Source: Flavobacteriales bacterium
GTDB taxonomy: Bacteria > Bacteroidota > Bacteroidia > Flavobacteriales > Flavobacteriaceae
Assembly (NCBI GenBank): GCA_027066365.1
Contig: JAMONV010000018.1
Span: forward strand, 62,001-126,000
Reading direction: 5' to 3'
DNA length: 64,000 nt
Part shown: positions 1 to 64,000 of the stretch, one piece after another
Layout of the letters: each line of letters opens with the position of its first letter
Position numbering within the stretch: position 1 is the stretch's first letter
Position numbers and translations under genes: made by a program
Notes under the pieces: model-generated
What the model saw: the letters and a program-made list of their open reading frames with translations, nothing else
Databases searched by the model: none
What the model was told of the DNA's origin: nothing

Positions 1-563
1 GCCCTATCGGGAGCGGAAAATCCACGGTAGCTGATTTTTTTGGAAAAACTTATGGCATTCCAATTTATTATGCCGATCATGAAGCGAAAAAAGCTTATTT
101 CGATATTTTGATTAAACCTCAAATTGAAGCTTTGCTGGGTAAAGAAGTTTATCGGGACGGCTTACCCGATTACAAGTTAATAGGAGAAAAAGTTTTTCCC
201 CGCCCCACCATATTGAAAAAATTGGAAAATCTAATCCATCCCTTTGTGTATGAGGATTTTAAAAATTGGTTAAAGCGTCAATGTATGCCGTATGTGATAT
301 TGGAAAACGCCTTGTTGCCGGCAAGCGAGTTTAAATTTTTTTGTGACGAAACCATAGTGATGCAACTTCCGCAAGAAGAACAAATAAACCGTATCGTGAA
401 GCGCGACGGGTTAAGCCGTAAGGCTATTTTAGACCGGTTGGCCCGTCAAACCGGTTTGGATTATCGATCTATAAATGCAAGATGGTATTTGGAAAATTTA
501 CAATCTTTTAAAAAACTTATTCCTATTCTGCATGAAATTCATCGTTTTATGGTAAAAAAATAA
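1..563 (+). CDS. coaE: Dephospho-CoA kinase, 5' truncated by window edge
   Basis: Last step of coenzyme A synthesis: ATP-dependent phosphorylation of the 3'-OH of dephospho-CoA, in the cytoplasm. The reading frame is open from base 3, and the first visible residues are the P-loop 'PIGSGKST', so only the start codon and a few N-terminal residues are missing. The DxxxAKKAY-like stretch after the P-loop and the later arginine-rich lid ('RIVKRDGLSRKAILDRLARQ') fit the CoaE family. An internal TTG at 108 is not the start, because the P-loop lies upstream of it. The gene ends about 100 bases before a histidine kinase on the same strand, with a separate promoter between. Identification is firm; the exact start lies outside the window. 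Confidence 0.93.
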   Translation, partial: PIGSGKSTVADFFGKTYGIPIYYADHEAKKAYFDILIKPQIEALLGKEVYRDGLPDYKLIGEKVFPRPTILKKLENLIHPFVYEDFKNWLKRQCMPYVILENALLPASEFKFFCDETIVMQLPQEEQINRIVKRDGLSRKAILDRLARQTGLDYRSINARWYLENLQSFKKLIPILHEIHRFMVKK

Positions 564-632
564 ATTTTTTGTATTGATGAGTTTTGATATTTAAAAAGAT
601 TGGCTCATTTTAAGTAAAAAAAGTATAAGATA

Positions 633-664
633 TTTGTCCTGATTAAAAAAATGTTATAACTTTG
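633..664 (+). promoter_or_regulatory. Bacteroidota-type promoter for the histidine kinase
   Basis: TTTG at 633-636, a 20-nt spacer, then TAACTTTG at 657-664: an exact match to the primary-sigma consensus of Bacteroidota (TTTG N19-21 TAnnTTTG). The -7 box ends only 4 bases before the kinase ATG at 669, so the transcript is probably leaderless (inference). Confidence 0.75.
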
Positions 665-668
665 TGGT

Positions 669-2009
669 ATGAAAAAAGTGGTGAGCTTTAGCGGGTATGT
701 TTTGGCTTTTGCATTATTGGGGATAATATTCGTTCAGGTAGTATTTATAAAAAAGGAAAAGGAATTGATTATCCGGCAGTTTAACAGGGCTGCAGGAGAC
801 GCCATATCGGATGCCGCCAATAAAATTTCGGAATCGGCTAAGGAAAAAGTGATAAATCTTTATCGTTCGGATAACCGTATGCTATTGGATTTACTTTCCG
901 AAAAAGATACTTCTTTGCCGCTGGAGCCGAATCCGGAAAATTTAAAACATTTTTTTGGTCAATTGGCTTTGCGTCGTTATTTGGATAAAAACGACGTGCA
1001 GGAAATCATCGAACGTGAATTGGACAAGCGAAGTATTGATTATCCTTTTGAGTTTGCCATAACCTACAATGGTGTTCCAACGAATGTTAAAACGTTGAAA
1101 TATCAAAAAAAGAAAATAGAGATTAACGTACCGTTATTTAAAAATATCGATGCCGGTACGCGCTATCGTTTGTCGGTGACTTTTGACAGTTCCGATGTTT
1201 TCGGAACCTCGTTTTTGCTGCTAGAAATATTGGGTTTCATATTTATTTTTATCATCTTAACCATTTATTTATTCACCTTGTTTCAGTCGATGAAGAATAA
1301 GCATTTGATTGAAATGAAAAACGATTTTATCAATAATATAACCCATGAGTTTAAAACCCCTATTGCTACCATAAATTTGGTGATTGATTCGATGAAAAGT
1401 CCGGCGGTGATTAGCAATCCGGAGAAATTGAGAGAATATTTAAACATTTTGAAGCAAGAAAACAAACGCATGCTCGATCAGGTGGAGAAAATTTTGTTTT
1501 TGGGAAAATTGGAACAAAACAAAGTGCTATGGAATGAAACCGAAGTGGAATTGCATGAGATCATCCAAAAGGCAGTGGAACAAATCAAGTTTATTTTGAA
1601 GAAGAAAAACGGAAAAATCATTGCCGATTTGGAGGCGGAAAACGATTTGGTGAAAGGCGACCCGCTCTTTTTGATGAATCTTTTTGTGAATTTACTTGAT
1701 AATGCGATTAAGTATAATAATAACGAACCGGTTATTGAAATAAGAACTTATAACAAAAATAATTTTATTGTGGTGGAAATTAAAGACAACGGAGTGGGGA
1801 TGAACCGTCAGGTGCAAAGCAGGATTTTTGAAAAATTTTATCGTAAACCCAGTGGAGACGTCCATTCGGTTCGCGGTCACGGTATAGGTTTGACGTTGGT
1901 CAAGCAAGTAATGGATAAGATGAACGGACATATTTATGTGGAAAGCGAAGAAGGAAAAGGGACGGAATTCAGTCTTTATTTTCCGCTAATTGGTAAAGAA
2001 ACGGAATAA
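669..2009 (+). CDS. Sensor histidine kinase, RprX-like
   Basis: Membrane sensor kinase of 446 aa that would autophosphorylate on His and pass the phosphate to the response regulator encoded next. It has TM1 at about residues 8-27, a periplasmic sensor region, and TM2 at about 181-205 ('FIFIFIILTIYLF'). The HisKA H-box is 'NNITHEFKTPIATI' (His near 225). The ATPase domain has N-box 'NLLDNAIKYN', G1 'DNGVGMN' and G2 'GHGIGLTLVKQ'. No recognised ligand domain lies between the TMs. The neighbouring regulator and the coaE/rsmE context match the RprX/RprY pair known from Bacteroides; that assignment is inference from architecture and context, and the signal is unknown. Confidence 0.9.
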   Translation: MKKVVSFSGYVLAFALLGIIFVQVVFIKKEKELIIRQFNRAAGDAISDAANKISESAKEKVINLYRSDNRMLLDLLSEKDTSLPLEPNPENLKHFFGQLALRRYLDKNDVQEIIERELDKRSIDYPFEFAITYNGVPTNVKTLKYQKKKIEINVPLFKNIDAGTRYRLSVTFDSSDVFGTSFLLLEILGFIFIFIILTIYLFTLFQSMKNKHLIEMKNDFINNITHEFKTPIATINLVIDSMKSPAVISNPEKLREYLNILKQENKRMLDQVEKILFLGKLEQNKVLWNETEVELHEIIQKAVEQIKFILKKKNGKIIADLEAENDLVKGDPLFLMNLFVNLLDNAIKYNNNEPVIEIRTYNKNNFIVVEIKDNGVGMNRQVQSRIFEKFYRKPSGDVHSVRGHGIGLTLVKQVMDKMNGHIYVESEEGKGTEFSLYFPLIGKETE

Positions 2010-2040
2010 AATAGATATAAACATTAAAAATCTAAGTATT

Positions 2041-2781
2041 ATGGAAAAACAAAAAAGAATCCTACTGGTAGAAGACGACCCCAATTTCGGTCCCATGTTG
2101 AGGGATTTCCTGAAATTGAACAACTATGACGTGGTTTTGGCCACGAACGGTATCGACGGTTTGGAAAAATTCAAAACCGGTGATTACAACTTGGTATTGT
2201 TGGACATTATGATGCCATACAAAGACGGTTTTACCTTGGCCGAAGAAATTCGCAAGCGTAATCAAGACATTCCGATTATTTTCATTACGGCTCGCACCAT
2301 GAAAGAAGATATCGTAAAGGGATATCAAGTGGGTGCCGACGATTATGTGACCAAGCCGTTTGACTCGGAAGTCTTGCTCTACAAGATTAAATCATTGCTT
2401 AACCGAAGCACCAAGGTGACCGAAACCAAAAAAGAACAATTTAAATTCAAGATCGGGGATTTTGATTTCGATGCCAAGCTTCGTTTGTTGAAATATAAAA
2501 ACGAAGAGCCGCAAAAGCTTTCTCCCAAGGAAGCCAAGCTTTTGAAAATGTTGGCCGAACACAAAAACGATTTGATGCCGCGTGAGAAGGCCTTGAACAA
2601 AATTTGGCTTGACGACAATTATTTTACTTCGCGTAGCATGGATGTGTATATTGCCAAGTTGCGTAAATATTTGTCCAAAGATCCCAATGTGGCTATCGTG
2701 AATATTCACGGTGAAGGTTTTCGCCTGGTGGATGAATCGGACAATGGCGAAGAAAGCGCAACCGAAGAAGGTCAAGAATAA
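2041..2781 (+). CDS. OmpR-family response regulator, RprY-like
   Basis: DNA-binding response regulator of 246 aa, partner of the kinase 31 bases upstream. The receiver domain is at residues 1-125, with the acidic pair 'VEDD', phospho-acceptor Asp in 'LLDIMMPYKDG', the conserved Thr in 'FITAR' and the Lys in 'VTKPFD'. A winged-helix Trans_reg_C domain follows at about 140-235 ('SRSMDVYIAKLRKYL', 'GEGFRLV'). An upstream in-frame TTG at 1990 overlaps the kinase and gives residues unlike the family, so the ATG at 2041 before 'MEKQKRILLVEDD' is chosen. It overlaps rsmE by 38 bases. It probably controls envelope or stress genes, as RprY does; this is inference. Confidence 0.92.
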   Translation: MEKQKRILLVEDDPNFGPMLRDFLKLNNYDVVLATNGIDGLEKFKTGDYNLVLLDIMMPYKDGFTLAEEIRKRNQDIPIIFITARTMKEDIVKGYQVGADDYVTKPFDSEVLLYKIKSLLNRSTKVTETKKEQFKFKIGDFDFDAKLRLLKYKNEEPQKLSPKEAKLLKMLAEHKNDLMPREKALNKIWLDDNYFTSRSMDVYIAKLRKYLSKDPNVAIVNIHGEGFRLVDESDNGEESATEEGQE

Positions 2782-3490
2782 ACGCCTACCGGTGCGTGAA
2801 AAAACCGGTCAATATTTTTATGCGCCGGAGGTGACGGACGGTGTGGTGGCTTTCGATACGTTTGAAAGCCGCCATATTGTTCGTGTATTGCGCAAACGAA
2901 AAGGCGACCGCCTGTGGATAACGAATGGAAAGGGGCGGTTATTTGAAGCGGAAATTTTCGATGATTATTCCACTGCAGTGCAAGCGCATATTGTGCGGGT
3001 TAAGGAATTTGAGCCGCCGGTTAAGCACTTGCATTTGTTTTTGGCGCCATTGAAATCCGCCGACCGGATGACTTTTGCATTGGAAAAGGCGGTGGAATTG
3101 GGTGTGACTTCCATTACGCCGGTTCTAACACGCTATACCGAACGCAAGCAAATTAAATACGAGCGATGGGAAAAAATCATTATTTCGGCTTTAAAGCAGT
3201 CCATGCGGGTTTTTAAGCCGCTATTGAGTGAATCCGTTTCGTTGATGCAATTGGAACCGGTGGAAAAACAGCGTTTCGTAGCCTTATGTGAAGCATCGAA
3301 ATTCGAAAATAAAACTTATGAAGTTTCAAAGGAAGCAGCCGTTTTGATTGGTCCCGAAGGCGGATTTTCTCAGGCGGAAAAACAATATTTGTTCACTTCC
3401 GGATGGAAGGCAGTGTCTTTGGGTAAACAGAGACTACGCGCCGAAACGGCCGTCGTGGTTGCCGTGTGTAAGTTTTTCCAAAACGATTAA
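2744..3490 (+). CDS. rsmE: 16S rRNA m3U1498 methyltransferase RsmE
   Basis: SPOUT-family methyltransferase that makes N3-methyluridine at 16S rRNA position 1498 (E. coli numbering), using SAM. Of 248 aa, the N-terminal PUA-like part contains 'FYAPEV' and 'SRHIVRVLRKRKGD'. The C-terminal trefoil-knot SAM site shows 'VLIGPEGGFSQAEK' and 'SLGKQRLRAETAVV', both diagnostic. The ATG at 2744 is chosen over the GTG at 2711, because the extra 11 residues have no family counterpart. Even so, the start lies 38 bases inside the response regulator gene in another frame, implying coupled translation. The basic N-terminal tail (KKAQPKKVKNKR) is longer than usual. Confidence 0.93.
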   Translation: MAKKAQPKKVKNKRLPVREKTGQYFYAPEVTDGVVAFDTFESRHIVRVLRKRKGDRLWITNGKGRLFEAEIFDDYSTAVQAHIVRVKEFEPPVKHLHLFLAPLKSADRMTFALEKAVELGVTSITPVLTRYTERKQIKYERWEKIIISALKQSMRVFKPLLSESVSLMQLEPVEKQRFVALCEASKFENKTYEVSKEAAVLIGPEGGFSQAEKQYLFTSGWKAVSLGKQRLRAETAVVVAVCKFFQND

Positions 3491-3503
3491 AAACCGAAAA
3501 AAC

Positions 3504-3578
3504 ATGTTGGAGAAAATTTTACGCTTTGTATTTTGGACGGGATTGTTGCTGGTGGCGATTTGGTATTACAGTCATTAA
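3504..3578 (+). CDS. Possible 24-residue membrane peptide
   Basis: A short frame starting ATG 13 bases after the rsmE stop encodes a basic start (MLEKILR) and one hydrophobic helix (FVFWTGLLLVAIWYY). The run of hydrophobic residues and the operon-like spacing make a real single-TM peptide possible. At this length, chance cannot be excluded. Function unknown. Confidence 0.3.
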   Translation: MLEKILRFVFWTGLLLVAIWYYSH

Positions 3579-3584
3579 AAAAAG

Positions 3585-3671
3585 CGGAGAGGGAGGGATT
3601 CGAACCCTCGGTCCGCTTGCACGGACAACGGTTTTCAAGACCGCCGCATTCAACCGCTCTGCCACCTCTCC
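3585..3671 (-). tRNA. tRNA-Ser (anticodon TGA)
   Basis: 87-nt tRNA with a 7-bp acceptor stem (GGAGAGG/CCTCTCC), discriminator G, a long variable arm typical of tRNA-Ser, and anticodon loop CTTGAAA with anticodon TGA, which reads UCA. T-arm GGTTCGAATCC is intact. No CCA is encoded. A T-run follows the 3' end. Confidence 0.95.
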
Positions 3672-3682
3672 GTTCGGCTGCG

Positions 3683-3690
3683 CAAATATA
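3683..3690 (-). promoter_or_regulatory. -7 box upstream of tRNA-Ser
   Basis: TATATTTG on the minus strand matches TAnnTTTG and lies 12 bases before the mature tRNA 5' end. The -33 element at the right distance is weak. Confidence 0.5.
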
Positions 3691-3719
3691 GAAATTTTTC
3701 CGTAAAGCATGTCGAAATC

Positions 3720-4559
3720 TTAGAAGTCGCCCAAAGTTTCGGGCAATTGTTTTAAGGCTTTTTCCAATTGTTCGTCGTTGAGCGGTTTGCCGTGCCAGCG
3801 ATAATCATCTTCCATAAAATCGACTCCGTAGCCCATTTTGGTGTGTAGCAATACGGCTACGGGTTTGCCGTTTCCGGTTCTGTTTCGGGCTTCGGTCATC
3901 CCTTCGATAACGGCATCCAGGTTGTTCCCTTGTTTGATGTCCACCGTATCCCATCCGAAAGCTTTCATCTTGGTTTTGAGGTCGCCTAAGCTCAAAACTT
4001 TATCGACCGGTCCGTCGATTTGTGCATTGTTATAATCGATGGTGGAAATGATATTGTCGATTCCTTTAGCGCCGGCATACAGCACGGCTTCCCAGATTTG
4101 TCCTTCTTGAAATTCGCCGTCGCCATGAAGCGAATATACCAAATGCGGGTCGTTGTTTAGTTTTTTTCCACGTGCCGCACCGATCGCCACCGATAAACCC
4201 TGGCCCAAGGAACCGGATGCAATTCTAACGCCGGGCAAACGGTCATGCACCGAAGGATGTCCTTGCAATTGGGAACCCAATTGACGGAAGCTTTTCAATT
4301 CTTTTACGGGAAAATAACCGCGGCGCGCCAAAGTGGCGTAGTAAACCGGTGTGATATGTCCGTTGGAAAGGATAAACAAATCTTCGCCGCTGGCATTTTC
4401 GGAGTCGAAATGGGAGGGGTCGATATCTAAAATTTTAAAAAACAAGGCGGTAAAAAATTCCACTGTTCCCAAGGAACCGCCCGGATGTCCCGATTGCGCA
4501 TGATGAACCATTCGCACGATATCTCTTCGTATTTGGGATGGTAATAGATGAATGTCCAT
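3720..4559 (-). CDS. Transketolase, N-terminal (TPP-binding) subunit
   Basis: Half of a split transketolase (279 aa), the thiamine-diphosphate-binding subunit for C2 transfer between sugar phosphates in the non-oxidative pentose phosphate route. Diagnostic stretches are 'QSGHPGGSLGTVEF', 'LSNGHITPVYYA', 'SLGQGLSVAIG', and the TPP/Mg motif 'HGDGEFQEGQIWEA' with a following Asn. Length matches the N-terminal subunit of split enzymes; the pyrimidine-binding C-terminal half is absent from this protein. In most genomes with split transketolase the C-terminal subunit gene is directly downstream; here tRNA-Ser follows and no partner is visible in the window. The start ATG is clear, and a -7 box lies 25 bases upstream. 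Confidence 0.9.
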   Translation of the reverse strand: MDIHLLPSQIRRDIVRMVHHAQSGHPGGSLGTVEFFTALFFKILDIDPSHFDSENASGEDLFILSNGHITPVYYATLARRGYFPVKELKSFRQLGSQLQGHPSVHDRLPGVRIASGSLGQGLSVAIGAARGKKLNNDPHLVYSLHGDGEFQEGQIWEAVLYAGAKGIDNIISTIDYNNAQIDGPVDKVLSLGDLKTKMKAFGWDTVDIKQGNNLDAVIEGMTEARNRTGNGKPVAVLLHTKMGYGVDFMEDDYRWHGKPLNDEQLEKALKQLPETLGDF

Positions 4560-4583
4560 TTTTTGAAATTTGAAAAATCTCTA

Positions 4584-4591
4584 CAAAGTTA
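4584..4591 (-). promoter_or_regulatory. -7 box upstream of transketolase subunit
   Basis: TAACTTTG on the minus strand matches the Bacteroidota -7 consensus, 25 bases before the ATG. No good TTTG at the -33 position. Confidence 0.5.
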
Positions 4592-4841
4592 CGGAAAAGT
4601 TTACTTATGCCGATAAAAGATTGAAAAAATCGAATTTTGTTTAACCGATTGATTGTCAATTTGTTTCTGTTTGTATGCGCAGTTTTGAGTGAGCAGGAAA
4701 AAAACGGAAAAAATTTTGTCCCGATTTTCCGGATTTTGGATTTTATGGACAACGGATGAAAAAACGAAAGCTATATTTGTAGTGTAACAAAGTTATGAAA
4801 TCTCCTTTTGGGGTTTAGCCGTTCTTTCTCCTTTAGTTTTT

Positions 4842-6008
4842 TTAAGGAAGCGGGTTAAGGGGCAGACCCGCTTCTTTTTTGAGTTGAAATTTTAGAACGG
4901 GTTTGAGTGTTTTTACAGGATGTCGCGGGATAAATTTTAATCCGCGTTTGATATTGGAGCGATGTATTTTTAAAATCCGGTTGATATATAAATTTAATTT
5001 GAGCATTTTACGGAAATCTTCAAATGAAGTGAAGTAATACTTGTCACGGATAAAATCGTCCACGGGGAGAACTTCAAAATACCATTTATTGTCTAATTCG
5101 TATTTGTATGTCCAAACAGGTATGTAGCCGGCTTCCGCTATTTTTATGCGGCCTGATTTTTTGACCAATTCAAGATAAAAGATAATACTTCCGTCGCGTG
5201 GATAGGTGCGTTGATTGGAAATAAAATTTCCCAAGGAATAAACTGTGAGTTTGTTTTCGTTGAATCTGACGGGTTGAACCACATGCGGGTGCGATCCGAT
5301 AATGATACGCACGCCTTGGCGATGAAGAAACTTTTCCAATTCCAATTGTGATTGATGCGGTCGGGACTGATATTGAATGCCCCAATGAAGGAAAACAATG
5401 ATTAAATCGGGGTGGTATTGTCTGGATTTTTTCAAATCGGCTTTGATTTGTGTAGTATCAATCAAATTGACTATCGCCGGTTTCGGAACAGGTAAGCCGT
5501 TGGTGCCGTATGTATAATTAAGCAATGCAATCCGAAATCCTTTTCGATCGAGGATTAAAGGATTTTTTTCGTTTCGGTCTTGTGCGGATTTAAAAGTGCC
5601 TGTTTGTGCGATTTTGTTTTGTTTTAAAATTTCAATGGTTTTGAAAATTCCGGTTTTTCCCTTGTCGGCACTGTGATTGTTGGCGGTTACCAATACGTTA
5701 AAGCCTGCATTTTTGAGTGCTTTTGCCAGTGCGGCCGGGGCGCTGAATCGCGGGTAACCCGAATAGGGTTTTGAGCCCAGTGTAGTTTCCAAATTTCCGA
5801 TAACGAAATCCGCTTGCGAAAAAATATGTTTTACGTATATGAAACTGTTGTTAAAATCATAAGTTTTTATTTTATCGTTCCGGGCCGCTTCGATTTGGGG
5901 TTTATGCATCATGATATCCCCCGTAAACATCAGACGAAGGGTGTCATTTTGACCGTATAAATGTATATAAGGTATAAATCCGGTTAGAAGAATCAAAAAT
6001 TTTTTCAT
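4842..6008 (-). CDS. CapA-family metallophosphatase-like secreted protein
   Basis: A 388-aa protein of the PGA_cap/CapA family (calcineurin-like fold related to poly-gamma-glutamate capsule protein CapA). A signal peptide is visible (KKFLILLTGFIPYIHLYG). Metal-site-like motifs are 'FTGDIMMHKP', 'GNLETTLG', 'VTANNHSADKG', 'VFLHWGIQYQ' and 'IGSHPHVVQPV', all typical of the family. The ATG at 6008 is taken rather than the TTG one codon earlier. The basic C-terminal tail (about residues 340-388) is not a recognised domain. No capB/capC neighbours are present, so polyglutamate synthesis is unlikely; in Bacteroidota such lone CapA proteins are probably envelope hydrolases of unknown substrate. Confidence 0.85.
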   Translation of the reverse strand: MKKFLILLTGFIPYIHLYGQNDTLRLMFTGDIMMHKPQIEAARNDKIKTYDFNNSFIYVKHIFSQADFVIGNLETTLGSKPYSGYPRFSAPAALAKALKNAGFNVLVTANNHSADKGKTGIFKTIEILKQNKIAQTGTFKSAQDRNEKNPLILDRKGFRIALLNYTYGTNGLPVPKPAIVNLIDTTQIKADLKKSRQYHPDLIIVFLHWGIQYQSRPHQSQLELEKFLHRQGVRIIIGSHPHVVQPVRFNENKLTVYSLGNFISNQRTYPRDGSIIFYLELVKKSGRIKIAEAGYIPVWTYKYELDNKWYFEVLPVDDFIRDKYYFTSFEDFRKMLKLNLYINRILKIHRSNIKRGLKFIPRHPVKTLKPVLKFQLKKEAGLPLNPLP

Positions 6009-6013
6009 CAATT

Positions 6014-6021
6014 CAAAGATA
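6014..6021 (-). promoter_or_regulatory. -7 box abutting the CapA-like gene
   Basis: TATCTTTG on the minus strand ends 5 bases before the ATG at 6008, predicting a leader of about 0-1 nt. No convincing -33 element. Confidence 0.45.
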
Positions 6022-6220
6022 TAAAAATAAGTGCACTTGATATTTCGGCTTGATTACTGACATTCGTATCAATGAATTTAGTGTTCAAATGAATGAAATA
6101 TATTTATTGAATAACCCAAATGATTTTGAAATTAAAAATTATTTGTATTATTGCGGCTGAAAAATTGATAAAATTTTATTTTGGTATAAATTTTGCAATA
6201 TTCGGGCAAAAAGCTGAAAT

Positions 6221-6853
6221 ATGAAAAAGGCATTCCAATATATTATTCCTGTAGTGTTGATTGTTGCCGGGTTGGTCAATGTTTGGTATGGTTTTGAGGA
6301 AGAGAAGAAACAGCCGGTGGTTTTTGTTATTGATCGTCCCGAGCCGAAACCGGTTATTTATCCGCAATGGGAAACCGGGCGGGCACAATCGACGGAGCAA
6401 GTGCATATCCCCGAAGTTGGGAAGGACTTTGTTGGATTTAAGGAAGCGTTGGCATTTAATGAATCGGGCGGAAATTATCATGTGGTGAATTCATTGGGAT
6501 TCATGGGAAAATATCAATTCGGGCCGGGTACTTTGCGTTATTTGGGAATTGATCGCCGTCAATTTTTGAAAAGTCCCGAATTGCAGGAGAAGGCTTTCAA
6601 GAAATACATGCAAGAAAATCGTAGATTACTGGCAAAGGAAATTCATCGATTTAACGGAAGTTATATCCATGGAATCCGAATAACGGAATCGGGAATTTTG
6701 GCGGCGGCGCATTTGGCCGGAGCGGGAGCGGTAAAAAAATATTTACGTAGCGGCGGGCGTGTTTCCGCCAAGGATGCATACGGGACACGTATTGAGGATT
6801 ATTTGCGCCGGTTTGCCGGATATGATTTGTCACAATTCGATAAGGTTCAATAA
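6221..6853 (+). CDS. Lysozyme-fold / transglycosylase-like envelope protein
   Basis: A 210-aa protein with an N-terminal membrane anchor or signal (FQYIIPVVLIVAGLVNVWYG). A compact lysozyme-superfamily domain begins at 'FKEALAFNESGGNYHVVNSLGF'. The Glu in 'FNESGG' is the expected catalytic acid of SLT-type lytic transglycosylases, followed by 'GKYQFGPGTLRYLG' in place of the usual AxGLxQ motif. The later 'AAAHLAGAGAVKKYLRSGG' also fits lysozyme-fold helices. It probably cleaves or binds peptidoglycan in the periplasm. The stop overlaps the convergent hemW by 7 bases. Assignment rests on motif recognition only. Confidence 0.7.
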   Translation: MKKAFQYIIPVVLIVAGLVNVWYGFEEEKKQPVVFVIDRPEPKPVIYPQWETGRAQSTEQVHIPEVGKDFVGFKEALAFNESGGNYHVVNSLGFMGKYQFGPGTLRYLGIDRRQFLKSPELQEKAFKKYMQENRRLLAKEIHRFNGSYIHGIRITESGILAAAHLAGAGAVKKYLRSGGRVSAKDAYGTRIEDYLRRFAGYDLSQFDKVQ

Positions 6854-7971
6854 ATCAATTGGGTTAGGATATTATCGGAGGTGAAAAGAGCCGCTTCGAC
6901 GAGTAACCAACGACCGTTTTCTTTTTTTAACAGACCTTGATGTGCCAGTTTTCGGGCTTGATTGATAAAATAATCGAAAAATTCGGGGAATTTGCGTGCG
7001 ATTTCGGCTTCGGGAACGCCGGCGACGAGATGACGGAAACGTGTAATGAGATATTCGTTGTATAATTCGCGAGGTTTCAGAACTTCGAACTTCTCGAAAT
7101 TTTCGTGTTTTTCCATGTATTTCATGTAGGAATGTATGTTGGGCGGGTTGAATTTTCGTAGGTTTTTCCCGTTGAAAGAATGGGCGGCGGGCCCGAAACC
7201 GGCATAAGGTTCGCCTTGCCAATAGGCGGTATTGTGGCGGGCCTCCTTTCCGGGGTGGGCATAATTGGAAATTTCGTAATGTAAATAAGCTTCGGATAAT
7301 AGCATTTGTCGGGTTAATTTGAACTGACGTTCATAGCATTCGTCGGGAGTGAGTCGGAGTATATTTTTTTTGATTTGATATTGCAAAAGTGTTTTGGATT
7401 CGATGCTCAAAGCATAGGCGGACAGGTGCGGAATGTCAAGCTGTAAAAAGGTTTCCAATTGTTTTTGCCAATGTTCGGAGGTCATTCCGGGAATGCCGAA
7501 GATCAGGTCGATATTGATGTTGTCAAATCCGTATCGGCGGGCTAGCTCAATACTTTGAATGGCAGTTTTCGAGTTGTGATTTCGGTTGAGAAGTTTCAAT
7601 ATACCGTCGTCAAAGGATTGAATGCCTATGCTCAGGCGGTTTATACCGGCATTTTTCCAGCTTCGTAGCGTATCGGGATTGATGTCTTCGGGATTGGCTT
7701 CCAAGGTGATTTCCGCGTTCACCGGGATTTTGGCATGTTGAAACAAGTGGTTCAAGATTTCTTCAAGATAGCCTGTCTTTAAATAGGAAGGGGTTCCGCC
7801 ACCGAAATATATACTTCGGATTGCTTTGTTTTGCCATTCTCTCTTGCGCAGGTCAAGTTCGGTGTAAAGCGCTTTCACAAACCTGCTCTGATGCTTGATT
7901 TGTGTGGTGAAATAAAAATCGCAATAGCTGCATTTGCGATGACAAAACGGTATATGGAAATACAGGCGCAT
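6847..7971 (-). CDS. hemW: HemW-like radical SAM heme chaperone
   Basis: A 374-aa radical SAM protein of the HemN/HemW group. The N-terminus 'YFHIPFCHRKCSYCDFYF' carries the [4Fe-4S]-binding CxxxCxxC. The extra cysteine seen after this motif in true coproporphyrinogen III dehydrogenase (HemN) is Phe here, as in HemW. 'SIYFGGGTPSYL', 'EANPED', 'RLSIGIQSFDD' and 'DLIFGIPGMT' are typical family motifs, and the C-terminal HemN_C region is present. HemW inserts heme into respiratory enzymes rather than oxidising coproporphyrinogen; such genes are often mis-annotated as hemN. Start ATG directly before 'RLYFHIPFC' is secure. Confidence 0.9.
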   Translation of the reverse strand: MRLYFHIPFCHRKCSYCDFYFTTQIKHQSRFVKALYTELDLRKREWQNKAIRSIYFGGGTPSYLKTGYLEEILNHLFQHAKIPVNAEITLEANPEDINPDTLRSWKNAGINRLSIGIQSFDDGILKLLNRNHNSKTAIQSIELARRYGFDNINIDLIFGIPGMTSEHWQKQLETFLQLDIPHLSAYALSIESKTLLQYQIKKNILRLTPDECYERQFKLTRQMLLSEAYLHYEISNYAHPGKEARHNTAYWQGEPYAGFGPAAHSFNGKNLRKFNPPNIHSYMKYMEKHENFEKFEVLKPRELYNEYLITRFRHLVAGVPEAEIARKFPEFFDYFINQARKLAHQGLLKKENGRWLLVEAALFTSDNILTQLIY

Positions 7972-8033
7972 AAATGTAATTTATACCCCACAAATTACGA
8001 AAAAAAACACCCGAAATACGGAGGCGGGCAATA

Positions 8034-8504
8034 TCAACGAAAAATTCCTTCGTTGCCGCTGTTTTTATTTTGGCGAAAATGCCGCCACAAATTTTGGAAA
8101 TAGCAAGCCAGACAAAAACTGAAAATAACTTCCAGCAATACCGCAATAAGAAAAATGACTGCCGTAATACGGGCGGCTACCGGCCAATCCATGATAATAC
8201 TAAAGGTAAGGAATAAAGTGAAACTCATTCCCAACCGGGCGGCAAATGCTTTGGAGGATGCGTCGATTTCTTTGGGTTCGACGTGTAAATATTGTAAAAC
8301 AAAATTCAATAAACGGCAAATAAAACTGTAACGTATCCCGAGAAAGACGCGTAGAAAATAATCTACTGCCAAAACGTAAACGGGCCATACCCATTCTGCG
8401 GTTAAATACATGATCAATAGGGTGGCCGCCAAAGCCGAATATAACTTAATCAAATAAATATTGACTTTTTTGTAGTTAATTGGACATGCTGTATACCGGT
8501 TCAT
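8034..8504 (-). CDS. DUF4395-like membrane protein
   Basis: A 156-aa protein beginning 'MNRYTACPINYKKVN', with about four hydrophobic helices (approximate residues 22-50, 58-75, 100-118, 120-140). The CPxNxxxVN start followed by 'LRVFLGIRYSF' and a C-terminal 'CLACYFQNLW' resembles the DUF4395 family, some members of which sit next to thioredoxin-like proteins. The ATG at 8504 is preferred over an upstream one at 8534, because the conserved CP motif follows directly. Two cysteines near the C-terminus (FCLAC) could be redox-active; this is speculation. Function unknown. Confidence 0.65.
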   Translation of the reverse strand: MNRYTACPINYKKVNIYLIKLYSALAATLLIMYLTAEWVWPVYVLAVDYFLRVFLGIRYSFICRLLNFVLQYLHVEPKEIDASSKAFAARLGMSFTLFLTFSIIMDWPVAARITAVIFLIAVLLEVIFSFCLACYFQNLWRHFRQNKNSGNEGIFR

Positions 8505-8522
8505 CTCAATCTTTTTTTGTAA

Positions 8523-8554
8523 CAAATGTAACACAAAATAATTTCATATGCAAC
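8523..8554 (-). promoter_or_regulatory. Promoter upstream of the DUF4395-like gene
   Basis: On the minus strand: GTTG, 20-nt spacer, TACATTTG. The -7 box is a full match to TAnnTTTG; the -33 has three of four bases. Predicted leader is about 14 nt. Confidence 0.5.
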
Positions 8555-8634
8555 AATTCATTTATAAATGATGCCGACACCTGATTTTTCAATCAATACC
8601 GTAGGGTGTGGCTATTGTGAAATGACGGAAGTGA

Positions 8635-9279
8635 TTATAACCATTTTTTTAACGCCTGTTCTTTTCCGGCTAACACTATCACGTCGCCTTCAAGAAAACG
8701 GGTGTGAGGATCCGATAAGAAGCGTGCTTGATTGTTGCGTTTAAGTAGAATAATGTTGATGCCGTATTTTTTTCTTAAGTCCATTTCTACGGGTGTTTTT
8801 CCCACGAAATTTTTCGGCACTTGGATTTCCATTACCACCAAGTCGTCACCGATGCTGAATTTATCCAAAACATTGGGGTAGGTGATTTGTTCGGCCAAGC
8901 GTCGGGCACTGGCTATTTCGGGTAGAATCACTTCGTCGGCACCGATTTTGAGCAGCACTTCCTTTTGAATTTGTGTATTGGCTTTTCCGGTAATATTTTT
9001 GGCACCCAAGTTTTTCAGATGTGTAATTCCCAAGACGATAGCTTCCAAGGCGCTACTCATTCCGAATACGATACGGTCGAATCGGTGGATTTCGAGTTTT
9101 TTAATGACGTCGAGGTCGGTGATGTCGGCTTGTACGGCAACGGTTACGTCGTCTTTAATGGAGTTGACAATTTTTTCATCCAAATCGATGGCCAGCACAT
9201 GGTGACCCATCCGGGTTAATTGCACGGCTAATTCAAAACCGAATGTGCCCAATCCGATGACACAAACATCTTTTTTCAT
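8635..9279 (-). CDS. ktrA: Potassium uptake regulatory subunit KtrA/TrkA
   Basis: A 214-aa cytoplasmic RCK protein that gates the membrane subunit encoded 9 bases upstream. RCK_N Rossmann domain at residues 1-130 with the nucleotide loop 'IGLGTFGFELA' and acidic strand end 'LAIDLD'. A TrkA_C domain at about 135-214 starts 'SIGDDLVVMEIQVP'. A single RCK unit, as in KtrA, rather than the double unit of enterobacterial TrkA. It would bind ATP/ADP or NAD(H) and open the KtrB channel. It is the last gene of its group. Confidence 0.92.
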   Translation of the reverse strand: MKKDVCVIGLGTFGFELAVQLTRMGHHVLAIDLDEKIVNSIKDDVTVAVQADITDLDVIKKLEIHRFDRIVFGMSSALEAIVLGITHLKNLGAKNITGKANTQIQKEVLLKIGADEVILPEIASARRLAEQITYPNVLDKFSIGDDLVVMEIQVPKNFVGKTPVEMDLRKKYGINIILLKRNNQARFLSDPHTRFLEGDVIVLAGKEQALKKWL

Positions 9280-9288
9280 GTTGGCAAT

Positions 9289-10578
9289 TTAATATAATTC
9301 CGCTTTCGGATATTTGATATTTAGCTTTTTTCCCGAAATCATGGTGGCTAAAGCAAATGATGCCGGGCCTACACGTCCGATAAACATCAGGGCGATGATT
9401 GTCCATTTTCCGGTATGATTAAGATGAGTTGTTACGTCAAGGCTTAATCCTACGGTTCCCATGGCCGAGATGGCTTCGAACAGGGAGCGTTCAAAGCTCA
9501 ATTCATGACTTTGAAGCAGAATCAGGACGCCTATGGTGATTATCAGGAAATAAAGTATGGCTGTAGCGAAGGCTTTCATGATGGTTTTGCGCGTTAGTGT
9601 GCGATGGAAGACGACCACTTCTTCCTTGCCTTTCAAAACGGAAAATATGGAACTTAAAATGACAAAAAAAACGGTTGTTTTAATGCCGCCGCCGGTGGAT
9701 CCGGGCGAAGCTCCGATGAACATTAACAACATCAAGGTAAATACCGAACCATAGCTAAGGTTTTGTAAATCTACCGTATTGAAACCAGCCGTTCGTGCCG
9801 TGACCGATTGAAAAAACATGTCCGAAACCGAAAGGTGTGACCAGTCGAAAAGCGCCAGGAATAACACTCCCGCGATTAATAATCCCGCTGTTGTAATCAA
9901 AACGATTTTGGAATGAAAACTCAATTTGGCTTGGCGGGGAAAATGGCGTATTTCAAATAGAACCAAATAGCCCAGTCCGCCTGAGATAATCAGGAGAGCT
10001 ACCACGATTTTGATCCAGGTATTCATGCCGGTTAGACTTTCGTCGAAGGTTGAGAATCCGGCGTTGCAAAAGGCCGAAACGGAATGAAAAACGGAAAGAT
10101 ATGCCGATTGACCGATTGAAAAACCTTCTTGTATAAATCCGGGCCATAGTAGAAGTGCGCCGATCAGTTCTATGGCAAATGTGATTTTGATAATTTCTTT
10201 TAATAAAAACGTAGTGCCTGCCAGGGAAAATCCTTCTTGCAGTTGTGAAAATTCGAGTTTATGCTTTAGTCCGATTTTTCCGCGTATTAATAATAGAAAC
10301 GAAGTGGTCAGGGTCATAATACCGATGGCGCCCAGTTGAATAAGTAAAAGTATGGTCCATTGACCGGCTTGATTGAAACCGGATGTGGGTACTACGGTCA
10401 GGCCGGTTACGCATACGGCCGAGGAAGAGGTGAACAACGCGTCCAGCCAGTTTAATCCTTCGCGATGGATAACCCAAGGCATTTTGAGTAAAATCATACC
10501 CGAAATAATCAGCAATGCAAATGAAATAATCAACGACTGCCAAGGGTTGACGGGTTTTGTGATGCGAAATTTTTGCAT
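9289..10578 (-). CDS. ktrB: Potassium transporter KtrB/TrkH
   Basis: A 429-aa inner-membrane potassium channel-like transporter of the superfamily of K transporters. Four M1-P-M2 units are visible through their filter regions: 'SSSAVCVTGLTVV', 'SVSAFCNAGFSTF', 'SVTARTAGFNTVD' and 'SAMGTVGLSLDVT'. The short N-terminus and length fit KtrB rather than long TrkH. It pairs with the adjacent KtrA to import K+ with Na+ or protons. It has its own -7 box directly at the ATG, although upstream genes on the same strand are the ATP-synthase operon head (AtpZ), an unusual arrangement. Confidence 0.92.
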   Translation of the reverse strand: MQKFRITKPVNPWQSLIISFALLIISGMILLKMPWVIHREGLNWLDALFTSSSAVCVTGLTVVPTSGFNQAGQWTILLLIQLGAIGIMTLTTSFLLLIRGKIGLKHKLEFSQLQEGFSLAGTTFLLKEIIKITFAIELIGALLLWPGFIQEGFSIGQSAYLSVFHSVSAFCNAGFSTFDESLTGMNTWIKIVVALLIISGGLGYLVLFEIRHFPRQAKLSFHSKIVLITTAGLLIAGVLFLALFDWSHLSVSDMFFQSVTARTAGFNTVDLQNLSYGSVFTLMLLMFIGASPGSTGGGIKTTVFFVILSSIFSVLKGKEEVVVFHRTLTRKTIMKAFATAILYFLIITIGVLILLQSHELSFERSLFEAISAMGTVGLSLDVTTHLNHTGKWTIIALMFIGRVGPASFALATMISGKKLNIKYPKAELY

Positions 10579-10582
10579 ATAA

Positions 10583-10590
10583 CAAATTTA
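10583..10590 (-). promoter_or_regulatory. -7 box abutting ktrB
   Basis: TAAATTTG on the minus strand ends 4 bases before the ktrB ATG at 10578, so the mRNA is predicted to be leaderless. No clear TTTG at -33. Confidence 0.5.
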
Positions 10591-10633
10591 GCAAAAGCGA
10601 GCGAACGATAATATGATAATATGCCGCTTGATA

Positions 10634-11002
10634 TCATTTATGTTTCAATGCAATCCATACTTCATAAACCATTGATAAGGTGTATAGTATCATGAAATCG
10701 GCTACGAGCGTCACGGGATGATATAAATGGAAATTTTTTTTTAAGAACAAAAATAAAGCGCCGCCTGAAATCAGTTTTACGGCCGACCAGTATAGGAAGA
10801 TAATCGATGCTTTCCCGGGATGCTTGCGGTTGGACATTAGATAATGTAATGTGCTGAGAATGAGCCAGATGCCGATTAATCCGGGTAAATAAAAAGTGTT
10901 GAATTTTTCATTATGAAGTATCTTGACGTAGAACAGAAAATGGATGCCGAAGATAGTTGCAAGAATGAGGATGCCTGCTAGGAGGATTTTTTGCGTTCCC
11001 AT
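10634..11002 (-). CDS. Small four-helix membrane protein next to AtpZ
   Basis: A 122-aa protein with four hydrophobic segments (about residues 6-26, 40-56, 65-86, 97-117) and no soluble domain. Bacteroidota commonly encode an unnamed membrane protein of this size between AtpZ/AtpI and atpB, and the position and topology match that slot. It may help assemble the F0 rotor ring, like AtpI (inference from position). Its start overlaps the AtpZ stop by 25 bases, so the two are translated together. No atpB follows. Confidence 0.7.
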   Translation of the reverse strand: MGTQKILLAGILILATIFGIHFLFYVKILHNEKFNTFYLPGLIGIWLILSTLHYLMSNRKHPGKASIIFLYWSAVKLISGGALFLFLKKNFHLYHPVTLVADFMILYTLSMVYEVWIALKHK

Positions 11003-11223
11003 GATTGGATTTGAATATAAAGTGAGTAGAATGACAAACCGACAAAAATCAAAGAGAATAGGGCGGTAAAATAAGGTTTGGAAGTTTGGAGATATTTGTC
11101 CAATTGCATTCCGGTGTAGGAACCTATTCCGATGACGGTTAGCATTTCGACGGTTAATCCGGAAAAAATAAGAATGTTTTGAGTGGTTCGGTTAACCGGC
11201 CTTTTGGGTTTCGACTTTGGCAT
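10978..11223 (-). CDS. AtpZ/AtpI-family protein
   Basis: An 81-aa protein with a basic N-terminus (PKSKPKRPVNR) and two TM helices ('ILIFSGLTVEMLTVIGIGSY' and 'YFTALFSLIFVGLSFYSLYI'), matching the AtpZ/AtpI group whose genes head F-ATP synthase operons. Members act in c-ring assembly or as Mg2+/Ca2+ channels with AtpI. An ATG at 11223 is chosen because upstream residues derive from the overlapping bactofilin gene (32-base overlap). The remaining atp genes are not in the window. Confidence 0.8.
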   Translation of the reverse strand: MPKSKPKRPVNRTTQNILIFSGLTVEMLTVIGIGSYTGMQLDKYLQTSKPYFTALFSLIFVGLSFYSLYIQIQSWERKKSS

Positions 11224-11602
11224 GAGCGGGTGTTGTGGCGGTTTGTCCCATGGTGCAGGTGGCATTGAGGATCGCGCCGCTTTCTACCGATAATTTTTTG
11301 GTGGTTACATTGCCATCAATTTGGGCGGTTTTACGCACGGTGAGTAAATCTTCTATGATCAGATCACCGGTAATTTTTCCTTGAATTTCCGCTTGAGCGG
11401 CCCGGATATTGCCTTTGAGTTCGCCGTTTTCGCCTACAACCAATTTCCCGGTGGTGGTGAAATTGCCTTCGAATTTACCGTCGATACGAAAATCCTCATT
11501 GGATTCAATGTCGCCTGTCAGGACGGTGGATGCGCCCAGGCGGTTGGGTTGTTTTGAACCGTTCCCTGTCGTCGTGCTTGATTTCTTTTTGTCGCTGAAC
11601 AT
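11192..11602 (-). CDS. Bactofilin (polymer-forming cytoskeletal protein)
   Basis: A 136-aa bactofilin. The core right-handed beta-helix runs from 'LGASTVLTGDIESNEDFRID' through repeats such as 'GKFEGNFTTTGKLVVGENGE', 'LKGNIRAAQAEIQGKITGDL' and 'ARKTAQIDGNV'-type turns ('RKTAQIDGNVTTKKL'). Short disordered tails flank it, and the Ser/Thr/Lys-rich head may touch the membrane. Bactofilins polymerise without nucleotide and organise envelope processes. The gene starts 98 bases inside the SprE gene in another frame and ends inside AtpZ, so three consecutive genes overlap. The association with SprE suggests a link to gliding/T9SS positioning (inference). Confidence 0.9.
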   Translation of the reverse strand: MFSDKKKSSTTTGNGSKQPNRLGASTVLTGDIESNEDFRIDGKFEGNFTTTGKLVVGENGELKGNIRAAQAEIQGKITGDLIIEDLLTVRKTAQIDGNVTTKKLSVESGAILNATCTMGQTATTPAHAKVETQKAG

Positions 11603-14105
11603 TGGATTCGATTTTGATGGTTGCCGTTTCTTTACCTTTTGTAAGTTGCAAATTTATATAATTCTTGCGAGAAATGATGAAGTGTTCCGGTATGGTGCAT
11701 GATAATTGTTTGAATTTGTCTAAAACATATTCGGCGGACTGTGGGCTGAGAAAATCACCGGTCACCAGGAAATAGGTATTTTCGTTGAATTGGTCTTTAA
11801 AAATATGTTTGGTACCGGCGTGGAGGCTGTCGTAAACTTGACGCAAGCATTGGCGGGTTCGGGGAATTGACGATGTATCGTGCCGGAACTTAAATACGAT
11901 GTAAAAGGGATGTTTGGGAGGGATTTCTTTTCGTCCGTAGAGTGCTTGAAGGGTTTTGAGTTTTTTTAAGATTTTTCCGGCATATTCGGCGTAGTCGCTG
12001 TCGGGATAGTTTCGGATAAGCAGGTTGAGGGTTTCAACGTATGCATTGATGCCTTTTCGTTTGCCTTGGATGCGGGCTTTGAGGAGCAAAAATTTGGGTG
12101 CGTCGGGATGTTTAAAATGTTTTTGGTAGAATTTTTCCGCTTCGGTTTCGGCCAAGGCCCAATGGCCGTTGAGGAAGTCGTTGTAGGTTTTAAGGAAATC
12201 TTGCTTAAACGATTCGGAGGAGTCGGCTAATCCGGCTTCGGGATTTTTGAGAAAACGTGCATAGGGGCTATCGGGAAATTTTTGAAGGAGTAATTCTTTA
12301 TAGGTATTTTGTTTTTCGGTTTGGTGGGTTTTGGCGGCGATTTTTTGAAGCATATAAAGGGTTTGTGCTTCTTGATCGGAAGAAGGGTGATGGTTGAGCA
12401 CGAATTGTAAATGTTTTTCGGCCATGTCGTATTCTTTGAGCTTGTCGTCGGCATAATTGATGCCTAGATACAAATGTGCTTGGAGGGTTTGTTGTTTGAT
12501 GCTGTCGATTTGTAGGGGTGTTTTGGGGAGACGGTTTAGGTAAAAATCGGGGTTGTATTTATCGGGTATTTTGTTGTTTTTTTTCTCTTCTTGTTTTTCT
12601 TTATCCGGTTCGGTTTCGGATATTTCTTCCTCTTCTCCGGCTTCACCGTATTTGTTGCTAAGGAACCACAAGTCTTCCAATTTTCGGTTTCCCCATTTTT
12701 CGATGAAGGTTTTTTTTCCGTTTTCCACTTGGTTGGGGTTGTAGAAATAGAAAGTGCCTTGAGGTTTATTGTGGGGTTGGAAAGGGTTTTCGGCTTTATT
12801 TTTACCGGCTTCGCGGGCTTTGAGTCTTTCGATCATGGCCAACACTTTTTGGCGTTGGGTGGTTGTGTCAAGCCGGATAAAATGTAAGATGCTATCGTTG
12901 GTTTTGATGATGCTTTCCCATTTGACTATTTGGTCGATACTACGCCGTTTTTGTGAAACGAGCAAGTATTCAAGTGTGTTTTTGTCCATTACGTTGAGCA
13001 GGCTGTCGAGATAATGTCCGGCGGTTAAATAGTCGGAATTATTCCAGTGGATAGCGGCCATTTTTTCGTATGCTAATTTTTTGAGTGATTTATTGGGACT
13101 TCGGACGGCGGCTGTGTATTCGCTTAGGGCGGCTGAGTCTTTTTGTTCAAATTCATAGATTTCACCTATCCGGTAATGAATATCGGGATAATAGCGGTGG
13201 AAGTAATAATTTTTGAAGTAAGCATTTAATTTTTTAAGGAAGTCTTCATGTTTCGACGTATCGTTCAATTGCAAGTGGATACGATACCATTTGGTTCTCA
13301 GGTAATATTCTTCGGGTGTTCGTTTTTGCATGATTATTTCCGAGATGGCCAATGCGGAATCGGGTTTTCCGAGTTTTTCCCAGACTTGAGCGGCTTTGTA
13401 GGCCAGTTTGATTTTGATAGCACGTTTTTTGGCCAATCGTGCGGCACGGGAGATAAGGATGGCCACGGTATCGCGGAGCGTGTCGCTTCGTAGTGTTTCC
13501 GACATGAAAGCATAGGCAAGGGCGCGGGTGTTTTGATCGTATTTTTTATTGGTAGCAATCAGGTGAAGTTCCCGGCGTGCCGAATGGATATTTCCCATGC
13601 GCATAAGTGTTTTGGCGCGCCATAGGATCAGTTGTTCCCTTAAACCGGTATCGAAATAATTGTCCAGCGCATAATTAAAGGCTTCCATGGCGCCGAAATA
13701 GCGTTGGTCGTAGTAGCGTGCTTGTCCCAATAAAAGCATGGCTTCGTCCATTTTGGGGTTGTATTCCACGCCACGGATTTCCATGCTATGTTTTTGAACG
13801 GCTTTAGCGGCTTTTTCTTCGGCTTTTGAAAGAAAATTCGAGCGTGATTGTCCCGGTAATGTTACTTGATCGTCGAATTCGATGCCTTCCAAGGGTATTT
13901 CCTTATAAAAATCCGATTTCACTTTGTCTTCCAATTCTTTTTCGCCTTTTTTGAGGGCTTCTTTTCCGTTGAAAAGAATGTTGTAATTGGATGTTAGTGC
14001 GTGATATCCTTTATTTACGTAAGTGGCACGTTTGGTAGAGCAGGATAAGACTAATCCCAGCCATATAAAAAAAATCGGAAGGTGGATTTCCGGTTTGACC
14101 TTCAT
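11505..14105 (-). CDS. sprE: T9SS/gliding lipoprotein SprE (PorW-like)
   Basis: An 866-aa lipoprotein with signal and lipobox 'GLVLSCSTKRA', then a long TPR-rich body. The first domain, 'NKGYHALTSNYNILFNGKEAL', is characteristic of SprE/PorW. Repeated tetratricopeptide helices follow (for example 'AMLLLGQARYYDQRYFGAMEAFNYAL' spans two helices, residues about 115-140). A charged low-complexity linker with EEEEISETEPDKEKQEEKK lies at about residues 490-515, then another TPR block. The C-terminal part 'YFLVTGDFLSPQSAEYVLDK' resembles a SPOR-like ending. SprE is needed for type IX secretion and gliding in Flavobacterium johnsoniae. The final 33 codons overlap bactofilin in another frame. Confidence 0.88.
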   Translation of the reverse strand: MKVKPEIHLPIFFIWLGLVLSCSTKRATYVNKGYHALTSNYNILFNGKEALKKGEKELEDKVKSDFYKEIPLEGIEFDDQVTLPGQSRSNFLSKAEEKAAKAVQKHSMEIRGVEYNPKMDEAMLLLGQARYYDQRYFGAMEAFNYALDNYFDTGLREQLILWRAKTLMRMGNIHSARRELHLIATNKKYDQNTRALAYAFMSETLRSDTLRDTVAILISRAARLAKKRAIKIKLAYKAAQVWEKLGKPDSALAISEIIMQKRTPEEYYLRTKWYRIHLQLNDTSKHEDFLKKLNAYFKNYYFHRYYPDIHYRIGEIYEFEQKDSAALSEYTAAVRSPNKSLKKLAYEKMAAIHWNNSDYLTAGHYLDSLLNVMDKNTLEYLLVSQKRRSIDQIVKWESIIKTNDSILHFIRLDTTTQRQKVLAMIERLKAREAGKNKAENPFQPHNKPQGTFYFYNPNQVENGKKTFIEKWGNRKLEDLWFLSNKYGEAGEEEEISETEPDKEKQEEKKNNKIPDKYNPDFYLNRLPKTPLQIDSIKQQTLQAHLYLGINYADDKLKEYDMAEKHLQFVLNHHPSSDQEAQTLYMLQKIAAKTHQTEKQNTYKELLLQKFPDSPYARFLKNPEAGLADSSESFKQDFLKTYNDFLNGHWALAETEAEKFYQKHFKHPDAPKFLLLKARIQGKRKGINAYVETLNLLIRNYPDSDYAEYAGKILKKLKTLQALYGRKEIPPKHPFYIVFKFRHDTSSIPRTRQCLRQVYDSLHAGTKHIFKDQFNENTYFLVTGDFLSPQSAEYVLDKFKQLSCTIPEHFIISRKNYINLQLTKGKETATIKIESNVQRQKEIKHDDRERFKTTQPPGRIHRPDRRH

Positions 14106-14181
14106 GATTGGATTATCAAACTAATTTCAGGTAAAAATAAACGTTTTTTTTTAGAAATTAGTATATGCTTATTTTAGCCGT

Positions 14182-15111
14182 TCAAAATTTTTGGATAAGA
14201 TTGCGGATGGCTTTTGCGGGATGGTGATAGCGGAAGTTAAAACCGGCGTCCGTTATTTTTTTTGCCGAAACGGGGACGCCTTCCAGTAAAAGGCAGGCCA
14301 TTTCGCCGTATAATGTATTAAGTAGAATGGCCGGAATACGCGGCAGTAACGAAAATTTACCGGCAATGGTATTGAATATTTTCATAAATTCGGCGTTGCG
14401 CACCGGTTGGGGGGCTACTGCGTTGAAAGTTCCTTCGAGTTTTTGCTCTATCACAAAAAAAATCAGATTAATTAAATCGTCGATATGAATCCAATCGAAC
14501 CATTGTCGGCCGGTCCCTAGGGGTGCACCGGCAAATTTTCGGACGGCATGATACAATTTGGGAAACGAACCGCCTTCGGGCGAAAGCACCACGCCGAAGC
14601 GTAAAACGGAAACAACGGGCGTAATTTCATTCATGCTTCGGGAGGTTTTTTCCCAATCGACCGTGAGACGCGCCAAAAAATCGTTTCCCGGCGGATGATT
14701 TTCATAGCGCATAAGGTCGTCGGTGCGGCAGCCGTAATAGCCGATGGCGGAAGCGCCGATGAAATGTTGCGGTTTGATTTTCGCATCGATCAATTTTTTT
14801 TTGAGGAATTTCAAAGAATCGATACGGCTGCGATACATTAAACGGCGATAATTATCGGTCCAGCGATGTTCGGCGATATTGGCACCGGACAAGTGGATGA
14901 TAATTTCTACGTTTTCCAAAGCTTTGGGGTCGATTTTGTCTTTTTCCCAATCCCAGAAGAAGTATTTCAGGTGAGCATCGAAATGATAAGGCCCGGGTTG
15001 GCGCGTAAGCACATGAACACGGTAAGCTCGCTCATTCAAATAACGAACCAGTGAGCGCCCTATCAAGCCGGTTCCGCCGGTGATTAAAACCGTGGAAGCG
15101 TATGTTTTCAT
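14182..15111 (-). CDS. TIGR01777-family SDR epimerase (YfcH-like)
   Basis: A 309-aa short-chain dehydrogenase/reductase of the extended type. Nucleotide-binding glycine loop 'ITGGTGLIGRSLVRYL' lies at the N-terminus, and 'VEIIIHLSGANIAEHRW' is diagnostic of the TIGR01777 group (YfcH, SulA-like epimerases). An active-site region 'FIGASAIGYYG' follows, and a C-terminal DUF1731-like segment holds 'LYGEMACLLLEGVPVSAKK'. The true ATG is at 15111; the two earlier codons come from a TTG. The substrate is unknown; the fold suggests a nucleotide-sugar or related carbonyl substrate. Single gene with its own upstream region of about 220 bases. Confidence 0.88.
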   Translation of the reverse strand: MKTYASTVLITGGTGLIGRSLVRYLNERAYRVHVLTRQPGPYHFDAHLKYFFWDWEKDKIDPKALENVEIIIHLSGANIAEHRWTDNYRRLMYRSRIDSLKFLKKKLIDAKIKPQHFIGASAIGYYGCRTDDLMRYENHPPGNDFLARLTVDWEKTSRSMNEITPVVSVLRFGVVLSPEGGSFPKLYHAVRKFAGAPLGTGRQWFDWIHIDDLINLIFFVIEQKLEGTFNAVAPQPVRNAEFMKIFNTIAGKFSLLPRIPAILLNTLYGEMACLLLEGVPVSAKKITDAGFNFRYHHPAKAIRNLIQKF

Positions 15112-15334
15112 AATCAAGTGGCTATGGAAAAATTTTTCAAACTATAAAAATAATAAATTATCTTGCTGTTTCGCAAATAATAAGTCAATTTTTCGAATAT
15201 ATTTTTGAGTTTGATAATTTTATTACTGTGAAAAAATTGTAATGAATTTAATTTTCGGGTTGTTCCATTCCGATTCGGCATGAGTGATTTTAAAGAATTG
15301 ATATTCAACTATTTGAATCTTGGGTTGTTTGATG

Positions 15335-15406
15335 TAGCCCCGCCGGGAATCGAACCCGGATTTCAGGATTAGGAATCCTGCGTTCTATCCGTTGAACTAC
15401 GGGGCT
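15335..15406 (-). tRNA. tRNA-Arg (anticodon CCT)
   Basis: 72-nt cloverleaf: acceptor AGCCCCG/CGGGGCT, discriminator A, anticodon loop TTCCTAA with anticodon CCT reading AGG, T-loop TTCGATT. No encoded CCA and no promoter of its own. It starts 19 bases after the clpC stop, so it is probably made by read-through from clpC. Confidence 0.95.
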
Positions 15407-15425
15407 TGAAAGGAATTTCGTGGGT

Positions 15426-18032
15426 TTAGGATTTCGGGTTGGCCGTATTTTTCGTGTCTTCTTCGGATTGGTTTTCGTCGGATTTAATAATGGACACGAC
15501 GGGTTTTTCGTCGTCTTTGCGGTAATCCAGAAGCACTTTATCCCCTTCTTTGATATGGGCATCGAGAATTTCTTCGGCCAGCAGGTCTTCTACATATTTT
15601 TGGATGGCGCGTTTGAGTGGCCGTGCACCGTATTGTTTATCGTAACCTTTATCCGCAATAAAATCTTTGGACGCTTCGGTGATTTCGAGGTGATATCCTT
15701 GTTCTTCGATGCGTTTGTATAGTTTTTCCAATTCAATATCGATGATTCGTCTGATGTGTTCGCGGCTCAAAGGATTAAAGATGATGATATCGTCGATGCG
15801 GTTGAGGAATTCCGGGGCGAAGGTTTTTTTGAGTGCTTTTTCTATAATACCGCGTGCGTGTTGATCGGATTGTGACATGCGGGAAGTTGTGCTGAATCCG
15901 ACGCCGGAACCGAATTCTTGCAATTGTTTGGCGCCTATGTTTGAGGTTAGGATAATAACGGTATTACGGAAATCGATTTTTCGTCCGAGGCTGTCGGTGA
16001 TGTGTCCTTCGTCCAGGATTTGCAGAAGCATGTTAAAGATGTCGGGGTGTGCTTTTTCGATTTCGTCAAATAAGACGACGGAATAAGGTTTTCGGCGAAC
16101 TTTTTCGGTTAATTGTCCGCCTTCTTCATAACCGACATATCCTGGAGGCGATCCGATCAGACGCGTTATGGAGAATTTTTCCATGTATTCGCTCATATCG
16201 ATGCGAATGAGTGCGTCTTCGCTGTCGAACATTTCTTTGGCGAGCACTTTGGCCAATTGGGTTTTTCCAACGCCGGTTTGTCCCAAGAAAATGAAGGATC
16301 CGATGGGTTTGTTCGGGTCTTTCAATCGCAAACGGTTTCGTTGAATGGCCTTGACGACTTTTTCTACGGCTTCGTCTTGCCCGATGACTTTGTCTTTGAT
16401 TTTACCGGCCAAATGCCGTAGTTTTTGGCTTTCGGCTTCGGCTATGCGATTCACGGGGATTCCGGTCATCATAGAAACCACTTCGGCGATATGTTCTTCG
16501 GTGACGGTTTCGGGATGTTGTTGCATATCACGTTCCCATTGTTTATGGGCGTGTTTCAGTTGTGTTTCCACTTTTTGTTCTTCACGACGGAAGATAGCCG
16601 CTTCTTCATAATTTTGTTTGCTCACGGCGTTGATTTTGGCCTTGCGAATATCTTTAAGGTTTTGTTCCAATTGTTTGACATAATCGGGTACTTTGATGTT
16701 TTGCAGGTGTACGCGTGCGCCCGCTTCGTCCAAGGCGTCGATGGCTTTATCGGGCAAGAATCGATCGGTCATGTATCGGTTGGTTAATTTGACGGCTTGT
16801 TCGATGGCGTCGTCGGTATAGAGCACATTATGGTGAGCTTCGTATTTGTCTTTGATATTGTTGAGAATTTGTATGGTTTCGTCCACGGTTGTCGGTTCTA
16901 CCATCACCATTTGGAATCGACGAGCCAAAGCGCCGTCTTTTTCGATATATTGGCGGTATTCGTCCAAGGTTGTAGCGCCTATGGTTTGTAATTCGCCTCG
17001 CGCCAATGCAGGTTTAAACATATTGGAGGCGTCGAGCGAACCGGTAGCACCTCCGGCTCCTACGATCGTATGAATTTCGTCAATGAACAAAATTACGTCT
17101 TTATTGTTTATCAACTCGTTCATCAGGGCTTTCATGCGTTCTTCAAACTGACCGCGATACTTGGTTCCGGCTACCAAGCTTGCCAAGTCCAAAGCTACGA
17201 TGCGCTTGTCAAAAAGGACGCGCGAAACTTTTTTTTGGACGATGCGCAGTGCCAAGCCTTCCACGATAGCCGATTTACCGACGCCGGGTTCACCAATGAG
17301 GATAGGGTTGTTTTTTTTGCGACGGCTTAATATTTGCGATACACGTTCGATTTCTTTGTCCCGTCCGATGACGGGGTCCAATTTTCCTTCTTTGGCCAAT
17401 TTGGTCAAATCACGCCCGAAATTATCCAATACGGGAGTTTTGCTTCTTTTTCCCGATTGGGGTTGACGTCCGCCGCTTCTGAAGGGGTTTTCTTCGCGTC
17501 CGCCAAAAGGGTCGTCCGAGTTAAGAAATTCATCGATTTCTTCTTCTTCCCGGCTATTTTCCTCTTGTTTTTTTTCTTTGGCTTCTTGGTACTCTTCTTT
17601 GAGTTCGGAAGCAAAAATTTGATAACGGTTAAATAATCTTGTTACCGGATCCAATTCATTTTCCAGTATCCCAATCATCACATGGATAGGGTTGATTTCT
17701 TCATCTTCCATGTGGATAGCTATTTCTTTTGCTCTATCCAGGGCTTTTGTTGCTTGCCGGGTCATGGGGACGAGTGTGCTTCCGTAGTTGGGTAATTTGG
17801 GTAAATCGTTTTTATTGGTTTTTATCAGGTAATCCAATTTGCGCAAAAGCGGTTCGATATCCACCTCCATAACTTCTTCCAAAAAATATATCAAAACGTT
17901 ATCGCCCCATTTTTTATTTAGGGCCGAATACATTATATGTCCGGTTCCTATAAAATCTTCGCCGGATTTTTTGGCCAGTTGCTGACTTCTAATGATGATT
18001 TTTTTGAGTTCTTCCGATATTCTTGTTGACAT
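15426..18032 (-). CDS. clpC: ClpC/ClpA-type AAA+ unfoldase
   Basis: An 868-aa class I Clp ATPase that unfolds proteins for ClpP. N-terminal Clp_N repeats occupy about residues 1-150, then an acidic linker. AAA-1 has Walker A '[13 protein letters not shown]' and Walker B 'ILFIDEIHT'. A UVR-like middle segment '[14 protein letters not shown]' identifies the ClpC type. AAA-2 has Walker A '[13 protein letters not shown]' and Walker B '[13 protein letters not shown]'. A C-terminal ClpB_D2 small domain precedes an acidic Glu-rich tail. The ATG at 18032 ([10 protein letters not shown]) is preferred over an upstream start at 18086 lying within the promoter. A promoter is present just upstream, in the short gap after pta. 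Confidence 0.95.
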
Positions 18033-18056
18033 GGTTTTCGGATAATTTTTGTTATG

Positions 18057-18087
18057 TAAAGATAATTCAAAAATAATATATGTCAAG
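18057..18087 (-). promoter_or_regulatory. Promoter for clpC
   Basis: Minus strand: CTTG, 19-nt spacer, TATCTTTA. Both boxes are one base from consensus (TTTG; TAnnTTTG) and the spacing is ideal. It sits in the 56-base gap between pta and clpC, so clpC can be expressed apart from pta. Confidence 0.55.
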
Positions 18088-18088
18088 C

Positions 18089-20215
18089 TTAAGATTTCGT
18101 AGGGGATGATTTTTGTTGTTTTTCGGATTGTTCGTCATTTTCTTGAGCCTGAATGGAAGTGAGCAGGATGGTATTGTAAATGTCATCCACGGTTGCTCCT
18201 CGACTTAGATCATTAACCGGTTTTTTCAATCCCATAAGCATGGGACCGATGGCCAAAGCGCCGGTTTCGCGTTGGACGGCTTTGTAGGTGTTGTTGCCCG
18301 TATTGAGGTCGGGAAAAATCAAGACGGTTGCATGTCCGGCTACGGGTGAACCGGGCATTTTTTTCTGTCCTACGGTGGGATCTACGGCGGCATCGTATTG
18401 TATGGGGCCTTCGATGAGAATGTCGGGGCGTTTCCGGCGAACGATTTCGGTGGCTTTTCGGACTTTTTCCACGTCTTCGCCTTGGCCTGACGACCCGGAA
18501 GAATAGCTTAACATGGCTACACGGGGTTCAATACCGAATCGTTTGGCGGCATCTGCGGTTTGGATGGCGATTTCGGCCAATTGTTCCGCATCGGGATTGG
18601 GTACAATGGCACAATCGGCGAAGGCGGATACCCGGTCGGGTAGTGCCATAAAGAAGGTGGAAGTGACAAAGTTACTTCCCGGCTTGGTTTTGATTAATTG
18701 CAATGCCGGTTTGATCGTATGTGCCGTTGTGTGGACGGCGCCGGATACCATTCCGTCGGCGTCGCCTTCACGCACCATCATGGTCCCGAAATAGGAGCCG
18801 TCTTCGGCCAAGTCGTGCGCCATGGCTTCGTTGATGCCTTTGTGTTTGCGTAATTCGTAGATTTTTTTAGCGTATATTTCCGTTAACGGTGAAGTTTCCG
18901 GATCGATGATTTTTACTTTGTCCCAGTCGATTTTAATTCCATGTGTTTGAGCTGTATTTTTAATCACTTCGGGCTTACCCAGAAGGATAATATCGGCCAA
19001 ATCGCGGGATTGAATTTTACATGCGGCTTTCAATATGCGGGGATCGGTGGCTTCGGGCAAAACGATTCGCTTTTTTTTGCGGGAAGCCAATTCTTCCAGA
19101 TTGTAAAGAAACATGCTAGGGGTAATGCGGTCGGAATGAAATTTGTAAAGGCTGTCCAAAATTTTTTTGGTGTTAACATATTTTTTAAACAGGCGGATGG
19201 AACGTAGGATTTTTTTTGTATCACGGGGGTTGATTTGCACTTTGATGGATTTAATTTGAGTGGCCACTTCATAAGTTTGGGGCTTTACACTAATGATGGG
19301 GACGTGGGTGTTTACTCCTTCGATGAGTTTCATGACGGGTTTTTCGGGAATAAGCCCGCCGGATAGAACAAGTCCCGATATGCTTGGATAGTTGTAGGAT
19401 TTATCGGCTTGAAGGGCGGTCAGAATTATATCGGCACGGTCGCCCGGGGTGATCACGAGGGTTTTTTCTTTGACATATTTCAAAAAGTGTCTGATTTGCA
19501 TGGCGCCTACGGCTATGTTTTTGATGTTATTGGTTAAATGTTCTTCGCCGGTCAATATTTTAGCATCAAAATTGTGAATGATATCGATCATGCTTGGTTT
19601 GGACAAATATTCGTCGCGGGGGATGGCGGCGACATAAGTATCCTCGAGAGCGATTTTTTCCAGTTTTTTCATAAGGGTTTTTTGATTTTTGGGGCGAATT
19701 TTATTGGCGATGAGGGCTACCACTTTCACGTCTTTTTCCGTGAAGCTTTCGTATGCCAGTTTCATGCTGCCGACAAATTCGTCAAAGGTTTTTCCGATGC
19801 CGCTTCCCACGATAATGGCGGGGGCGGATAAATTGGAGGCGATTTTGATGTTCATGTCAAATTCCACAATGGATCCTTCGCCGGAGAAATCGCTACCTTC
19901 GATGAGGATAAATTCGAATTTTTTTTCGAGTTTTTTGTATTTTCTAATGATTTTATCCAAAATTAAATCTTCGCGTTTTTCATTAAGCAAATCCACTACT
20001 TCGGAGCGAGTCAGGGCGTAAGCTTCGTTTTGATTTTGATTGAGTTTGAAATAATCGATTACCGTTTCGATATGGTTATCTTTTGGGTTATTGACGATGG
20101 GTCGAAAATAACCGATTCGAGGAGTTTTGGCCAAAAGTTCATTGACGAGCCCGAGTGTTATAAGGGATTTACCGCTGTTGGGCTCGATGGTTGCCAAATA
20201 GAGAGCTTTCTTCAT
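18089..20215 (-). CDS. pta: Phosphate acetyltransferase, long three-domain form
   Basis: A 708-aa enzyme interconverting acetyl-CoA and acetyl phosphate. N-terminal AAA_26 P-loop domain ('EPNSGKSLITLGLVNELL'), a middle DRTGG domain around residues 215-330 ('TPGDRADIILTAL'), and a C-terminal PTA_PTB catalytic domain from about 365 to 690 with 'MMVREGDADGMVSGAVHT', 'ALPDRVSAFADCAIVPNPDA' and 'SSGSSGQGEDVEKVR'. The long form usually has regulated activity in enterobacteria. The usual partner acetate kinase (ackA) is not adjacent; clpC follows and an FKBP-like gene precedes. A Gln/Ser/Lys tail ends the protein. Confidence 0.95.
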   Translation of the reverse strand: MKKALYLATIEPNSGKSLITLGLVNELLAKTPRIGYFRPIVNNPKDNHIETVIDYFKLNQNQNEAYALTRSEVVDLLNEKREDLILDKIIRKYKKLEKKFEFILIEGSDFSGEGSIVEFDMNIKIASNLSAPAIIVGSGIGKTFDEFVGSMKLAYESFTEKDVKVVALIANKIRPKNQKTLMKKLEKIALEDTYVAAIPRDEYLSKPSMIDIIHNFDAKILTGEEHLTNNIKNIAVGAMQIRHFLKYVKEKTLVITPGDRADIILTALQADKSYNYPSISGLVLSGGLIPEKPVMKLIEGVNTHVPIISVKPQTYEVATQIKSIKVQINPRDTKKILRSIRLFKKYVNTKKILDSLYKFHSDRITPSMFLYNLEELASRKKKRIVLPEATDPRILKAACKIQSRDLADIILLGKPEVIKNTAQTHGIKIDWDKVKIIDPETSPLTEIYAKKIYELRKHKGINEAMAHDLAEDGSYFGTMMVREGDADGMVSGAVHTTAHTIKPALQLIKTKPGSNFVTSTFFMALPDRVSAFADCAIVPNPDAEQLAEIAIQTADAAKRFGIEPRVAMLSYSSGSSGQGEDVEKVRKATEIVRRKRPDILIEGPIQYDAAVDPTVGQKKMPGSPVAGHATVLIFPDLNTGNNTYKAVQRETGALAIGPMLMGLKKPVNDLSRGATVDDIYNTILLTSIQAQENDEQSEKQQKSSPTKS

Positions 20216-20234
20216 TTTTCCGGTGCTTTAAAAT

Positions 20235-21167
20235 CTAATGTGTGTCTGCATCGAGGTAATTGGGAATGCCGTCGCCGTCGGTGTCGTCGTTGGTGGGGTC
20301 GCCGTCGCCGTTGGGGTCTTCGTCTTTGGTGCGCAAATGGTCACCGTCGTCGTCGGGGTCGGTGTAATTGGGGATGTTGGGGAAGTTATTTTGGTCTTCC
20401 GTTTCTTTGTCCGTATTGTCGTTGGTGGGGTCGCCGTCGCCGTTTAGGTCTTCAACGATATTAGGGACGTTGTCGTTGTCGATATCGAGGTTGACATGGA
20501 GAATTTTGAAGTCAACGATAACGGGTGAGTAGGCCTTCAGAACTTTTCCGTTATCGCCTGCGGCGGTGCTGTATCCGTAGTTTCCGAGCAGGCCGGAAGG
20601 AATAAAGGCTACGCCGGCGCCAAAGTTATCGAAAGTGACGGTGCCGTCGGGATTGGTGGTGAATGTGCCGCTTTTGAAATGGGTTAAGACGTATCGAAGT
20701 CCCGGAATGTTCAATTTGGAAAGGACGGGTGTCCAGACATTTGCCCATTCGGCCGAAAGTTCGGGTGTATTGAAGTAAACTTCGCCGGTAAAGTCCATGA
20801 CGCGTGAGGCGGCGAAAATCCGGTCGCAAGTGGTAATATTCAGTTCTGTTCCCGTACGGAAAGGAATGAAATAAACGTCATAGGTCAGATCGTCCACTTC
20901 GGGGTCTTGCATTTGCACTACTTGGGCGGCGTCGTAGAGGGAAGTTTGAGTTTGCGGGTCGGTGAGGGTATCCAGAATAAAATGCCACCGGGAATCGACC
21001 GTGTAGGTATGGGTTTTCAGAAAATTGAGGATGGAGTCTTTTTCGGTGGCGTATTGTTCTTTGCGGTCGCGGGGTGGTTTGTATGTAGGTTTGTTTTTTT
21101 TGCAATTGCCGGCGATTATGCTTATCAGGACCAAAGTAAGAAATGCGGTTCGAAGGAGTTTTTTCAT
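20235..21167 (-). CDS. FKBP-like envelope protein with Ca-binding TSP3-type repeats
   Basis: A 310-aa exported protein. Signal-like start 'KKLLRTAFLTLVLISIIAGN' is followed by CKKNK; the Cys could be lipidated, but the residue before it is Asn, a poor lipobox. Residues about 165-235 resemble the Bacteroidota FKBP-type prolyl isomerase core ('GAGVAFIPSGLLGNYGYS', 'YSPVIVDFKILHV'). The end is a chain of Asp-rich thrombospondin type 3-like repeats ('DIDNDNVPNIVEDLNGDGD', 'DDDGDHLRTKDEDPNGDGD', 'DTDGDGIPNYLDAD') that should bind Ca2+. The ATG at 21167 follows an untranslated stretch shared with the divergent hslR. Catalysis is uncertain. Confidence 0.75.
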   Translation of the reverse strand: MKKLLRTAFLTLVLISIIAGNCKKNKPTYKPPRDRKEQYATEKDSILNFLKTHTYTVDSRWHFILDTLTDPQTQTSLYDAAQVVQMQDPEVDDLTYDVYFIPFRTGTELNITTCDRIFAASRVMDFTGEVYFNTPELSAEWANVWTPVLSKLNIPGLRYVLTHFKSGTFTTNPDGTVTFDNFGAGVAFIPSGLLGNYGYSTAAGDNGKVLKAYSPVIVDFKILHVNLDIDNDNVPNIVEDLNGDGDPTNDNTDKETEDQNNFPNIPNYTDPDDDGDHLRTKDEDPNGDGDPTNDDTDGDGIPNYLDADTH

Positions 21168-21234
21168 ATTATCCGTTTTCGGTTGCAAGTTAGGAAATTT
21201 GTTTAATTTTACTTTGCAAAAATAATGCCTTTTC

Positions 21235-21636
21235 ATGAGATTGGATAAATTTTTATGGTCGGTGAGGTTTTATAAAACCAGGAGTCAAGCCACGGATGCA
21301 TGCAGGAAGCATCATATATCGGTGAACGGTCAACCGGCGAAAGCTTCCAAGGAAGTGTTTCCGGGCGATAAATTGCAAATACGGAAAAATCAAATCGATT
21401 ATGAGATCTTGATTTTAAATCTTCCCGAAAGACGTTTGGGAGCTCAATCGATTCCTTTATATATAAAAGATCTTACACCGCCGGAAGCATTCGAACACCT
21501 GAAACTAATGCGTGATGCACAAATTTATTATCGCCGGAAGGGTTTGGGGCGTCCTACCAAAAAGGACAGGCGCCAATTGAACGAATGGTTGGGCGGATTG
21601 AAAAATTCGGATGAGAATTTTGACGAACCGGATTGA
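21235..21636 (+). CDS. hslR: S4-domain RNA-binding protein, Hsp15-like
   Basis: A 133-aa protein. The S4 RNA-binding domain is at residues 1-60 ('MRLDKFLWSVRFYKTRSQAT', 'VNGQPAKASKEVFPGDKLQI'), followed by a basic C-terminal helix ('GLGRPTKKDRRQLNEWLG') as in HslR. Hsp15 binds 50S subunits carrying stalled peptidyl-tRNA and helps recycle them. It starts 67 bases from the divergent FKBP-like gene. The ABC-F gene begins 11 bases downstream, and both act at the ribosome, so co-expression makes sense. Confidence 0.9.
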   Translation: MRLDKFLWSVRFYKTRSQATDACRKHHISVNGQPAKASKEVFPGDKLQIRKNQIDYEILILNLPERRLGAQSIPLYIKDLTPPEAFEHLKLMRDAQIYYRRKGLGRPTKKDRRQLNEWLGGLKNSDENFDEPD

Positions 21637-21647
21637 AATACGGTTTT

Positions 21648-23516
21648 ATGTTGATCGCTGAGAATTTATCGGTTAGTTTGGGTGGGAGTGTTATTTTTTT
21701 GGATTTGGATTTCAGTATTTCGCGGGGTGAAAAAGTGGCATTGACCGGGCGGAACGGTTCGGGAAAAACCACTTTGCTTAAGGTGATAGCTGGAGAGTTA
21801 AAACCCGACGAGGGACGAGTGGTGTTGCCGAAAGATGTGAGGATTGGATTTTTGAGACAGTATTTTGAAGCGGATTTTGAGAAAACGGTTTGGGATGAAG
21901 CTTTATCGGCATTTGAGGATTTACTTCGGATGGAGGAGGAGTTGAAAGCATGGGAAGAGCGGCCGCTAGTGCATAATTCGGGGGTTTATTATGATTTGTT
22001 GGAGCAATATCGCCTCAAGGGCGGGTATGTTTTTCGGGGTGAGACGGAACGTATTTTAAAGGGTTTGGGTTTCGGGCGAAGTGATTTCGATAGAAAATTG
22101 AAGTCTTTTTCGGGCGGATGGCGTATGCGGGTGGAATTGGCAAAATTGCTTTTATCGAAGCCTGATGTTTTGCTCTTGGATGAACCGACCAATCATTTGG
22201 ACATTGAAAGTATTATTTGGTTTGAGCGGTATTTGAAAAATTTCGAAGGAATTGTTTTGACGGTTTCCCATGACCGACGTTTTTTGGACAATATAACGAG
22301 TCGCACGATGGAAATAGTGAGGGGGCGTTTATGGGATTTTAGGGTTCCGTATTCGGCATTTGAAGAGAAGAAACGGGAATTAATCAAGAAGATCAAGCGG
22401 GAGGCTAAAAATCGGGAGAAGAAAATCAAAGAAACGGAGCGGTTGATTGAGCGATTCCGGTATAAGGCAACCAAAGCGTCGTTTGCCCAATCGTTAATAA
22501 AGAAATTGGAAAAGACGGAACGAATTGAAGTACCGGAGGAAGATGTACGAAGCATACGGCTTCAATTTCCGCAATGGCGCCCGCCGGGGAAGGTGGTTTT
22601 TGAAGCGTCGGGATTGACCAAGCGCTACGGTGAAAAAACGGTTTTCGAAAATTTGAACTGGATTATTTCCCGGGGTGAAAAGTTAGCTTTTACGGGGCGT
22701 AACGGAGCAGGGAAAACGACACTGGCAAATATTTTGGCAGGCGAAACCGATTATGAAGGTGAATTAAAAACGGGATATCATGTAAGAATCGGTTTTTTCA
22801 GGCAAGATTTGGATTATTTGCGTGAGCAAAATCATACGGTTTTGTCTTTTTTGGAAGAAGCGGCTACCGAAGAAAGTCGTTCGAAGTTGCGCGATGTGGC
22901 GGGTGCTTTTTTGTTTTCGGGAGACGATGTGGAGAAACCGTTGAGGGTATTGTCCGGCGGTGAATTGAATCGGTTGGTTTTGGCTTCGTTGATGTTGAAA
23001 CCGTTTAATGTGCTAATTTTGGACGAACCGACCAATCATTTGGACATGCAGGGCAAGGAGGTTTTGAAGCGGGCGTTGATACAGTTTGAAGGAACCGTAA
23101 TCATTGTTTCTCATGACCGTGACTTTTTGGAAGGACTAACCGAACGGACTTTTTATTTCGCCGGTGGAAAAATTCGCGATTTGCCGGGTGATATCAGCTT
23201 AGTGTCGGAATTAATCGGGCAAAGTCAGCCTGAAACCGTTACATCGCAACCGTCGCGTCGCGAATTGAAGGGAAGAATATACAAGGAAAAACGAAAGGAG
23301 CTTAAAAAATTAAAAAATCGTTTGAAAAAATTGGAAGATGAAATCGAGGTTTTGGAAAGTCGTATTGGTAAAATGGAAATGCAAATGACGAGAGAGAAGG
23401 TGCATACCGATTTTGACTTTTTTCGGACTTATGAAGAATTGAAAACGGAATTGGAGAGCAAGATGAGTGATTGGGAATATTTGTCGCAGGAATTGGAAAA
23501 TGCCGATCGAAAATGA
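21648..23516 (+). CDS. ABC-F family ATPase
   Basis: A 622-aa cytosolic tandem-ABC protein without membrane segments. ABC-1 has Walker A 'GRNGSGKTTLLK', signature 'FSGGWRMRVELAKL' and Walker B 'LLLDEPTNHLD'. A charged interdomain linker rich in Lys/Glu follows at about residues 235-290. ABC-2 has 'GRNGAGKTTLANI', 'LSGGELNRLVLASL' and 'LILDEPTNHLD'. A C-terminal coiled coil (about 545-620) resembles the Uup/YheS-type extension. ABC-F proteins bind the ribosomal E site and relieve stalled translation. The ATG at 21648 is used; a TTG at 21633 overlaps hslR. Confidence 0.93.
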   Translation: MLIAENLSVSLGGSVIFLDLDFSISRGEKVALTGRNGSGKTTLLKVIAGELKPDEGRVVLPKDVRIGFLRQYFEADFEKTVWDEALSAFEDLLRMEEELKAWEERPLVHNSGVYYDLLEQYRLKGGYVFRGETERILKGLGFGRSDFDRKLKSFSGGWRMRVELAKLLLSKPDVLLLDEPTNHLDIESIIWFERYLKNFEGIVLTVSHDRRFLDNITSRTMEIVRGRLWDFRVPYSAFEEKKRELIKKIKREAKNREKKIKETERLIERFRYKATKASFAQSLIKKLEKTERIEVPEEDVRSIRLQFPQWRPPGKVVFEASGLTKRYGEKTVFENLNWIISRGEKLAFTGRNGAGKTTLANILAGETDYEGELKTGYHVRIGFFRQDLDYLREQNHTVLSFLEEAATEESRSKLRDVAGAFLFSGDDVEKPLRVLSGGELNRLVLASLMLKPFNVLILDEPTNHLDMQGKEVLKRALIQFEGTVIIVSHDRDFLEGLTERTFYFAGGKIRDLPGDISLVSELIGQSQPETVTSQPSRRELKGRIYKEKRKELKKLKNRLKKLEDEIEVLESRIGKMEMQMTREKVHTDFDFFRTYEELKTELESKMSDWEYLSQELENADRK

Positions 23517-23618
23517 GTAATGATTGGGAATCTTAGCATCCTTATTGAAAAAAATAATAATAAATCATGGAAGTGTCTTGAGGAATTTAGTATTATTGCG
23601 AAGTAAATAAAATTTCTT

Positions 23619-24431
23619 ATGAGTGATAAATCGAAATATAACAGTGTGATTACTCAAATCGTTCAGGTGTCGCCACGGATGAAGATCATTCGGGTGAAAC
23701 CGGATCAATGGCAATTGCCGCTGTTCAAGCCGGGTCAATTTGTTGTGCTCGGTTTGACGGGGGATGAGCCGCGTATTGATACGGGCGAACCGGAATATAA
23801 ACCCGCCAATCCGGACAAGTTAATCCGCCGGGCTTATTCAATAGCTTCCTCTTCGCGTGACGATTATGTGGAATTTTATATTTCGTTGGTTAAATCGGGG
23901 CAACTGACGCCTCGTTTGTTTCATTTGAAGCCGGGCGATCGATTATTTATGAGCCAAAAACCGACGGGAATGTTCACATTGGATTCGGTGCCGGAGGACC
24001 AAAATCTTGTTTTGTTTGCTACGGGAACAGGCATAGCGCCGTATATGAGTATGTTACGCACCGATGCGTTGCACCGAAAGGGAAAAATCGTTGTGGTGCA
24101 TGGAGCCGATACCAGCCAGGATTTGGGATACATCGGTGAATTGCGTTTGCTCGAACGTTTGTTTCCGGGTAAATTGATTTACTATCCTACCGTCACACGT
24201 CCCGATCTTGAACCGGCCGGTTGGGACGGTGATACACGTTTTTTTGAAGCTATTTGGAAGGATTCTTCTTTTAAAGAAAAAATCGGGTTTGATCCTAAGC
24301 CGGAAAATACGCATGTTTTTTTGTGTGGAAATCCATATATGGTGGAAAATATGAAAGGTTTGTTAAAAGAAGAAGGTTTTAAGGAGCACACCAAGCGCGA
24401 TCCCGGGCAAATTCATGCGGAGGAATTTTAG
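23619..24431 (+). CDS. fpr: Ferredoxin--NADP reductase
   Basis: A 270-aa flavoprotein of the bacterial (Fpr) class moving electrons between NADPH and ferredoxin or flavodoxin. FAD-binding beta-barrel with 'KPGQFVVLGL' and 'RRAYSIASSSRDDYVEFYIS'. NADP domain with 'LFATGTGIAPYMSML' and C-terminal 'HVFLCGNPYMVENMKGLL', ending in 'GQIHAEEF', where an aromatic residue closes over the flavin. A small insertion near 'TGEPEYKPANPDKL' is seen in Bacteroidota homologues. Monocistronic: 102 bases upstream and more than 300 downstream are non-coding. Confidence 0.92.
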   Translation: MSDKSKYNSVITQIVQVSPRMKIIRVKPDQWQLPLFKPGQFVVLGLTGDEPRIDTGEPEYKPANPDKLIRRAYSIASSSRDDYVEFYISLVKSGQLTPRLFHLKPGDRLFMSQKPTGMFTLDSVPEDQNLVLFATGTGIAPYMSMLRTDALHRKGKIVVVHGADTSQDLGYIGELRLLERLFPGKLIYYPTVTRPDLEPAGWDGDTRFFEAIWKDSSFKEKIGFDPKPENTHVFLCGNPYMVENMKGLLKEEGFKEHTKRDPGQIHAEEF

Positions 24432-24758
24432 GGATTAAAAACTACAGTTTTCGACCGCTTGTATTTTATCCCGTTTTTTGAATCGGGGAATTGCCGTTTC
24501 CCGTCCGGCTTAATGATGAAACGAACGAAGTGTGTAGACCTAAAAATCCGCTACGGACGTAAATCGTAGAACCGTTAAATGATTAAGTTGATATACCTCT
24601 TCGCCGGCATGTTTTTCGTTTCATATTTTTGCGCGTTTACTTTTCTTTTTCGATTTGGTGGGTGTCAGGTATTCAATGAAGACGAATCAACGTTTAATGA
24701 AGCGTCTAATTCTTAAATACCCGGTTTCGATCCATGGCCATAGAGAGATTGAAAAAAC
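24432..24758 (+). other. Non-coding stretch between fpr and tRNA-Arg
   Basis: Over 300 bases without a supported gene. A 45-codon frame from ATG 24579 to TAA 24716 (a hydrophobic start 'MIKLIYLFAGMFFVSYF', then acidic) is the only coding candidate and cannot be told from chance. No conserved domain remnant was found on either strand by eye. A terminator for tRNA-Arg lies at the right edge. Confidence 0.5.
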
Positions 24759-24785
24759 AAAAGACCGCATGGCATGCGGTCTTTT
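24759..24785 (-). terminator. Terminator of tRNA-Arg(TCG)
   Basis: Perfect 12-bp stem AAAAGACCGCAT / ATGCGGTCTTTT with a GGC loop. Read on the minus strand it is followed by TTGTTTTTTC, a U-rich tract, 6 bases after the tRNA 3' end. Confidence 0.8.
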
Positions 24786-24791
24786 GCGGCG

Positions 24792-24865
24792 TACCCGCGG
24801 AAGGACTCGAACCCTCAACCCTCTGATCCGAAGTCAGATGCTCTATCCAATTGAGCTACGCGGGC
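24792..24865 (-). tRNA. tRNA-Arg (anticodon TCG)
   Basis: 74-nt cloverleaf with acceptor GCCCGCG/CGCGGGT (terminal G-U pair), discriminator A, anticodon loop CTTCGGA with anticodon TCG reading CGA and CGN by wobble, and T-loop TTCGAGT. No CCA encoded. It has its own promoter and a strong terminator, so it is an independent unit. Confidence 0.94.
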
Positions 24866-24877
24866 AAAATTCATGTG

Positions 24878-24909
24878 CAAAGTTACAAAATCTTGGCGAT
24901 TAACTCAAC
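24878..24909 (-). promoter_or_regulatory. Promoter for tRNA-Arg(TCG)
   Basis: Minus strand: GTTG, 20-nt spacer, TAACTTTG (exact -7 box). The -33 overlaps the last codons of yqeY. Confidence 0.6.
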
Positions 24910-25346
24910 AATTTTCTGACAATCCGGGCGATAATTTTTCCGTCGGCGCGGCCGGCGAGTTTTTGCGTGGCAATGCCCATCACTTTGCCCATATCTTTCA
25001 TCGATAAAGCGCCGGTTTGCTTGACGATTTCCTTGATCGTATTTTCGATTTCGGCTTCACTCATGGGTTCGGGCAAGAAGCCTTCGATCACTTCCGCTTG
25101 TTTCAGCTCCGTTTGGGCTAAGTCGGTGCGGTTTTGTTGTCGGTAAATTTCGGCGCTTTCTTTGCGTTGTTTGACAAGTTTTTGAAGGAGTTTCATTTCG
25201 TCGGATTCCGAGAGTATGGAATTGCTTCCTTTGGTTTTTTCTAACAGAATGGCGGATTTGATGGCGCGTAAAGCGTCCATTTTTACTCGGTCTTTGGATT
25301 TTATGGCTTCTTTCAGAGCGGACATAACTTTTTGTTCGAGACTCAT
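24900..25346 (-). CDS. YqeY/GatB-tail family protein
   Basis: A 148-aa protein of the YqeY family, related to the C-terminal tRNA-binding domain of GatB (Asp/Glu-tRNA amidotransferase). 'MSLEQKVMSALKEAIKSKD', 'KMDALRAIKSAIL', 'KRKESAEIYRQ'-like helix ('QRKESAEIYRQQNRTDLA') and 'MKDMGKVMGIATQKLAGRAD' are the family signatures. Its free-standing role is not established; tRNA binding is plausible. Divergent from the sigma factor operon, with a -7 box 14 bases upstream of the ATG. Confidence 0.88.
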   Translation of the reverse strand: MSLEQKVMSALKEAIKSKDRVKMDALRAIKSAILLEKTKGSNSILSESDEMKLLQKLVKQRKESAEIYRQQNRTDLAQTELKQAEVIEGFLPEPMSEAEIENTIKEIVKQTGALSMKDMGKVMGIATQKLAGRADGKIIARIVRKLLS

Positions 25347-25359
25347 GATAATTTTTTTT

Positions 25360-25367
25360 CAAAGTTA
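25360..25367 (-). promoter_or_regulatory. -7 box upstream of yqeY
   Basis: TAACTTTG on the minus strand, predicted leader about 9 nt. -33 element not clear. Confidence 0.5.
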
Positions 25368-25505
25368 CTAATTTTATTTCGACCCGGCTTTCGGTTAACG
25401 CAAATAAACCGGTTATGGAATGAAAAAAAAATACCTGTGCTTTATTTCATGCAGGGTGTAACAATTCTATGGAAAATGTATCTTTAGGATGAAAAAGCGG
25501 TAAAG

Positions 25506-26048
25506 TTGAATCACGAGGACCGACAGCGGAAATTGATTTTGGCTTGTAAACGCGGTGATATACGTGCCATGGAAACACTTTACCGTCAATATGCCAGGTC
25601 TATGTTCAACGTAGCATACAGGATTGTGAACGATTTTCATTTTGCCGAGGATGTGATGCAGGAAGCGTTTTTGAAAGCTTTCGAGCGAATCGGACAATTC
25701 CGCGGTGACGCTTCTTTCGGGGCTTGGCTTAAACGAATTACGATTAACGAGAGTTTGAATTGGGTCAAGAAATACGGCAATCGTTATTCGGATTTTCCCG
25801 CCAATTTTTCCGAAGAAGTTGAGGTAGATAGTGCGGAAACGGAACCCCCGGGATTGGAACCGGAAAAATTGCTCAAAGCCATGCAAGCGCTCAATCCTCA
25901 ATACAGAACTATTATCAGCCTTTTTTATATTGAAGGTTATGATTATCGAGAGATAGCCGAAATTATGGATATTAGCTACCAAAATGCACGTACCATGATG
26001 ACAAGAGCCAAAAAGAAATTGAAAAAAATATTGGAAAATGAAAAATAA
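25506..26048 (+). CDS. ECF-type RNA polymerase sigma factor
   Basis: A 180-aa sigma-70 factor with regions 2 and 4 only. Region 2 includes 'MFNVAYRIVNDFHFAEDVMQ' and 'SFGAWLKRITINESLNWVKK'. Region 4 includes 'LNPQYRTIISLFYIEG' and the helix-turn-helix 'DYREIAEIMDISYQNARTMM'. The only start that keeps the N-terminal helix 'LILACKRGDIRAMETLYRQY' whole is the TTG at 25506; the next ATG is 21 codons later. The following gene overlaps by 11 bases and looks like its anti-sigma partner. A TGTAAC at 25457-25462 and GTATCTTTA at 25478-25486 upstream may form an autoregulated ECF promoter (inference). Confidence 0.92.
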   Translation: MNHEDRQRKLILACKRGDIRAMETLYRQYARSMFNVAYRIVNDFHFAEDVMQEAFLKAFERIGQFRGDASFGAWLKRITINESLNWVKKYGNRYSDFPANFSEEVEVDSAETEPPGLEPEKLLKAMQALNPQYRTIISLFYIEGYDYREIAEIMDISYQNARTMMTRAKKKLKKILENEK

Positions 26049-26550
26049 AGATTCGCGATACGATCTTTTTTCACCACCCGAAGGTCATGAAGCTCGATTT
26101 AGCATGAAACTTCACCACCGAATGCAATCCTCAAGACCACAAAATTTATGGTTGCGTCGTTTGACGGCAATGGGCATAGCGGCTTCAGTTCTTTTGGCGG
26201 CATTATTTGTTCGTTGGAATGAATTCGGGGGCGGCGACGGTTTGTCGGGCCAATGGACGCAACAAACCGCTGCTTTGAAACAATCCTTTATTCGGCAATG
26301 GGAACGGATAGAAAAATATGATTCACCCGAATCGAAAAAAATTATTGAAGATAATTTCAGGCAATGGGAAAAACTTCAGGCGGATTTGGAAAAGCTACAG
26401 AAAGAATTTCGCGAGAATAACAATCGGGCGGTATTGAATGCCATGTTACAAAATTTAAAAATGCAAAACGAATTGTTGATCAATATGCATGATCAGTTGA
26501 ATAAAATCGAAAAACAAGCTCGCCATGAAAAGAGTGTTCATCAATCTTAA
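26038..26550 (+). CDS. Putative anti-sigma-like single-pass membrane protein
   Basis: A 170-aa protein. A cytoplasmic N-terminus with 'SPPEGHEARFSMKLHHRM' resembles a short motif (PxGHExRFxxKL) often seen at the start of membrane proteins encoded beside Bacteroidota ECF sigma factors. One TM helix lies at about residues 41-59 ('LTAMGIAASVLLAALFVRW'). The outer part is a long charged helical region with coiled-coil character (about 75-165). It is translated from a start overlapping the sigma gene, so partnership is likely; anti-sigma function itself is inferred. No zinc-finger (ZAS) cysteines are present. Confidence 0.65.
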   Translation: MKNKDSRYDLFSPPEGHEARFSMKLHHRMQSSRPQNLWLRRLTAMGIAASVLLAALFVRWNEFGGGDGLSGQWTQQTAALKQSFIRQWERIEKYDSPESKKIIEDNFRQWEKLQADLEKLQKEFRENNNRAVLNAMLQNLKMQNELLINMHDQLNKIEKQARHEKSVHQS

Positions 26551-27580
26551 ATTGAAAATGGTTGTGTTGGCACTTATGATTGTTTCGGGAATCCGGGCAC
26601 AAACCCATGAAGTGAGTAAAACGGTTATCAAGAAATTTTATAAAGTTCCCGAAAACGGAAAATTGAAGATTAGCGCCGATTTTGCACGTATTCATATCCA
26701 TACCGGATCAGGTGATTCCTTGGGCATTAAAATCACCGTTCGCGTCAAGTCCGACAAGCGTAGTACCGCCGATCAATATTTGAATGGCATTACATATTCC
26801 GTTAAGCAAAGCGGAAATACTTTTTATATTGAAAATTATCAAAGCGGAAGCGCTTCCAACTATTTTTACAATATCGGCGTTTTCAAAAACCGTTATGTGG
26901 AATATGAAAGTGTTTACGAAATTACCATGCCCGCCAGTTTCGATTTGCATATAGATGCCGATTATTCGGTGTTGAAAATCAATGATTTATACGGTAAGCT
27001 TTATGCCGACATGGATTACGGACGTATTTTGGCGGGTAATTTGCAGAATTCCGGGAATCGGATTGAAGGGGATTATATGACCCGAAACCGGATTGAAATG
27101 TTGCGAGGCGGTGAAATCAATTCCGATTTTTCGGATTTCGATATCGATTTGAGCTTTTATTTGAAAATCCAATCCGATTATAGCAAATTTCATCTAAATC
27201 ACGCCAAAACAGTTGTATTTGAAGGGGATTTTTCGCATTTGGATGCCGAGCGTATCAAATCGCTTTATGTGGATTCGGATTATGCACGATTTCGTGTGAA
27301 ACGCTTGTATAAACTCAAAATGCAAGGTGATTTCAATCATTTAACGGTTGAGCGGCTTCCTTCCACGGCGCAATATTATGATTTGAAGGGAGAATACGGC
27401 GAATATGTTATCCGGAATCCGGATCGTGTTTCGTTTGTTTATCATCTGACGGGCGATTATTCTCAAGCACAAATTATGGACCAATCGATAACCGGCGAGC
27501 GCACCGGTTATTATTTGAACAACGACGCCAAAATACGTTTTCGTTTTGATATTGATTTCGGAAAACTAATTATAAAATAA
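26525..27580 (+). CDS. Exported DUF4097/adhesin-like beta-rich protein
   Basis: A 351-aa protein with a signal peptide (LKMVVLALMIVSGIRAQ) and a body of short beta-strand repeats with many Asp, Tyr and Phe residues ('ADYSVLKINDLYGKLYADMD', 'LKIQSDYSKFHLN'). This is the single-stranded helix-like pattern of DUF4097/head-GIN putative adhesins. Such proteins are frequent in Bacteroidota sigma/anti-sigma operons, where they are thought to act in the envelope, with no known activity. It overlaps the anti-sigma-like gene by 26 bases and precedes a beta-barrel gene by 13, making a four-gene operon. Confidence 0.72.
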   Translation: MKRVFINLKLKMVVLALMIVSGIRAQTHEVSKTVIKKFYKVPENGKLKISADFARIHIHTGSGDSLGIKITVRVKSDKRSTADQYLNGITYSVKQSGNTFYIENYQSGSASNYFYNIGVFKNRYVEYESVYEITMPASFDLHIDADYSVLKINDLYGKLYADMDYGRILAGNLQNSGNRIEGDYMTRNRIEMLRGGEINSDFSDFDIDLSFYLKIQSDYSKFHLNHAKTVVFEGDFSHLDAERIKSLYVDSDYARFRVKRLYKLKMQGDFNHLTVERLPSTAQYYDLKGEYGEYVIRNPDRVSFVYHLTGDYSQAQIMDQSITGERTGYYLNNDAKIRFRFDIDFGKLIIK

Positions 27581-27593
27581 AAATAACAGCACT

Positions 27594-28565
27594 ATGAAAA
27601 AAGCATTATTTACTGCCGGTTTGTTGGTTTTCTTTGCCATGTTACAGGCACAAGAAACATCTGCGATTAAACGCGCCGAAATATTGGTGAAACACACGGA
27701 TAGCCTCAAGCATCATGTTGATCGTTCGTTTTTACAATCGGTGAAAATGATTGAGGGGAGCGATTCCACGCAAATGAAAAAACAACTTTTGAGAGCGGTT
27801 GAAACTTATTCGGATCAGTTGGATTATGTTTTTATTAGGGAAATTAACCGGTTTAAGAAGGAGATGCAATTAAATGGCGAGGAGGAGGAAACCGACGATA
27901 TCGGTTTTCTTTTTAAAATTCGCCTGCCGCGAAGAAAATCAAAACGGGAACCGGCGGACAGCACGGAATCCGGTCATAAGAAAAACGTTTCGCGGTCGAA
28001 ACTTTTTTTGGTATCGCAATTGAGTTTTTATGGAATGCGTCCGGAGGCCGGTTTTGTTGAAGGCGGTGAGTTGAATTACTGGCAAACGGACGGGATAGAT
28101 TTAGGATTTAATCTCAATATTCCGTTGGATAAAAAAGGTAAAATAAATTTATTCACCGGTTTGGGATTTGCTTGGGAAAAATTCGTGATGACAAACGGCG
28201 ATTATTTTGTTGCCCATGACGACTCTCTTTTCATAAAAAAATTCGACACCGGTTTGCAGAAGTCAAAGCTTCGGACGGCATGGTTACGTGTTCCGCTGGG
28301 ATTACAAGTGAAATGGGGTAAGGTGATTTTGGGATTGGAAGGGAATGTTCGAACCTATTTGTCCGGTGTTCAAAAATTGAAATACAAGAATGAATATGCG
28401 CAATATAAGGTTAAGGAAAAACGCCGCTTTAACCAAAGCGATTGGATTTGTGGCGGAAGATTTTATATAGGCACCGGCGGTTTTCGTCTGTTCTTTGGCA
28501 TGGATTTTGTCCCTTATTTCAAGAATGATGATTCACGGATGATAAGTTTCGGAATCGCTTTTTAG
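27594..28565 (+). CDS. Outer-membrane beta-barrel-like protein
   Basis: A 323-aa protein with signal peptide 'KALFTAGLLVFFAMLQAQ', then a helical charged periplasmic region (about residues 20-120). A C-terminal part alternates hydrophobic and polar residues and ends 'MISFGIAF', with a terminal Phe as in outer-membrane barrels. 'INLFTGLGFAWEKF' and 'VPLGLQVKWGKVILGLEGNV' look like transmembrane strands. It resembles PorT-like porin domains but no specific family is certain. Last gene of the ECF sigma operon; it may be the envelope output or sensor of that system (inference). Confidence 0.65.
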   Translation: MKKALFTAGLLVFFAMLQAQETSAIKRAEILVKHTDSLKHHVDRSFLQSVKMIEGSDSTQMKKQLLRAVETYSDQLDYVFIREINRFKKEMQLNGEEEETDDIGFLFKIRLPRRKSKREPADSTESGHKKNVSRSKLFLVSQLSFYGMRPEAGFVEGGELNYWQTDGIDLGFNLNIPLDKKGKINLFTGLGFAWEKFVMTNGDYFVAHDDSLFIKKFDTGLQKSKLRTAWLRVPLGLQVKWGKVILGLEGNVRTYLSGVQKLKYKNEYAQYKVKEKRRFNQSDWICGGRFYIGTGGFRLFFGMDFVPYFKNDDSRMISFGIAF

Positions 28566-28596
28566 GTTTGGTTGAACTTTGTTCTCATTTGAATAG

Positions 28597-28632
28597 AAAA
28601 AAAGATGCTTCGCTAGGGGAGCATCTTTTTTT
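28597..28632. terminator. Bidirectional terminator between barrel gene and fabI
   Basis: Stem AAAAAAAGATGCT / AGCATCTTTTTTT around a short GC-rich loop. A- and T-runs at both ends let it stop transcripts from either side of these convergent genes. Confidence 0.85.
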
Positions 28633-28659
28633 ATGATGATATTTGAAGGAAAAAATTTT

Positions 28660-29481
28660 TTAGTGATCGTTTCCGGAAAAGATTTCCATGATGTCTTGAG
28701 AAACTCCGGTGGTGGAGAACCCGCCATCGTGATATAGGTTTTGCATGGTAACTTTTCGTGTTAAATCGGAAAATAGAGTTATAGTATAATTAGCGCAATC
28801 TTCGGCGGTGGCATTTCCCAGCGGCGACATTTTATCGGCATAGTCTAGGAAGATTTCAAAGCTTTTGACGCCTTTGCCTGCGGTGGTGGGAGTGGGAGAT
28901 TGGGAGATGGTATTGACGCGAACCTTGAATTTTTTTCCGAACCAATAGCCGAAGTTTCGTGCAATGCTTTCAAGATAGGCTTTGTTGTCGGCCATATCGT
29001 TATAATCGGGGAAGACGCGTTGTGCGGCGATGTAGGTATATGCAACGATAGATCCCCATTCGTTCATGGCTTCTTTATTGTAGAGCAATTGCATTAATTT
29101 ATGAAACGAAACGGCGGAAACATCCCAGCCTTTTTCGAGCCAGTCATAGCGAAGGTTGGTGTAGGGGCGGTTTTTGCGCACATTGACACTCATACCGATG
29201 GAATGCAGCACAAAATCGAGTTTTCCGCCGAGGATTTCCATGGATTTGTCGATGAGATTTTCCAAATCTTCGAGGTTTGTAGCATCAGCGGGAATGATTT
29301 GACTTCCGGTTTTTTCGGCCAATTTGTTGATTTCACCGAAGCGCATAGCTACGGGCGCATTGGTGAGGACAAATTCGGCACCTTCTTCATGTGCTTTTTC
29401 GGCTACTTTCCACGCTATCGAATTTTCATCCAAGGCACCGAAAATGATTCCTTTTTTTCCTTTCAGTAAATTGTATGCCAT
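28660..29481 (-). CDS. fabI: Enoyl-[acyl-carrier-protein] reductase FabI
   Basis: A 273-aa NADH-dependent enoyl-ACP reductase, last step of each fatty-acid elongation cycle. Cofactor loop 'IFGALDENSIAWKVAEK', 'LHSIGMSVNVRKN', substrate tyrosine in 'AYTYIAAQRVF', and the catalytic Tyr-x6-Lys in 'PDYNDMADNKAYLE'. C-terminal 'MQNLYHDGGFSTTGVS' is typical. The ATG at 29481 is used; the TTG two codons earlier is unlikely. It is probably the triclosan-sensitive class by family, not testable here. Confidence 0.95.
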   Translation of the reverse strand: MAYNLLKGKKGIIFGALDENSIAWKVAEKAHEEGAEFVLTNAPVAMRFGEINKLAEKTGSQIIPADATNLEDLENLIDKSMEILGGKLDFVLHSIGMSVNVRKNRPYTNLRYDWLEKGWDVSAVSFHKLMQLLYNKEAMNEWGSIVAYTYIAAQRVFPDYNDMADNKAYLESIARNFGYWFGKKFKVRVNTISQSPTPTTAGKGVKSFEIFLDYADKMSPLGNATAEDCANYTITLFSDLTRKVTMQNLYHDGGFSTTGVSQDIMEIFSGNDH

Positions 29482-29504
29482 ATTCAAATGTTTTTGGAAT
29501 TAGG

Positions 29505-29512
29505 CAAAAATA
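29505..29512 (-). promoter_or_regulatory. -7 box upstream of fabI
   Basis: TATTTTTG on the minus strand matches TAnnTTTG; leader about 19 nt. -33 box weak. Confidence 0.45.
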
Positions 29513-29645
29513 TCAATTATTTTTGAGATATGCTTTCAATGCCGGAGGATATTAAACCGGGCATTTATTTTTTAATTTTTCATCTATTAAATCGTATTTG
29601 ATTTTTTATGTTTTATTTAATAAAATTACTTTTCAAAAAAAATAT

Positions 29646-29653
29646 TATATTTG
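29646..29653 (+). promoter_or_regulatory. -7 box upstream of the lipase-like gene
   Basis: TATATTTG, an exact -7 match, in an AT-rich region; predicted leader about 16 nt to ATG 29674. No TTTG at the right distance upstream. Confidence 0.45.
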
Positions 29654-29673
29654 AACACCCAAAAAACTCATGT

Positions 29674-31740
29674 ATGAAAAGAACTCTTACTTTTTTTATG
29701 TTTTTTGTTTTTGCTTGGATTTTGCAAGCACAAACAATCCGGGAGGTTTATCATAATGTTAATGACGGCAATCCTTCTGTTTCGGTGAATGTTCCGGGTA
29801 CGATTTTATATCCGGTGGGTTATCCGGCTTATGATATAAAAACGCCGGTAATTTTTGTTCACGGATACACGGGAAAGTTAACGAGAAGTTACGAAGCCAA
29901 TATAGCGGCAGTTCGCGATTACGGTTTGCATGCGGCCTTTGTGCAATTGCCGCCTACGGCGTCGCCGGAAGAAAACGGTAAACTTTTGAAGAAAATGATT
30001 GACCGGGTGACGGCGCATTTCGGTACGCCTACGGTGAGTTTAGTGGTGCATAGCAAAGGCGGAATGGATAGTGAAAGGGCTTTGTATGGACGAAATCCGT
30101 ATAATCCTTCCATTCCGAGTTTCGGATATGAGAAAGTGGATGCGGTTTATACATTCGGTTCGCCTTTGAACGGTTCCAGAGTGGCTGATGTGGGCGCCGC
30201 TCTTTCGTGGACGGGTATTGCTTGGATTGCCATGTGGTATGCTAATGCCTTCGATTTGACCAGCGCCAGCGTTCAGGAGTTTCATAATTGGGCAAAGTCA
30301 TGGCGGATCAATTCCAACGGCACTTTCCGAAATTATTACAATCCGTCGGGCGCTTCATACAGTCGTATTAATTTAATCGAAGATAATACAACTCGATGGT
30401 GGGCGCATCAGTCGGATGATCCGTGTTATCAGGACAGATGGTATTTTTGTATTGTTGGCAACGGTTTTCATCATACGGCGGGTGCTTACTACGATGCTTA
30501 TTGGGAATGGGATTGGTTTAACTCGGGATGGCGAAATTGGCATACCGAAAACGACGGGTTTATTGCCGTATACAGAGCACAACGACGTGTCGTGCAGAAT
30601 GCTTCCCCTGCTTTAACACCCGGATCAGGAGACAGTAACTATATCACCATGCATGATGCCGACCATACCAGTCTTTGGGATGCCGGCGAAGGTCATTTCC
30701 GTAGAGAAGTAGCGCCGTATTTGCACTACGGGCTTTATTCCGGGGCCTATCGTTCCGCTACGAACCGGGAAGATACGAAGCCAAACGGCGAAGCGGAAAT
30801 GGATATATTGGAAAATCCGATTTTTGTATCTTCCGGGATGTTTTACGTGGCTAAAAACGGAAAAACGGATATTGTGATAGAAAATACGCCTTCGGAGGAG
30901 GTATTAAGTGTTTGGACGCCTCAACCCGTGGAACGCATAAGCTTAATGCGAAATGGAAAAAAGATCACTTTAAGTGCTGTCGAATCGCCTGTTTTTGACA
31001 AAACAAAAAGGGCCTATGCCGCAGTTTTTGAATTGGAAGGCTTAATGGCCGGAATTTACCGTTTGGAAACCGGAACCGACGAAGATGCCTTGGTGATGGT
31101 ATTTAATGAAAACCCCGAAGCGGCTTTTGCAGTGAAGTGGAATTGGAACGAGAAAAACGGATATGAAGGAAAACCCGTTGAAGTGAAAATTGCCGGATTA
31201 AGTACAGAGGCGTTGAAAAAATTAACGGTGGAAGCGGAATTGAATCCGATTGCGGTGAAGGGAACACTTATTCCGCCTTCAAAACAATATTTGTGGCATC
31301 CGCCCGTGCAAAAACTTTCCGCCGGACACTACCGGATAGATTTGGGTCAATTGGAAGCCGGAAACCGATATGCATTGCGTATTAAGGCTATAATAACGGA
31401 AGGCGAAAAATTGTTGGCACGCAATGCCATCAATACTTTCTATGTGCCGGAAACTTTACCCGTAAAGGACGTTTTAGCAAAGGATTACAGCGATAAAACC
31501 TTTAAAAATGAAACAGGATTGATACTTTTCCCAAATCCGGCCGAAAATTTTGTAAATTTGGAAATCGAATCCGGACGTAAACAAATTGTCATAATGGATA
31601 TGACGGGTAAAATTCTTTTTGAAAAAACTTCGGAGGCTTTATTTGAAACAATAGACATATCGGGATTGCAAACCGGAAATTATTTGATAAAAATCATTAG
31701 CGGAAAAGGAACAATCATCCGCCAATTGATTAAACGGTAA
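29674..31740 (+). CDS. Secreted lipase-like alpha/beta hydrolase with T9SS sorting domain
   Basis: A 688-aa secreted protein. Signal peptide 'RTLTFFMFFVFAWILQAQ' follows the ATG at 29674. An alpha/beta hydrolase part has the oxyanion region 'TPVIFVHGYTGKL' and nucleophile elbow 'SLVVHSKGGMDSERA' (Ser near residue 126). A likely catalytic His lies in 'MHDADHTSLWDAG' (about 330). The layout resembles true lipases with GHSKGG elbows. Middle beta-rich domains run to about 600. The last 75 residues form a type A T9SS C-terminal domain ('LILFPNPAENFVNLEIE', 'GNYLIKIISG'), so it is exported by the SprE/PorT machinery. Substrate is unproven. Confidence 0.83.
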   Translation: MKRTLTFFMFFVFAWILQAQTIREVYHNVNDGNPSVSVNVPGTILYPVGYPAYDIKTPVIFVHGYTGKLTRSYEANIAAVRDYGLHAAFVQLPPTASPEENGKLLKKMIDRVTAHFGTPTVSLVVHSKGGMDSERALYGRNPYNPSIPSFGYEKVDAVYTFGSPLNGSRVADVGAALSWTGIAWIAMWYANAFDLTSASVQEFHNWAKSWRINSNGTFRNYYNPSGASYSRINLIEDNTTRWWAHQSDDPCYQDRWYFCIVGNGFHHTAGAYYDAYWEWDWFNSGWRNWHTENDGFIAVYRAQRRVVQNASPALTPGSGDSNYITMHDADHTSLWDAGEGHFRREVAPYLHYGLYSGAYRSATNREDTKPNGEAEMDILENPIFVSSGMFYVAKNGKTDIVIENTPSEEVLSVWTPQPVERISLMRNGKKITLSAVESPVFDKTKRAYAAVFELEGLMAGIYRLETGTDEDALVMVFNENPEAAFAVKWNWNEKNGYEGKPVEVKIAGLSTEALKKLTVEAELNPIAVKGTLIPPSKQYLWHPPVQKLSAGHYRIDLGQLEAGNRYALRIKAIITEGEKLLARNAINTFYVPETLPVKDVLAKDYSDKTFKNETGLILFPNPAENFVNLEIESGRKQIVIMDMTGKILFEKTSEALFETIDISGLQTGNYLIKIISGKGTIIRQLIKR

Positions 31741-31768
31741 CTTTTTCATGGCTGAACAACCCCCTTTG

Positions 31769-31799
31769 AAAATCCCGGTTCCGTCGGTTCCGGGGTTTT
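31769..31799 (+). terminator. Terminator after the lipase-like gene
   Basis: AAAATCCCGG / CCGGGGTTTT stem with an 11-base loop, followed by a T-rich stretch, 29 bases after the stop. Confidence 0.65.
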
Positions 31800-31822
31800 C
31801 TTTTGTGCGTCAAAATTTAAAT

Positions 31823-31838
31823 AAATACTCGAGTATTT
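31823..31838. promoter_or_regulatory. Perfect 16-bp palindrome, candidate operator
   Basis: AAATACTCGAGTATTT reads the same on both strands. It lies between the lipase terminator and the anti-sigma-like gene, 86 bases before the latter's ATG, where a dimeric regulator could act. Confidence 0.45.
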
Positions 31839-31923
31839 CGTCCTAACAATAAGAAAAAAGATTGTTTTAAACCATCGAGGAGAAAAAGTATCTAAACCTG
31901 TGAATAAAAAATGAAATTTTCGG

Positions 31924-32223
31924 ATGATGAAACTACCGGATCGATTTCATAAACATTACAAGGTTCCGGAAAATTATTTCGAAAACCTGGAACAAATTCG
32001 TTTTGGTCAAGCTAGGCCTAAACGGAAATGGGTTTGGCCGGTGGCGGCTTCAATTTTAGTCATTGCCGGATTGAGTTTTTCTTTTTTGAAAAAGTTTGAA
32101 AGTAAACCGGATTGGCATCATCAAACCGAAATATATAAACCGGAAAAAGTGGAAGTTCGTTTGGACGATTTGCCCGACGAAGTTATTGATGATTATTTGC
32201 TTATGGAAAGTGAAAATGATTAA
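31924..32223 (+). CDS. Small anti-sigma-like membrane protein, orphan
   Basis: A 99-aa protein with N-terminus 'HKHYKVPENYFENLEQIRFG'. It resembles the 'FKVPxxYFxxF' start found in small membrane proteins next to Bacteroidota ECF sigma factors. One TM helix lies at about 39-57 ('KWVWPVAASILVIAGLSFSF') and an acidic C-terminus follows ('VEVRLDDLPDEVIDDYL'). No sigma factor gene adjoins it here; the upstream neighbour is a T9SS lipase-like gene, with a palindrome between. It is followed 19 bases later by a lipoprotein gene. Anti-sigma function is inferred from the motif and topology only. Confidence 0.55.
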   Translation: MMKLPDRFHKHYKVPENYFENLEQIRFGQARPKRKWVWPVAASILVIAGLSFSFLKKFESKPDWHHQTEIYKPEKVEVRLDDLPDEVIDDYLLMESEND

Positions 32224-32242
32224 CCTTTAAACCATATAAGCG

Positions 32243-33061
32243 ATGAGAAAAACATTTTTAGGGTTGTTATTCGTTATTTTGGTTGGCGGTATTTTTTCTT
32301 GTAAGAAAGACCGCTCGCCCGACACCGATCCGCAAGCGGTGGAAGATGTTACCGTATCGGTCAAGACCGATGTGGTGACGGAAGATTTTATGAATTCGGT
32401 GGAACATTTGTTTAACCCGAACGTATCACGTTCGGCTTCTTCAAATCATTCGTTGCCTTCATGTGTGACAATTACGCGTATACAACACGGCGATACACTC
32501 CTTGTTACGTGGGAATTCGATTCTTCCGGTTGTCAAATGCCCAATGGTAGAACCTATACGGGAACTCTTCATATTGAACGCATCCGGGATCGAAGTAACG
32601 GAACTTATATTTTGCATGTTGAAACGGATAGTTTAACGGTGGACGGGGTTTTGATAGAAGGGGAATTTACGCGCTTGAGAACACGCACCAATTCCAATGG
32701 CAATCCCGAATCCACGGTAACGTTTGATTTTCATGTTATATGGCCAAACGGAGATGCGGTTACTCGCCAAGGCACGCGTATGCGTGAATGGATTGAAGGT
32801 TACAATACGCCGCGCCGTGGCGATGACGTGTGGTTAATTACCGGTAATTGGCATGCGGTTCATCGCAACGGTACGCAATTGGATGCGAGGGTTATCACGC
32901 CGTTGCGCAGGGAATTTGCGTGTCGTTATATTGTCTCCGGTGTTCTGCAGGTAGAGAGAAACGGAGAAACTTATTCGATTGATTTCGGCAACGGAACTTG
33001 TGATGACGAAGCCGTTTTGACTTTGCCGAACGGGCAAACAAGAACGATTTACTTACGGTAA
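32243..33061 (+). CDS. Hypothetical lipoprotein
   Basis: A 272-aa lipoprotein not matched to a named family. Signal and lipobox 'LLFVILVGGIFSCKKDRSP' are clear. The Ser-Cys pair followed by KKD is typical for Bacteroidota lipoproteins that reach the outer membrane. The mature part is beta-rich with repeated 'NGR.YTGTLHIERI' and 'YSIDFGNGTCDDEAVLTL' features. Two Cys pairs ('LPSCVTI', 'SSGCQMP', 'FACRYI', 'NGTCDD') could form disulfides. Co-transcribed with the anti-sigma-like gene and ended by a strong terminator. Confidence 0.6.
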   Translation: MRKTFLGLLFVILVGGIFSCKKDRSPDTDPQAVEDVTVSVKTDVVTEDFMNSVEHLFNPNVSRSASSNHSLPSCVTITRIQHGDTLLVTWEFDSSGCQMPNGRTYTGTLHIERIRDRSNGTYILHVETDSLTVDGVLIEGEFTRLRTRTNSNGNPESTVTFDFHVIWPNGDAVTRQGTRMREWIEGYNTPRRGDDVWLITGNWHAVHRNGTQLDARVITPLRREFACRYIVSGVLQVERNGETYSIDFGNGTCDDEAVLTLPNGQTRTIYLR

Positions 33062-33076
33062 ATATAAAAAGCGGAT

Positions 33077-33111
33077 AAAAAAAGCCCGGAAGCCGCTTCC
33101 GGGCTTTTTTT
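33077..33111. terminator. Bidirectional terminator between lipoprotein gene and gcdH
   Basis: GCCCGGAAG / CTTCCGGGC stem with CCG loop, extended by seven A-T pairs; A- and T-runs on both sides serve the two convergent genes. Confidence 0.92.
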
Positions 33112-33118
33112 ATTGGAA

Positions 33119-34312
33119 TTATTTTTTCGATTTGCAACGAAAAGCGGGAATGCCCGTAATGTCCATTCCCGTGATGAGCAGGTGAATATCGTGTGTTCCT
33201 TCGTAGGTTATTACGGATTCCAAATTCATCATATGACGCATGATGGGGTAATCACCGGTGATTCCCATGGCGCCGAGGATTTGGCGCGCTTCGCGGGCGG
33301 CGTTCAGAGCGATATACGTATTGTTTCGTTTTGCCATGGAAATTTGAGCCGGTGTTGCTTTGCCTTCGTTCATGAGTGTGCCCAATCGCCAGACAAGCAA
33401 TTGAGCTTTGGTGATTTCGGTGATTATTTCGGCCAGCTTTTTTTGTTGAAGTTGGAAACCGGCAATGGGTTGTCCGAATTGATTGCGCTCCAGTGCGTAT
33501 CGAAGAGCAGTATCATATACATCCATAGCGGCGCCTAAGGTACCCCAAGCAATTCCGTATCGTGCCGAATCGAGACACATTAAAGGGGCGCGTAGTCCGT
33601 CGGCTTCGGGAAGCAGATTTTCTTTAGGTACTTTAACATTATCGAAAATCAATTCACCGGTTGCGGAAGTGCGAAGCGACCATTTATTATGCGTTTCGGG
33701 TGTGGAAAATCCTTCCATTCCGCGTTCTACGATTAATCCTTTGATTCGTCCTTCTTCGTTCTTGGCCCAGACGATGGCAATATCGGCGAAAGGCGCATTG
33801 GAAATCCACATTTTGGAGCCATTGAGTAAAAAATAATCGCCTTTGTCCGTAAATTTGGTTTCCATGCTGCCCGGGTCGGAGCCGTGATTGGGTTCGGTTA
33901 AGCCGAAGCATCCCATTAATTCACCGGAAGCAAGGCGGGGCAAGTATTTTTGTTTTTGTTCTTCGGATCCGAATTTCCAGATGGGATACATTACCAGTGA
34001 GGATTGTACCGATGCAGTGGACCGGATCCCGGAATCGCCGCGTTCGAGTTCTTGCATGATGATTCCGTAGGAAATATAATCCAATCCGGGTCCGCCGTAT
34101 TCTTCGGGAATATAAGGTCCGAAAGCACCGATTTCCGCCAGTCCTTTGAGCAAATGTTCGGGAAATTCGGCCTTTTGAGCGTATTCTTCAATGACGGGTG
34201 TCACTTCGCGTTTGACCCATTCGCGGGCGGCATCGCGTACCAATTTATGTTCTTCCGTCAAGAGTTCATCCACCAAATAGTAATCGGGGTGTTTGAAAAG
34301 ATCTTGTGCCAT
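33119..34312 (-). CDS. gcdH: Acyl-CoA dehydrogenase, glutaryl-CoA dehydrogenase type
   Basis: A 397-aa FAD enzyme of the acyl-CoA dehydrogenase family. 'SVQSSLVMYPIWKFGSEEQK', 'CFGLTEPNHGSDPGSMETK' (FAD/substrate site), 'RYGIAWGTLGAAMDVYDTAL' and the ending 'ITYEGTHDIHLLITGMDITG', which holds the catalytic Glu, are closest to glutaryl-CoA dehydrogenase. This enzyme oxidises and decarboxylates glutaryl-CoA to crotonyl-CoA in lysine/tryptophan degradation. Substrate is inferred from motif similarity. Single gene. The usual electron-transfer flavoprotein genes are not in the window. Confidence 0.85.
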   Translation of the reverse strand: MAQDLFKHPDYYLVDELLTEEHKLVRDAAREWVKREVTPVIEEYAQKAEFPEHLLKGLAEIGAFGPYIPEEYGGPGLDYISYGIIMQELERGDSGIRSTASVQSSLVMYPIWKFGSEEQKQKYLPRLASGELMGCFGLTEPNHGSDPGSMETKFTDKGDYFLLNGSKMWISNAPFADIAIVWAKNEEGRIKGLIVERGMEGFSTPETHNKWSLRTSATGELIFDNVKVPKENLLPEADGLRAPLMCLDSARYGIAWGTLGAAMDVYDTALRYALERNQFGQPIAGFQLQQKKLAEIITEITKAQLLVWRLGTLMNEGKATPAQISMAKRNNTYIALNAAREARQILGAMGITGDYPIMRHMMNLESVITYEGTHDIHLLITGMDITGIPAFRCKSKK

Positions 34313-34387
34313 GATTTTATTTTTAGCATTGTTGCAAATATGCTAAAAATCCTTTGAAAACCAAGTGACAAATGGAAAAATAAAAAG

Positions 34388-34695
34388 GCGAAAAGCAGGC
34401 CTGTAAGCCGGATTCTGTCGAGTCTTGCCATTTATCTGGGACGACGGTTACCCGCCGCCTCAAGCTGCCTACCCGCCGGCATCGGACGGGCCGCCCTCAA
34501 GCGCCGGCATACTTGGCATTGCACCACCCGGAGTTTAGCCTTTTCACTACAGCCGAACTGTACCTGGTTTCTGTGCCACTAGTCCTCTCCGGCTTTCGCC
34601 GGAGGGCGGGTGTTACCCGCCGGGTTGCCCTGCGGTGTCCGGACTTTCCTCATCCCGGCGTCCACCGGGACGCGGCAAGACAGCCTGCTTTTCGC
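34388..34695 (-). ncRNA. rnpB: RNase P RNA, bacterial type A
   Basis: About 308 nt. Conserved cores are visible on the minus strand: 'GAGGAAAGTCCGGAC' near the 5' end, 'GGGCAACCCGGCGGG', 'CAGAAACCAGGTACA'-like L15 context and the 3' 'AGACTCGACAGAATCCGGC'. P1 is a 13-bp helix, GCGAAAAGCAGGC pairing with GCCTGCTTTTCGC, which defines both ends. It processes tRNA 5' ends. A -7 box sits 5 bases before the 5' end, and a T-rich run follows P1 at the 3' end. An open frame on the plus strand across it is not a gene. Confidence 0.95.
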
Positions 34696-34699
34696 ATTG

Positions 34700-34707
34700 C
34701 AAAATTA
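34700..34707 (-). promoter_or_regulatory. -7 box of rnpB
   Basis: TAATTTTG on the minus strand, ending 5 bases before the P1-defined RNA start. This fixes the distance from -7 box to transcription start in this genome at about 5 nt. Confidence 0.6.
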
Positions 34708-34984
34708 GCAAAAATCGTGCCCGAAATTTATATATCTTGCGCGGAATTTTGACTTCTCCCAAATCTTGAATTTGTATGTTTTCCGGTAGCAAAGTCCCGG
34801 TTTCTTCTTGTCATTCGCGAACAGCGGCATGCCAATCTTCTTCGCCGGTTAAGACTTCGCCTTTGGCCGGCATCCAAATGCTCCGATCGCGTTTTTCTTA
34901 AAACGGTCCGCCGGGGCGACCCGGTAAGATTTGAATTTGGCCGTTATGAGATCGGCACGGTAGAAAACTCGCCGAATGTTTCAC
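34708..34984 (-). pseudogene. Decayed NUDIX hydrolase gene
   Basis: Reading the minus strand from a GTG at 34984 gives a recognisable NUDIX protein with two in-frame stops. Residues include 'QIQILPGRPGGPF', then TAA at 34898-34900 where homologues have Trp, then 'EKRDRSIWMPAKGE' and 'EEDWHAAVRE'. A TGA at 34811-34813 replaces the hydrophobic residue inside the NUDIX box, followed by 'QEETG' and 'IQIQDLGEVK'. The box Gx5Ex7REUxEExG is otherwise intact. The frame runs out at the rnpB promoter, so the C-terminal third is also lost. The single frame without indels suggests fairly recent decay. Both TAA and TGA are involved, which argues against stop-codon recoding. Confidence 0.82.
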
Positions 34985-34987
34985 CGC

Positions 34988-36310
34988 TTATTTTTTAATC
35001 AGTTTGAATCCAGCCGTTCCTTCCGTGGTTTCGATATTTAATTGATACAAGCCGGGTTTTAGATGTTTCATTTCCAAATACGGACGGTTGACATCGAATG
35101 TTTCGATTAATTGCCCCGATAGGTTATATAACTTTATTCGATTGATTTTCAGATTTCCGGAACTTCGAATGATTAATTTATCTTTTACGGGGTTCGGATA
35201 AAGTGTGATTTGGCGGAGTAGCTGCCGGTTCACGTAAACAATATTTCTGTTGGAATAATAGAAGTTGATATCGGCCACATGTACCCAAAAACCATTGCTG
35301 AGTTGATAGACATCACCCAGGGTGATTTTATGTTGATACATATGATTATCCATTCCATCCAATTCGGGCATAAGCAATTCATCGCGCGTAACCGACGTAT
35401 CGTAGTCGAAGGTTAGTTTTGCCTGTGCTTCCCAATTGCCGTTTGTATATTGATAATTAATTAGCGTTACTAAATCGTCGTTGGAATTATACCGGTAGGA
35501 TTCTTTGTAGGTGTTTTCCCATTGTCCGTTATCGTATTCCTGAGCAATGATTTCGGTTAAATTATTTCCACTGTAGGTATAAATTTCCCGTTCTTCGTAT
35601 TCCCAAGCGGAATAGCCGTCCCAATCGTAATAAACGATTTCGGAAATTCTGTTTTGGCTGTCATATTGCCGGATTTCACGGTGCGTATTGAGCCATATAC
35701 CGTTCGAATAGGTTTGTGTAATGATTTCGGTGATTAATCCGGCTTGATTATAAATGACGGTATCTTTTTGTGCCGGTTCCCAATGTCCGTTATTGTAGGT
35801 TTTGTGTAATATTCGAGTGGTGTTTCCCTGTGAATTGTAGGAATAATAATATTTTCTGTCGGGTTGCCATTGTCCGCCGTTGATGATTTCCTTATAGGCC
35901 GAGTCGCGTTGTGAACCGGTGTAATAATACCATTTTCTCCAATCGGGGTTCCAAGTATTATCAAAATTTGCGTGTTCTTTGAAGGTTAATAATCTACCGT
36001 TGTATTGCATGGTGAATAGTTCTCCGTCTACGGGTTGGCCTTGATCGAAAGTCAAGGTCCGGTTGATGGTGATGTTTCCCAAGGAATCGTAATCGAAAAA
36101 ATATTGGGTAGCCATTTGGTTGGTAAAGGAGATGATTACGTTAATGCTATCCAATGCTTGTAAAATAGTTGCGGGGCGGGCTTGTATTCCGGTTTGAATG
36201 TTTTGTTCTTTATTGTATTTCGAAGAATGCATGTGGAGGTTTCGTGGGAAGTTGATTTGTGCACCGGCTGACAGGTATATTAGCAGGGAGAATAGGGTAA
36301 ATTTTTTCAT
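34988..36310 (-). CDS. Secreted repeat protein with T9SS type A sorting domain
   Basis: A 440-aa protein with signal peptide 'KKFTLFSLLIYLSAGAQ'. Residues about 110-300 hold at least five degenerate repeats of roughly 32-36 residues built on 'Y.NG.W....K..Y.Y...G..T.I' (for example 'TYNNGHWEPAQKDTVIYNQAG', with related copies at 'TYSNGIWLNT', 'EYDNGQWENTYKESYRY' and 'QYTNGNWEAQ'). They are reminiscent of YD-type repeats and probably form a beta-structure. The last 75 residues are a T9SS sorting domain ('ITLYPNPVKDKLIIRSSG', 'LKPGLYQLNIETTEG'). It is likely attached at the cell surface. No enzymatic domain seen. It has its own good promoter. Confidence 0.75.
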   Translation of the reverse strand: MKKFTLFSLLIYLSAGAQINFPRNLHMHSSKYNKEQNIQTGIQARPATILQALDSINVIISFTNQMATQYFFDYDSLGNITINRTLTFDQGQPVDGELFTMQYNGRLLTFKEHANFDNTWNPDWRKWYYYTGSQRDSAYKEIINGGQWQPDRKYYYSYNSQGNTTRILHKTYNNGHWEPAQKDTVIYNQAGLITEIITQTYSNGIWLNTHREIRQYDSQNRISEIVYYDWDGYSAWEYEEREIYTYSGNNLTEIIAQEYDNGQWENTYKESYRYNSNDDLVTLINYQYTNGNWEAQAKLTFDYDTSVTRDELLMPELDGMDNHMYQHKITLGDVYQLSNGFWVHVADINFYYSNRNIVYVNRQLLRQITLYPNPVKDKLIIRSSGNLKINRIKLYNLSGQLIETFDVNRPYLEMKHLKPGLYQLNIETTEGTAGFKLIKK

Positions 36311-36337
36311 GGCTTAAAAGTTTGAGATTTTACGAAA

Positions 36338-36369
36338 CAAATTTAACCATAAATTAGCGTAAAATCAAG
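36338..36369 (-). promoter_or_regulatory. Promoter for the secreted repeat protein
   Basis: Minus strand: CTTG, 20-nt spacer, TAAATTTG (exact -7). Predicted leader about 23 nt. Confidence 0.65.
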
Positions 36370-36388
36370 CTTGCTTTAGAGATAAATT

Positions 36389-38305
36389 TTATGAAAAGGG
36401 GCTGTGTTGAGGTTTATATTCGGGGATGATTTCTTTTAAGATTTCCACGGCAAGTTTTGTGTCTTTTTTTAAGGCTTTACGCAGTTGGTTCAGTTGATGT
36501 TGGAGTAGTTCACAATTCAAGGGGCTGAGTTTTGAAATATAGAGTTTTTCGTCATTGGTTTTTTCTACCAATTCTTCGCTTGTTAGTAATTCTTCTTTAA
36601 GTTTTTCGCCGGGCCGTAGTCCTGTGATAATGATATCGATGTCTTCGGGATAACGTTTCCCGGACAATTGAATCATTTTTACGGCCAAATCGAAAATTCT
36701 GATGGGTTCTCCCATGTCGAAGACAAAAATTTCGCCTCCTTTTCCTTGATTAGCGGCTTTGAGGACGAGATTGACGGCTTCGGGGACGGTCATGAAATAG
36801 CGGGTTATTTCTTTGTGTGTCACCGTTAATGGGCCGCCGGATTTTATTTGTTTTTTGAATAAATGGATGACGGAGCCGTTGGAGCCTAAGACATTTCCGA
36901 ATCGGGTGATGATGAATTTGGTTTTGTTTTGATTTTCTTGGAGGCACCGGGCGATTAATTCGGCTACGCGTTTGGTGGCTCCCATAACATTGGTCGGGTT
37001 GACGGCTTTATCCGTAGAGATTTGTATGAATCGTTCCACTTGAAATTCGGTTGAAAGTTTCATCAATTCCAATGTGGCAAAAATATTGACGGAGATGCCG
37101 TAATGCGGAAATTTTTCGATCATGGGCACGTGTTTATAGGCGGCGGCATGAAAAACGATTTGCGGGCGATATTTTTCGAAGGTTTCTCGAAGTAAATCGA
37201 AATCTTCAATGTCCAGTAAGACAATTTCGGGAAGGGATTGAATGTTTTCGCGTTTGAGCATTAATTCCAATTCGTAAAGCGGTGTTTCGGCTTGATCGAG
37301 TAGAATTAATTTTCGGGGTTGCAATCGTATGATTTGCCGGACCAATTCGGAGCCTATGGATCCGGCGGCGCCGGTGACCATGACCACTTTGTTGCTGATC
37401 AGTGTAATCACTTCGTCTTTCTCCATTTGGATGGGAATTCTTTCCAGGAGCATTTCCAAGTCGAAATTGCGGATGTCTTCTTCGCTTAAGATTCTGTCAA
37501 TCCATGTGTCGGCGGGGGGAATAATTTTGATGGGGATGTTTCGTTGTGTGAAATTACCGAGTTTTTTTAGAAGCGGTAACGGATTGATTACCGGTTGGGA
37601 GATGATGATTTGATCGATAATGTTTCGGTTGATCCACTGGTCGTCCAGGTTGTTTAGGTAGAAGACGGGATAGCCGCTGATTTTTTTTCCTGCGTTTTTG
37701 GGGTCGTCGCTGATGAAACCTTTGATATAAAATCTGTATTTGTTCTGTCCCGAAAGCATTTTGGCGGTGGAAACGGCATTTTGGTCGGTGCCGTAGATAA
37801 GGACTTGGAAAATCTTTTTTTGCTCGCGGGAAATACGGTAGAAGAAGGTTTTATACATTAGGCGAAGCCCGATCATAAAGAGAATGGCGAAAAAAACCGT
37901 CAAAAAACTAACCGATAGAGGATAGTTGAGAGAATGGTGAATGTATTTATTCCGGCTTAAAAAGGTAAGTGTCAGTAAAGCGGCCAAAATGAAGATTTGG
38001 GTTTGTCCGATGGTTTGGATGTCTTTAAATCCCGTATGGCGAACGACACCCTTATAGGGTTTGAAAATGAAATAAAAGAGTGCGGAAAAAAGGTTTAATA
38101 TAAGCAATTGCTTGAAGAAAGCGGCGGATTCGAAGTGGAAGGCAAAATTAAAGCGGACCAGATAAGCCAATAAAAAAGAAGCATTAACAACCGCCAAATC
38201 AACCAGAAAAATAAACCAGCGTGGTGATGATTTCATTAAAAAAGAACGAACCGGAAACCAAAGCTCCCTGTATAACCGGCCGAATTTTTCTTTTAAGCTT
38301 TCCAA
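36389..38305 (-). CDS. FlaA1/CapD-type nucleotide-sugar 4,6-dehydratase, membrane form
   Basis: A 638-aa inner-membrane protein. Four TM helices occupy residues about 30-165. A CoA-binding-like region precedes a catalytic Rossmann domain from about 305 ('VTGAAGSIGSELVRQI'). Motif 'STDKAVNPTNVMGATKR' shows MxxxK in place of the usual YxxxK, as in PglF/WbpM long-type UDP-HexNAc 4,6-dehydratases. These start synthesis of amino sugars for surface glycans. The frame opens with a TTG at 38305, overlapping the glycosyltransferase by 13 bases; an ATG at 38236 just before TM1 ('MKSSPRWFIFLVDL') is an equally possible start. Confidence 0.9.
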   Translation of the reverse strand: MESLKEKFGRLYRELWFPVRSFLMKSSPRWFIFLVDLAVVNASFLLAYLVRFNFAFHFESAAFFKQLLILNLFSALFYFIFKPYKGVVRHTGFKDIQTIGQTQIFILAALLTLTFLSRNKYIHHSLNYPLSVSFLTVFFAILFMIGLRLMYKTFFYRISREQKKIFQVLIYGTDQNAVSTAKMLSGQNKYRFYIKGFISDDPKNAGKKISGYPVFYLNNLDDQWINRNIIDQIIISQPVINPLPLLKKLGNFTQRNIPIKIIPPADTWIDRILSEEDIRNFDLEMLLERIPIQMEKDEVITLISNKVVMVTGAAGSIGSELVRQIIRLQPRKLILLDQAETPLYELELMLKRENIQSLPEIVLLDIEDFDLLRETFEKYRPQIVFHAAAYKHVPMIEKFPHYGISVNIFATLELMKLSTEFQVERFIQISTDKAVNPTNVMGATKRVAELIARCLQENQNKTKFIITRFGNVLGSNGSVIHLFKKQIKSGGPLTVTHKEITRYFMTVPEAVNLVLKAANQGKGGEIFVFDMGEPIRIFDLAVKMIQLSGKRYPEDIDIIITGLRPGEKLKEELLTSEELVEKTNDEKLYISKLSPLNCELLQHQLNQLRKALKKDTKLAVEILKEIIPEYKPQHSPFS

Positions 38306-39276
38306 CTGTCGAAATATTTTTGAGCTATTAAATACAACACTACAAAGGTAACCAAAATAATGCTAATGGATAAAAATTGTGTTTTGATGGGCAGGAGCCA
38401 TAATTTGTTTTGAAAGAAGAAAAAATTTAATCCGGTTTGAATAAGAACGTAAAGTATAGACACTGAAAGGTGCGAAAATTCTAATTTATCCACCATTTTT
38501 TGGTAGAGATGTTCCCGGTGTGCTTGTGAAATATTTTCTTTTTTGAAGATTCGCCGGATGATTGTCATAGCGCTGTCTATGCCGTAAACGGTCACTATAA
38601 TCAACAGTGCGGGGCTGTTTAATTGAAGGCTGAAATAAATCATTAAATATAATAAAACGGAAGCGATGCTCATGGTTCCGATATCGCCGGCGAACATGAG
38701 GGCTTTTTTTCGAAAATTGAAAAATCCGAATGCCAAAACCGATACGGCTAGCAATTCAAACCATGTGCCGTCCATTAAATGGGTTTGACGATTTAAATAC
38801 CAAAGTGAAACGGTCAAAACCAGTGTGTAAAGTCCGGTAATTCCATTGATGCCGTCCATGAAGTTGTATGCATTTATAAAACCTGTGGCGACAATAAAAA
38901 TGAGGGTTTTTAGATACCACGGCCAGTCCGTTTTCCATAAGCCTGCCGCTTGAAGGATAAGGGCGGTGCCCAAAAGTTGAACGGGAAAACGGATTTTGGG
39001 TGAAAGATTTATTTTATCATCCAGGAAACCAAGCAAACTCAATAACAAAAAGCCGGCAGCCAGTGAGCGATAAGGTGATTCGTCCCGGGCGAGATATAAG
39101 AGCCAAACGGTAAAGGGTAAAAAAATCAAAATACCTCCGCCCCTAACGACCGGTTGGGTATGTGAACTGCGTTGATTGGGCCAATCAATGATTTTTTGTT
39201 TCCATGCCAAATTTCGATAAAGATAGCCGAATGCCACCAGAATGATAAAAATTGCTATGTAAATACTTGGATTCAT
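38293..39276 (-). CDS. WecA/MraY-like polyprenyl-phosphate sugar-1-phosphate transferase
   Basis: A 327-aa membrane protein with about ten TM helices. Family motifs are 'IDWPNQRSSHTQPVVRGGGI', 'LGFLDDKINLSPKIRF' (Asp pair for Mg2+), 'NAYNFMDGINGI' and a basic cytoplasmic loop 'SQAHREHLYQKM'. The last matches the HxxH-type region of WecA. It would transfer a HexNAc-1-phosphate to undecaprenyl phosphate, starting a surface glycan. It stands upstream of the dehydratase in one operon, so the sugar made by the dehydratase is a plausible substrate (inference). Confidence 0.9.
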   Translation of the reverse strand: MNPSIYIAIFIILVAFGYLYRNLAWKQKIIDWPNQRSSHTQPVVRGGGILIFLPFTVWLLYLARDESPYRSLAAGFLLLSLLGFLDDKINLSPKIRFPVQLLGTALILQAAGLWKTDWPWYLKTLIFIVATGFINAYNFMDGINGITGLYTLVLTVSLWYLNRQTHLMDGTWFELLAVSVLAFGFFNFRKKALMFAGDIGTMSIASVLLYLMIYFSLQLNSPALLIIVTVYGIDSAMTIIRRIFKKENISQAHREHLYQKMVDKLEFSHLSVSILYVLIQTGLNFFFFQNKLWLLPIKTQFLSISIILVTFVVLYLIAQKYFDSWKA

Positions 39277-39384
39277 TTTAAATCACTGCGATTTTGATTG
39301 AAAGTTTTGTTTCCGGCCGATGAACACTTTATGCCTGGATTCCGGCATGATGTGCCGTAAGTCTTGGCTGTATAATGCTGTTTT

Positions 39385-40716
39385 TTATGAATGATGTTCT
39401 TCATATTTCATAAGCATAAGCGAAAAAGCATACATTACGGCGGGTGCCGCCAAACGCATGGCCGAATGCATAATGGTCAAGATCCAAAAAACAAAAAACG
39501 GATAAAAAAATAAATTGTTTTTGACGGCTATTCCTTGTATCCAAGGGACGAAAAGTAGTATCATCAGCGCCAGGATACCGAAAATGCCGTGTTCGGCCAT
39601 AAGGCGTGAAATTTCCGTATGAGAAGCCATTTTGACACCGAAACGTTCAAATCGTTCTTTGGCCGAACGCCCTACGCCGGTTCCCAGAATGGGATGACGA
39701 ATAAAATCCCGGGTTTCAATCATGAAGATAGTTAATCGCCCCGATGTAATGTCGGATTTCTTTTCACCGCGAACGGTTAAGCCGGCGAAGCGGTTGAAAA
39801 TCATTCCTTGCGTGACTTGCATGACCCAGTAGAAGCTCGCTCCTATGATAACAAGCGAAAGAAATAATGCTTTTAAATTTCTGGATTTGAAAAAGGAAAA
39901 ATCACTACGTGCCGAAACAAAAATAAAAGCCAATACCATAGCTATTCCCGTAATGGTTCCTCCGCGCGAAAATGTGAGAAACGACCGGTAAGCGATAAAT
40001 GCCGTAAAAAATAGCCATAACCATTTAATCGCTGTGTTTTTCTCCAATAAAAACAGAACGAATGCGGCAAAAACTCCCAATCCCAATGCTGTAGCTACTT
40101 GATTGGGACCAAATCCGCCGGAAGTGGCAAACATAGCCGAGGATCTAAAAATGATTTCTCGCAAGTCGGGGGTTTTTACTGTCACAAAAACACTAATGGA
40201 CAAAATGGGGTAGAGAATGAATTGCATTAGACGGTAATACCAGTCTATCTTGAAAGGGAATTTGATTAAAGCCATAGCTCCGATTCCCAGTGTGGTGGGA
40301 CCGGCGATATAAAATAAAATGGTTTTCCGGATGCTGTTTATAACATACGAAGGGTCGTCAGCTTCTTTTAAAAGGGTTAAGAATACGGCCGGTAATAAAA
40401 ATAGGATATATAAAAAATAAGGTAATGCTTCCTTTTTGATGCCGCGCCTGAATAAAACGGCCAAAAAAACAAGTGCCGCCAAATATTTGTGCGATTCATA
40501 GAAGAAAAGACCGTTTGTCATGCGGGTAAATACTTCGGCTGCCATGATGTATGCCGCCCAATAAACCAAATGCTCGATTTTTTTGAGGTAGAAAATCAGA
40601 AAAAATGTTAAAACCGTCAATATGGTTGCATAAATTTTTCCCGAAACGGGAAGGGCATAGGCCATATAACCTAAGGCTAAATGAAATACTATAAAAAAGA
40701 ACAGGTTGGTTTTCAT
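39385..40716 (-). CDS. O-antigen ligase/polymerase-like membrane protein
   Basis: A 443-aa protein with about 11-12 TM helices and one long periplasmic loop. The Wzy_C/O-antigen ligase region is recognised by 'SFLTFSRGGTITGIAMVL', 'RFAGLTVRGEKKSDITSGR' and 'HPILGTGVGRSAKERF', followed by 'KMASHTEISRLMAEHGIFGI', in which the His and Glu fit the loop residues conserved in ligases. It probably joins or polymerises glycan units made by the two genes downstream. 108 bases separate it from the WecA-like gene. Confidence 0.82.
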   Translation of the reverse strand: MKTNLFFFIVFHLALGYMAYALPVSGKIYATILTVLTFFLIFYLKKIEHLVYWAAYIMAAEVFTRMTNGLFFYESHKYLAALVFLAVLFRRGIKKEALPYFLYILFLLPAVFLTLLKEADDPSYVINSIRKTILFYIAGPTTLGIGAMALIKFPFKIDWYYRLMQFILYPILSISVFVTVKTPDLREIIFRSSAMFATSGGFGPNQVATALGLGVFAAFVLFLLEKNTAIKWLWLFFTAFIAYRSFLTFSRGGTITGIAMVLAFIFVSARSDFSFFKSRNLKALFLSLVIIGASFYWVMQVTQGMIFNRFAGLTVRGEKKSDITSGRLTIFMIETRDFIRHPILGTGVGRSAKERFERFGVKMASHTEISRLMAEHGIFGILALMILLFVPWIQGIAVKNNLFFYPFFVFWILTIMHSAMRLAAPAVMYAFSLMLMKYEEHHS

Positions 40717-40733
40717 CGGTGTTTATCACGACA

Positions 40734-40741
40734 CAAAGATA
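40734..40741 (-). promoter_or_regulatory. -7 box upstream of the O-antigen ligase-like gene
   Basis: TATCTTTG on the minus strand, exact -7 match, leader about 13 nt. -33 unclear. Confidence 0.5.
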
Positions 40742-40781
40742 AGTAAGTCAAACGAGTTTTGCCATATTTGCGTGGAATCCG

Positions 40782-40817
40782 AAAAAAAACCGGAACCTCG
40801 AAGCGTGATTCCGGTTT
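40782..40817 (-). terminator. Terminator after the sigma factor gene
   Basis: Minus strand: AAACCGGAA stem, 13-base loop, TTCCGGTTT, then more T residues (TTTTT). It separates the sigma gene from the glycan genes. Confidence 0.8.
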
Positions 40818-40854
40818 AGCCAAACACTTTTTGAATGAATGAAGGACCCTTCGT

Positions 40855-41439
40855 TTATGCAGTGAAATCGATATTGTATTTTCGGATAAGTTTTCGCAGG
40901 TTGATAAGGGCATAGCGCATGCGTCCCAAGGCGGTATTGATACTGATGTCCATCATGTCGGCGATGTCTTTGAAGGGCACGTTCTCATAAATGCGTAATT
41001 TGAGTACGCGTTTTTGTTCGGGTGGAAGTTCTTCGATTAGTTGACGGATTTTTTCCACTGTTTGTTCGCGGATGATTTGCATTTCGGCGTGATTGTTATC
41101 GGGCAAAATATCGAACATGGAAAATTCTTCGGTGTCATATGTAAGCTGACGTTTTTTTTGTTTCCGGAAATGATCGATGATTTGGTTGTGTGCGATACGC
41201 ATAAGCCAGGAGCCGAATTTTCCTTCTTCGGTATAATTTTTCCCGCTTTTGACGGAATTGATAACCTTGATAAAGGTGTCTTGGAATATATCTTCTGCCA
41301 AATCGTGATGCTTGACTTTATTGAAAATATAACCGAACAGTTTCAGACGATAACGTTCGATAAGAACATTCAATGATTGCTCGTCGCCTCGTGTATACCT
41401 ACGCAGCAGCTCGGCGTCGGTGAGCTTGTTTTTTTTCAT
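40855..41439 (-). CDS. ECF-type RNA polymerase sigma factor
   Basis: A 194-aa sigma factor. Region 2: 'LIERYRLKLFGYIFNKVKHH', 'DLAEDIFQDTFIKVI', 'GKFGSWLMRIAHNQIIDHFR'. Region 4: 'LPPEQKRVLKLRIYENVPFK', 'DIADMMDISINTALGRMRYA'. No anti-sigma gene is adjacent and the gene is monocistronic, with a perfect housekeeping promoter and its own terminator. This suggests broad, steady expression like the widely conserved SigX-type sigma of Bacteroidota (inference). Confidence 0.92.
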   Translation of the reverse strand: MKKNKLTDAELLRRYTRGDEQSLNVLIERYRLKLFGYIFNKVKHHDLAEDIFQDTFIKVINSVKSGKNYTEEGKFGSWLMRIAHNQIIDHFRKQKKRQLTYDTEEFSMFDILPDNNHAEMQIIREQTVEKIRQLIEELPPEQKRVLKLRIYENVPFKDIADMMDISINTALGRMRYALINLRKLIRKYNIDFTA

Positions 41440-41506
41440 GGCCGTTATGGTTTATAATCGCTGCGTAGATATGCTACATAGGCAATATTTTTTACCGTTT
41501 GATTTA

Positions 41507-41537
41507 CAAAGTTAGGAAATAATTTTTAATAACCAAA
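41507..41537 (-). promoter_or_regulatory. Perfect promoter for the sigma factor
   Basis: Minus strand: TTTG, 19-nt spacer, TAACTTTG; every consensus base is present. The predicted leader is about 62 nt, the longest in the window. Confidence 0.8.
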
Positions 41538-41538
41538 T

Positions 41539-42453
41539 TCAGGGTTTTTGAACCGGTAATTTGATTACAAACGGTCGTTTTTGTTTGGCTTTGTATTGAT
41601 AGTCGAGTATCCAGGGGTTGAGTTGTTTCAGTTGATAGAAGGAAATGCCGTTATTTTTGGCCAAACCGACCCAATCCACTTGATTTGTGTCAATGGCGAT
41701 TAAGCGGAAGTGTTCGGGTTGATAGAGGTCTTTTTTGCGGAAATAAAAGCCGTAGTCTTGCGGATTTTCCATGATTTCTTTGATGGCCAAGATTCGATAG
41801 ACATATCGTGCGGTTTCGGGATTGAGGTAAAGGTCCCAATAATTGTCGGCTTGTTGGTCGGCGAGGGCTTTTTCGAGTCCTTTGATGCCGCGGTTATAGG
41901 CGGCGGCGGCCAAAGTCCATGAACCGAATTTTTCTTTGGCTTCCAGCAAATAGCGGCAAGCGGCTTCGGTGGATTTTTCCAAATGGTAGCGTTCGTCCAC
42001 TTGTTTGCTGACTTCCATGTGGTTTTTTCGCGCGGTTTCGGGCATGAGTTGCCAAATGCCGCGTGCGCCTGCCGGACTTGTTATATTTTCAAGGTTGCTT
42101 TCGGCTACGGCTAAATATTTGAAGTCGTCGGGAATTCCGTATTTTTTAAGAATCGGTTCGATGACGGGAAAATATTTGGCGGCACGCTTGAATTTTAATA
42201 ATCCGTAGGATTGCCAATAGACATTGATGAGCAATTCCTTGTCCAATTTTTCGCGAATATCGGGGCGATTGAGCGGAACAGCTTCGCCTGCAAAAGTTAA
42301 TGAATCCGGTAGGGGAAGGGCGTAGATGCGGTAATTTTTTTTGAATGCTTCGCGAATGGCGCCGTCTGTCATGGGGTTTTCAACGGCTTTTACGAAGAAA
42401 AACGGCATGAGCAACAGCAAGAAAATCTTAAAGAAACTTCCGCGCAACTTCAT
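41539..42453 (-). CDS. Lytic transglycosylase, MltD-like
   Basis: A 304-aa exported enzyme with signal sequence 'SFFKIFLLLLMPFFFVKA'. The SLT domain has catalytic Glu in 'YLAVAESNLEN', then 'SPAGARGIWQLMPETARKN', 'KSTEAACRYLLEAKEKFG', 'WTLAAAAYNRGIKGLEKAL' and 'YVYRILAIKEIM'. It cleaves the MurNAc-GlcNAc bond of peptidoglycan, forming 1,6-anhydro ends. The C-terminal 'DWVGLAKNNGISFYQLKQLN' looks like a single degenerate LysM. ATG 42453 chosen over 42474, as it begins the signal peptide. Located 28 bases after tlpA on the same strand. Confidence 0.9.
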   Translation of the reverse strand: MKLRGSFFKIFLLLLMPFFFVKAVENPMTDGAIREAFKKNYRIYALPLPDSLTFAGEAVPLNRPDIREKLDKELLINVYWQSYGLLKFKRAAKYFPVIEPILKKYGIPDDFKYLAVAESNLENITSPAGARGIWQLMPETARKNHMEVSKQVDERYHLEKSTEAACRYLLEAKEKFGSWTLAAAAYNRGIKGLEKALADQQADNYWDLYLNPETARYVYRILAIKEIMENPQDYGFYFRKKDLYQPEHFRLIAIDTNQVDWVGLAKNNGISFYQLKQLNPWILDYQYKAKQKRPFVIKLPVQKP

Positions 42454-42471
42454 GGTATGAAGGTATATATG

Positions 42472-42479
42472 CAAATTTA
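42472..42479 (-). promoter_or_regulatory. -7 box upstream of the lytic transglycosylase
   Basis: TAAATTTG on the minus strand between tlpA and this gene; leader about 14 nt. -33 weak. Confidence 0.4.
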
Positions 42480-42480
42480 A

Positions 42481-43686
42481 TCATTTTTTTTGCGCTGAAA
42501 ATTCGTTTATGATTTTTTCAAGTTCGTTTTTCAAATCGTCTCTGAAACCGATAAATGTTTTGACGATTTTTCCTTCGGGGGAAATGACGTATATCGTAGG
42601 ATAACCGCTTACTTTGTATGTGTCCGCTACGATTTTGGCGTTGACAATGACGGGATAACGGATTTTCTTTTTAGCTAAAAAAGGTTTCAGTTTTTCGGGG
42701 CGATCGAAGGGATTCACGCCGATGATGACGACGTTCCGGTCTTTATATTTGTCGTATAAATCTTGCATTTCGGGCATGGCTAGCAGGCAAGGATAGCAGG
42801 AACTGTAGAAAAAATCGAGAATAACCAGTTGGCCGCGAAAGTCTTTCAAGCTTAAAGTATCGCCATTGAGCGATAAGGCTTTCCATGGTGGTGCCGTTTG
42901 ACCGCCGGGTAATAATTCGGGTCGTTTTCGGGGTTTGTAGTGTTTAAAGACCGTTTGCGGCGGGAATGATTCGGGCGAAAATACGGAATCGGAGGGTATT
43001 TTATCAAAATCGTATTTAATTATTTGTTTAATTGTAACTTGATACATGGTATCGGAGCCAAGATAAATGCCGTAACTTCTTTTGTATTTCCGTAGAAAGC
43101 GAGTTTCGGGGTTTATCCACAAAAAGAGCGAGTCGCTAATCAGGCCGTTTTTTAAATCTTTTTTGCCGGGTTTGCCGGTTATCAGGAAGCGTTTGAATTT
43201 TTTTCCGTTCATTCTTGCGGGCCTGAGCCGAAAATACCGATATTTGCCGGTGGTATCTTGAGGCGGAAAGGGGTATTGTTCCGTGTCGACATAGGGTAAC
43301 CTAATCCTGTGACTTATTTTCAGGTACATCAATAATGCGGAATCTTTTGTGACGGAATAATAGGTCGCCGTATCGTTTTTATAGCGAATAATGAGTTTTT
43401 GTCCATTATACAATTTTTCTTCAATCAAGGTGTCATTTTGATAGCTGTATTGATGAAAATAATAACCGAAAATGCTGTCATCCGTTTTTTTGAAATAAAT
43501 TTTCAGGTGTTGCGTGATTGTGTCCGTTTTGGTCATGTATTTCATTTGATTAAGCACTTCGATATAGCCAAACCGGACATCCGAAGCTTTTTGCCGGGCT
43601 TGTTCGACTAATTCGGGGATGGGATTGTTTTGCGCTTGTAGTGAAAAAAAAGTAATGAATAAAAAAATCAGTGAATTTTTTTTCAT
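42481..43686 (-). CDS. TlpA-like periplasmic thioredoxin-fold protein with N-terminal domain
   Basis: A 401-aa exported protein (signal 'KNSLIFLFITFFSLQAQ'). Residues about 25-245 form a beta-rich domain of unknown family, probably LolA/outer-membrane-carrier-like, as often fused to TlpA in Bacteroidota (uncertain). Residues 260-395 are a TlpA/ResA thioredoxin domain with active site 'FFYSSCYPCLLAMPEMQ' (CxxC with YP) and cis-Pro loop 'SGYPTIYVI'. It probably reduces or exchanges disulfides in the periplasm, for instance in cytochrome c maturation. Divergent from the solenoid gene across a 102-base region with a tandem repeat. Confidence 0.85.
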   Translation of the reverse strand: MKKNSLIFLFITFFSLQAQNNPIPELVEQARQKASDVRFGYIEVLNQMKYMTKTDTITQHLKIYFKKTDDSIFGYYFHQYSYQNDTLIEEKLYNGQKLIIRYKNDTATYYSVTKDSALLMYLKISHRIRLPYVDTEQYPFPPQDTTGKYRYFRLRPARMNGKKFKRFLITGKPGKKDLKNGLISDSLFLWINPETRFLRKYKRSYGIYLGSDTMYQVTIKQIIKYDFDKIPSDSVFSPESFPPQTVFKHYKPRKRPELLPGGQTAPPWKALSLNGDTLSLKDFRGQLVILDFFYSSCYPCLLAMPEMQDLYDKYKDRNVVIIGVNPFDRPEKLKPFLAKKKIRYPVIVNAKIVADTYKVSGYPTIYVISPEGKIVKTFIGFRDDLKNELEKIINEFSAQKK

Positions 43687-43715
43687 GGAAAAAATTTTTT
43701 GTAAATTTAAAAAAT

Positions 43716-43743
43716 CTTGTTACAATTTACTTGTTACAATTTG
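43716..43743 (+). repeat. Two tandem 14-bp units in a divergent promoter region
   Basis: CTTGTTACAATTTA followed directly by CTTGTTACAATTTG, differing only at the last base. The repeat lies between the TlpA-like gene (minus) and the solenoid gene (plus), and could be a paired binding site or a duplicated promoter part. Confidence 0.55.
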
Positions 43744-43788
43744 CATGAAAAGGCATAATTTTTGATATGAAAATTTAAAATAATCATT

Positions 43789-45282
43789 ATGAAAAGAACG
43801 GTTTTTTTAGTCTTCATGTCATTGGCGAATGTTGTTTCAGTTAGTGCTCAAGCGGGATTTAATTATAAATTTTTACTGACCGATAATGGAAATCCACTTT
43901 CCGGTGCCAGTGTGAACATTCGGTTTACGGTAAAGGATTCGTCTTCCACGGTTATTTGGCAGGAGGAACATACGGGCGTATCGACGGATGCCAACGGGAT
44001 TGGCAGGGTTTATTTTGGAGAAGGAAGTCGTTTGGGCGGAACGGCGGCTTACTTCGATGAGATTGATTGGAGCAATCCTTATTCCGTGCAGGTGGAAATC
44101 GATTCGGGAAGCGGATATCAGGTTTATTCCGATGAAGTTTTGCGATATGTTCCCAAAGCCAAATTTGCGCTTCACGGCGATTTTAACGGGTTGATGAACA
44201 AACCGGTGGTTTTTTATGTGTCGGGTACAACGGATTATCCCTCGGCAATCACGGATCCTATTTATCATGAAGGACATTTGGCTTTGGGATATAATACGAC
44301 CGATGATAATTCTACCTTATATATTTTTAATAATGAACCGGGTTATGGCAAAGCGATTAAAACCATGATTCAAGTAACGGATAATGCGGATAAAAAAGCG
44401 ATAAATAACACTATAACCGGGAGTGGAGACGGGTATTTGACGGGTATAGGAACTTATATTACGGCTAATGGAAGCGGAACGCATGCCGGCATTCGAAATC
44501 AAATCAGTGATGACGGTAGCGGAACGCGTATCGGAGTGGTTAATATTTTAGGTGGTTCCGGAACGGGTTTTCAAACGGGAGAATATACTGAAATCAGCAA
44601 TAGCGGCAATAGCTATCATTACGGGAATTATGTTATATTGAGCGGGAACGGCACGGGTTGGCATATCGGTTATGTGAGTTATATTTTGGGAGACGGAGGG
44701 GGCACACATATAGGCACATACAATGCCATTATTTCAAACGGTGACGGTGATCACTACGGTGTATGGAATGAAATGCATGCGGAGGGTAACGGAGAGATTT
44801 TCGGCTCATTCAATAATGTGTTGGGAAACGGAAGCGGAAATAAATATGGTGTATTTGCCCGGGTGGATTCTTCGTCGGGAGGGACGCATTATGCCATTTT
44901 CGGCGAAGCAATCAAAACGGGAAGCTATGCCGGTTATTTTAACGGCGATGTCAAAATCAGCAGGCGATTAAAAAGCAATGATTCGGGCGATGCCGATATG
45001 AAAGCTTATATATACGGCGATATAACTTCCGCCGGAACGGTCAATGCCAACGGAAGCTCTGCCGGTTTTGTCGTAAGCAAAACGGGAACGGGGGAATATG
45101 AAGTTATATTTGATAATAGTCCCGGTGACGCAACGGCTTATATTGTTCTTGTGAGCATTACAGGTTCTTCGGCTTATGTAGCACGCGTGACAAAACAATC
45201 CGACAGGTTTACGATACATTTGATTGGTGACGGCGGGTTGTCCGTCGACGATAGTTTTTCTTTTGTGGTATATAAAAAATAA
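43789..45282 (+). CDS. Secreted beta-solenoid repeat protein
   Basis: A 497-aa protein with signal peptide 'TVFLVFMSLANVVSVSAQ'. Residues 20-135 form a beta-sandwich-like domain ('FNYKFLLTDNGNPLSGASV'). Residues about 205-380 hold some 11 repeats of 15-16 residues with pattern 'GSGTHxGxxNxIxxN' ('GSGTHAGIRNQISDD', 'GGGTHIGTYNAIISN', 'GDGDHYGVWNEMHAE'), regular enough to predict a beta-solenoid. A C-terminal 'GDVKISRRLKSND' segment and a small beta domain ending 'SFSFVVYKK' follow. It resembles tail-fibre-like or collagen-like surface fibres. It has no T9SS sorting domain itself, but the next gene, 5 bases downstream, does. Confidence 0.72.
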   Translation: MKRTVFLVFMSLANVVSVSAQAGFNYKFLLTDNGNPLSGASVNIRFTVKDSSSTVIWQEEHTGVSTDANGIGRVYFGEGSRLGGTAAYFDEIDWSNPYSVQVEIDSGSGYQVYSDEVLRYVPKAKFALHGDFNGLMNKPVVFYVSGTTDYPSAITDPIYHEGHLALGYNTTDDNSTLYIFNNEPGYGKAIKTMIQVTDNADKKAINNTITGSGDGYLTGIGTYITANGSGTHAGIRNQISDDGSGTRIGVVNILGGSGTGFQTGEYTEISNSGNSYHYGNYVILSGNGTGWHIGYVSYILGDGGGTHIGTYNAIISNGDGDHYGVWNEMHAEGNGEIFGSFNNVLGNGSGNKYGVFARVDSSSGGTHYAIFGEAIKTGSYAGYFNGDVKISRRLKSNDSGDADMKAYIYGDITSAGTVNANGSSAGFVVSKTGTGEYEVIFDNSPGDATAYIVLVSITGSSAYVARVTKQSDRFTIHLIGDGGLSVDDSFSFVVYKK

Positions 45283-45287
45283 GCGGA

Positions 45288-45773
45288 ATGAAAAAAATAT
45301 CGAGTTGTTTATTGGTGATTTTTTGGATTGCCGGATTAACGGGCCAGCCCGAAATGAGAAAAGTTTCGTGGGCGCCCGAAGGTAAGGCCGTTGAACAGGG
45401 AACGAAGAAGCTGGTTTATTCATTGGGTGAAGTCTTTGTGGATGAAGTGGACGTTATGCCCGAACATTTGTCCGAAGGTTTTATTGGGCCGGATTTGCTT
45501 AATTTTTTGGGTTTGACGGATTATAAACCACTCGAAGGCGTTGAAATTTTTCCCAATCCCGTTTCCGATTTTCTCACCATTCGATTTCCAGAGCAAGGCC
45601 GTTATGAAGTGTATTTGTATGATTTGACGGGGAAAGCGGTTTTTATTGACGAAGCGAATGATGAGCGGGTATTTCGATTACACATGAAAAATTATCTCAA
45701 CGGATTGTATTTATTAGTGATTGTGGACCGGGAGAAACAGGCCTATTTTTCGACCAAAATCAAGAAGATTTGA
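45288..45773 (+). CDS. Short T9SS type A sorting-domain protein
   Basis: A 161-aa protein with signal peptide 'ISSCLLVIFWIAGLTG', then a short domain containing 'KKLVYSLGEVFVDEV' (the SIGEVxV-like strand seen in many small Bacteroidota T9SS proteins). A full sorting domain follows: 'GVEIFPNPVSDFLTIRFPEQ', 'LYDLTGKAVF', 'LNGLYLLVIVD'. It is almost only signal plus sorting domain. It starts 5 bases after the solenoid gene and must be co-translated with it. It may anchor or chaperone the solenoid protein at the surface (inference). Confidence 0.8.
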   Translation: MKKISSCLLVIFWIAGLTGQPEMRKVSWAPEGKAVEQGTKKLVYSLGEVFVDEVDVMPEHLSEGFIGPDLLNFLGLTDYKPLEGVEIFPNPVSDFLTIRFPEQGRYEVYLYDLTGKAVFIDEANDERVFRLHMKNYLNGLYLLVIVDREKQAYFSTKIKKI

Positions 45774-45782
45774 AGGCGTGAA

Positions 45783-46409
45783 TTATCGAACGATAGGGGT
45801 GTCTTTATAGAATCCCATCTCGATGATGTATTGATAGACTTCATGAGGAAGTAGAGGTCTGACGTTTTTTCCGGCTTTCAAATCGTTCCGGATCTGCGAA
45901 GCGGAAATTTCTACAACGGGGGCTTGTTCAAAAAATATAACCGAAGGATGAACGAGTAAATCCGAAGAACCGCCGTATCTCCGGGGATAGACGAAAATTC
46001 GGTAGTCCGACAGGATTTGTTCAAAATTTTTCCATTTCGGCAATGAAATCAAAGCATCTTGTCCCATAAGCAGGATAAAACGGCGATTGGGATAATCTTC
46101 TTTGAGTTTTTCCAATGTTACGATAGTGAAATTGGGCTTGGGTAAATCGAATTCCACGGTGGACACTTTAAATTTGGAATAGGGTTCTGTGGCTAAACGG
46201 GCCATATAAAGCCGATGATAATCCGGCAAAAGATTACTCTGTTTTTTGAGGGGATTTTGCGGTGTGACGACGAACCATATTTCGTCCAATCCCGCGTGTT
46301 CCGTGAAATAATTGGCCAGGATCAAATGGCCGGTATGAACAGGATTAAAACTACCGAAAAACAATCCCGTTTTTTTATTCTTGTTCGATAAAATTTTTGA
46401 CGATTTCAT
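45783..46409 (-). CDS. nadD: Nicotinate-nucleotide adenylyltransferase
   Basis: A 208-aa enzyme making deamido-NAD from nicotinate mononucleotide and ATP. Nucleotidyltransferase signature 'GLFFGSFNPVHTGHLILANY' with the HxGH-type motif, 'VVTPQNPLKKQSNLLPDYHR', 'FILLMGQDALISLPKWKNF' and the C-terminal 'VEISASQIRNDLKAGKNVR' (SxTxxR-like). The ATG at 46409 is the only one close to the fold and overlaps gmk by 35 bases; the first 14 residues are an extra Lys/Asn-rich tail. It is the last gene of the M42-gmk-nadD operon. Confidence 0.94.
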   Translation of the reverse strand: MKSSKILSNKNKKTGLFFGSFNPVHTGHLILANYFTEHAGLDEIWFVVTPQNPLKKQSNLLPDYHRLYMARLATEPYSKFKVSTVEFDLPKPNFTIVTLEKLKEDYPNRRFILLMGQDALISLPKWKNFEQILSDYRIFVYPRRYGGSSDLLVHPSVIFFEQAPVVEISASQIRNDLKAGKNVRPLLPHEVYQYIIEMGFYKDTPIVR

Positions 46410-46956
46410 AGGCCGTTTCGATGCTCTTGTTGAGTTGATCATTCATCAAAATCCGGTCGAAATAGGGACTGAAATCCGTTTCTTCCCGGGCTTTCTGCAG
46501 TCGCATTTGAATTTTTTCTTCCGGTTCCGTATTGCGGTGCCGCAGGCGTTTTTCCAATTCTTCCATTGAAGGAACGGCTACGAAGATCGAAAGGGTTTTT
46601 TGGGGGAACATGCGTTTAACATTTATTCCGCCTTTGACGTCAATGTCGAAAATGACGTTTTTTCCTTTTTTCAATAAGCGTTGCACTTCCGATTTCAATG
46701 TGCCGTAGAAATGACCGGGATAAACTTCTTCCCATTCCACGAAAGCGTTTTCGTCGATTTTTCGACGAAATTCTTCGGGAGAAATGAAATAATAATGTTT
46801 TCCGTGTATTTCGTTGGGGCGTTTGGGTCTTGAAGTGGCCGACACGGAAAACGCCAAATTCAGTTCGGGATGTTTGATGAGCTCATTCACAATGGTGGTT
46901 TTGCCACTGGCCGAAGGAGCGGAAAAAACGATGAGTTTTCCGTCTTTTTCTTTCAT
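46375..46956 (-). CDS. gmk: Guanylate kinase
   Basis: A 193-aa enzyme phosphorylating GMP to GDP with ATP. P-loop 'VFSAPSASGKTTIVNELI', GMP-binding residues in 'SVSATSRPKRPNEIHGKHY' and 'VEWEEVYPGHFYGT', then 'VIFDIDVKGGINVKRMFPQ' and 'LRHRNTEPEEKIQMRLQKA' (lid). Length and motifs are standard. It starts 4 bases after the M42 peptidase stop, so both are co-transcribed. A gmk-nadD pair is common in Bacteroidota. Confidence 0.96.
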   Translation of the reverse strand: MKEKDGKLIVFSAPSASGKTTIVNELIKHPELNLAFSVSATSRPKRPNEIHGKHYYFISPEEFRRKIDENAFVEWEEVYPGHFYGTLKSEVQRLLKKGKNVIFDIDVKGGINVKRMFPQKTLSIFVAVPSMEELEKRLRHRNTEPEEKIQMRLQKAREETDFSPYFDRILMNDQLNKSIETAYEIVKNFIEQE

Positions 46957-46960
46957 GTGC

Positions 46961-48046
46961 TTAATTGAAATAGGAAAGATTGATTTTGTCGGGTTGTATT
47001 TCGGTAAGCGTATAATACATTAGTCGAATCAGGTTTTCCACGTCGTCTTTATGGACGGTTTCCACGGTGGTGTGCATATATCGCAGCGGTAGGGAAATCA
47101 GGGCGGAAGGCACGCCGCCGTTGGAGTAGGCAAAAGCGTCGGTATCGGTTCCCGTACTTCGTGATGAGGCTAGTCTTTGGAAAGGAATTTCGTGTTTTTT
47201 GGCGGTGTCGATAATCAAATCCCGTACTTTGTGATGAATGGCCGGCGCATAGGAGACCACGGGCCCTTTCCCGATTTGAATTTCACCTTCTTTTTTCTTA
47301 TCGATCATGGGAGTGGTGGTGTCGTGGCATACGTCGGTAACGATGACCAAATCGGGGCGAATGGTTTCGGTAATCATCTGGGCGCCGCGCAAACCGATTT
47401 CTTCCTGAACGGAATTGGTGACATACAAACCGAACGGTAACTTTACTTTGTTTTTGCGAAGCAAGCGTAATGTTTCGGCAATCATAAATCCGCCCATACG
47501 GTTGTCTAAAGCGCGTCCTACGTAGCGTGTTTTGTTCATGATGAAAAATTCGTCGGGGTATGTGATTACACTTCCGACATGAACGCCGAGTTTTTCCACC
47601 TCTTTTTTATCTTTGGCACCGATATCGATAAAAATATTGTCCGGTTTTGGACATTCTTCCTTGCCTTTAAGCCGTGTGTGAATGGCCGGCCAGCCGAAAA
47701 TACCTTCCACGATGCCGTTTTCGGTGTGGATGAACACTTTTTTGGACGGCGCGATTTGATGGTCGGAGCCGCCATTGCGAATTACGTAAATCAAGCCGTT
47801 ATCGGAAATATAATTGACATACCAGGAAATTTCGTCGGCATGGGCTTCGATGACCACTTTGAAACCGGCGCCGGGATTAACTACTGCTACGGCGGTTCCG
47901 TAGGAATCGGTAATGAATTCGTCGGCATAGGGCTTGAGATAATCGATCCATAATTTTTGTCCGGTATATTCATAGCCTGTGGGTGCGGCATTGTTGATGT
48001 ATTTTCGCAGAAATTCCAAGGATTTTTTGTTGATGATTTTTTTCAT
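46961..48046 (-). CDS. M42-family metallopeptidase
   Basis: A 361-aa aminopeptidase of family M42 (glutamyl aminopeptidase / former endoglucanase-M type), which forms large tetrahedral cytoplasmic particles. Metal ligands are visible: His in 'VIEAHADEISWYV', bridging Asp in 'RALDNRMGG', catalytic Glu pair in 'NSVQEEIGLRGAQ', Asp in 'VTDVCHDTT', and a final His in 'MHTTVETVHKDD'. It trims peptides from the N-terminus. First gene of an operon with gmk and nadD, behind a good promoter. Confidence 0.92.
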   Translation of the reverse strand: MKKIINKKSLEFLRKYINNAAPTGYEYTGQKLWIDYLKPYADEFITDSYGTAVAVVNPGAGFKVVIEAHADEISWYVNYISDNGLIYVIRNGGSDHQIAPSKKVFIHTENGIVEGIFGWPAIHTRLKGKEECPKPDNIFIDIGAKDKKEVEKLGVHVGSVITYPDEFFIMNKTRYVGRALDNRMGGFMIAETLRLLRKNKVKLPFGLYVTNSVQEEIGLRGAQMITETIRPDLVIVTDVCHDTTTPMIDKKKEGEIQIGKGPVVSYAPAIHHKVRDLIIDTAKKHEIPFQRLASSRSTGTDTDAFAYSNGGVPSALISLPLRYMHTTVETVHKDDVENLIRLMYYTLTEIQPDKINLSYFN

Positions 48047-48065
48047 ATTCGATGTTTTGAGGATT

Positions 48066-48097
48066 CAAATTTAAGTTAATTTGTATGTTTGCGCAAG
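48066..48097 (-). promoter_or_regulatory. Promoter for the M42-gmk-nadD operon
   Basis: Minus strand: CTTG, 20-nt spacer, TAAATTTG (exact -7). Leader about 15 nt. Confidence 0.65.
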
Positions 48098-48125
48098 CAT
48101 CAAGTGGAGCTTTTTGTTTTTGGTT

Positions 48126-48611
48126 TTATTTGGAAAATTGTAGACGCTGCCAAAATGTCAATAAATTTTCCGTTAATTGTTCCCGGGATTCTACTTGGAG
48201 CATGAGGTCGTAAAATTCGGGTAGTGAATCGGTGATGCCGATTCGAAAGCGGCTTTTAACGTATGAGGATAGGAGTTGTTCGTGGAGGTTGGAGAGTTTG
48301 GTAAGATCAATAAAAATATCATAGGGTTGATCGAGGATTTTTTTAAGATTTTCGTCTTTGATTTGACCGAAAAATCCGAAAGATTTTTCTGTGACGGAAG
48401 TAAAATCGGGATTTTTGGGGACTTTTTCAAAAATAAGGGTCCGGATGTTCAAAACCGGAATTTGAAGCGGCTTGGCAAGCCGGTCGAGGAAGGGTTTATC
48501 GACGGGGAAATCCGGGTTGAAAAGAACAAGCATTTTATTAGACGGGTTGCCGGGTCGATTTTTTTCGAGGTTTCGCCGGATGCGTTTGATGACGATTTTT
48601 TTCCAAATCAT
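48126..48611 (-). CDS. Conserved hypothetical protein, DUF6913-like
   Basis: A 161-aa cytoplasmic-looking protein with a basic start (IWKKIVIKRIRRNLEK) and an alpha/beta body ('KMLVLFNPDFPVDKPFLDRL', 'FGFFGQIKDENLKKIL', 'YDIFIDLTKLSNLHEQLLSS', 'RFRIGI'). It matches what I recall of a small Flavobacteriia family named DUF6913; function unknown. Start ATG at 48611 overlaps the BtpA-like stop as ATGA, so translation is coupled and a functional link is plausible. Confidence 0.65.
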   Translation of the reverse strand: MIWKKIVIKRIRRNLEKNRPGNPSNKMLVLFNPDFPVDKPFLDRLAKPLQIPVLNIRTLIFEKVPKNPDFTSVTEKSFGFFGQIKDENLKKILDQPYDIFIDLTKLSNLHEQLLSSYVKSRFRIGITDSLPEFYDLMLQVESREQLTENLLTFWQRLQFSK

Positions 48612-49429
48612 AGATTCCGTTTCGTTAGTTCGTTCCAAAGTTTTCTCCAAGCATTTAATTTTTCGGGGTCTAATTCATTATACCATCGGCCGTTGATTTT
48701 AAAATCGGATCCTACGATGAATCCGTCGGCTAGGGAGAAGAAGTTTCCGATGTTATCCAAATTTATTCCGGATCCAAGTAAAACAGGAAGGCGGGTATGG
48801 TTATTTACGGCTTTTATTTCGTCGATGCGTGGGGCTTTCCCGGTTTCTGTTCCGGTGATGATGAGTCCGTCGGAAAGGAAAAATTCGGCGGCGAGGGCAT
48901 GTTGCGTGATATCCGTATCGGCGGAAATGGCGTGGGCGCTGTGTTTTTTTTTGATGTCCGTAAACACGGCGATATGTTCCGCTTGGATTTGTTTGCGGTA
49001 GCGCAGTAGATTGCCAGCGTTTGCTTCGATATATCCTTCGTCGGCGAGATGACCGAATACGAAACCTTCGGCACGAATGAAATCCAAGCCGGCGGCGAGG
49101 GCAACGGCAAGAGCTTGTTTGTTGGCGGCGGCAAGGATTTGAATACCTGTGATCAATCCGGTTTTTTGCTTGATTTCGTGTCCGATTACGGCCAAGGCGG
49201 CGGTAATTTCAGGTCCCGGCGAATATTTGACATAAGGCCGGTCGTGCATATTCTCAATCATAACGGCTTGAAGTCCTGCATCCGCGTAGCGTTTAGCTTC
49301 CTCGGTGGCTTTTTGTAGGACATGATTGAAATTTCCTTCATATCGGGGTGTTCCCGGCAATGCGCGCACATGGATCATGGCGATAAGCGCCTTGGAACCA
49401 CCGAAAATGGAATAAAAACGATTTTTCAT
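48608..49429 (-). CDS. BtpA/SgcQ-family TIM-barrel protein
   Basis: A 273-aa protein of the BtpA family ('ALIAMIHVRALPGTPRYEG', 'GLQAVMIENMHDRPYVK', 'RAEGFVFGHLADEGYI', 'DGLIITGTETGKAP', 'VLLGSGINLDNIGNFF', 'ADGFIVGSDFKINGRWYN'), a TIM-barrel fold with a phosphate-binding-like end. BtpA was linked to photosystem I stability in cyanobacteria, while SgcQ homologues sit in sugar operons. Here it is divergent from a pseudouridine-degradation operon, so a role with sugar phosphates is plausible (inference). ATG at 49429 chosen; a TTG at 49477 would cover the divergent start. Confidence 0.85.
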   Translation of the reverse strand: MKNRFYSIFGGSKALIAMIHVRALPGTPRYEGNFNHVLQKATEEAKRYADAGLQAVMIENMHDRPYVKYSPGPEITAALAVIGHEIKQKTGLITGIQILAAANKQALAVALAAGLDFIRAEGFVFGHLADEGYIEANAGNLLRYRKQIQAEHIAVFTDIKKKHSAHAISADTDITQHALAAEFFLSDGLIITGTETGKAPRIDEIKAVNNHTRLPVLLGSGINLDNIGNFFSLADGFIVGSDFKINGRWYNELDPEKLNAWRKLWNELTKRNL

Positions 49430-49452
49430 TCGACCGGATTGGTAATTTTCGT

Positions 49453-49462
49453 GTAAATTTAC
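49453..49462. promoter_or_regulatory. 10-bp palindrome between btpA and psuK
   Basis: GTAAATTTAC, a perfect inverted repeat in the only 47 bases separating two divergent starts; possible shared operator or overlapping promoter element. Confidence 0.3.
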
Positions 49463-49476
49463 TGAAAATTTGTTCA

Positions 49477-50394
49477 ATGGAAATTAAGCAGGTCCCCGTA
49501 TGTGTTTTTGGCGCCGCCAATACCGATTTGGTGGGTTTTCCCGAAGGGCGCTTGGTTTTCAATGATAGTAATAAGGGTCAGATTCGAATGCTTCCGGGAG
49601 GCGTGGGTCGCAACATTGCGGAAAATTTGAGCCGGATGGCGCAAAAAGTATTCCTTGTCAGTGTTTTCGGCAAGGATTATTTTTATGAATTTATCAAGCG
49701 TCATTCCGAAAGCGTTGGAATCGATTTGTCGGATTCGTTGGTGTTGAACGGCTATTCGTCGGCGGTGTTTTCGGCGGTATTGAATCGTGGTAACGATTTG
49801 GCGGTGGCTATTGCCGATATGCGGATATATGACAATTTGACTCCGGATTTATTGGATACGGAATTGAAGGCTTTGGAACATTCGGAAGTGGTGGTGATGG
49901 AAACGAATTTTCCTTCGTCGGTGTTGGATTATTTGGTGAATTTGTATCCGCAAAAAAAATGGATTGCCGATACGGTTTCGGGGGATAAAGCCAAGCGTAT
50001 CGAAGCCGTGTATGACCGGTTGGAAATTTTGAAAACCAATTTGTTGGAAGCGGAAGTGCTTACGGGTATTTCCGCGCGGACGGGCGATTATAAGGATATG
50101 GTCAAATATTTTTTGGACGAAGGCGTTTCCAATGTTTTTATTACTTTGGGTAAGGAAGGTGTAATATACGGCAATAGCGACGGGATTGATTATCAGCCGC
50201 CGGTTCCGGCTAAAGTGTTGAATACGATAGGTGCGGGTGATGCTTTTTTGGCGGGTGTCACTTTCGGATTTTTGCAAGGATTTGATTTACATCGAATGGC
50301 GAAATTGGGATTACATGCGGCGGGCCTGACGGTGCAGAGCGAACGTGTGGTATCGGAGGAAATTTCGGCCGAAAAATTATTATCCGCCTTATGA
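49477..50394 (+). CDS. psuK: PfkB-family kinase, probable pseudouridine kinase
   Basis: A 305-aa ribokinase-fold enzyme. N-terminal 'VCVFGAANTDLVGFPEG' and 'LPGGVGRNIAENLSRM' (PfkB motif 1). C-terminal 'NTIGAGDAFLAGVTFGF' (motif 2, with catalytic Asp) and 'ILKTNLLEAEVLTG' are clear. Substrate is inferred from its 4-base ATGA overlap with psuG: it would phosphorylate pseudouridine at the 5' position, giving the substrate of PsuG. The kinase fold alone would not specify this. Confidence 0.87.
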   Translation: MEIKQVPVCVFGAANTDLVGFPEGRLVFNDSNKGQIRMLPGGVGRNIAENLSRMAQKVFLVSVFGKDYFYEFIKRHSESVGIDLSDSLVLNGYSSAVFSAVLNRGNDLAVAIADMRIYDNLTPDLLDTELKALEHSEVVVMETNFPSSVLDYLVNLYPQKKWIADTVSGDKAKRIEAVYDRLEILKTNLLEAEVLTGISARTGDYKDMVKYFLDEGVSNVFITLGKEGVIYGNSDGIDYQPPVPAKVLNTIGAGDAFLAGVTFGFLQGFDLHRMAKLGLHAAGLTVQSERVVSEEISAEKLLSAL

Positions 50395-51305
50395 TGAAAT
50401 CGCAGGAATTTTGGGTATTACAGCCGGAAGTGAAGCAAGCGCTTGAAGCAGGCCGGCCTGTGGTGGCTTTGGAAAGCACCATTATTTCGCATGGCTTGCC
50501 GTATCCCGAGAATGAATATTTAGGATTGGAATTGGAAAAAATCGTGCGCGATGAAGGAGCGGTTCCGGCTACCGTAGCCTTGATGGACGGAAAAATAAAA
50601 ATCGGGTTGAGTGCTGCGGAAATAGGTTTTTTGGCGCGTAAGGGTCGTAAAGTGTACAAGGTCAGCCGTCGAGATTTTGCTTGGGTTTTGTCGCGCGGTT
50701 TGACGGGGGCCACGACGGTTTCCGCCACCATGTGGGCGGCGCACCAAGCCGGGATTCGTTTTTTTGCTACGGGTGGAATCGGCGGGGTTCATCGCAATGC
50801 GATGGAAACGTTTGATATTTCCGCCGATTTGGAAGAATTGGCCAAAACCAAAGTTTGTGTAATTTCGAGTGGAGTGAAATCCATATTGGATATCGGGGCT
50901 ACGCTGGAATATTTGGAGACGAAAGGGGTGCCGGTGATTACATACGGGCAGCGGAAATTTCCGGCGTTTTATGTGAAAGAAAGTTTGTTTGATTCGCCGT
51001 TTTCGGTCGATAGTTTGGAAGCATTGTCGGCAGTGTTGCAATATCATTTTTCGTTGCCTTTGGAAAGCGGTATTTTGGTAGCCAATCCCATTTCGGAGGC
51101 GCAAGGTTTGGATGCGGATTACGTGGATGCGATGATTGCGGATGCTTTGAAAAAACAAGAAAAAGCACTGATAAAAGGAAAGGAAATTACGCCTTTTTTG
51201 TTGGCTGAATTGGTGAAAAAAACGCAAGGAAAAACCTTAGCGGCCAATTTGGCATTGGTCAAAGAAAATGCAAGATTGGCGGCGCGGTTGGCAAGGCTTT
51301 CGTAG
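50391..51305 (+). CDS. psuG: Pseudouridine-5'-phosphate glycosidase
   Basis: A 304-aa enzyme that splits the C-C glycosidic bond of pseudouridine 5'-phosphate to uracil and ribose 5-phosphate. Family hallmarks: 'VALESTIISHGLPYPEN', 'GAVPATVALMDGKIKIGL', 'VSRRDFAWVLSRGLTGATTV' (catalytic Lys region upstream), 'FFATGGIGGVHRNAMETFD', 'VCVISSGVKSILDIGATLEY' and 'GILVANPISEAQGLD'. Length is standard. The start may be either of two adjacent ATGs (50391 or 50394). With PsuK it recycles modified RNA nucleosides. Confidence 0.94.
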   Translation: MMKSQEFWVLQPEVKQALEAGRPVVALESTIISHGLPYPENEYLGLELEKIVRDEGAVPATVALMDGKIKIGLSAAEIGFLARKGRKVYKVSRRDFAWVLSRGLTGATTVSATMWAAHQAGIRFFATGGIGGVHRNAMETFDISADLEELAKTKVCVISSGVKSILDIGATLEYLETKGVPVITYGQRKFPAFYVKESLFDSPFSVDSLEALSAVLQYHFSLPLESGILVANPISEAQGLDADYVDAMIADALKKQEKALIKGKEITPFLLAELVKKTQGKTLAANLALVKENARLAARLARLS

Positions 51306-51396
51306 TTCATGGAGATTCGATTTTATTTAAGCGAACGGGTGATTAAAAACATATAAATATCCCTAAAATAACGTTGAAGGTTTTTTATAATCGCTT

Positions 51397-51427
51397 TTTG
51401 ATTTTCCGAAAATAGCGCTTATCTTTG
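51397..51427 (+). promoter_or_regulatory. Perfect promoter for the DUF2249 operon
   Basis: TTTG at 51397-51400, 19-nt spacer, TATCTTTG at 51420-51427; all consensus bases present. Leader about 27 nt to ATG 51459. Confidence 0.78.
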
Positions 51428-51458
51428 CCGGGTAATTTAAAACCGTTCTAAATAGGTG

Positions 51459-52310
51459 ATGGTTGTTGATAGAAATACTAAAATCGGTGATTTGTTGAAA
51501 ATGCGCGAGGATGCGCTTGATATAATTGCTTCCATAACGCCTGCTTTTGAGAAATTGAGAAATCCCGTTTTGCGAAAAAGTATTGCGCCGCGAGTGCGTG
51601 TGAAGGATGCGGCACGGATTGGCAATATGCCGGTGAATACTTTTTTGAAGTTTTTGGAAAAGCATGATTTTGAGGTTTCTTATGACGAAAGGGATACCAT
51701 GGAGGTGCAGCCGAAAAAATGTGAAGTGCTCAAGAATTATAAAACCGTTAGTTTGGACGTTCGTGCCGATCTGGAATCCGGGCGTGATCCGTTTAACAAG
51801 ATTCGGGAAAAACTGGCGGGATTAGAAAAGGGTGAAGCCTTGGAAGTAATAGTGGATTTTGAACCCGTTCCGTTAATTGATTTGTTTGAGAGAAGCGGTT
51901 ATGATCATTGCACGATTTGTAGGGACGGTTATGTATCCACTTATTTTTTCAAACCTATGCCCGAAGAAGGCGGTTTGTGGAATAAAATAAAAGGTATTTT
52001 CGGGCGGCAACGGAAGACGGCATACGAACCGGCGCCATTGACGAAAATCGAAATCGGGGATGCGGAGGATTTTAAGCGGTTATTGAATCGATATGAAGGG
52101 AAAATTGTTACGCTCGATGTTCGTGGGATGGAGATGCCGATGCCGATGATGACGGTTTTGGAGGCGCTGTCGCATTTACCCGAAGGGCAAGCCCTTTTGG
52201 TTGAACACGAACGAATTCCTCAGTATCTTTTGCCGGAATTGAAAAAGCGAGGAAAACGGATAGCCGCCCAAAAAACGGGAGAAGGACATACGAGATTAAT
52301 CATATATTGA
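51459..52310 (+). CDS. DUF1858 + two DUF2249/TusA-like domains protein
   Basis: A 283-aa soluble protein. Residues 1-70 resemble DUF1858 ('TKIGDLLKMREDALDIIASI', 'RVKDAARIGNMPVNTFLKFL'), found in ScdA-like and NO/Fe-S related proteins. Residues about 75-140 form a first DUF2249 unit ('VSLDVRADLESGRDPFNKIR', 'EVIVDFEPVPLIDLFERSGY') with two Cys ('DHCTICRDG'). Residues 205-283 form a second ('VTLDVRGMEMPMPMMTVLEA'), a TusA-like fold in which the sulfur-carrying Cys of the CPxP motif is Met. ATG at 51459 follows a GTG one codon earlier. Role unknown; context points to redox, heme or Fe-S chemistry. Confidence 0.75.
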   Translation: MVVDRNTKIGDLLKMREDALDIIASITPAFEKLRNPVLRKSIAPRVRVKDAARIGNMPVNTFLKFLEKHDFEVSYDERDTMEVQPKKCEVLKNYKTVSLDVRADLESGRDPFNKIREKLAGLEKGEALEVIVDFEPVPLIDLFERSGYDHCTICRDGYVSTYFFKPMPEEGGLWNKIKGIFGRQRKTAYEPAPLTKIEIGDAEDFKRLLNRYEGKIVTLDVRGMEMPMPMMTVLEALSHLPEGQALLVEHERIPQYLLPELKKRGKRIAAQKTGEGHTRLIIY

Positions 52311-52314
52311 GCTT

Positions 52315-53610
52315 ATGACCAAATTACATACTCAAAATGCACCGGATATCAGTGTTGTGAAGCCGCATTTTTTGTTTGGGGCTTTTGCTTTCGGGGTAGC
52401 GGTTTTATTGATGTTATTGAGCGGGACGGAATTATTCATGCCTTATTATCACAATAAAATTTTAGCTATTATTCATACCAATATTTTAGGATGGGCGATG
52501 ATGTTGGTTTACGGCTCGTTATATCAGTTGGTTCCTGTGGTTTTTGAAACGAAATTATTCAGTGAAACCTTGGCTAAGCTTACTTTTTGGTTGACGGGTT
52601 TCAGCATTATGATTATGGCTTATGCTTTTTGGGCGGGGCGATTGGAAACATGGTTGGTTTGGGGGGCTTATTTGATGTATTCGGCTTTATTTTTGTTCGT
52701 GTTCAATATCAGTATGTCTTATAGGAATGCGACTTTAAAAAACATTAAAACATTTTTTATTATAGCGGCGATTTTTTGGTTATTTCTTACGCAGACAGAG
52801 GGTTTATTGATGGCATTGAGCTTTAAATATCCCATTTACACGGATAATTTGAGGCATTTGCCGGTGCATGCCGTCATGGGATTAACCGGGTTTTTTATAC
52901 AGATGATTTTCGGGGTTGGGACTACTTTGGTTCCGATGTTTTTGGTATCACACAAGCACAGTGAAAAACCGCTTTGGCCGGCTTTTTTATTGTATAATGC
53001 GGGTTTGGCCGTATTGGTTATCAATTGGTGGTTTATCGGTTGGCATTGGTTGGTTTATCCGGGTTGGATGATGTTGGCGGCCGGAATAGGATTTTATTTA
53101 AAGTTTGTTTATGATGCTTTTCGGAATCGTTTCAAGCGTATACTGGACGAAGGCATGCAACCGACCATGTTGATGTTTGTTTTGTTGCTTGTTCCGCTAT
53201 TGTTGAGTTTCTTATTATTGTTTCGGCATAATTACCATGGAAAAACAGCTTTGAGTCTGGTTGCATTATTCGGATTTAGCTTGATTTTCGGGGTGATCAA
53301 TTTGATAATTTTGGGACAGACCTATAAAACCATCCCGTTTATTATTTGGCTGGAACGTTATCAACCTTATGTCGGGAAATTTAAAATTCCTTTACCGAAG
53401 GAAGTATATAGTGCGCGCCTTGCCGTTTGGCAATACAGATTTTATTTGGTTTTCTTGATTTTGTTTATTTTTGCATATATCGTTCAATCGTCATGGATGT
53501 TATGGATTTCGTTGTGGATTTTAGCCTTTGTTGCGATTTCTTATAATGTGAATATGATTAAAATGTTTTTCCACAAGCCGCATTTGGAGCCGTTGGATAA
53601 GAATAAATAA
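52315..53610 (+). CDS. Heme-copper-oxidase subunit I-like / NnrS-like membrane protein
   Basis: A 431-aa protein with about 12 TM helices. It resembles cytochrome c oxidase subunit I-like proteins of the NnrS/NorB neighbourhood. Two related segments are visible: 'AIIHTNILGWAMMLVYGSLY' ending in LVPVVF, and 'VHAVMGLTGFFIQMIFGVGT' ending in LVPMFL. Each carries one His in a helix that could ligate heme. No HH pair and no HxxxH active-site pattern exists in the protein, so a heme-copper catalytic centre is unlikely. Four bases separate it from the DUF2249 gene and five from the MIP18-type gene. It may handle heme or nitric oxide (inference). Confidence 0.65.
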   Translation: MTKLHTQNAPDISVVKPHFLFGAFAFGVAVLLMLLSGTELFMPYYHNKILAIIHTNILGWAMMLVYGSLYQLVPVVFETKLFSETLAKLTFWLTGFSIMIMAYAFWAGRLETWLVWGAYLMYSALFLFVFNISMSYRNATLKNIKTFFIIAAIFWLFLTQTEGLLMALSFKYPIYTDNLRHLPVHAVMGLTGFFIQMIFGVGTTLVPMFLVSHKHSEKPLWPAFLLYNAGLAVLVINWWFIGWHWLVYPGWMMLAAGIGFYLKFVYDAFRNRFKRILDEGMQPTMLMFVLLLVPLLLSFLLLFRHNYHGKTALSLVALFGFSLIFGVINLIILGQTYKTIPFIIWLERYQPYVGKFKIPLPKEVYSARLAVWQYRFYLVFLILFIFAYIVQSSWMLWISLWILAFVAISYNVNMIKMFFHKPHLEPLDKNK

Positions 53611-53615
53611 ATTCT

Positions 53616-54185
53616 ATGGAAAAGGAAAAAGTTTTACAAGTTATTCATGTAATCCTTAAAAATACACCGGGCATTAAACCGGAAGGGACCGATATTGAAA
53701 TAAAAGACGGTATGGTGAAAATTAGTATTAAAAATATTCTGCAATCCGCCAAGGAAAAAATTGTCAATGAATTGACAGACAAAGTGAAAGAAAAATTGCC
53801 GGGCATGAAAGTATCGGTGGAAATCGAAGGTGGCAATGAAAAACCGCAAGCCAAAAGCGAGACCAAACCGGAGGAAGAAATACGTCAAGTGGAAAATGAT
53901 ATTTACGAATTGCTCAAGCAGGTAATAGATCCTGAAATAGGGATTGATATTATTAATTTGGGTTTGGTATACAATATTGTTTACGACGGGAAAAGCCATG
54001 TTTATATTGAAATGACTTTATCCACTCCGGCATGTCCGCTGAGTGATGCATTGGTGTCGGCGGTGGAAAATATTATTAAAAAGCATTATCCCGGTTTTGA
54101 TGTTCAGGTGGAGCTTACTTTTGATCCTCCTTGGGACACATCCATGATTAGTGATGAAGGCAAGAGAGCCTTGGGGATGATGTAA
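53616..54185 (+). CDS. MIP18/PaaD-type Fe-S assembly protein with degenerate N-terminal copy
   Basis: A 189-aa protein. Residues about 92-189 are a complete MIP18/DUF59 domain: 'LLKQVIDPEIGIDIINLGLV', 'EMTLSTPACPLSDALV' with the conserved Cys, and 'VELTFDPPWDTSMISDEGKR'. Residues 1-72 ('VLQVIHVILKNTPGI', 'VKISIKNILQSAKEKIVNEL', 'EKLPGMKVSVEIE') follow the same strand/helix order without Cys or PPW. They look like a decayed duplicate. A charged linker joins the two. Such proteins (SufT, PaaD) help build Fe-S clusters; here its target may be the operon partners. Confidence 0.85.
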   Translation: MEKEKVLQVIHVILKNTPGIKPEGTDIEIKDGMVKISIKNILQSAKEKIVNELTDKVKEKLPGMKVSVEIEGGNEKPQAKSETKPEEEIRQVENDIYELLKQVIDPEIGIDIINLGLVYNIVYDGKSHVYIEMTLSTPACPLSDALVSAVENIIKKHYPGFDVQVELTFDPPWDTSMISDEGKRALGMM

Positions 54186-54194
54186 TTTGATGTG

Positions 54195-54227
54195 GAACCG
54201 GCCGGGCCGCTAAGGTTCGGTTTTTTT
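54195..54227 (+). terminator. Terminator of the DUF2249 operon
   Basis: GAACC / GGTTC stem enclosing a GC-rich GGCCGGGCC element, then GG and seven T residues, 9 bases after the last stop. Confidence 0.65.
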
Positions 54228-54250
54228 AATCCGGTAAGGATTTCGGGTTT

Positions 54251-55159
54251 TTAAATCAAAATGTGTTTTCCTTCAAAGGCTAATTCGGTTTCGGGGAAAA
54301 TTTTTTGAGCTTCGTTCAAAAGGATGTTTAGGTTGCGGTAGCGCGATGAGAAGTGTCCGAGGATTAATTTTTTTACTTGAGCGGCACGGGCTATTCGGGC
54401 GGCTTGACAAGCGGTACTGTGAAAGGTTTTGGTTGCCAAGTTTTCGTCTTCGCATGCGAAAGTGGCTTCGTGGTATAGCACGTCTATATTATGCAAGCGG
54501 GGAACAATATCCGGCAGATAAGCGGTGTCGGTGATGTAGGCGTAGCTTTTGGGCGGAGGCGGATCGAAGGTTAGTTCGTTGTTTGGGATAATACGTCCGT
54601 CGTCCAAAATAATATCTTTGCCTGCTTTCAAATTGTTATAGGCCCAAATGTCGATTTCGGGATATTGTTTGATAGCTTCCGTATTGAGTTTTCGAGGGGC
54701 GGGTTTTTCGCGAATAATATATCCGGTTGTGTCGGTGCGGTGATTGAGCGGAATACTGCTGACGGTGAATTTTTTTTCGTCCAGTATTAAAGCGGGTTTT
54801 TCGGGGCTAACGGCATGTAAGTGGAGCGGGTAGGTTAATTCTACTTGGGATAATTGAAACACATGCTTGAGCAAGGGTTTGAGTGGTTCCGGTCCGTGCA
54901 CATGCAATTCCGTTTGTCGGTTAAGCAGTCTAAAGGTTGAGAGTAATCCGAAGAGGCCGTAAACATGGTCGCCGTGGAGGTGGGTTATGAAAATATGCTT
55001 AATCCGGGAGAATTTTACGCCGTATCGTCTCAATTGCATTTGGGTTCCTTCGCCGGCGTCGAGCAAAATCCATTGATTGTGTATGAGCAAAGCTTGCGAC
55101 GAAGGAAATTCACCGGGTTTGGGTGTGGCGGAATGACAGCCGAGGATGCGCAATTCCAT
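54251..55159 (-). CDS. rnz: Ribonuclease Z
   Basis: A 302-aa metallo-beta-lactamase-fold endonuclease maturing tRNA 3' ends. 'LLDAGEGTQMQLRRYGVKFS', the zinc motif 'FITHLHGDHVYGLFGLL', 'YITDTAYLPDIV', 'LYHEATFACEDENLATKTFH' and 'LILGHFSSRYRNLNILLNEA' are the standard RNase Z set. No tRNA in the window encodes CCA, which matches a need for RNase Z trimming. Its start is one base after the stop of a 59-aa membrane gene. Confidence 0.95.
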   Translation of the reverse strand: MELRILGCHSATPKPGEFPSSQALLIHNQWILLDAGEGTQMQLRRYGVKFSRIKHIFITHLHGDHVYGLFGLLSTFRLLNRQTELHVHGPEPLKPLLKHVFQLSQVELTYPLHLHAVSPEKPALILDEKKFTVSSIPLNHRTDTTGYIIREKPAPRKLNTEAIKQYPEIDIWAYNNLKAGKDIILDDGRIIPNNELTFDPPPPKSYAYITDTAYLPDIVPRLHNIDVLYHEATFACEDENLATKTFHSTACQAARIARAAQVKKLILGHFSSRYRNLNILLNEAQKIFPETELAFEGKHILI

Positions 55160-55160
55160 A

Positions 55161-55340
55161 TCAGGGAATTAGCCAAGTGACGGTAAACAACCATACAAAA
55201 AGAAGTAACACCATAAAAATGGCGGCATAGCGCATGAGTTTTTCTTGGTGTTTGAGACGTTTGTTGAGATGTTCCAAATGTTGGGATTGCAATTCGTTGA
55301 TTTGTTCCAATTTTTCGATACGTTTTCTTAAATCTTCCAT
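55161..55340 (-). CDS. 59-residue coiled-coil single-pass membrane protein
   Basis: A short gene starting 'MEDLRKRIEKLEQINELQSQ', with a heptad-like coiled coil over residues 1-34 and one TM helix at about 37-57 ('YAAIFMVLLLFVWLFTVTWL'), ending Ile-Pro. It ends one base before the rnz start, and an exact -7 box (TATTTTTG) lies 23 bases upstream. This supports a real gene rather than chance. It may form an oligomer at the inner membrane. Function unknown; possibly conserved in Flavobacteriia next to rnz/phoH. Confidence 0.7.
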   Translation of the reverse strand: MEDLRKRIEKLEQINELQSQHLEHLNKRLKHQEKLMRYAAIFMVLLLFVWLFTVTWLIP

Positions 55341-55362
55341 GATTTCGATTTGTGTTTAAGGT

Positions 55363-55370
55363 CAAAAATA
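55363..55370 (-). promoter_or_regulatory. -7 box upstream of the 59-aa gene and rnz
   Basis: TATTTTTG on the minus strand, exact -7 match just after phoH; leader about 18 nt. Confidence 0.45.
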
Positions 55371-55378
55371 GTGAAAAA

Positions 55379-56332
55379 TCAGGATTTTTTTTGTTCGGTG
55401 TTTTTATAGACTTCAATGATTTTTTTTACCAATGGGTGGCGTACCACATCGTTTTCGGAAAGACGGATAATATCCACGCCTTTGATGTTTTTGAGCAGTT
55501 GCAAGGCTTCGGCCAATCCCGATTTTTTGTTTTTGATCAAATCCACTTGTGAAGGGTCGCCTGTAATGATGAATTTGGCGTTTACGCCCATTCTCGTTAG
55601 GAACATTTTCATTTGGCTGTGGGTGGTATTTTGGGCTTCGTCGAGGATGACGAAGGCATTGTCGAGGGTTCGTCCGCGCATAAAGGCAAGCGGAGCGATT
55701 TGTATAACGTTTTTTTCGATGTAATCTTGCAATTTGGTTCCCGGAATCATGTCGAACAGGGCGTCGTAGAGCGGTTGCATATACGGGTCGAGTTTTTCTT
55801 TCATATCACCCGGGAGAAATCCCAAGTTTTCGCCGGCTTCAACGGCGGGGCGAGTAAGAATGATACGTTTGACTTCTTTATTTTTGAGTGCGCGTACGGC
55901 CAAGGCGACGCTAATGTAGGTTTTTCCCGTTCCTGCGGGTCCGGTAACAAAAACCATATCGTTTTCGGCAACGGATTTAACGATTTTCAATTGGTTGGGC
56001 GTGCGCGGTTTGATTAAACGGCCGCCTACGCCGTGCACCACCACGTCTTCGCCGGCGAGAAACGAACGGAAATCTATGTCGTCGGAGAGAATGATTTTTT
56101 CGATAACTTCCGGGTCGAGTGTGTTGTAGCGATCCAGATAATCAAGCATGACGCTTAATTTACGCTCGAATTCGTCCAGCATGACGGGTTCACCGAATAT
56201 TTTCAAAATATTTCCCCGGCTAACAATTTTTATTTTCGGGAAAAAGCTTTTGATGGCTTTGAGGTTTTCGTTGTTTTTCCCTAGCAATTCGGCTAATTGT
56301 CCTCCGAGGATTTCAAGTGTTCGTTCGTTCAA
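55379..56332 (-). CDS. PhoH-like ATPase
   Basis: A 317-aa P-loop protein of the PhoH/YbeZ family. An N-terminal KH-like part ('NLKAIKSFFPKIKIVSRGNI') is followed by the ATPase core: Walker A 'VFVTGPAGTGKTYISVALA', 'RPAVEAGENLGFLPGDMKEK', Walker B 'AFVILDEAQNTTHSQMKMFL', 'FIITGDPSQVDL'. YbeZ-type proteins act with YbeY in RNA maturation. The start is a TTG (56332), since 'NERTLEI' matches the usual family start and no ATG lies nearby. Separated from the next gene upstream by about 60 bases. Confidence 0.92.
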   Translation of the reverse strand: MNERTLEILGGQLAELLGKNNENLKAIKSFFPKIKIVSRGNILKIFGEPVMLDEFERKLSVMLDYLDRYNTLDPEVIEKIILSDDIDFRSFLAGEDVVVHGVGGRLIKPRTPNQLKIVKSVAENDMVFVTGPAGTGKTYISVALAVRALKNKEVKRIILTRPAVEAGENLGFLPGDMKEKLDPYMQPLYDALFDMIPGTKLQDYIEKNVIQIAPLAFMRGRTLDNAFVILDEAQNTTHSQMKMFLTRMGVNAKFIITGDPSQVDLIKNKKSGLAEALQLLKNIKGVDIIRLSENDVVRHPLVKKIIEVYKNTEQKKS

Positions 56333-56394
56333 ATGCGTATATTTTTATGCAAAATTCCAAAAATTATTCGGTATATCCAATTTGTGTTCGAGGA

Positions 56395-57168
56395 TTATTG
56401 TTCTTGTTTCTCGAGCAAAATACGATGTTTTTCGTAGCATGATTTAAGGGCTTCGAGGATTTGGAGATCGCTGGCGTTTTTGAGGAAATTTTCGTCATAT
56501 TGACATAATTCGAGGATACGATAAACCTTTTCGGGGGGAATGTTGAGCAAATCGGCAATGATTTGTCGGTCGAATCGTTTGGCGAGCATGGAAGTGATGT
56601 TATTGTCTTCTTTTAGTTTTTTTAATTTTCTCATGTCTTTTCCGTGAGCGCTGAAAATATTGTAGAGCATTCCTACGGGGTCGGAGATTTTGCGCATGTT
56701 ATCCACTTGTCGTGAATAAAAATCTTGCTTGGGTTCTCCGAAAAGTAGTTCCAAATGCGGATTGATTTCGGGAGGAGGCTGGACGGGAATCAAGGCCAAA
56801 TCCACCGGGAGAATACCGGTGAGCTCAAATCCGCTTATGACGATTTCATTAAGAAAAATAGGTTTTTCATAGAGTTTGAAGGTATGTATCTTATTGAAAG
56901 CACTACTGTCGACTACGAATTTAAGTGTTTGATAGCCCAGAAAGGAGATGGAAAGCGTATCACCGGGCAAGGCATGAATGGCAAAATAGCCTTCTGCATT
57001 GGAAATGCTGCCGGTAACTTGGGTTAAATTAACAATATTGGCACCGCTTAAGGGTTTGTTGTTTCGGGCTTTTAATACGCGTCCTTTAAACCATTTTCCT
57101 TCTTGCGTAAAACCTTGGAGCGGAACCAATAGCAGTAAAATAAACGGTATTTTAAGTTTTAAATGCAT
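56395..57168 (-). CDS. CarboxypepD_reg-like domain envelope protein
   Basis: A 257-aa exported protein (signal 'LKIPFILLLLVPLQGFTQ'). Residues about 25-110 form a carboxypeptidase-regulatory-like beta-sandwich ('FKGRVLKARNNKPLSGANIV', 'VTGSISNAEGYFAIHALPGD', 'ISFLGYQTLKFVV'), the plug-preceding domain type of TonB receptors, here without a barrel. The C-terminal half is helical ('RKISDPVGMLYNIFSAHGKD', 'ILELCQYDENFLKNASDLQI'). Stand-alone proteins of this sort are frequent in Flavobacteriia, with unknown role. It precedes phoH and follows zip, all on one strand. Confidence 0.75.
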   Translation of the reverse strand: MHLKLKIPFILLLLVPLQGFTQEGKWFKGRVLKARNNKPLSGANIVNLTQVTGSISNAEGYFAIHALPGDTLSISFLGYQTLKFVVDSSAFNKIHTFKLYEKPIFLNEIVISGFELTGILPVDLALIPVQPPPEINPHLELLFGEPKQDFYSRQVDNMRKISDPVGMLYNIFSAHGKDMRKLKKLKEDNNITSMLAKRFDRQIIADLLNIPPEKVYRILELCQYDENFLKNASDLQILEALKSCYEKHRILLEKQEQ

Positions 57169-57199
57169 TAAACGAAAAACGTTTTCATTGTGGTTTTTA

Positions 57200-57970
57200 T
57201 TATAAAAAGTATTGAATCAGAAGCATGACGGCAATAGAAAGGGTGGTGATGGTGGCGGCTTTTTCACCTCCTATTTCTTCGGCCGCTTCGGGTGCGATTT
57301 CGGAGAAAACCAACCAAATCATAGCGCCGCCGGCAAATGCCAGTCCGACGGGCACATAAGGTTTGAAGGTGGCAACGAATAAATATGCAGGAACTGCCAG
57401 TAGCGGTTGGGGAATTGAAGTAAAAATGCTCCATAGTGCCGCTTTAAGCCATGAATTTCCGTTTTTGACCATAACCGCACTGATGGCCAATCCCTCGGGG
57501 ATATTATGAATGGCAATGGCAATGGACATTAAAACGCCGAAACGAACGGTTCCGCCAAAGGAAGTCCCTATTCCGATTCCTTCGGCGGCGGAATGAGCGG
57601 TCATAATAATGATGAGCAAAAGCGTAGTCGTCATATTATTACCGAATTGACGGCTCAGGCGTTGGAAAATTTCGCCTTCGTCTTCCACTTGCAGTTTTTT
57701 CTTTTTGAAATAATGTACCGATAAATTTATCATTCCGATAAAAACAATACCGGCCAGGAAACCGATAATCATTTTCAATTTGTTCATATCGGCGGCTTCT
57801 TGGAGCAAACCGAAGGAAGCGCCGGCCATTAATCCCGCCGCCATAGCCGAAAAAAAACCCGTTGTTCGTTTTCCTACTTTCTTGATGAAAATAAAAGGAA
57901 TGGCACCCAAACCCGTGGCCAGCGCCGAAATAGTCCCATACCATAAAACAATCCATGCAGTCGATGTCAT
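57200..57970 (-). CDS. ZIP-family divalent metal transporter
   Basis: A 256-aa inner-membrane protein with about eight TM helices. The metal-path motifs are 'IMTAHSAAEGIGIGTSF' and 'AIHNIPEGLAISAVM' (H..xEG pairs in two helices, as in ZupT). A cytosolic loop 'YFKKKKLQVEDEGEIFQR' lies between TM3 and TM4. It should import Zn2+, Fe2+ or Mn2+. ATG at 57970 rather than TTG at 57979. A -7 box is 30 bases upstream. A CDF metal exporter is encoded about 3 kb away. Confidence 0.88.
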   Translation of the reverse strand: MTSTAWIVLWYGTISALATGLGAIPFIFIKKVGKRTTGFFSAMAAGLMAGASFGLLQEAADMNKLKMIIGFLAGIVFIGMINLSVHYFKKKKLQVEDEGEIFQRLSRQFGNNMTTTLLLIIIMTAHSAAEGIGIGTSFGGTVRFGVLMSIAIAIHNIPEGLAISAVMVKNGNSWLKAALWSIFTSIPQPLLAVPAYLFVATFKPYVPVGLAFAGGAMIWLVFSEIAPEAAEEIGGEKAATITTLSIAVMLLIQYFL

Positions 57971-57999
57971 GTTTTTCAAACTTTTTAAAAAGCGGTGGT

Positions 58000-58007
58000 C
58001 AAAGTTA
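58000..58007 (-). promoter_or_regulatory. -7 box upstream of zip
   Basis: TAACTTTG on the minus strand, exact -7 match, in the 86-base divergent region; leader about 25 nt. Confidence 0.5.
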
Positions 58008-58056
58008 CATAAATTATACCTATTTTTACGGCGAAATTTTCAATTCCGAATAGATT

Positions 58057-58899
58057 ATGAAATTAATTGCCGATGCCGGTTCGACCAAAACCGATTGGAG
58101 GCTGGTGAACAACGAAGGAATTATGGTGGGCGCATTTGAGTCCGGAGGGTTGAATCCGATTGTTTTTAATGACGAGACGCTTAAATTAAACTTGGCTGCC
58201 AGCGGCGAATTGTTCGATTTTGTGGATAATGTTTCGGAAGTTCACCTTTACGGAGCCGGATCGGATGAGCCCAAGGCGCATAAACGTTTGCAAAAAATTT
58301 TGGAAGATGTTTTTGAAAAAGCCCGTGTGAATATCTACGACGATTTGCTGGCGGCAGCACGAGCTACGGCAGGCAAAGAACCGGGGTTGGTGGCTATTTT
58401 GGGAACCGGGTCTAATAGCGGCTACTATGACGGGGAAAAAATCATAAAAACCATAGGGCATTTCGGGTATGTTTTGATGGATGACGCTTCGGGGAATTGG
58501 TTCGGACGGCAATTGATTCGCGATTATTATTTTGAGCGTATGCCCCAGCGCTTGCGCAGGATTTTCAAGAAAAATTTCAACTTGGACGAAGATCATATCA
58601 AGCGTAATATTTATCAATCAAAGCAGCCGAATGCATTTTTGGCGTCCTATTCAATTTTTATGCATGAAAATTACGACGAACGGTATGTCAAGAAACTTTT
58701 GCATGCGGGATTTGAAAAATTTTTGACCGGAGAAATGCATGCTTATGAACAATGGAAAACGGAATTGCCTCTGCATTTTGTAGGTTCGATAGCCTATTTT
58801 TATCAAAAAGAACTGAAGGAAGCCATGGAAAATACCGGTTGGAAAACCGGAAAAATCATCCGGAAGCCCTTGGATCATCTGGTGGAATTTCATGTTTGA
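58057..58899 (+). CDS. BadF/BadG-type N-acetylglucosamine kinase-like ATPase
   Basis: A 280-aa ASKHA-fold kinase. Phosphate-1 loop 'LIADAGSTKTDWRLVNNEG' with 'FESGGLNPIVFND', phosphate-2 region 'LVAILGTGSNSGYYDGEK', 'GYVLMDDASGNWFGRQLIR' and 'VGSIAYFYQKELKEAM'. Close in layout to N-acetylglucosamine kinases of the BadF/BadG/BcrA/BcrD family common in Bacteroidota. It would recycle amino sugars from peptidoglycan turnover, consistent with the lytic enzymes in this window. Substrate is inferred. Confidence 0.85.
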   Translation: MKLIADAGSTKTDWRLVNNEGIMVGAFESGGLNPIVFNDETLKLNLAASGELFDFVDNVSEVHLYGAGSDEPKAHKRLQKILEDVFEKARVNIYDDLLAAARATAGKEPGLVAILGTGSNSGYYDGEKIIKTIGHFGYVLMDDASGNWFGRQLIRDYYFERMPQRLRRIFKKNFNLDEDHIKRNIYQSKQPNAFLASYSIFMHENYDERYVKKLLHAGFEKFLTGEMHAYEQWKTELPLHFVGSIAYFYQKELKEAMENTGWKTGKIIRKPLDHLVEFHV

Positions 58900-58957
58900 T
58901 CGATACGAAAACCGTGATTTTATCGTTTAATAACCGTAATTAGCCCCGTGAATCGCG

Positions 58958-59689
58958 ATGAATAAAACCGTTAAACCTTATAAAGAAATCAAAACGCGAA
59001 AAAAGCAACAAGTCGAACAAATGTTTGACAATATTTCGCATCGCTACGATTTTCTCAATCATTTTCTTTCGATGGGGATTGACAAAAGATGGCGGAAGAA
59101 GATTATCGGAATTTTGGAGCGATATCGGCCGGAATCGATTTTGGATATAGCCACCGGTACGGGAGATTTGGCGATTTTGGAAGCGGAGAAATTAAAACCC
59201 TCCAAAATTGCAGGTTTGGATCTTTCCGAAGGAATGTTGGAAATAGCCCGGAGAAAAGCCGCAAGGAGAAATTTGTATCATATCGAATGGATTAAAGCCG
59301 ATGCCGAAAACTTACCTTTTGACGACGGGGTTTTTGATGCGGTGACGGTGGCTTTCGGGGTGAGAAACTTTGAAAATTTACAAGCCGGTTTGGCCGAGAT
59401 GTTGCGTATATTGAAACCGGGAGGAGTGGCGGTGATTTTGGAATTTTCCAAGCCCAAAGCCGTTCCTTTCAAGCAATTATATTGGTTTTATTCCAAAAAT
59501 ATATTGCCGTTTTTGGGAAAATTGATTTCGGGTGATGCCTCCGCATACACATATTTACCCGAAAGTATTGCGGTTTTTCCGGCTTATGAAGAAATGATGG
59601 AAATCTTGAAAGACACCGGTTTTAAACCCTTACCTTATATTCCCGTGACTTTCGGAATTGCAACCATATATTTGGCCGAGAAAATATGA
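58958..59689 (+). CDS. ubiE: Demethylmenaquinone/ubiquinone methyltransferase
   Basis: A 243-aa class I SAM methyltransferase for the last C-methylation of menaquinone. '[20 protein letters not shown]' (UbiE motif), SAM loop '[19 protein letters not shown]', '[20 protein letters not shown]' and '[20 protein letters not shown]'. As this phylum uses menaquinone, the menG role is expected. Its stop overlaps porT as ATGA, a pairing seen widely in Bacteroidota. Confidence 0.96.
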
Positions 59690-60408
59690 AAACAAATTGG
59701 ATTTTATATGCTTTTTTAACGCTTTTTCTTTTGCCGTGGCAAGAGGTAAAGGCGCAATTTAAAAATCCGCCGCCTCAAAATTTACCGAAATTTGATGATG
59801 ATTTTTGGCATTGGGGATATTATTTCGGTATCACATATTTCGATTTTAAAGTCGATTATAAATGGATTGCAAACGAATGGGAAGTGAGGCCTTCTCCCGG
59901 TTTTAATGTGGGTTTGATTTCCGATTTTCGCCTGGGGAAAATGTGGAATTTGCGTTTGGAGCCCGGCGTTTTCTTTGCCGACAGGACGATTTATTTCAGA
60001 AAAGTGGCCGAAACGGTTCCCGATTTACAAGAAGTGGATACGCTACGCCATGTTCGTTCCAATTATGCCGCCGTTCCGGTATTGCTCAAGTTCAGCGCTT
60101 GGCGAAACGGTAATATGCGCCCTTATATTGCCGCAGGTATGATTTGGACTTATAATCTTTCTTCTTATGAAAACTCCGTTTTCGATAATTCCGGTGGACG
60201 TTTCAGAATGAAGAAAAGCGTTTGGATGTGGACTATAGGCATTGGTTTTGAAATGTATATGTATTATTTCAAATTTACGCCCGCCATTCGCGGTGTGTTT
60301 GCGCTTACCAATGAATTTGTTCCCGATAACGATCCCGAGAGTCCTTGGACGAAGAATGTCGAATATGTCGGCACAAGGGGAATTTATATCACCTTAACCT
60401 TTGAATAA
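59686..60408 (+). CDS. porT: T9SS outer-membrane protein PorT
   Basis: A 240-aa protein with signal peptide '[19 protein letters not shown]', then an eight-strand-like barrel: '[15 protein letters not shown]', '[20 protein letters not shown]', '[20 protein letters not shown]', ending '[10 protein letters not shown]' with aromatic-rich strands. PorT is needed for type IX secretion in Porphyromonas and Flavobacterium. The conserved linkage to ubiE supports the call over a generic PorT-domain porin. Confidence 0.88.
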
Positions 60409-60508
60409 CTCCTGGATTTTCAGGACGGATTTTGGATAATGACTTGAGTGCGACCAAAACCGAAAAAAGTGTAAGGCTATATCCGAAGGCAATCGCCCGG
60501 GTTGAATA

Positions 60509-61411
60509 TTAGCGGTCTTGAATGATATACAGATGAGATTCATTGCGTTGATATTCGGGCTGAATGTTGGTGTGAAAAATCCCGAATTCATTACGTAAAA
60601 TATTCTCCACCTGTTCACAAATCCGGTCGAATTCCGATAATTTAATATCTTTTTCAAAAGCCAAATGAGCGTCAAAATGAATTTCGTGTTCGTTTAACCG
60701 CCAAATATGCACGTGATGGATATTTTTGACACCTTCGATGGCTTTGATTCTCCGGTTGATATCGTCGATTTTAATTTCGCCGGGCGCGAATTGCATGAGA
60801 ATTTCAAAACTTTCGAGCCATAATTTTATACCGGTGTAAATTAAGTATAAAGCAATGCCGGCGGAGAGAAATGCGTCGATTCCGACTACGCCGGAAAATT
60901 GCATAACCAAACCTCCGCCCAGAACGGCAAAGGACGTCAGCATGTCGGAAAGTAAATGAATGTATGCCGCTTTCATATTGAGGTTGTGTTTTGCGTCTTT
61001 CAGGAGAAGTAAGACGCTAATGCCGTTGGCGATTATAGACAACAGAGCTAACCAAATCACGATATCCGCTTGCACCGGTTCGGGGCGGATGAAGCGTTTG
61101 ACGGCTTCGGCGATGAGAAAAACGGCGATAACAATAAGCGTTGAAGCATTGATAAAAGCCGCAATGATTTCGGCACGTTTAAAACCATAGGTTTGCCGGA
61201 TGTTTTGTTTTCGATTTCTAGACAGGCGATTGGCCAAATAGGCGATAACCAATGCCAAAACGTCGGAGAAGTTGTGTGCGGCGTCCGATAAGAGTGCCAG
61301 ACTTCCCGACCAAACGCCGCCGATGATTTGTCCTAGTGTGATAACCACATTCAAAATTACGGCCAAGCCGAGATTTTTTCCCGATATGGAATGATGATGA
61401 TGGTGTCCCAT
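60509..61411 (-). CDS. CDF-family cation exporter with N-terminal His tract
   Basis: A 300-aa cation diffusion facilitator. The start 'MGHHHHHSISGKNLG' holds five consecutive His, a natural metal-binding head. Six TM helices carry metal site A: 'ALLSDAAHNFSDVLALVIAY' (TM2, Asp/His/Asp set) and 'AAYIHLLSDMLTSFAVLG' (TM5, HxxxD). A C-terminal ferredoxin-like domain includes 'IHHVHIWRLNEHEIHFDAHL'. It exports Zn2+, Cd2+ or Co2+ against protons. An upstream frame extension of 42 residues (to 61537) is rejected; the ATG at 61411 before the His tract fits the family. Confidence 0.92.
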   Translation of the reverse strand: MGHHHHHSISGKNLGLAVILNVVITLGQIIGGVWSGSLALLSDAAHNFSDVLALVIAYLANRLSRNRKQNIRQTYGFKRAEIIAAFINASTLIVIAVFLIAEAVKRFIRPEPVQADIVIWLALLSIIANGISVLLLLKDAKHNLNMKAAYIHLLSDMLTSFAVLGGGLVMQFSGVVGIDAFLSAGIALYLIYTGIKLWLESFEILMQFAPGEIKIDDINRRIKAIEGVKNIHHVHIWRLNEHEIHFDAHLAFEKDIKLSEFDRICEQVENILRNEFGIFHTNIQPEYQRNESHLYIIQDR

Positions 61412-61463
61412 ATTGCAAAATTGCGAAAAAAAAGAAAACCCGGCCGATTTGACCGGATTTTGT

Positions 61464-62402
61464 TTATTGATTTGTATTTTTATTATTTTCCTCCGGATTG
61501 TTATTCGCCGGCGCTTGGTTGATTTTATTGGCGGCAATAAGCGATGTGACCATGTCGGTTAGCATTTTGCTTGCCGAATCGGGGTGGTTGGGCATAAGAA
61601 TCAGATTGGATCGAGTGTCTTGTCCGATAGCCTGAAGGGTGTCGTAATGTTGTGTAATGACGATTAGTGCCGATGCTTCCTGCGGATTGATGCCGGCGCG
61701 ATTCAATACGTCTACGCTTTCTTCCAGTCCTTTGGCGATTTCGCGACGTTGATCGGCGATGCCTTTTCCTTGGAGGCGTTTGCTTTCGGCTTCGGCTTTG
61801 GCGCGTTCTACAATCAGGATGCGTTGGGCGTCGCCTTCGTATTGTGCGGCGATTTTTCGCCTTTCGGCGGCATTGATTCGGTTCATGGCTTCTTTTACTT
61901 GCGCGTCGGGATCGATATCGGTTACGAGCGTTTTGATAATGTCGTATCCGTAATCAATCATGGCGTCGTTTAATTCGGATTTAATGGCGATGGCGATGTC
62001 GTCTTTTCGTTCGAATACGTCGTCCAACCGCATTTTAGGGACTTCGGCGCGCACCACATCGAAGATGTAGGAGGTGATTTGAGCGGCCGGGTCCTCAAGT
62101 TTGTAAAAGGCGTCCTTGACACGATCTTTCGGCACTTGATATTGAGTGGAAACTTTGAGGTGAACAAACACGTCGTCTTTGGTTTTGGTTTCCACGATGA
62201 CGTCCAATTGTTGGATACGCAGGTTGACGATTCCCGCTTTGCGGTCGATGCCCGGGATTTTCATTTGAAAACCTGCATAACGGACGGATTGAAATTTTCC
62301 CAACCGTTCGATTACAACGGCCGTTTGTTGCCGGACGATGAAGAAGGCACTGCCGGCGACGCCTATTGCAATGAGCAGAATGATATATGGAAAAATACTC
62401 AT
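61464..62402 (-). CDS. SPFH/Band 7 (stomatin-like) protein
   Basis: A 312-aa protein with one N-terminal TM helix ('IFPYIILLIAIGVAGSAFFI') and an SPFH domain ('QQTAVVIERLGKFQSVRYAG', 'DVIVETKTKDDVFVHLKVST', 'TSYIFDVVRAEVPKMRLDDV'). A helical region rich in Ala/Glu follows ('AERRKIAAQYEGDAQRILIV'), then an Asn-rich tail. Close to the YbbK/QmcA type. SPFH proteins form membrane cages and often associate with FtsH. It lies 18 bases after the Cj0069-family gene. Confidence 0.92.
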   Translation of the reverse strand: MSIFPYIILLIAIGVAGSAFFIVRQQTAVVIERLGKFQSVRYAGFQMKIPGIDRKAGIVNLRIQQLDVIVETKTKDDVFVHLKVSTQYQVPKDRVKDAFYKLEDPAAQITSYIFDVVRAEVPKMRLDDVFERKDDIAIAIKSELNDAMIDYGYDIIKTLVTDIDPDAQVKEAMNRINAAERRKIAAQYEGDAQRILIVERAKAEAESKRLQGKGIADQRREIAKGLEESVDVLNRAGINPQEASALIVITQHYDTLQAIGQDTRSNLILMPNHPDSASKMLTDMVTSLIAANKINQAPANNNPEENNKNTNQ

Positions 62403-62420
62403 GGTTTGGGATTTAGAAGG

Positions 62421-63470
62421 TTATTTTTTCTTTTTGTTAAGAACTTCAATCACGCGCAGGGCCACTTTGTCCTGAATGCCGCGGTCGAGGTGGCTGGTGA
62501 ATCCGACGCATGAGTTGTTGATTTCGCCCAACACGTATTTATCGTTTCCGTTTTCGTCGTAATCGAGCATGAAATCGGCGGTCCAAATAAGCGGAGCGTC
62601 GTAGCCGCCCAGTCGTTTCATTACTTCGGGGAGTTTTTGGAGGAACCAATCCACGAGATCTTTCCAGTCTTCGGGATCGTCATAGGTGTATTTGGCGCCG
62701 GAGAAAAGGGTGGCGGAGAAGGCGTCTTCGGTGTCGGCGGGTTTTTTGTGCACTACGAATATAGGGGTTTCGCCCACCATTAGAATTCGGATTTCGCCTT
62801 CTTTGATGCGAGGCATAAAGCGCATGTCTACGAGCATTCCGTTTTCGCCTACGATATATTGTTCGGCGAAGTCCATAAATTCGCCTAAGGTTTTGTATTC
62901 CACGTGGTTATCTACGGCTTCGGTGAGTTTGAGCCGTGTATCGAGCGGGAGTGAGTCGCCGGGTTTATAAGGGCGTTCGTCGATGACTTGGACGCGCCAG
63001 ATGCCCTGTCCGGTGGAACCGCGGTTTTGTTTCAGGACGCGTTCACCGTAGGAAATGCTTTTGGGGAAGGTTTTTTTGAATTCTTCCACCGTGTAGTAGG
63101 CATAGGTATCTTCGGGGACCAATCCCGTTCCTGCCAATTTGACCAATGCGTCTTTGGCGCCGAGGTTTTGCATTACGTCGGGATGGGAAAAACCTTCGAG
63201 GCCGGCGTCGGATAAACGCCGGAGGGTTTCAAAAAAGATTTTTTCACCCGAAGGAATGGTTCCGGGATTGACGCGGGTGATATAGGCGTCGTAGCGGTCT
63301 TTGGCATATTCGTAAATGTCGTCTGCCCACTGGTCGCGGAATTTAAAGATGTCTACGTCATAGCCGCGGATTTTCAAGGCATTGGCGATGGGGATGGTGT
63401 CTTTGCGGTGTCCGTCGAACCACTTGTCGTTGCCTCCTTCGGCTTCGAAAATAAGAATACGGTGTTTCAT
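62421..63470 (-). CDS. Cj0069-family ATP-grasp-like protein
   Basis: A 349-aa protein. It opens 'RILIFEAEGGNDKWFDGHRK' and resembles the uncharacterised Cj0069 family. ATP-grasp features are visible: 'ERVLKQNRGSTGQGIWRVQV' (lysine and glycine-rich loop), 'MLVDMRFMPRIKEGEIRILM', and 'ENGNDKYVLGEINNSCVGFT' with the Mg-binding Glu-Asn pair. The chemistry should be ATP-driven ligation of a carboxylate to an amine or thiol; the substrate is unknown. Its start overlaps the small membrane gene by 4 bases (ATGA). Confidence 0.78.
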   Translation of the reverse strand: MKHRILIFEAEGGNDKWFDGHRKDTIPIANALKIRGYDVDIFKFRDQWADDIYEYAKDRYDAYITRVNPGTIPSGEKIFFETLRRLSDAGLEGFSHPDVMQNLGAKDALVKLAGTGLVPEDTYAYYTVEEFKKTFPKSISYGERVLKQNRGSTGQGIWRVQVIDERPYKPGDSLPLDTRLKLTEAVDNHVEYKTLGEFMDFAEQYIVGENGMLVDMRFMPRIKEGEIRILMVGETPIFVVHKKPADTEDAFSATLFSGAKYTYDDPEDWKDLVDWFLQKLPEVMKRLGGYDAPLIWTADFMLDYDENGNDKYVLGEINNSCVGFTSHLDRGIQDKVALRVIEVLNKKKK

Positions 63471-63643
63471 GATTTATTGTTTTTTCGGTTTTCCCTTATC
63501 ATAAGAATCAAGAAAAGAAATCCCAAGGTAATTAACCAAGGTCCGGTTTTGAAACCGTCGCGGAGGGTTAAATAAGCGGAAATAATAAGCCCTGCGATGA
63601 AAAAAAATATATTGATTAAAAGGATTGGATTGACTTTTTTCAT
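63467..63643 (-). CDS. Small two-helix membrane protein
   Basis: A 58-aa protein with two TM helices ('NPILLINIFFFIAGLIISAY' and 'GPWLITLGFLFLILMI') joined by a short RDGFKT loop, ending in a basic tail (RENRKNNKS). ATG at 63643 is chosen over upstream codons with no hydrophobic pattern. The stop overlaps the Cj0069-family start by 4 bases. Function unknown. Confidence 0.7.
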   Translation of the reverse strand: MKKVNPILLINIFFFIAGLIISAYLTLRDGFKTGPWLITLGFLFLILMIRENRKNNKS

Positions 63644-63765
63644 ATTTGAGCGATAAAGATACGAATTTTTGTTAAATACCGCATCGAAATTCCGGTTGAT
63701 GTTTAATATTGTCATGTATGAAAATATTTTCTAAATTCGCGTCAAAATTCAATTTTTTTTGTTTT

Positions 63766-64000
63766 ATGTTAAAAAAGAAAGACGAAATTTTTTCCGAGCC
63801 GATCAAGCACAAGAAGCTTAATGAGTTGGAGGCAACGGCTATCAGTGGAAACGATATCAGCTCGTCGGTGTTGTATGTGTCGGCATTAGCCATTGCTTTT
63901 GCGGGCAAATATGCTTGGATTACGTTGTTGATTGTTGCTTTCGTATTGTATTTGTTTCGCAAGATATACGGCGAGGTTGTGGGCGCTTTGCCCTTGAACG
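63766..64000 (+). CDS. APC-family amino-acid permease, 3' truncated by window edge
   Basis: The first 78 codons of a permease. A cytoplasmic start 'EPIKHKKLNELEATAISGND' continues into TM1, 'VLYVSALAIAFAGKYAWITL', and then TM2. The unwound-helix Gly motif 'AISGNDISSSVLY' and 'GEVVGALPLN' fit APC-superfamily amino-acid transporters. Possible promoter upstream: ATTG, 20-nt spacer, TAAATTCG ending 34 bases before the ATG. Substrate cannot be told. Confidence 0.8.
   Translation, partial: MLKKKDEIFSEPIKHKKLNELEATAISGNDISSSVLYVSALAIAFAGKYAWITLLIVAFVLYLFRKIYGEVVGALPLN

Follow-up and report, generated by a model that had tools for sequence, protein, structure and literature searches.

Catalytic subunits of the HCOs and NO reductases carry six conserved His residues that serve the low-spin heme, the high-spin heme and CuB/FeB. 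Pei et al. in 2014 (Protein Sci 23:1220) reportedly described a further set of 'HCO-homology' proteins, among them 12-TM, three-unit members in denitrification contexts, in which two conserved His are said to be able to hold one heme. PMC11218638 cites Pei et al. 2014 for an association of DUF2249 with the HCO superfamily, and a DUF1858 gene belongs to the Bradyrhizobium NnrR regulon (PMC6710368). In Thermus thermophilus, deletion of drpB derepresses nar, and DrpB is described as a partly membrane-associated regulator of nitrate respiration by Chahlafi et al. 2018 (PMC6282519). DrpB exerts this control with no recognised DNA-binding or membrane domain.

Here we describe a three-gene operon, P1-P2-P3, in a 64,000-nucleotide stretch of Flavobacteriales DNA (the window; positions 62,001 to 126,000 of contig JAMONV010000018.1, assembly GCA_027066365.1), whose products resemble each of these systems in part. 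We give an even chance to the reading that it encodes a membrane module with a single heme that responds to NO or redox state and is linked both to the repair of Fe-S clusters and to N-oxide respiration. The features, in window coordinates, are as follows.

51397-51427, plus strand: Bacteroidota-type promoter read from the sequence, with TTTG at 51397-51400, a 19-nt spacer and TATCTTTG at 51420-51427
51436-51452, no strand assigned: putative Fur-like operator (footprint), the 7-1-7 palindrome TTTAAAACCGTTCTAAA, downstream of the -7 box and ahead of the start codon
51459 (ATG) or 51456 (GTG possible) to 52310, plus strand: P1, a DrpB-like DUF1858-DUF2249-DUF2249 protein
52315-53610, plus strand: P2, 431 aa, a 12-TM heme-copper-oxidase fold without the copper-site ligands
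53616-54185, plus strand: P3, 189 aa, a MIP18/DUF59 Fe-S assembly protein
54200-54222, plus strand: terminator-like hairpin followed by a T run (intrinsic-terminator scan)

Layout and control of the operon

The P1-P2-P3 operon is real and conserved. All three genes lie on the plus strand, and the gaps of 4 bases (P1/P2) and 5 bases (P2/P3) agree with a preliminary description made from the sequence alone. That description also spoke of a perfect promoter and a terminator. The TTTG and TATCTTTG elements with their 19-nt spacer form what we take to be a match to the Bacteroidota -33/-7 consensus, but a sigma-70 scan of the window lists no promoter at 51397-51427; the hairpin and T run do stand at 54200-54222, but with 7 terminator-like sites in the window and an average of 6.6 in shuffled sequence, the sole argument for this hairpin is where it lies.

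The palindrome downstream of the -7 box recurs in 5 places in its own genome against 0 for a reversed control, and in 38 against 5 across nine genomes of the genus. Among the 105 loci kept for the count upstream of P1 (those with fewer than 60 bases there were omitted), a match of at least 14/16 occurs in 19, against 0.08 expected; the window's own copy scores 13/16. Enrichment is seen with a one-base centre, whereas with a two-base centre it was not evident and that model was set aside, and a loose pattern with 2 mismatches gives no excess across the whole genome (51 versus 58 in the reversed control). Of the 32 stretches inspected, 11 have the site within an ORF. A 7-1-7 layout is that of a Fur-type operator; in the window's clade the site is common to the P1-P2-P3 operon, feoAB, sufB, cytochrome bd and a multiheme-cytochrome/Fe-S operon; and eight of the nine genus genomes encode one FUR gene, the ninth two. 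We call the operator Fur-like because of this layout, the feoAB and sufB neighbours and the FUR gene counts. The operator in the window's clade points to iron, not NO; an Rrf2-type regulator may be an alternative user.

The three products

The AlphaFold model of P2 (pLDDT 95) is almost entirely helical and can be aligned from end to end with 12-TM oxidases, among them cbb3 oxidase 8smr_E (Z 35.5, rmsd 2.9 over 394 residues) and cNOR 4xyd_A (Z 33.3), and VIA-align found HCO-superfamily chains only among the 50 matches listed. The predicted fold thus bears out the earlier view of P2 as a 12-TM, heme-copper-oxidase-like protein. The COX1 profile matches 57 of 69 P2 members at E<=0.001, and P2 itself scores 16.6 bits with Pfam COX1, below the gathering cut-off of 34.8. 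The protein is built of three homologous 4-TM units (hhalign 97.5% for units 1 and 2, 97.6-97.8% for 1 and 3, and 59.8-73.2% for 2 and 3, by direction). The full HCO/NO-reductase His set was not found in the P2 alignments, which hold H54 (52474-52476) and H185 (52867-52869) only, the pair and its spacing being kept in 74/74 aligned sequences. The preliminary description had let its idea of a shared system hang on conserved His in this family, and these two are invariant. Its statement that P2 has no HxxxH is literally wrong, the protein containing H181-LPV-H185; unlike H185, H181 is His in just 9 of 36 rows.

H54 and H185 occupy the helix registers of the low-spin-heme His pair of cbb3, H54 aligning with the second His of the HxH helix in solved cbb3 structures; His in this register coordinate the low-spin heme. 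We infer that P2 binds heme, and it would be a b-type cytochrome with one bis-His low-spin heme between four-helix units 1 and 2. Without copper or a second heme, such a protein would therefore be neither an oxidase nor an NO reductase. A circular permutation of the oxidase fold was also considered, because COX1 311-404 matches P2 unit 1 and COX1 3-119 matches unit 2 (both below cut-off), and was not supported by unit-by-unit hhalign. The best match of unit 1 is CcoN unit 3 (97.9%), but NorB unit 1 also reaches 94.5%, and P2's own units 2 and 3 are about as similar to it. After this comparison the register argument alone was retained for P2.

For P1, a domain profile search returns DUF1858 and two DUF2249 stretches, the architecture already proposed for it. 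No fold match of P1 reaches E 0.001; the best, at E 0.004-0.007, are the SirA/TusA-like 3hz7 and the TsuA-TsuB complex, which joins a TusA-like protein to a partner in the membrane. TusA sulfurtransferases carry their active-site Cys in a CPxP motif. That Cys was not found in the 86 P1 rows kept after removal of rows outside 250-310 aa: position 226, the TusA active position, is Met in 78 of them, no Cys is conserved anywhere, and His250 (codon 52206-52208) is invariant. P1 aligns over 99% of its length with Thermus plasmid proteins (14 records, 28.6-32.1% identity). Its earlier designation as a maturation factor finds no support; the best-studied homologue, DrpB, is described as a regulator (PMC6282519).

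P3 was correctly recognised from the outset as a MIP18 Fe-S assembly protein: it has an FeS_assembly_P/PF01883 domain (E 2.6e-23, two stretches) and a Cys140 (54033-54035) that is invariant in 93/93 rows. An additional, degenerate copy of the MIP18 domain lies at its N-terminus, and its scores fall below both NCBIfam equivalog cut-offs (93.8 of 143.4 and 92.4 of 202.6).

Gene neighbourhoods and nitrogen-oxide reductases

The three-gene order is kept far above chance. Of 115 P2 loci, 6 were dropped as duplicates of named ones; among the remaining 109, which retain one 99.8%-alike pair from different genomes, P2 is immediately preceded by P1 in 108 and followed by P3 in at least 100 (100 by the rule used). 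The neighbourhood search proposed in the preliminary description as a check on co-conservation thus returned the order P1-P2-P3 in 99 of the 109 loci by that rule, or 102 including three with a longer P2/P3 overlap. P3 is missing beside P2 in three of the nine genus genomes. Record names place such sets in at least five phyla (Bacteroidota, Neomarinimicrobiota, Deinococcota, Pseudomonadota and Campylobacterota). Next to drpAB, Thermus JL-18 and NAR1 carry similar sets; in T. thermophilus NAR1 (record NZ_LR027520) the P2 homologue spans 136649-137800 and the MIP18 gene 136341-136652. R. etli and E. canadensis have such sets within nor-hemN-nirK islands, and Aliarcobacter has one with a single DUF2249 protein; in the R. 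etli island P2 and NnrS are both present, side by side. We found no mention of P2-like and MIP18 genes 3' of drpAB in the accessible part of PMC6282519; the words 'heme-copper', 'globin' and 'hypothetical' are absent from the main text of PMC7694296; and we recognised no treatment of the P1-P2-P3 set in a literature search that covered mainly open-access papers.

Within 9 kb of these 109 loci, a DUF2249-ScdA-hemerythrin cluster occurs at 53, so that about half have a Ric/ScdA-type gene beside the operon; Rrf2 occurs at 46, hemerythrin at 24, Crp at 18, NosZ at 12 and qNorB at 6. None of the named neighbours lies within 9 kb at 39 loci, which include the window's genus and several short contigs.

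In a sample of 395 Bacteroidota genomes (26 P2-positive, 369 P2-negative), the N2O reductase NosZ is found in 24/26 P2-positive and 105/369 P2-negative genomes, counted over genomes as they stand, shared ancestry included. NirK over its cut-off is found in 5/26 versus 58/369 (p 0.58), and qNor in 6/26 versus 31/369 (p 0.025). NirS and cNorB were sought in 80 genomes, the 54 P2-negative controls being the top 27 from each of two lists that had been drawn at random and afterwards sorted, and so not strictly random. The NirS profile matches 18 of these at E<=0.001 and 11 over the cut-off; disregarding partial matches, some of them in P2-positive genomes, full-span matches occur in two genomes, both P2-negative, and in 0/26 P2-positive ones. 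Seven genomes match cNorB, two of them P2-positive, besides one distant P2-positive match in a frame of qNor length. A nitrite or NO reductase as the partner of P2 was rejected on these figures: NirK at p 0.58, no full-length NirS and few NorB in P2-positive genomes. In the 26 sampled P2-positive Bacteroidota, the companion of P2 is N2O reductase, not Nir or Nor, and since most of these genomes have no NirK, NirS or NorB by these counts, such cells do not as a rule make NO themselves. The link to nitrogen oxides suggested earlier is supported both by the neighbouring genes and by the co-occurrence with NosZ, and most of the preliminary description's idea of a shared system stands.

A proposed membrane module and its alternatives

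Overall, we believe the operon may best be viewed as one membrane-centred module for cells meeting nitric oxide or other nitrogen oxides, one that would handle or sense NO. At the membrane, the heme of P2 would most likely report on NO or redox state or buffer it, NO or redox being the presumed signal. P1, a TusA-fold, DrpB-type protein without the sulfur-carrying Cys, would dock onto P2 from the cytoplasm and relay that signal, as DrpB may do for nitrate respiration in Thermus; P3 would load or repair Fe-S clusters, restoring Fe-S proteins damaged by NO, at roughly half of the loci alongside a Ric/ScdA-type neighbour. A bolder form of this model, which we consider unlikely, makes the oxidase fold, with its heme site rotated by one unit compared with the oxidases, a membrane receptor and, through docked P1, the missing sensor behind DrpAB.

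A different model would have P2 detoxify NO directly, in the manner proposed for NnrS, as a membrane cytochrome that reacts with quinol or NO and is assembled with the help of P1 and P3. The fold of P2 is closest, among the matches listed, to cbb3 and NO reductase, the gene clusters include norCBQD, nirK, hemN and NnrS, and most of the 26 P2-positive genomes have no NorB and would profit from a further sink for NO. At the same time, P2 has neither CuB/FeB ligands nor a second heme site, the cbb3-like register describes a six-coordinate low-spin site in which a position for NO is free only if one His releases, and a dedicated Ric/ScdA-type gene already adjoins 53/109 loci; direct detoxification is a doubtful proposition in our view. 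The presence of NosZ in 24/26 P2-positive genomes, the TusA-like fold of P1 and the Fe-S factor P3 would also suit a module that matures N2O reductase or a different N-oxide reductase, with P1 as a TusA-like carrier, for example in sulfur or electron supply, and P3 as a cluster factor. Yet 105 of the 129 NosZ genomes manage without P2, no nosZ is among the genes listed for the R. etli stretch and that of Thermus is a nar island (the tables being incomplete), and P1 mostly has Met for Cys at the TusA active position and no conserved Cys, so we hold such a role to be improbable.

Finally, the set might serve iron- or redox-regulated Fe-S quality control without being specific to nitrogen oxides, its N-oxide context reflecting a mere anaerobic respiratory lifestyle. 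The operator shared with feoAB, sufB, cyd and the multiheme-cytochrome operon in the window's clade, the presence of P3 and the lack of named neighbours in the window's genus all favour this, but Deinococcota and Alphaproteobacteria also have the set in their nar or nor-nir islands and ScdA-type genes adjoin 53/109 loci, and we rate this reading as quite improbable.

In several phyla, gene order ties DrpB relatives to an Fe-S factor and a membrane protein of heme type, even in the strain where DrpB was studied, which makes the mechanism of DrpB testable by deletion. If the bolder receptor reading is true, an NO or redox receptor with TusA-like DrpB signalling would be in use across at least five bacterial phyla. 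In addition, the P1-P2-P3 set marks a subset of N2O-reducing Bacteroidota, bacteria that matter as a greenhouse-gas sink.

P2 shares the 12-helix fold of cbb3 CcoN and NorB but has only two conserved His, without the copper/iron-site and high-spin-heme ligands. It fits the HCO-homology proteins that Pei et al. 2014 reportedly described, with which it shares three 4-TM units, two His and the DUF2249 link. Like NnrS (PF05940), it is a membrane protein of NO-related clusters, but the NnrS-like label first given to it does not hold: 0/69 P2 members match the NnrS profile at E<=0.001, and hhalign of P2 to two NnrS sequences gives 0.1%. P3 has the PF01883 domain and invariant Cys of SufT/MIP18 proteins but differs in its sub-cut-off equivalog scores and its second, degenerate domain copy; SufT proteins with a C-terminal DUF1858 domain are known (n=4 in PMC4982691). 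P1 has the domain architecture of Thermus DrpB and is similar to it in sequence, but where the accessible part of PMC6282519 treats drpAB as a two-gene operon, P1 leads a conserved set of three.

Architecture of the operon and its proteins

The three genes lie where the preliminary description placed them, with intergenic gaps of 4 and 5 bases:

about 51397-54227: operon P1-P2-P3, encoding a DrpB-like DUF1858-DUF2249-DUF2249 protein (P1), a 431-aa, 12-TM protein of heme-copper oxidase (HCO) fold (P2) and a MIP18/DUF59 Fe-S assembly protein (P3)

The operon promoter agrees with what we take to be the Bacteroidota consensus, and is absent from a sigma-70 scan of the window. Domain scans find DUF1858 and two copies of DUF2249 in P1 and FeS_assembly_P in P3, while the sole match of P2 is a weak one to COX1; its single NCBIfam match, to cbb3 subunit I (residues 43-117, E 2.4e-8), lies far under the model cut-off.

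The AlphaFold model of P2 (69 sequences; pLDDT 95.4, pTM 0.93) finds cbb3 oxidase at the top of its Foldseek matches (E 8.7e-7), and VIA-align superposes it on 8smr_E (Z 35.5, rmsd 2.9, 394 aligned) and on the NO reductase 4xyd_A (Z 33.3). A P2 family profile run against the sequences of solved structures returns five matches, all cbb3 oxidases (best 6.6e-9), and in this alignment H54 falls on the second His of the cbb3 HxH helix. The preliminary description had denied P2 any HxxxH motif; one is present, H181-H185, with conservation limited to H185. In 74 of 74 aligned rows (the window's P2, 68 relatives and five distant proteins), H54 comes 20 residues, and H185 22 residues, ahead of the Pro column at the helix end. 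CcoN (one row) has the second HxH His 20 residues ahead of its Pro and the TM2 His 22 residues ahead of the corresponding position; the cNorB TM2 spacing is 21. The second HxH His and the TM2 His are the low-spin heme ligands of the oxidases. The pair lies in units 1 and 2 of P2 but in units 3 and 1 of the oxidases, a shift of one unit around the three-fold fold, and the two matching columns of the third P2 unit do not have His among their most frequent residues. We infer that P2 would hold one bis-His heme and no oxygen- or NO-reducing centre; the model itself contains no heme, and the His positions are compared by sequence register.

The P1 model (pLDDT 88.2, pTM 0.53) matches domains of the SirA/TusA type and the TusA-like protein that partners the thiosulfate channel TsuA (E 0.004-0.007), with no fold match at 0.001 or better, and a profile search pairs its DUF1858 part with structure 2fi0. 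The TusA Cys is replaced in P1, which has no conserved Cys across 86 rows; His250 is invariant (86/86). In P3, Cys140 is present in 93/93 rows. The domain scan of P3 finds two stretches of the domain, the median P3 homologue is 106 aa long, and we read the N-terminus of the window's P3 as a second, degenerate copy:

53616-53840: N-terminus of P3, candidate extra, degenerate DUF59 copy

Conservation and gene neighbourhoods

P1-P2-P3 is a genuine and conserved module with a link to nitrogen oxides. Of 40 relatives searched at the protein level, 11 have a full-length P2, and the matches in the other 19 positive genomes, all of them short, are read as cbb3 subunits; at E <= 1e-20, P2 occurs in 26 of 395 phylum genomes, counting the window's own. 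Scanning GTDB genome contigs gave at least 499 relatives, the best 80 of which were retained (79 loci); their records carry the names of Bacteroidota and of neighbouring groups such as Melioribacteraceae and Neomarinimicrobiota. These loci and wider stretches (115, less six duplicates) form a set of 109, biased to close relatives because P2 was the query, in which P1 lies directly upstream of P2 in 108, the lone exception being cut by a contig end, and P3 directly downstream in 100. Among the other nine, P3 overlaps P2 beyond the rule in three, three are cut short by a contig end or close to one, and another three, each from the window's own genus, have no P3 downstream. An evenly drawn phylum sample keeps P1 in 25/25 loci (matched in one, L136, only as a 92-aa piece) and P3 in 22/25 by rule, or 25/25 with overlapping cases.

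Genes within 9 kb of P2 in the 109 loci were clustered, each cluster being named from one representative. A DUF2249-ScdA-hemerythrin cluster is found at 53 loci, in 52 of them on the same strand and no more than 3 kb away, followed by Rrf2 (46), hemerythrin (24), Crp (18), NosZ (12), NosL (11), a 4-TM COX1-like unit (9), qNorB (6) and globin (5). With the 4-TM unit left out of the tally, 70 loci have at least one named neighbour and 39 none. Among the 395 genomes, NosZ is present in 24/26 with P2 versus 105/369 without (Fisher 8e-11, uncorrected for ancestry), qNor over cut-off in 6 versus 31 (p 0.025) and NirK over cut-off in 5 versus 58 (p 0.58); full-length NirS matches occur in 0/26 P2 genomes and cNorB in 2/26. 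The window's genome has NosZ and a norC-norB-norQ cluster named by frame resemblance, no match to the NirS profile, and only a sub-threshold NirK match.

The same surveys recorded small genes (about 150 aa) that encode just one four-helix COX1-like unit, adjoining the three-gene set at nine loci and in Thermus; a family of membrane-type proteins of about 430 aa, within 9 kb of P2 and mostly upstream at 14 loci, whose one scanned representative has no Pfam or NCBIfam match; and an adjacent pair of long NosZ-like frames, of 739 and 814 aa, of which the second matches the propeller profile strongly and the first only weakly.

L148:3702-4175 and eight other loci; L169:6542-6976 (Thermus): 4-TM COX1-like unit gene
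L112:2201-3499 and 13 other loci, several Pontibacter and Rufibacter: membrane-type family of about 430 aa
L209:5781-10448 (window's genome, G000, contig C4): two NosZ-like frames

A Fur-like operator

Alignment of upstream DNA reveals a conserved Fur-like palindrome, TTTDRAAYNRTTYHAAA, just 5' of P1. In the window's genus, this palindrome marks out a small regulon, the P1-P2-P3 operon included. A 17-base pattern, defined after inspecting these sites, has 5 occurrences in the 2-Mb genome versus 0 for the reversed control, and 38 versus 5 in nine genus genomes:

G000 C6:1994; C18:113436 (window 51436); C26:12224; C33:3962; also L231-L257: operator sites

It precedes a multiheme-cytochrome/Fe-S operon in 8/9 genus genomes, and we read this operon, whose nearest NCBIfam models are Qrc, under cut-off, as alternative complex III. 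It also precedes feoAB in four of the nine, sufB in two and, as exact matches, the P1 operon in three; for each of cytochrome bd, ResB and a phosphate butyryltransferase, one genome has the operator upstream. Some of these targets were scanned, and those in other genomes were named by resemblance to them. Upstream of P1, matches of at least 14/16 occur at 19/105 loci versus 0.08 expected. The operator ties the P1-P2-P3 operon to iron and respiration in the window's clade.

Related gene sets and known systems

Similar sets extend to other phyla: tblastn (E <= 1e-5) finds P1 in 49 plasmid records and P2 in 51, and H54 and H185 are both present in 5/5 distant P2 proteins. Thermus thermophilus JL-18 has the order nar, DUF2249 (DrpA), DrpB, a 144-aa protein, protoglobin, P2-like and metal-sulfur assembly factor. 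The NAR1 locus has the same order, with a transposase gene 3' of drpB:

L265:4604-5449 (NAR1): transposase gene between drpB and the globin/P2/MIP18 genes

In NAR1, the strain of the DrpAB work, this transposase may uncouple transcription of drpB from the globin/P2/MIP18 genes. HB5018 has drpAB and the globin gene, with no P2 among the plasmid tblastn matches listed, and in T. parvatiensis the DUF2249 gene is annotated as two pieces. Rhizobium etli p42f reads norQD, hemN, DUF2249, P2-like, DUF2249, assembly factor, NnrS, nirK, Crp, NnrU, an arrangement that Ensifer canadensis resembles. Mesorhizobium loti has NnrS, P2-like (annotated as a hypothetical protein and identified from gene place and alignment), DUF2249, DUF1858 and Crp near nosZ, with no assembly factor among the genes listed. 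Aliarcobacter has DUF2249, P2-like and assembly factor; in a haloarchaeon, DUF2249 lies about 1.4 kb beyond the P2-like gene, and no assembly factor is among the genes listed in the stretch viewed.

We take COG4309 to be DUF2249. Papers on the Thermus nitrate-respiration regulators propose DrpA and DrpB as nitrate sensors, and report that nar/dnr transcription becomes constitutive when drpB is lost and that DrpB is a cytoplasmic protein with a membrane-bound fraction (PMC6282519, PMC7694296). Elsewhere, DUF2249 genes of Haloferax mediterranei are induced in denitrifying conditions (PMC11218638), COG4309 is tied to norB and NO regulons (PMC1274295), and the Bradyrhizobium diazoefficiens NnrR regulon includes a DUF1858 gene (PMC6710368). 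The literature searched yielded neither the constant grouping with a partner of DrpB type and a MIP18 factor, nor the association of that grouping with N2O reducers and with the NAR1 locus of DrpB itself, nor the operator of the operon. The four-helix genes of about 150 aa resemble the single-unit HCO homologues reportedly described by Pei et al. in 2014. Judged by its features, P2 itself is a single-heme HCO-homology protein, so its kind is already known.
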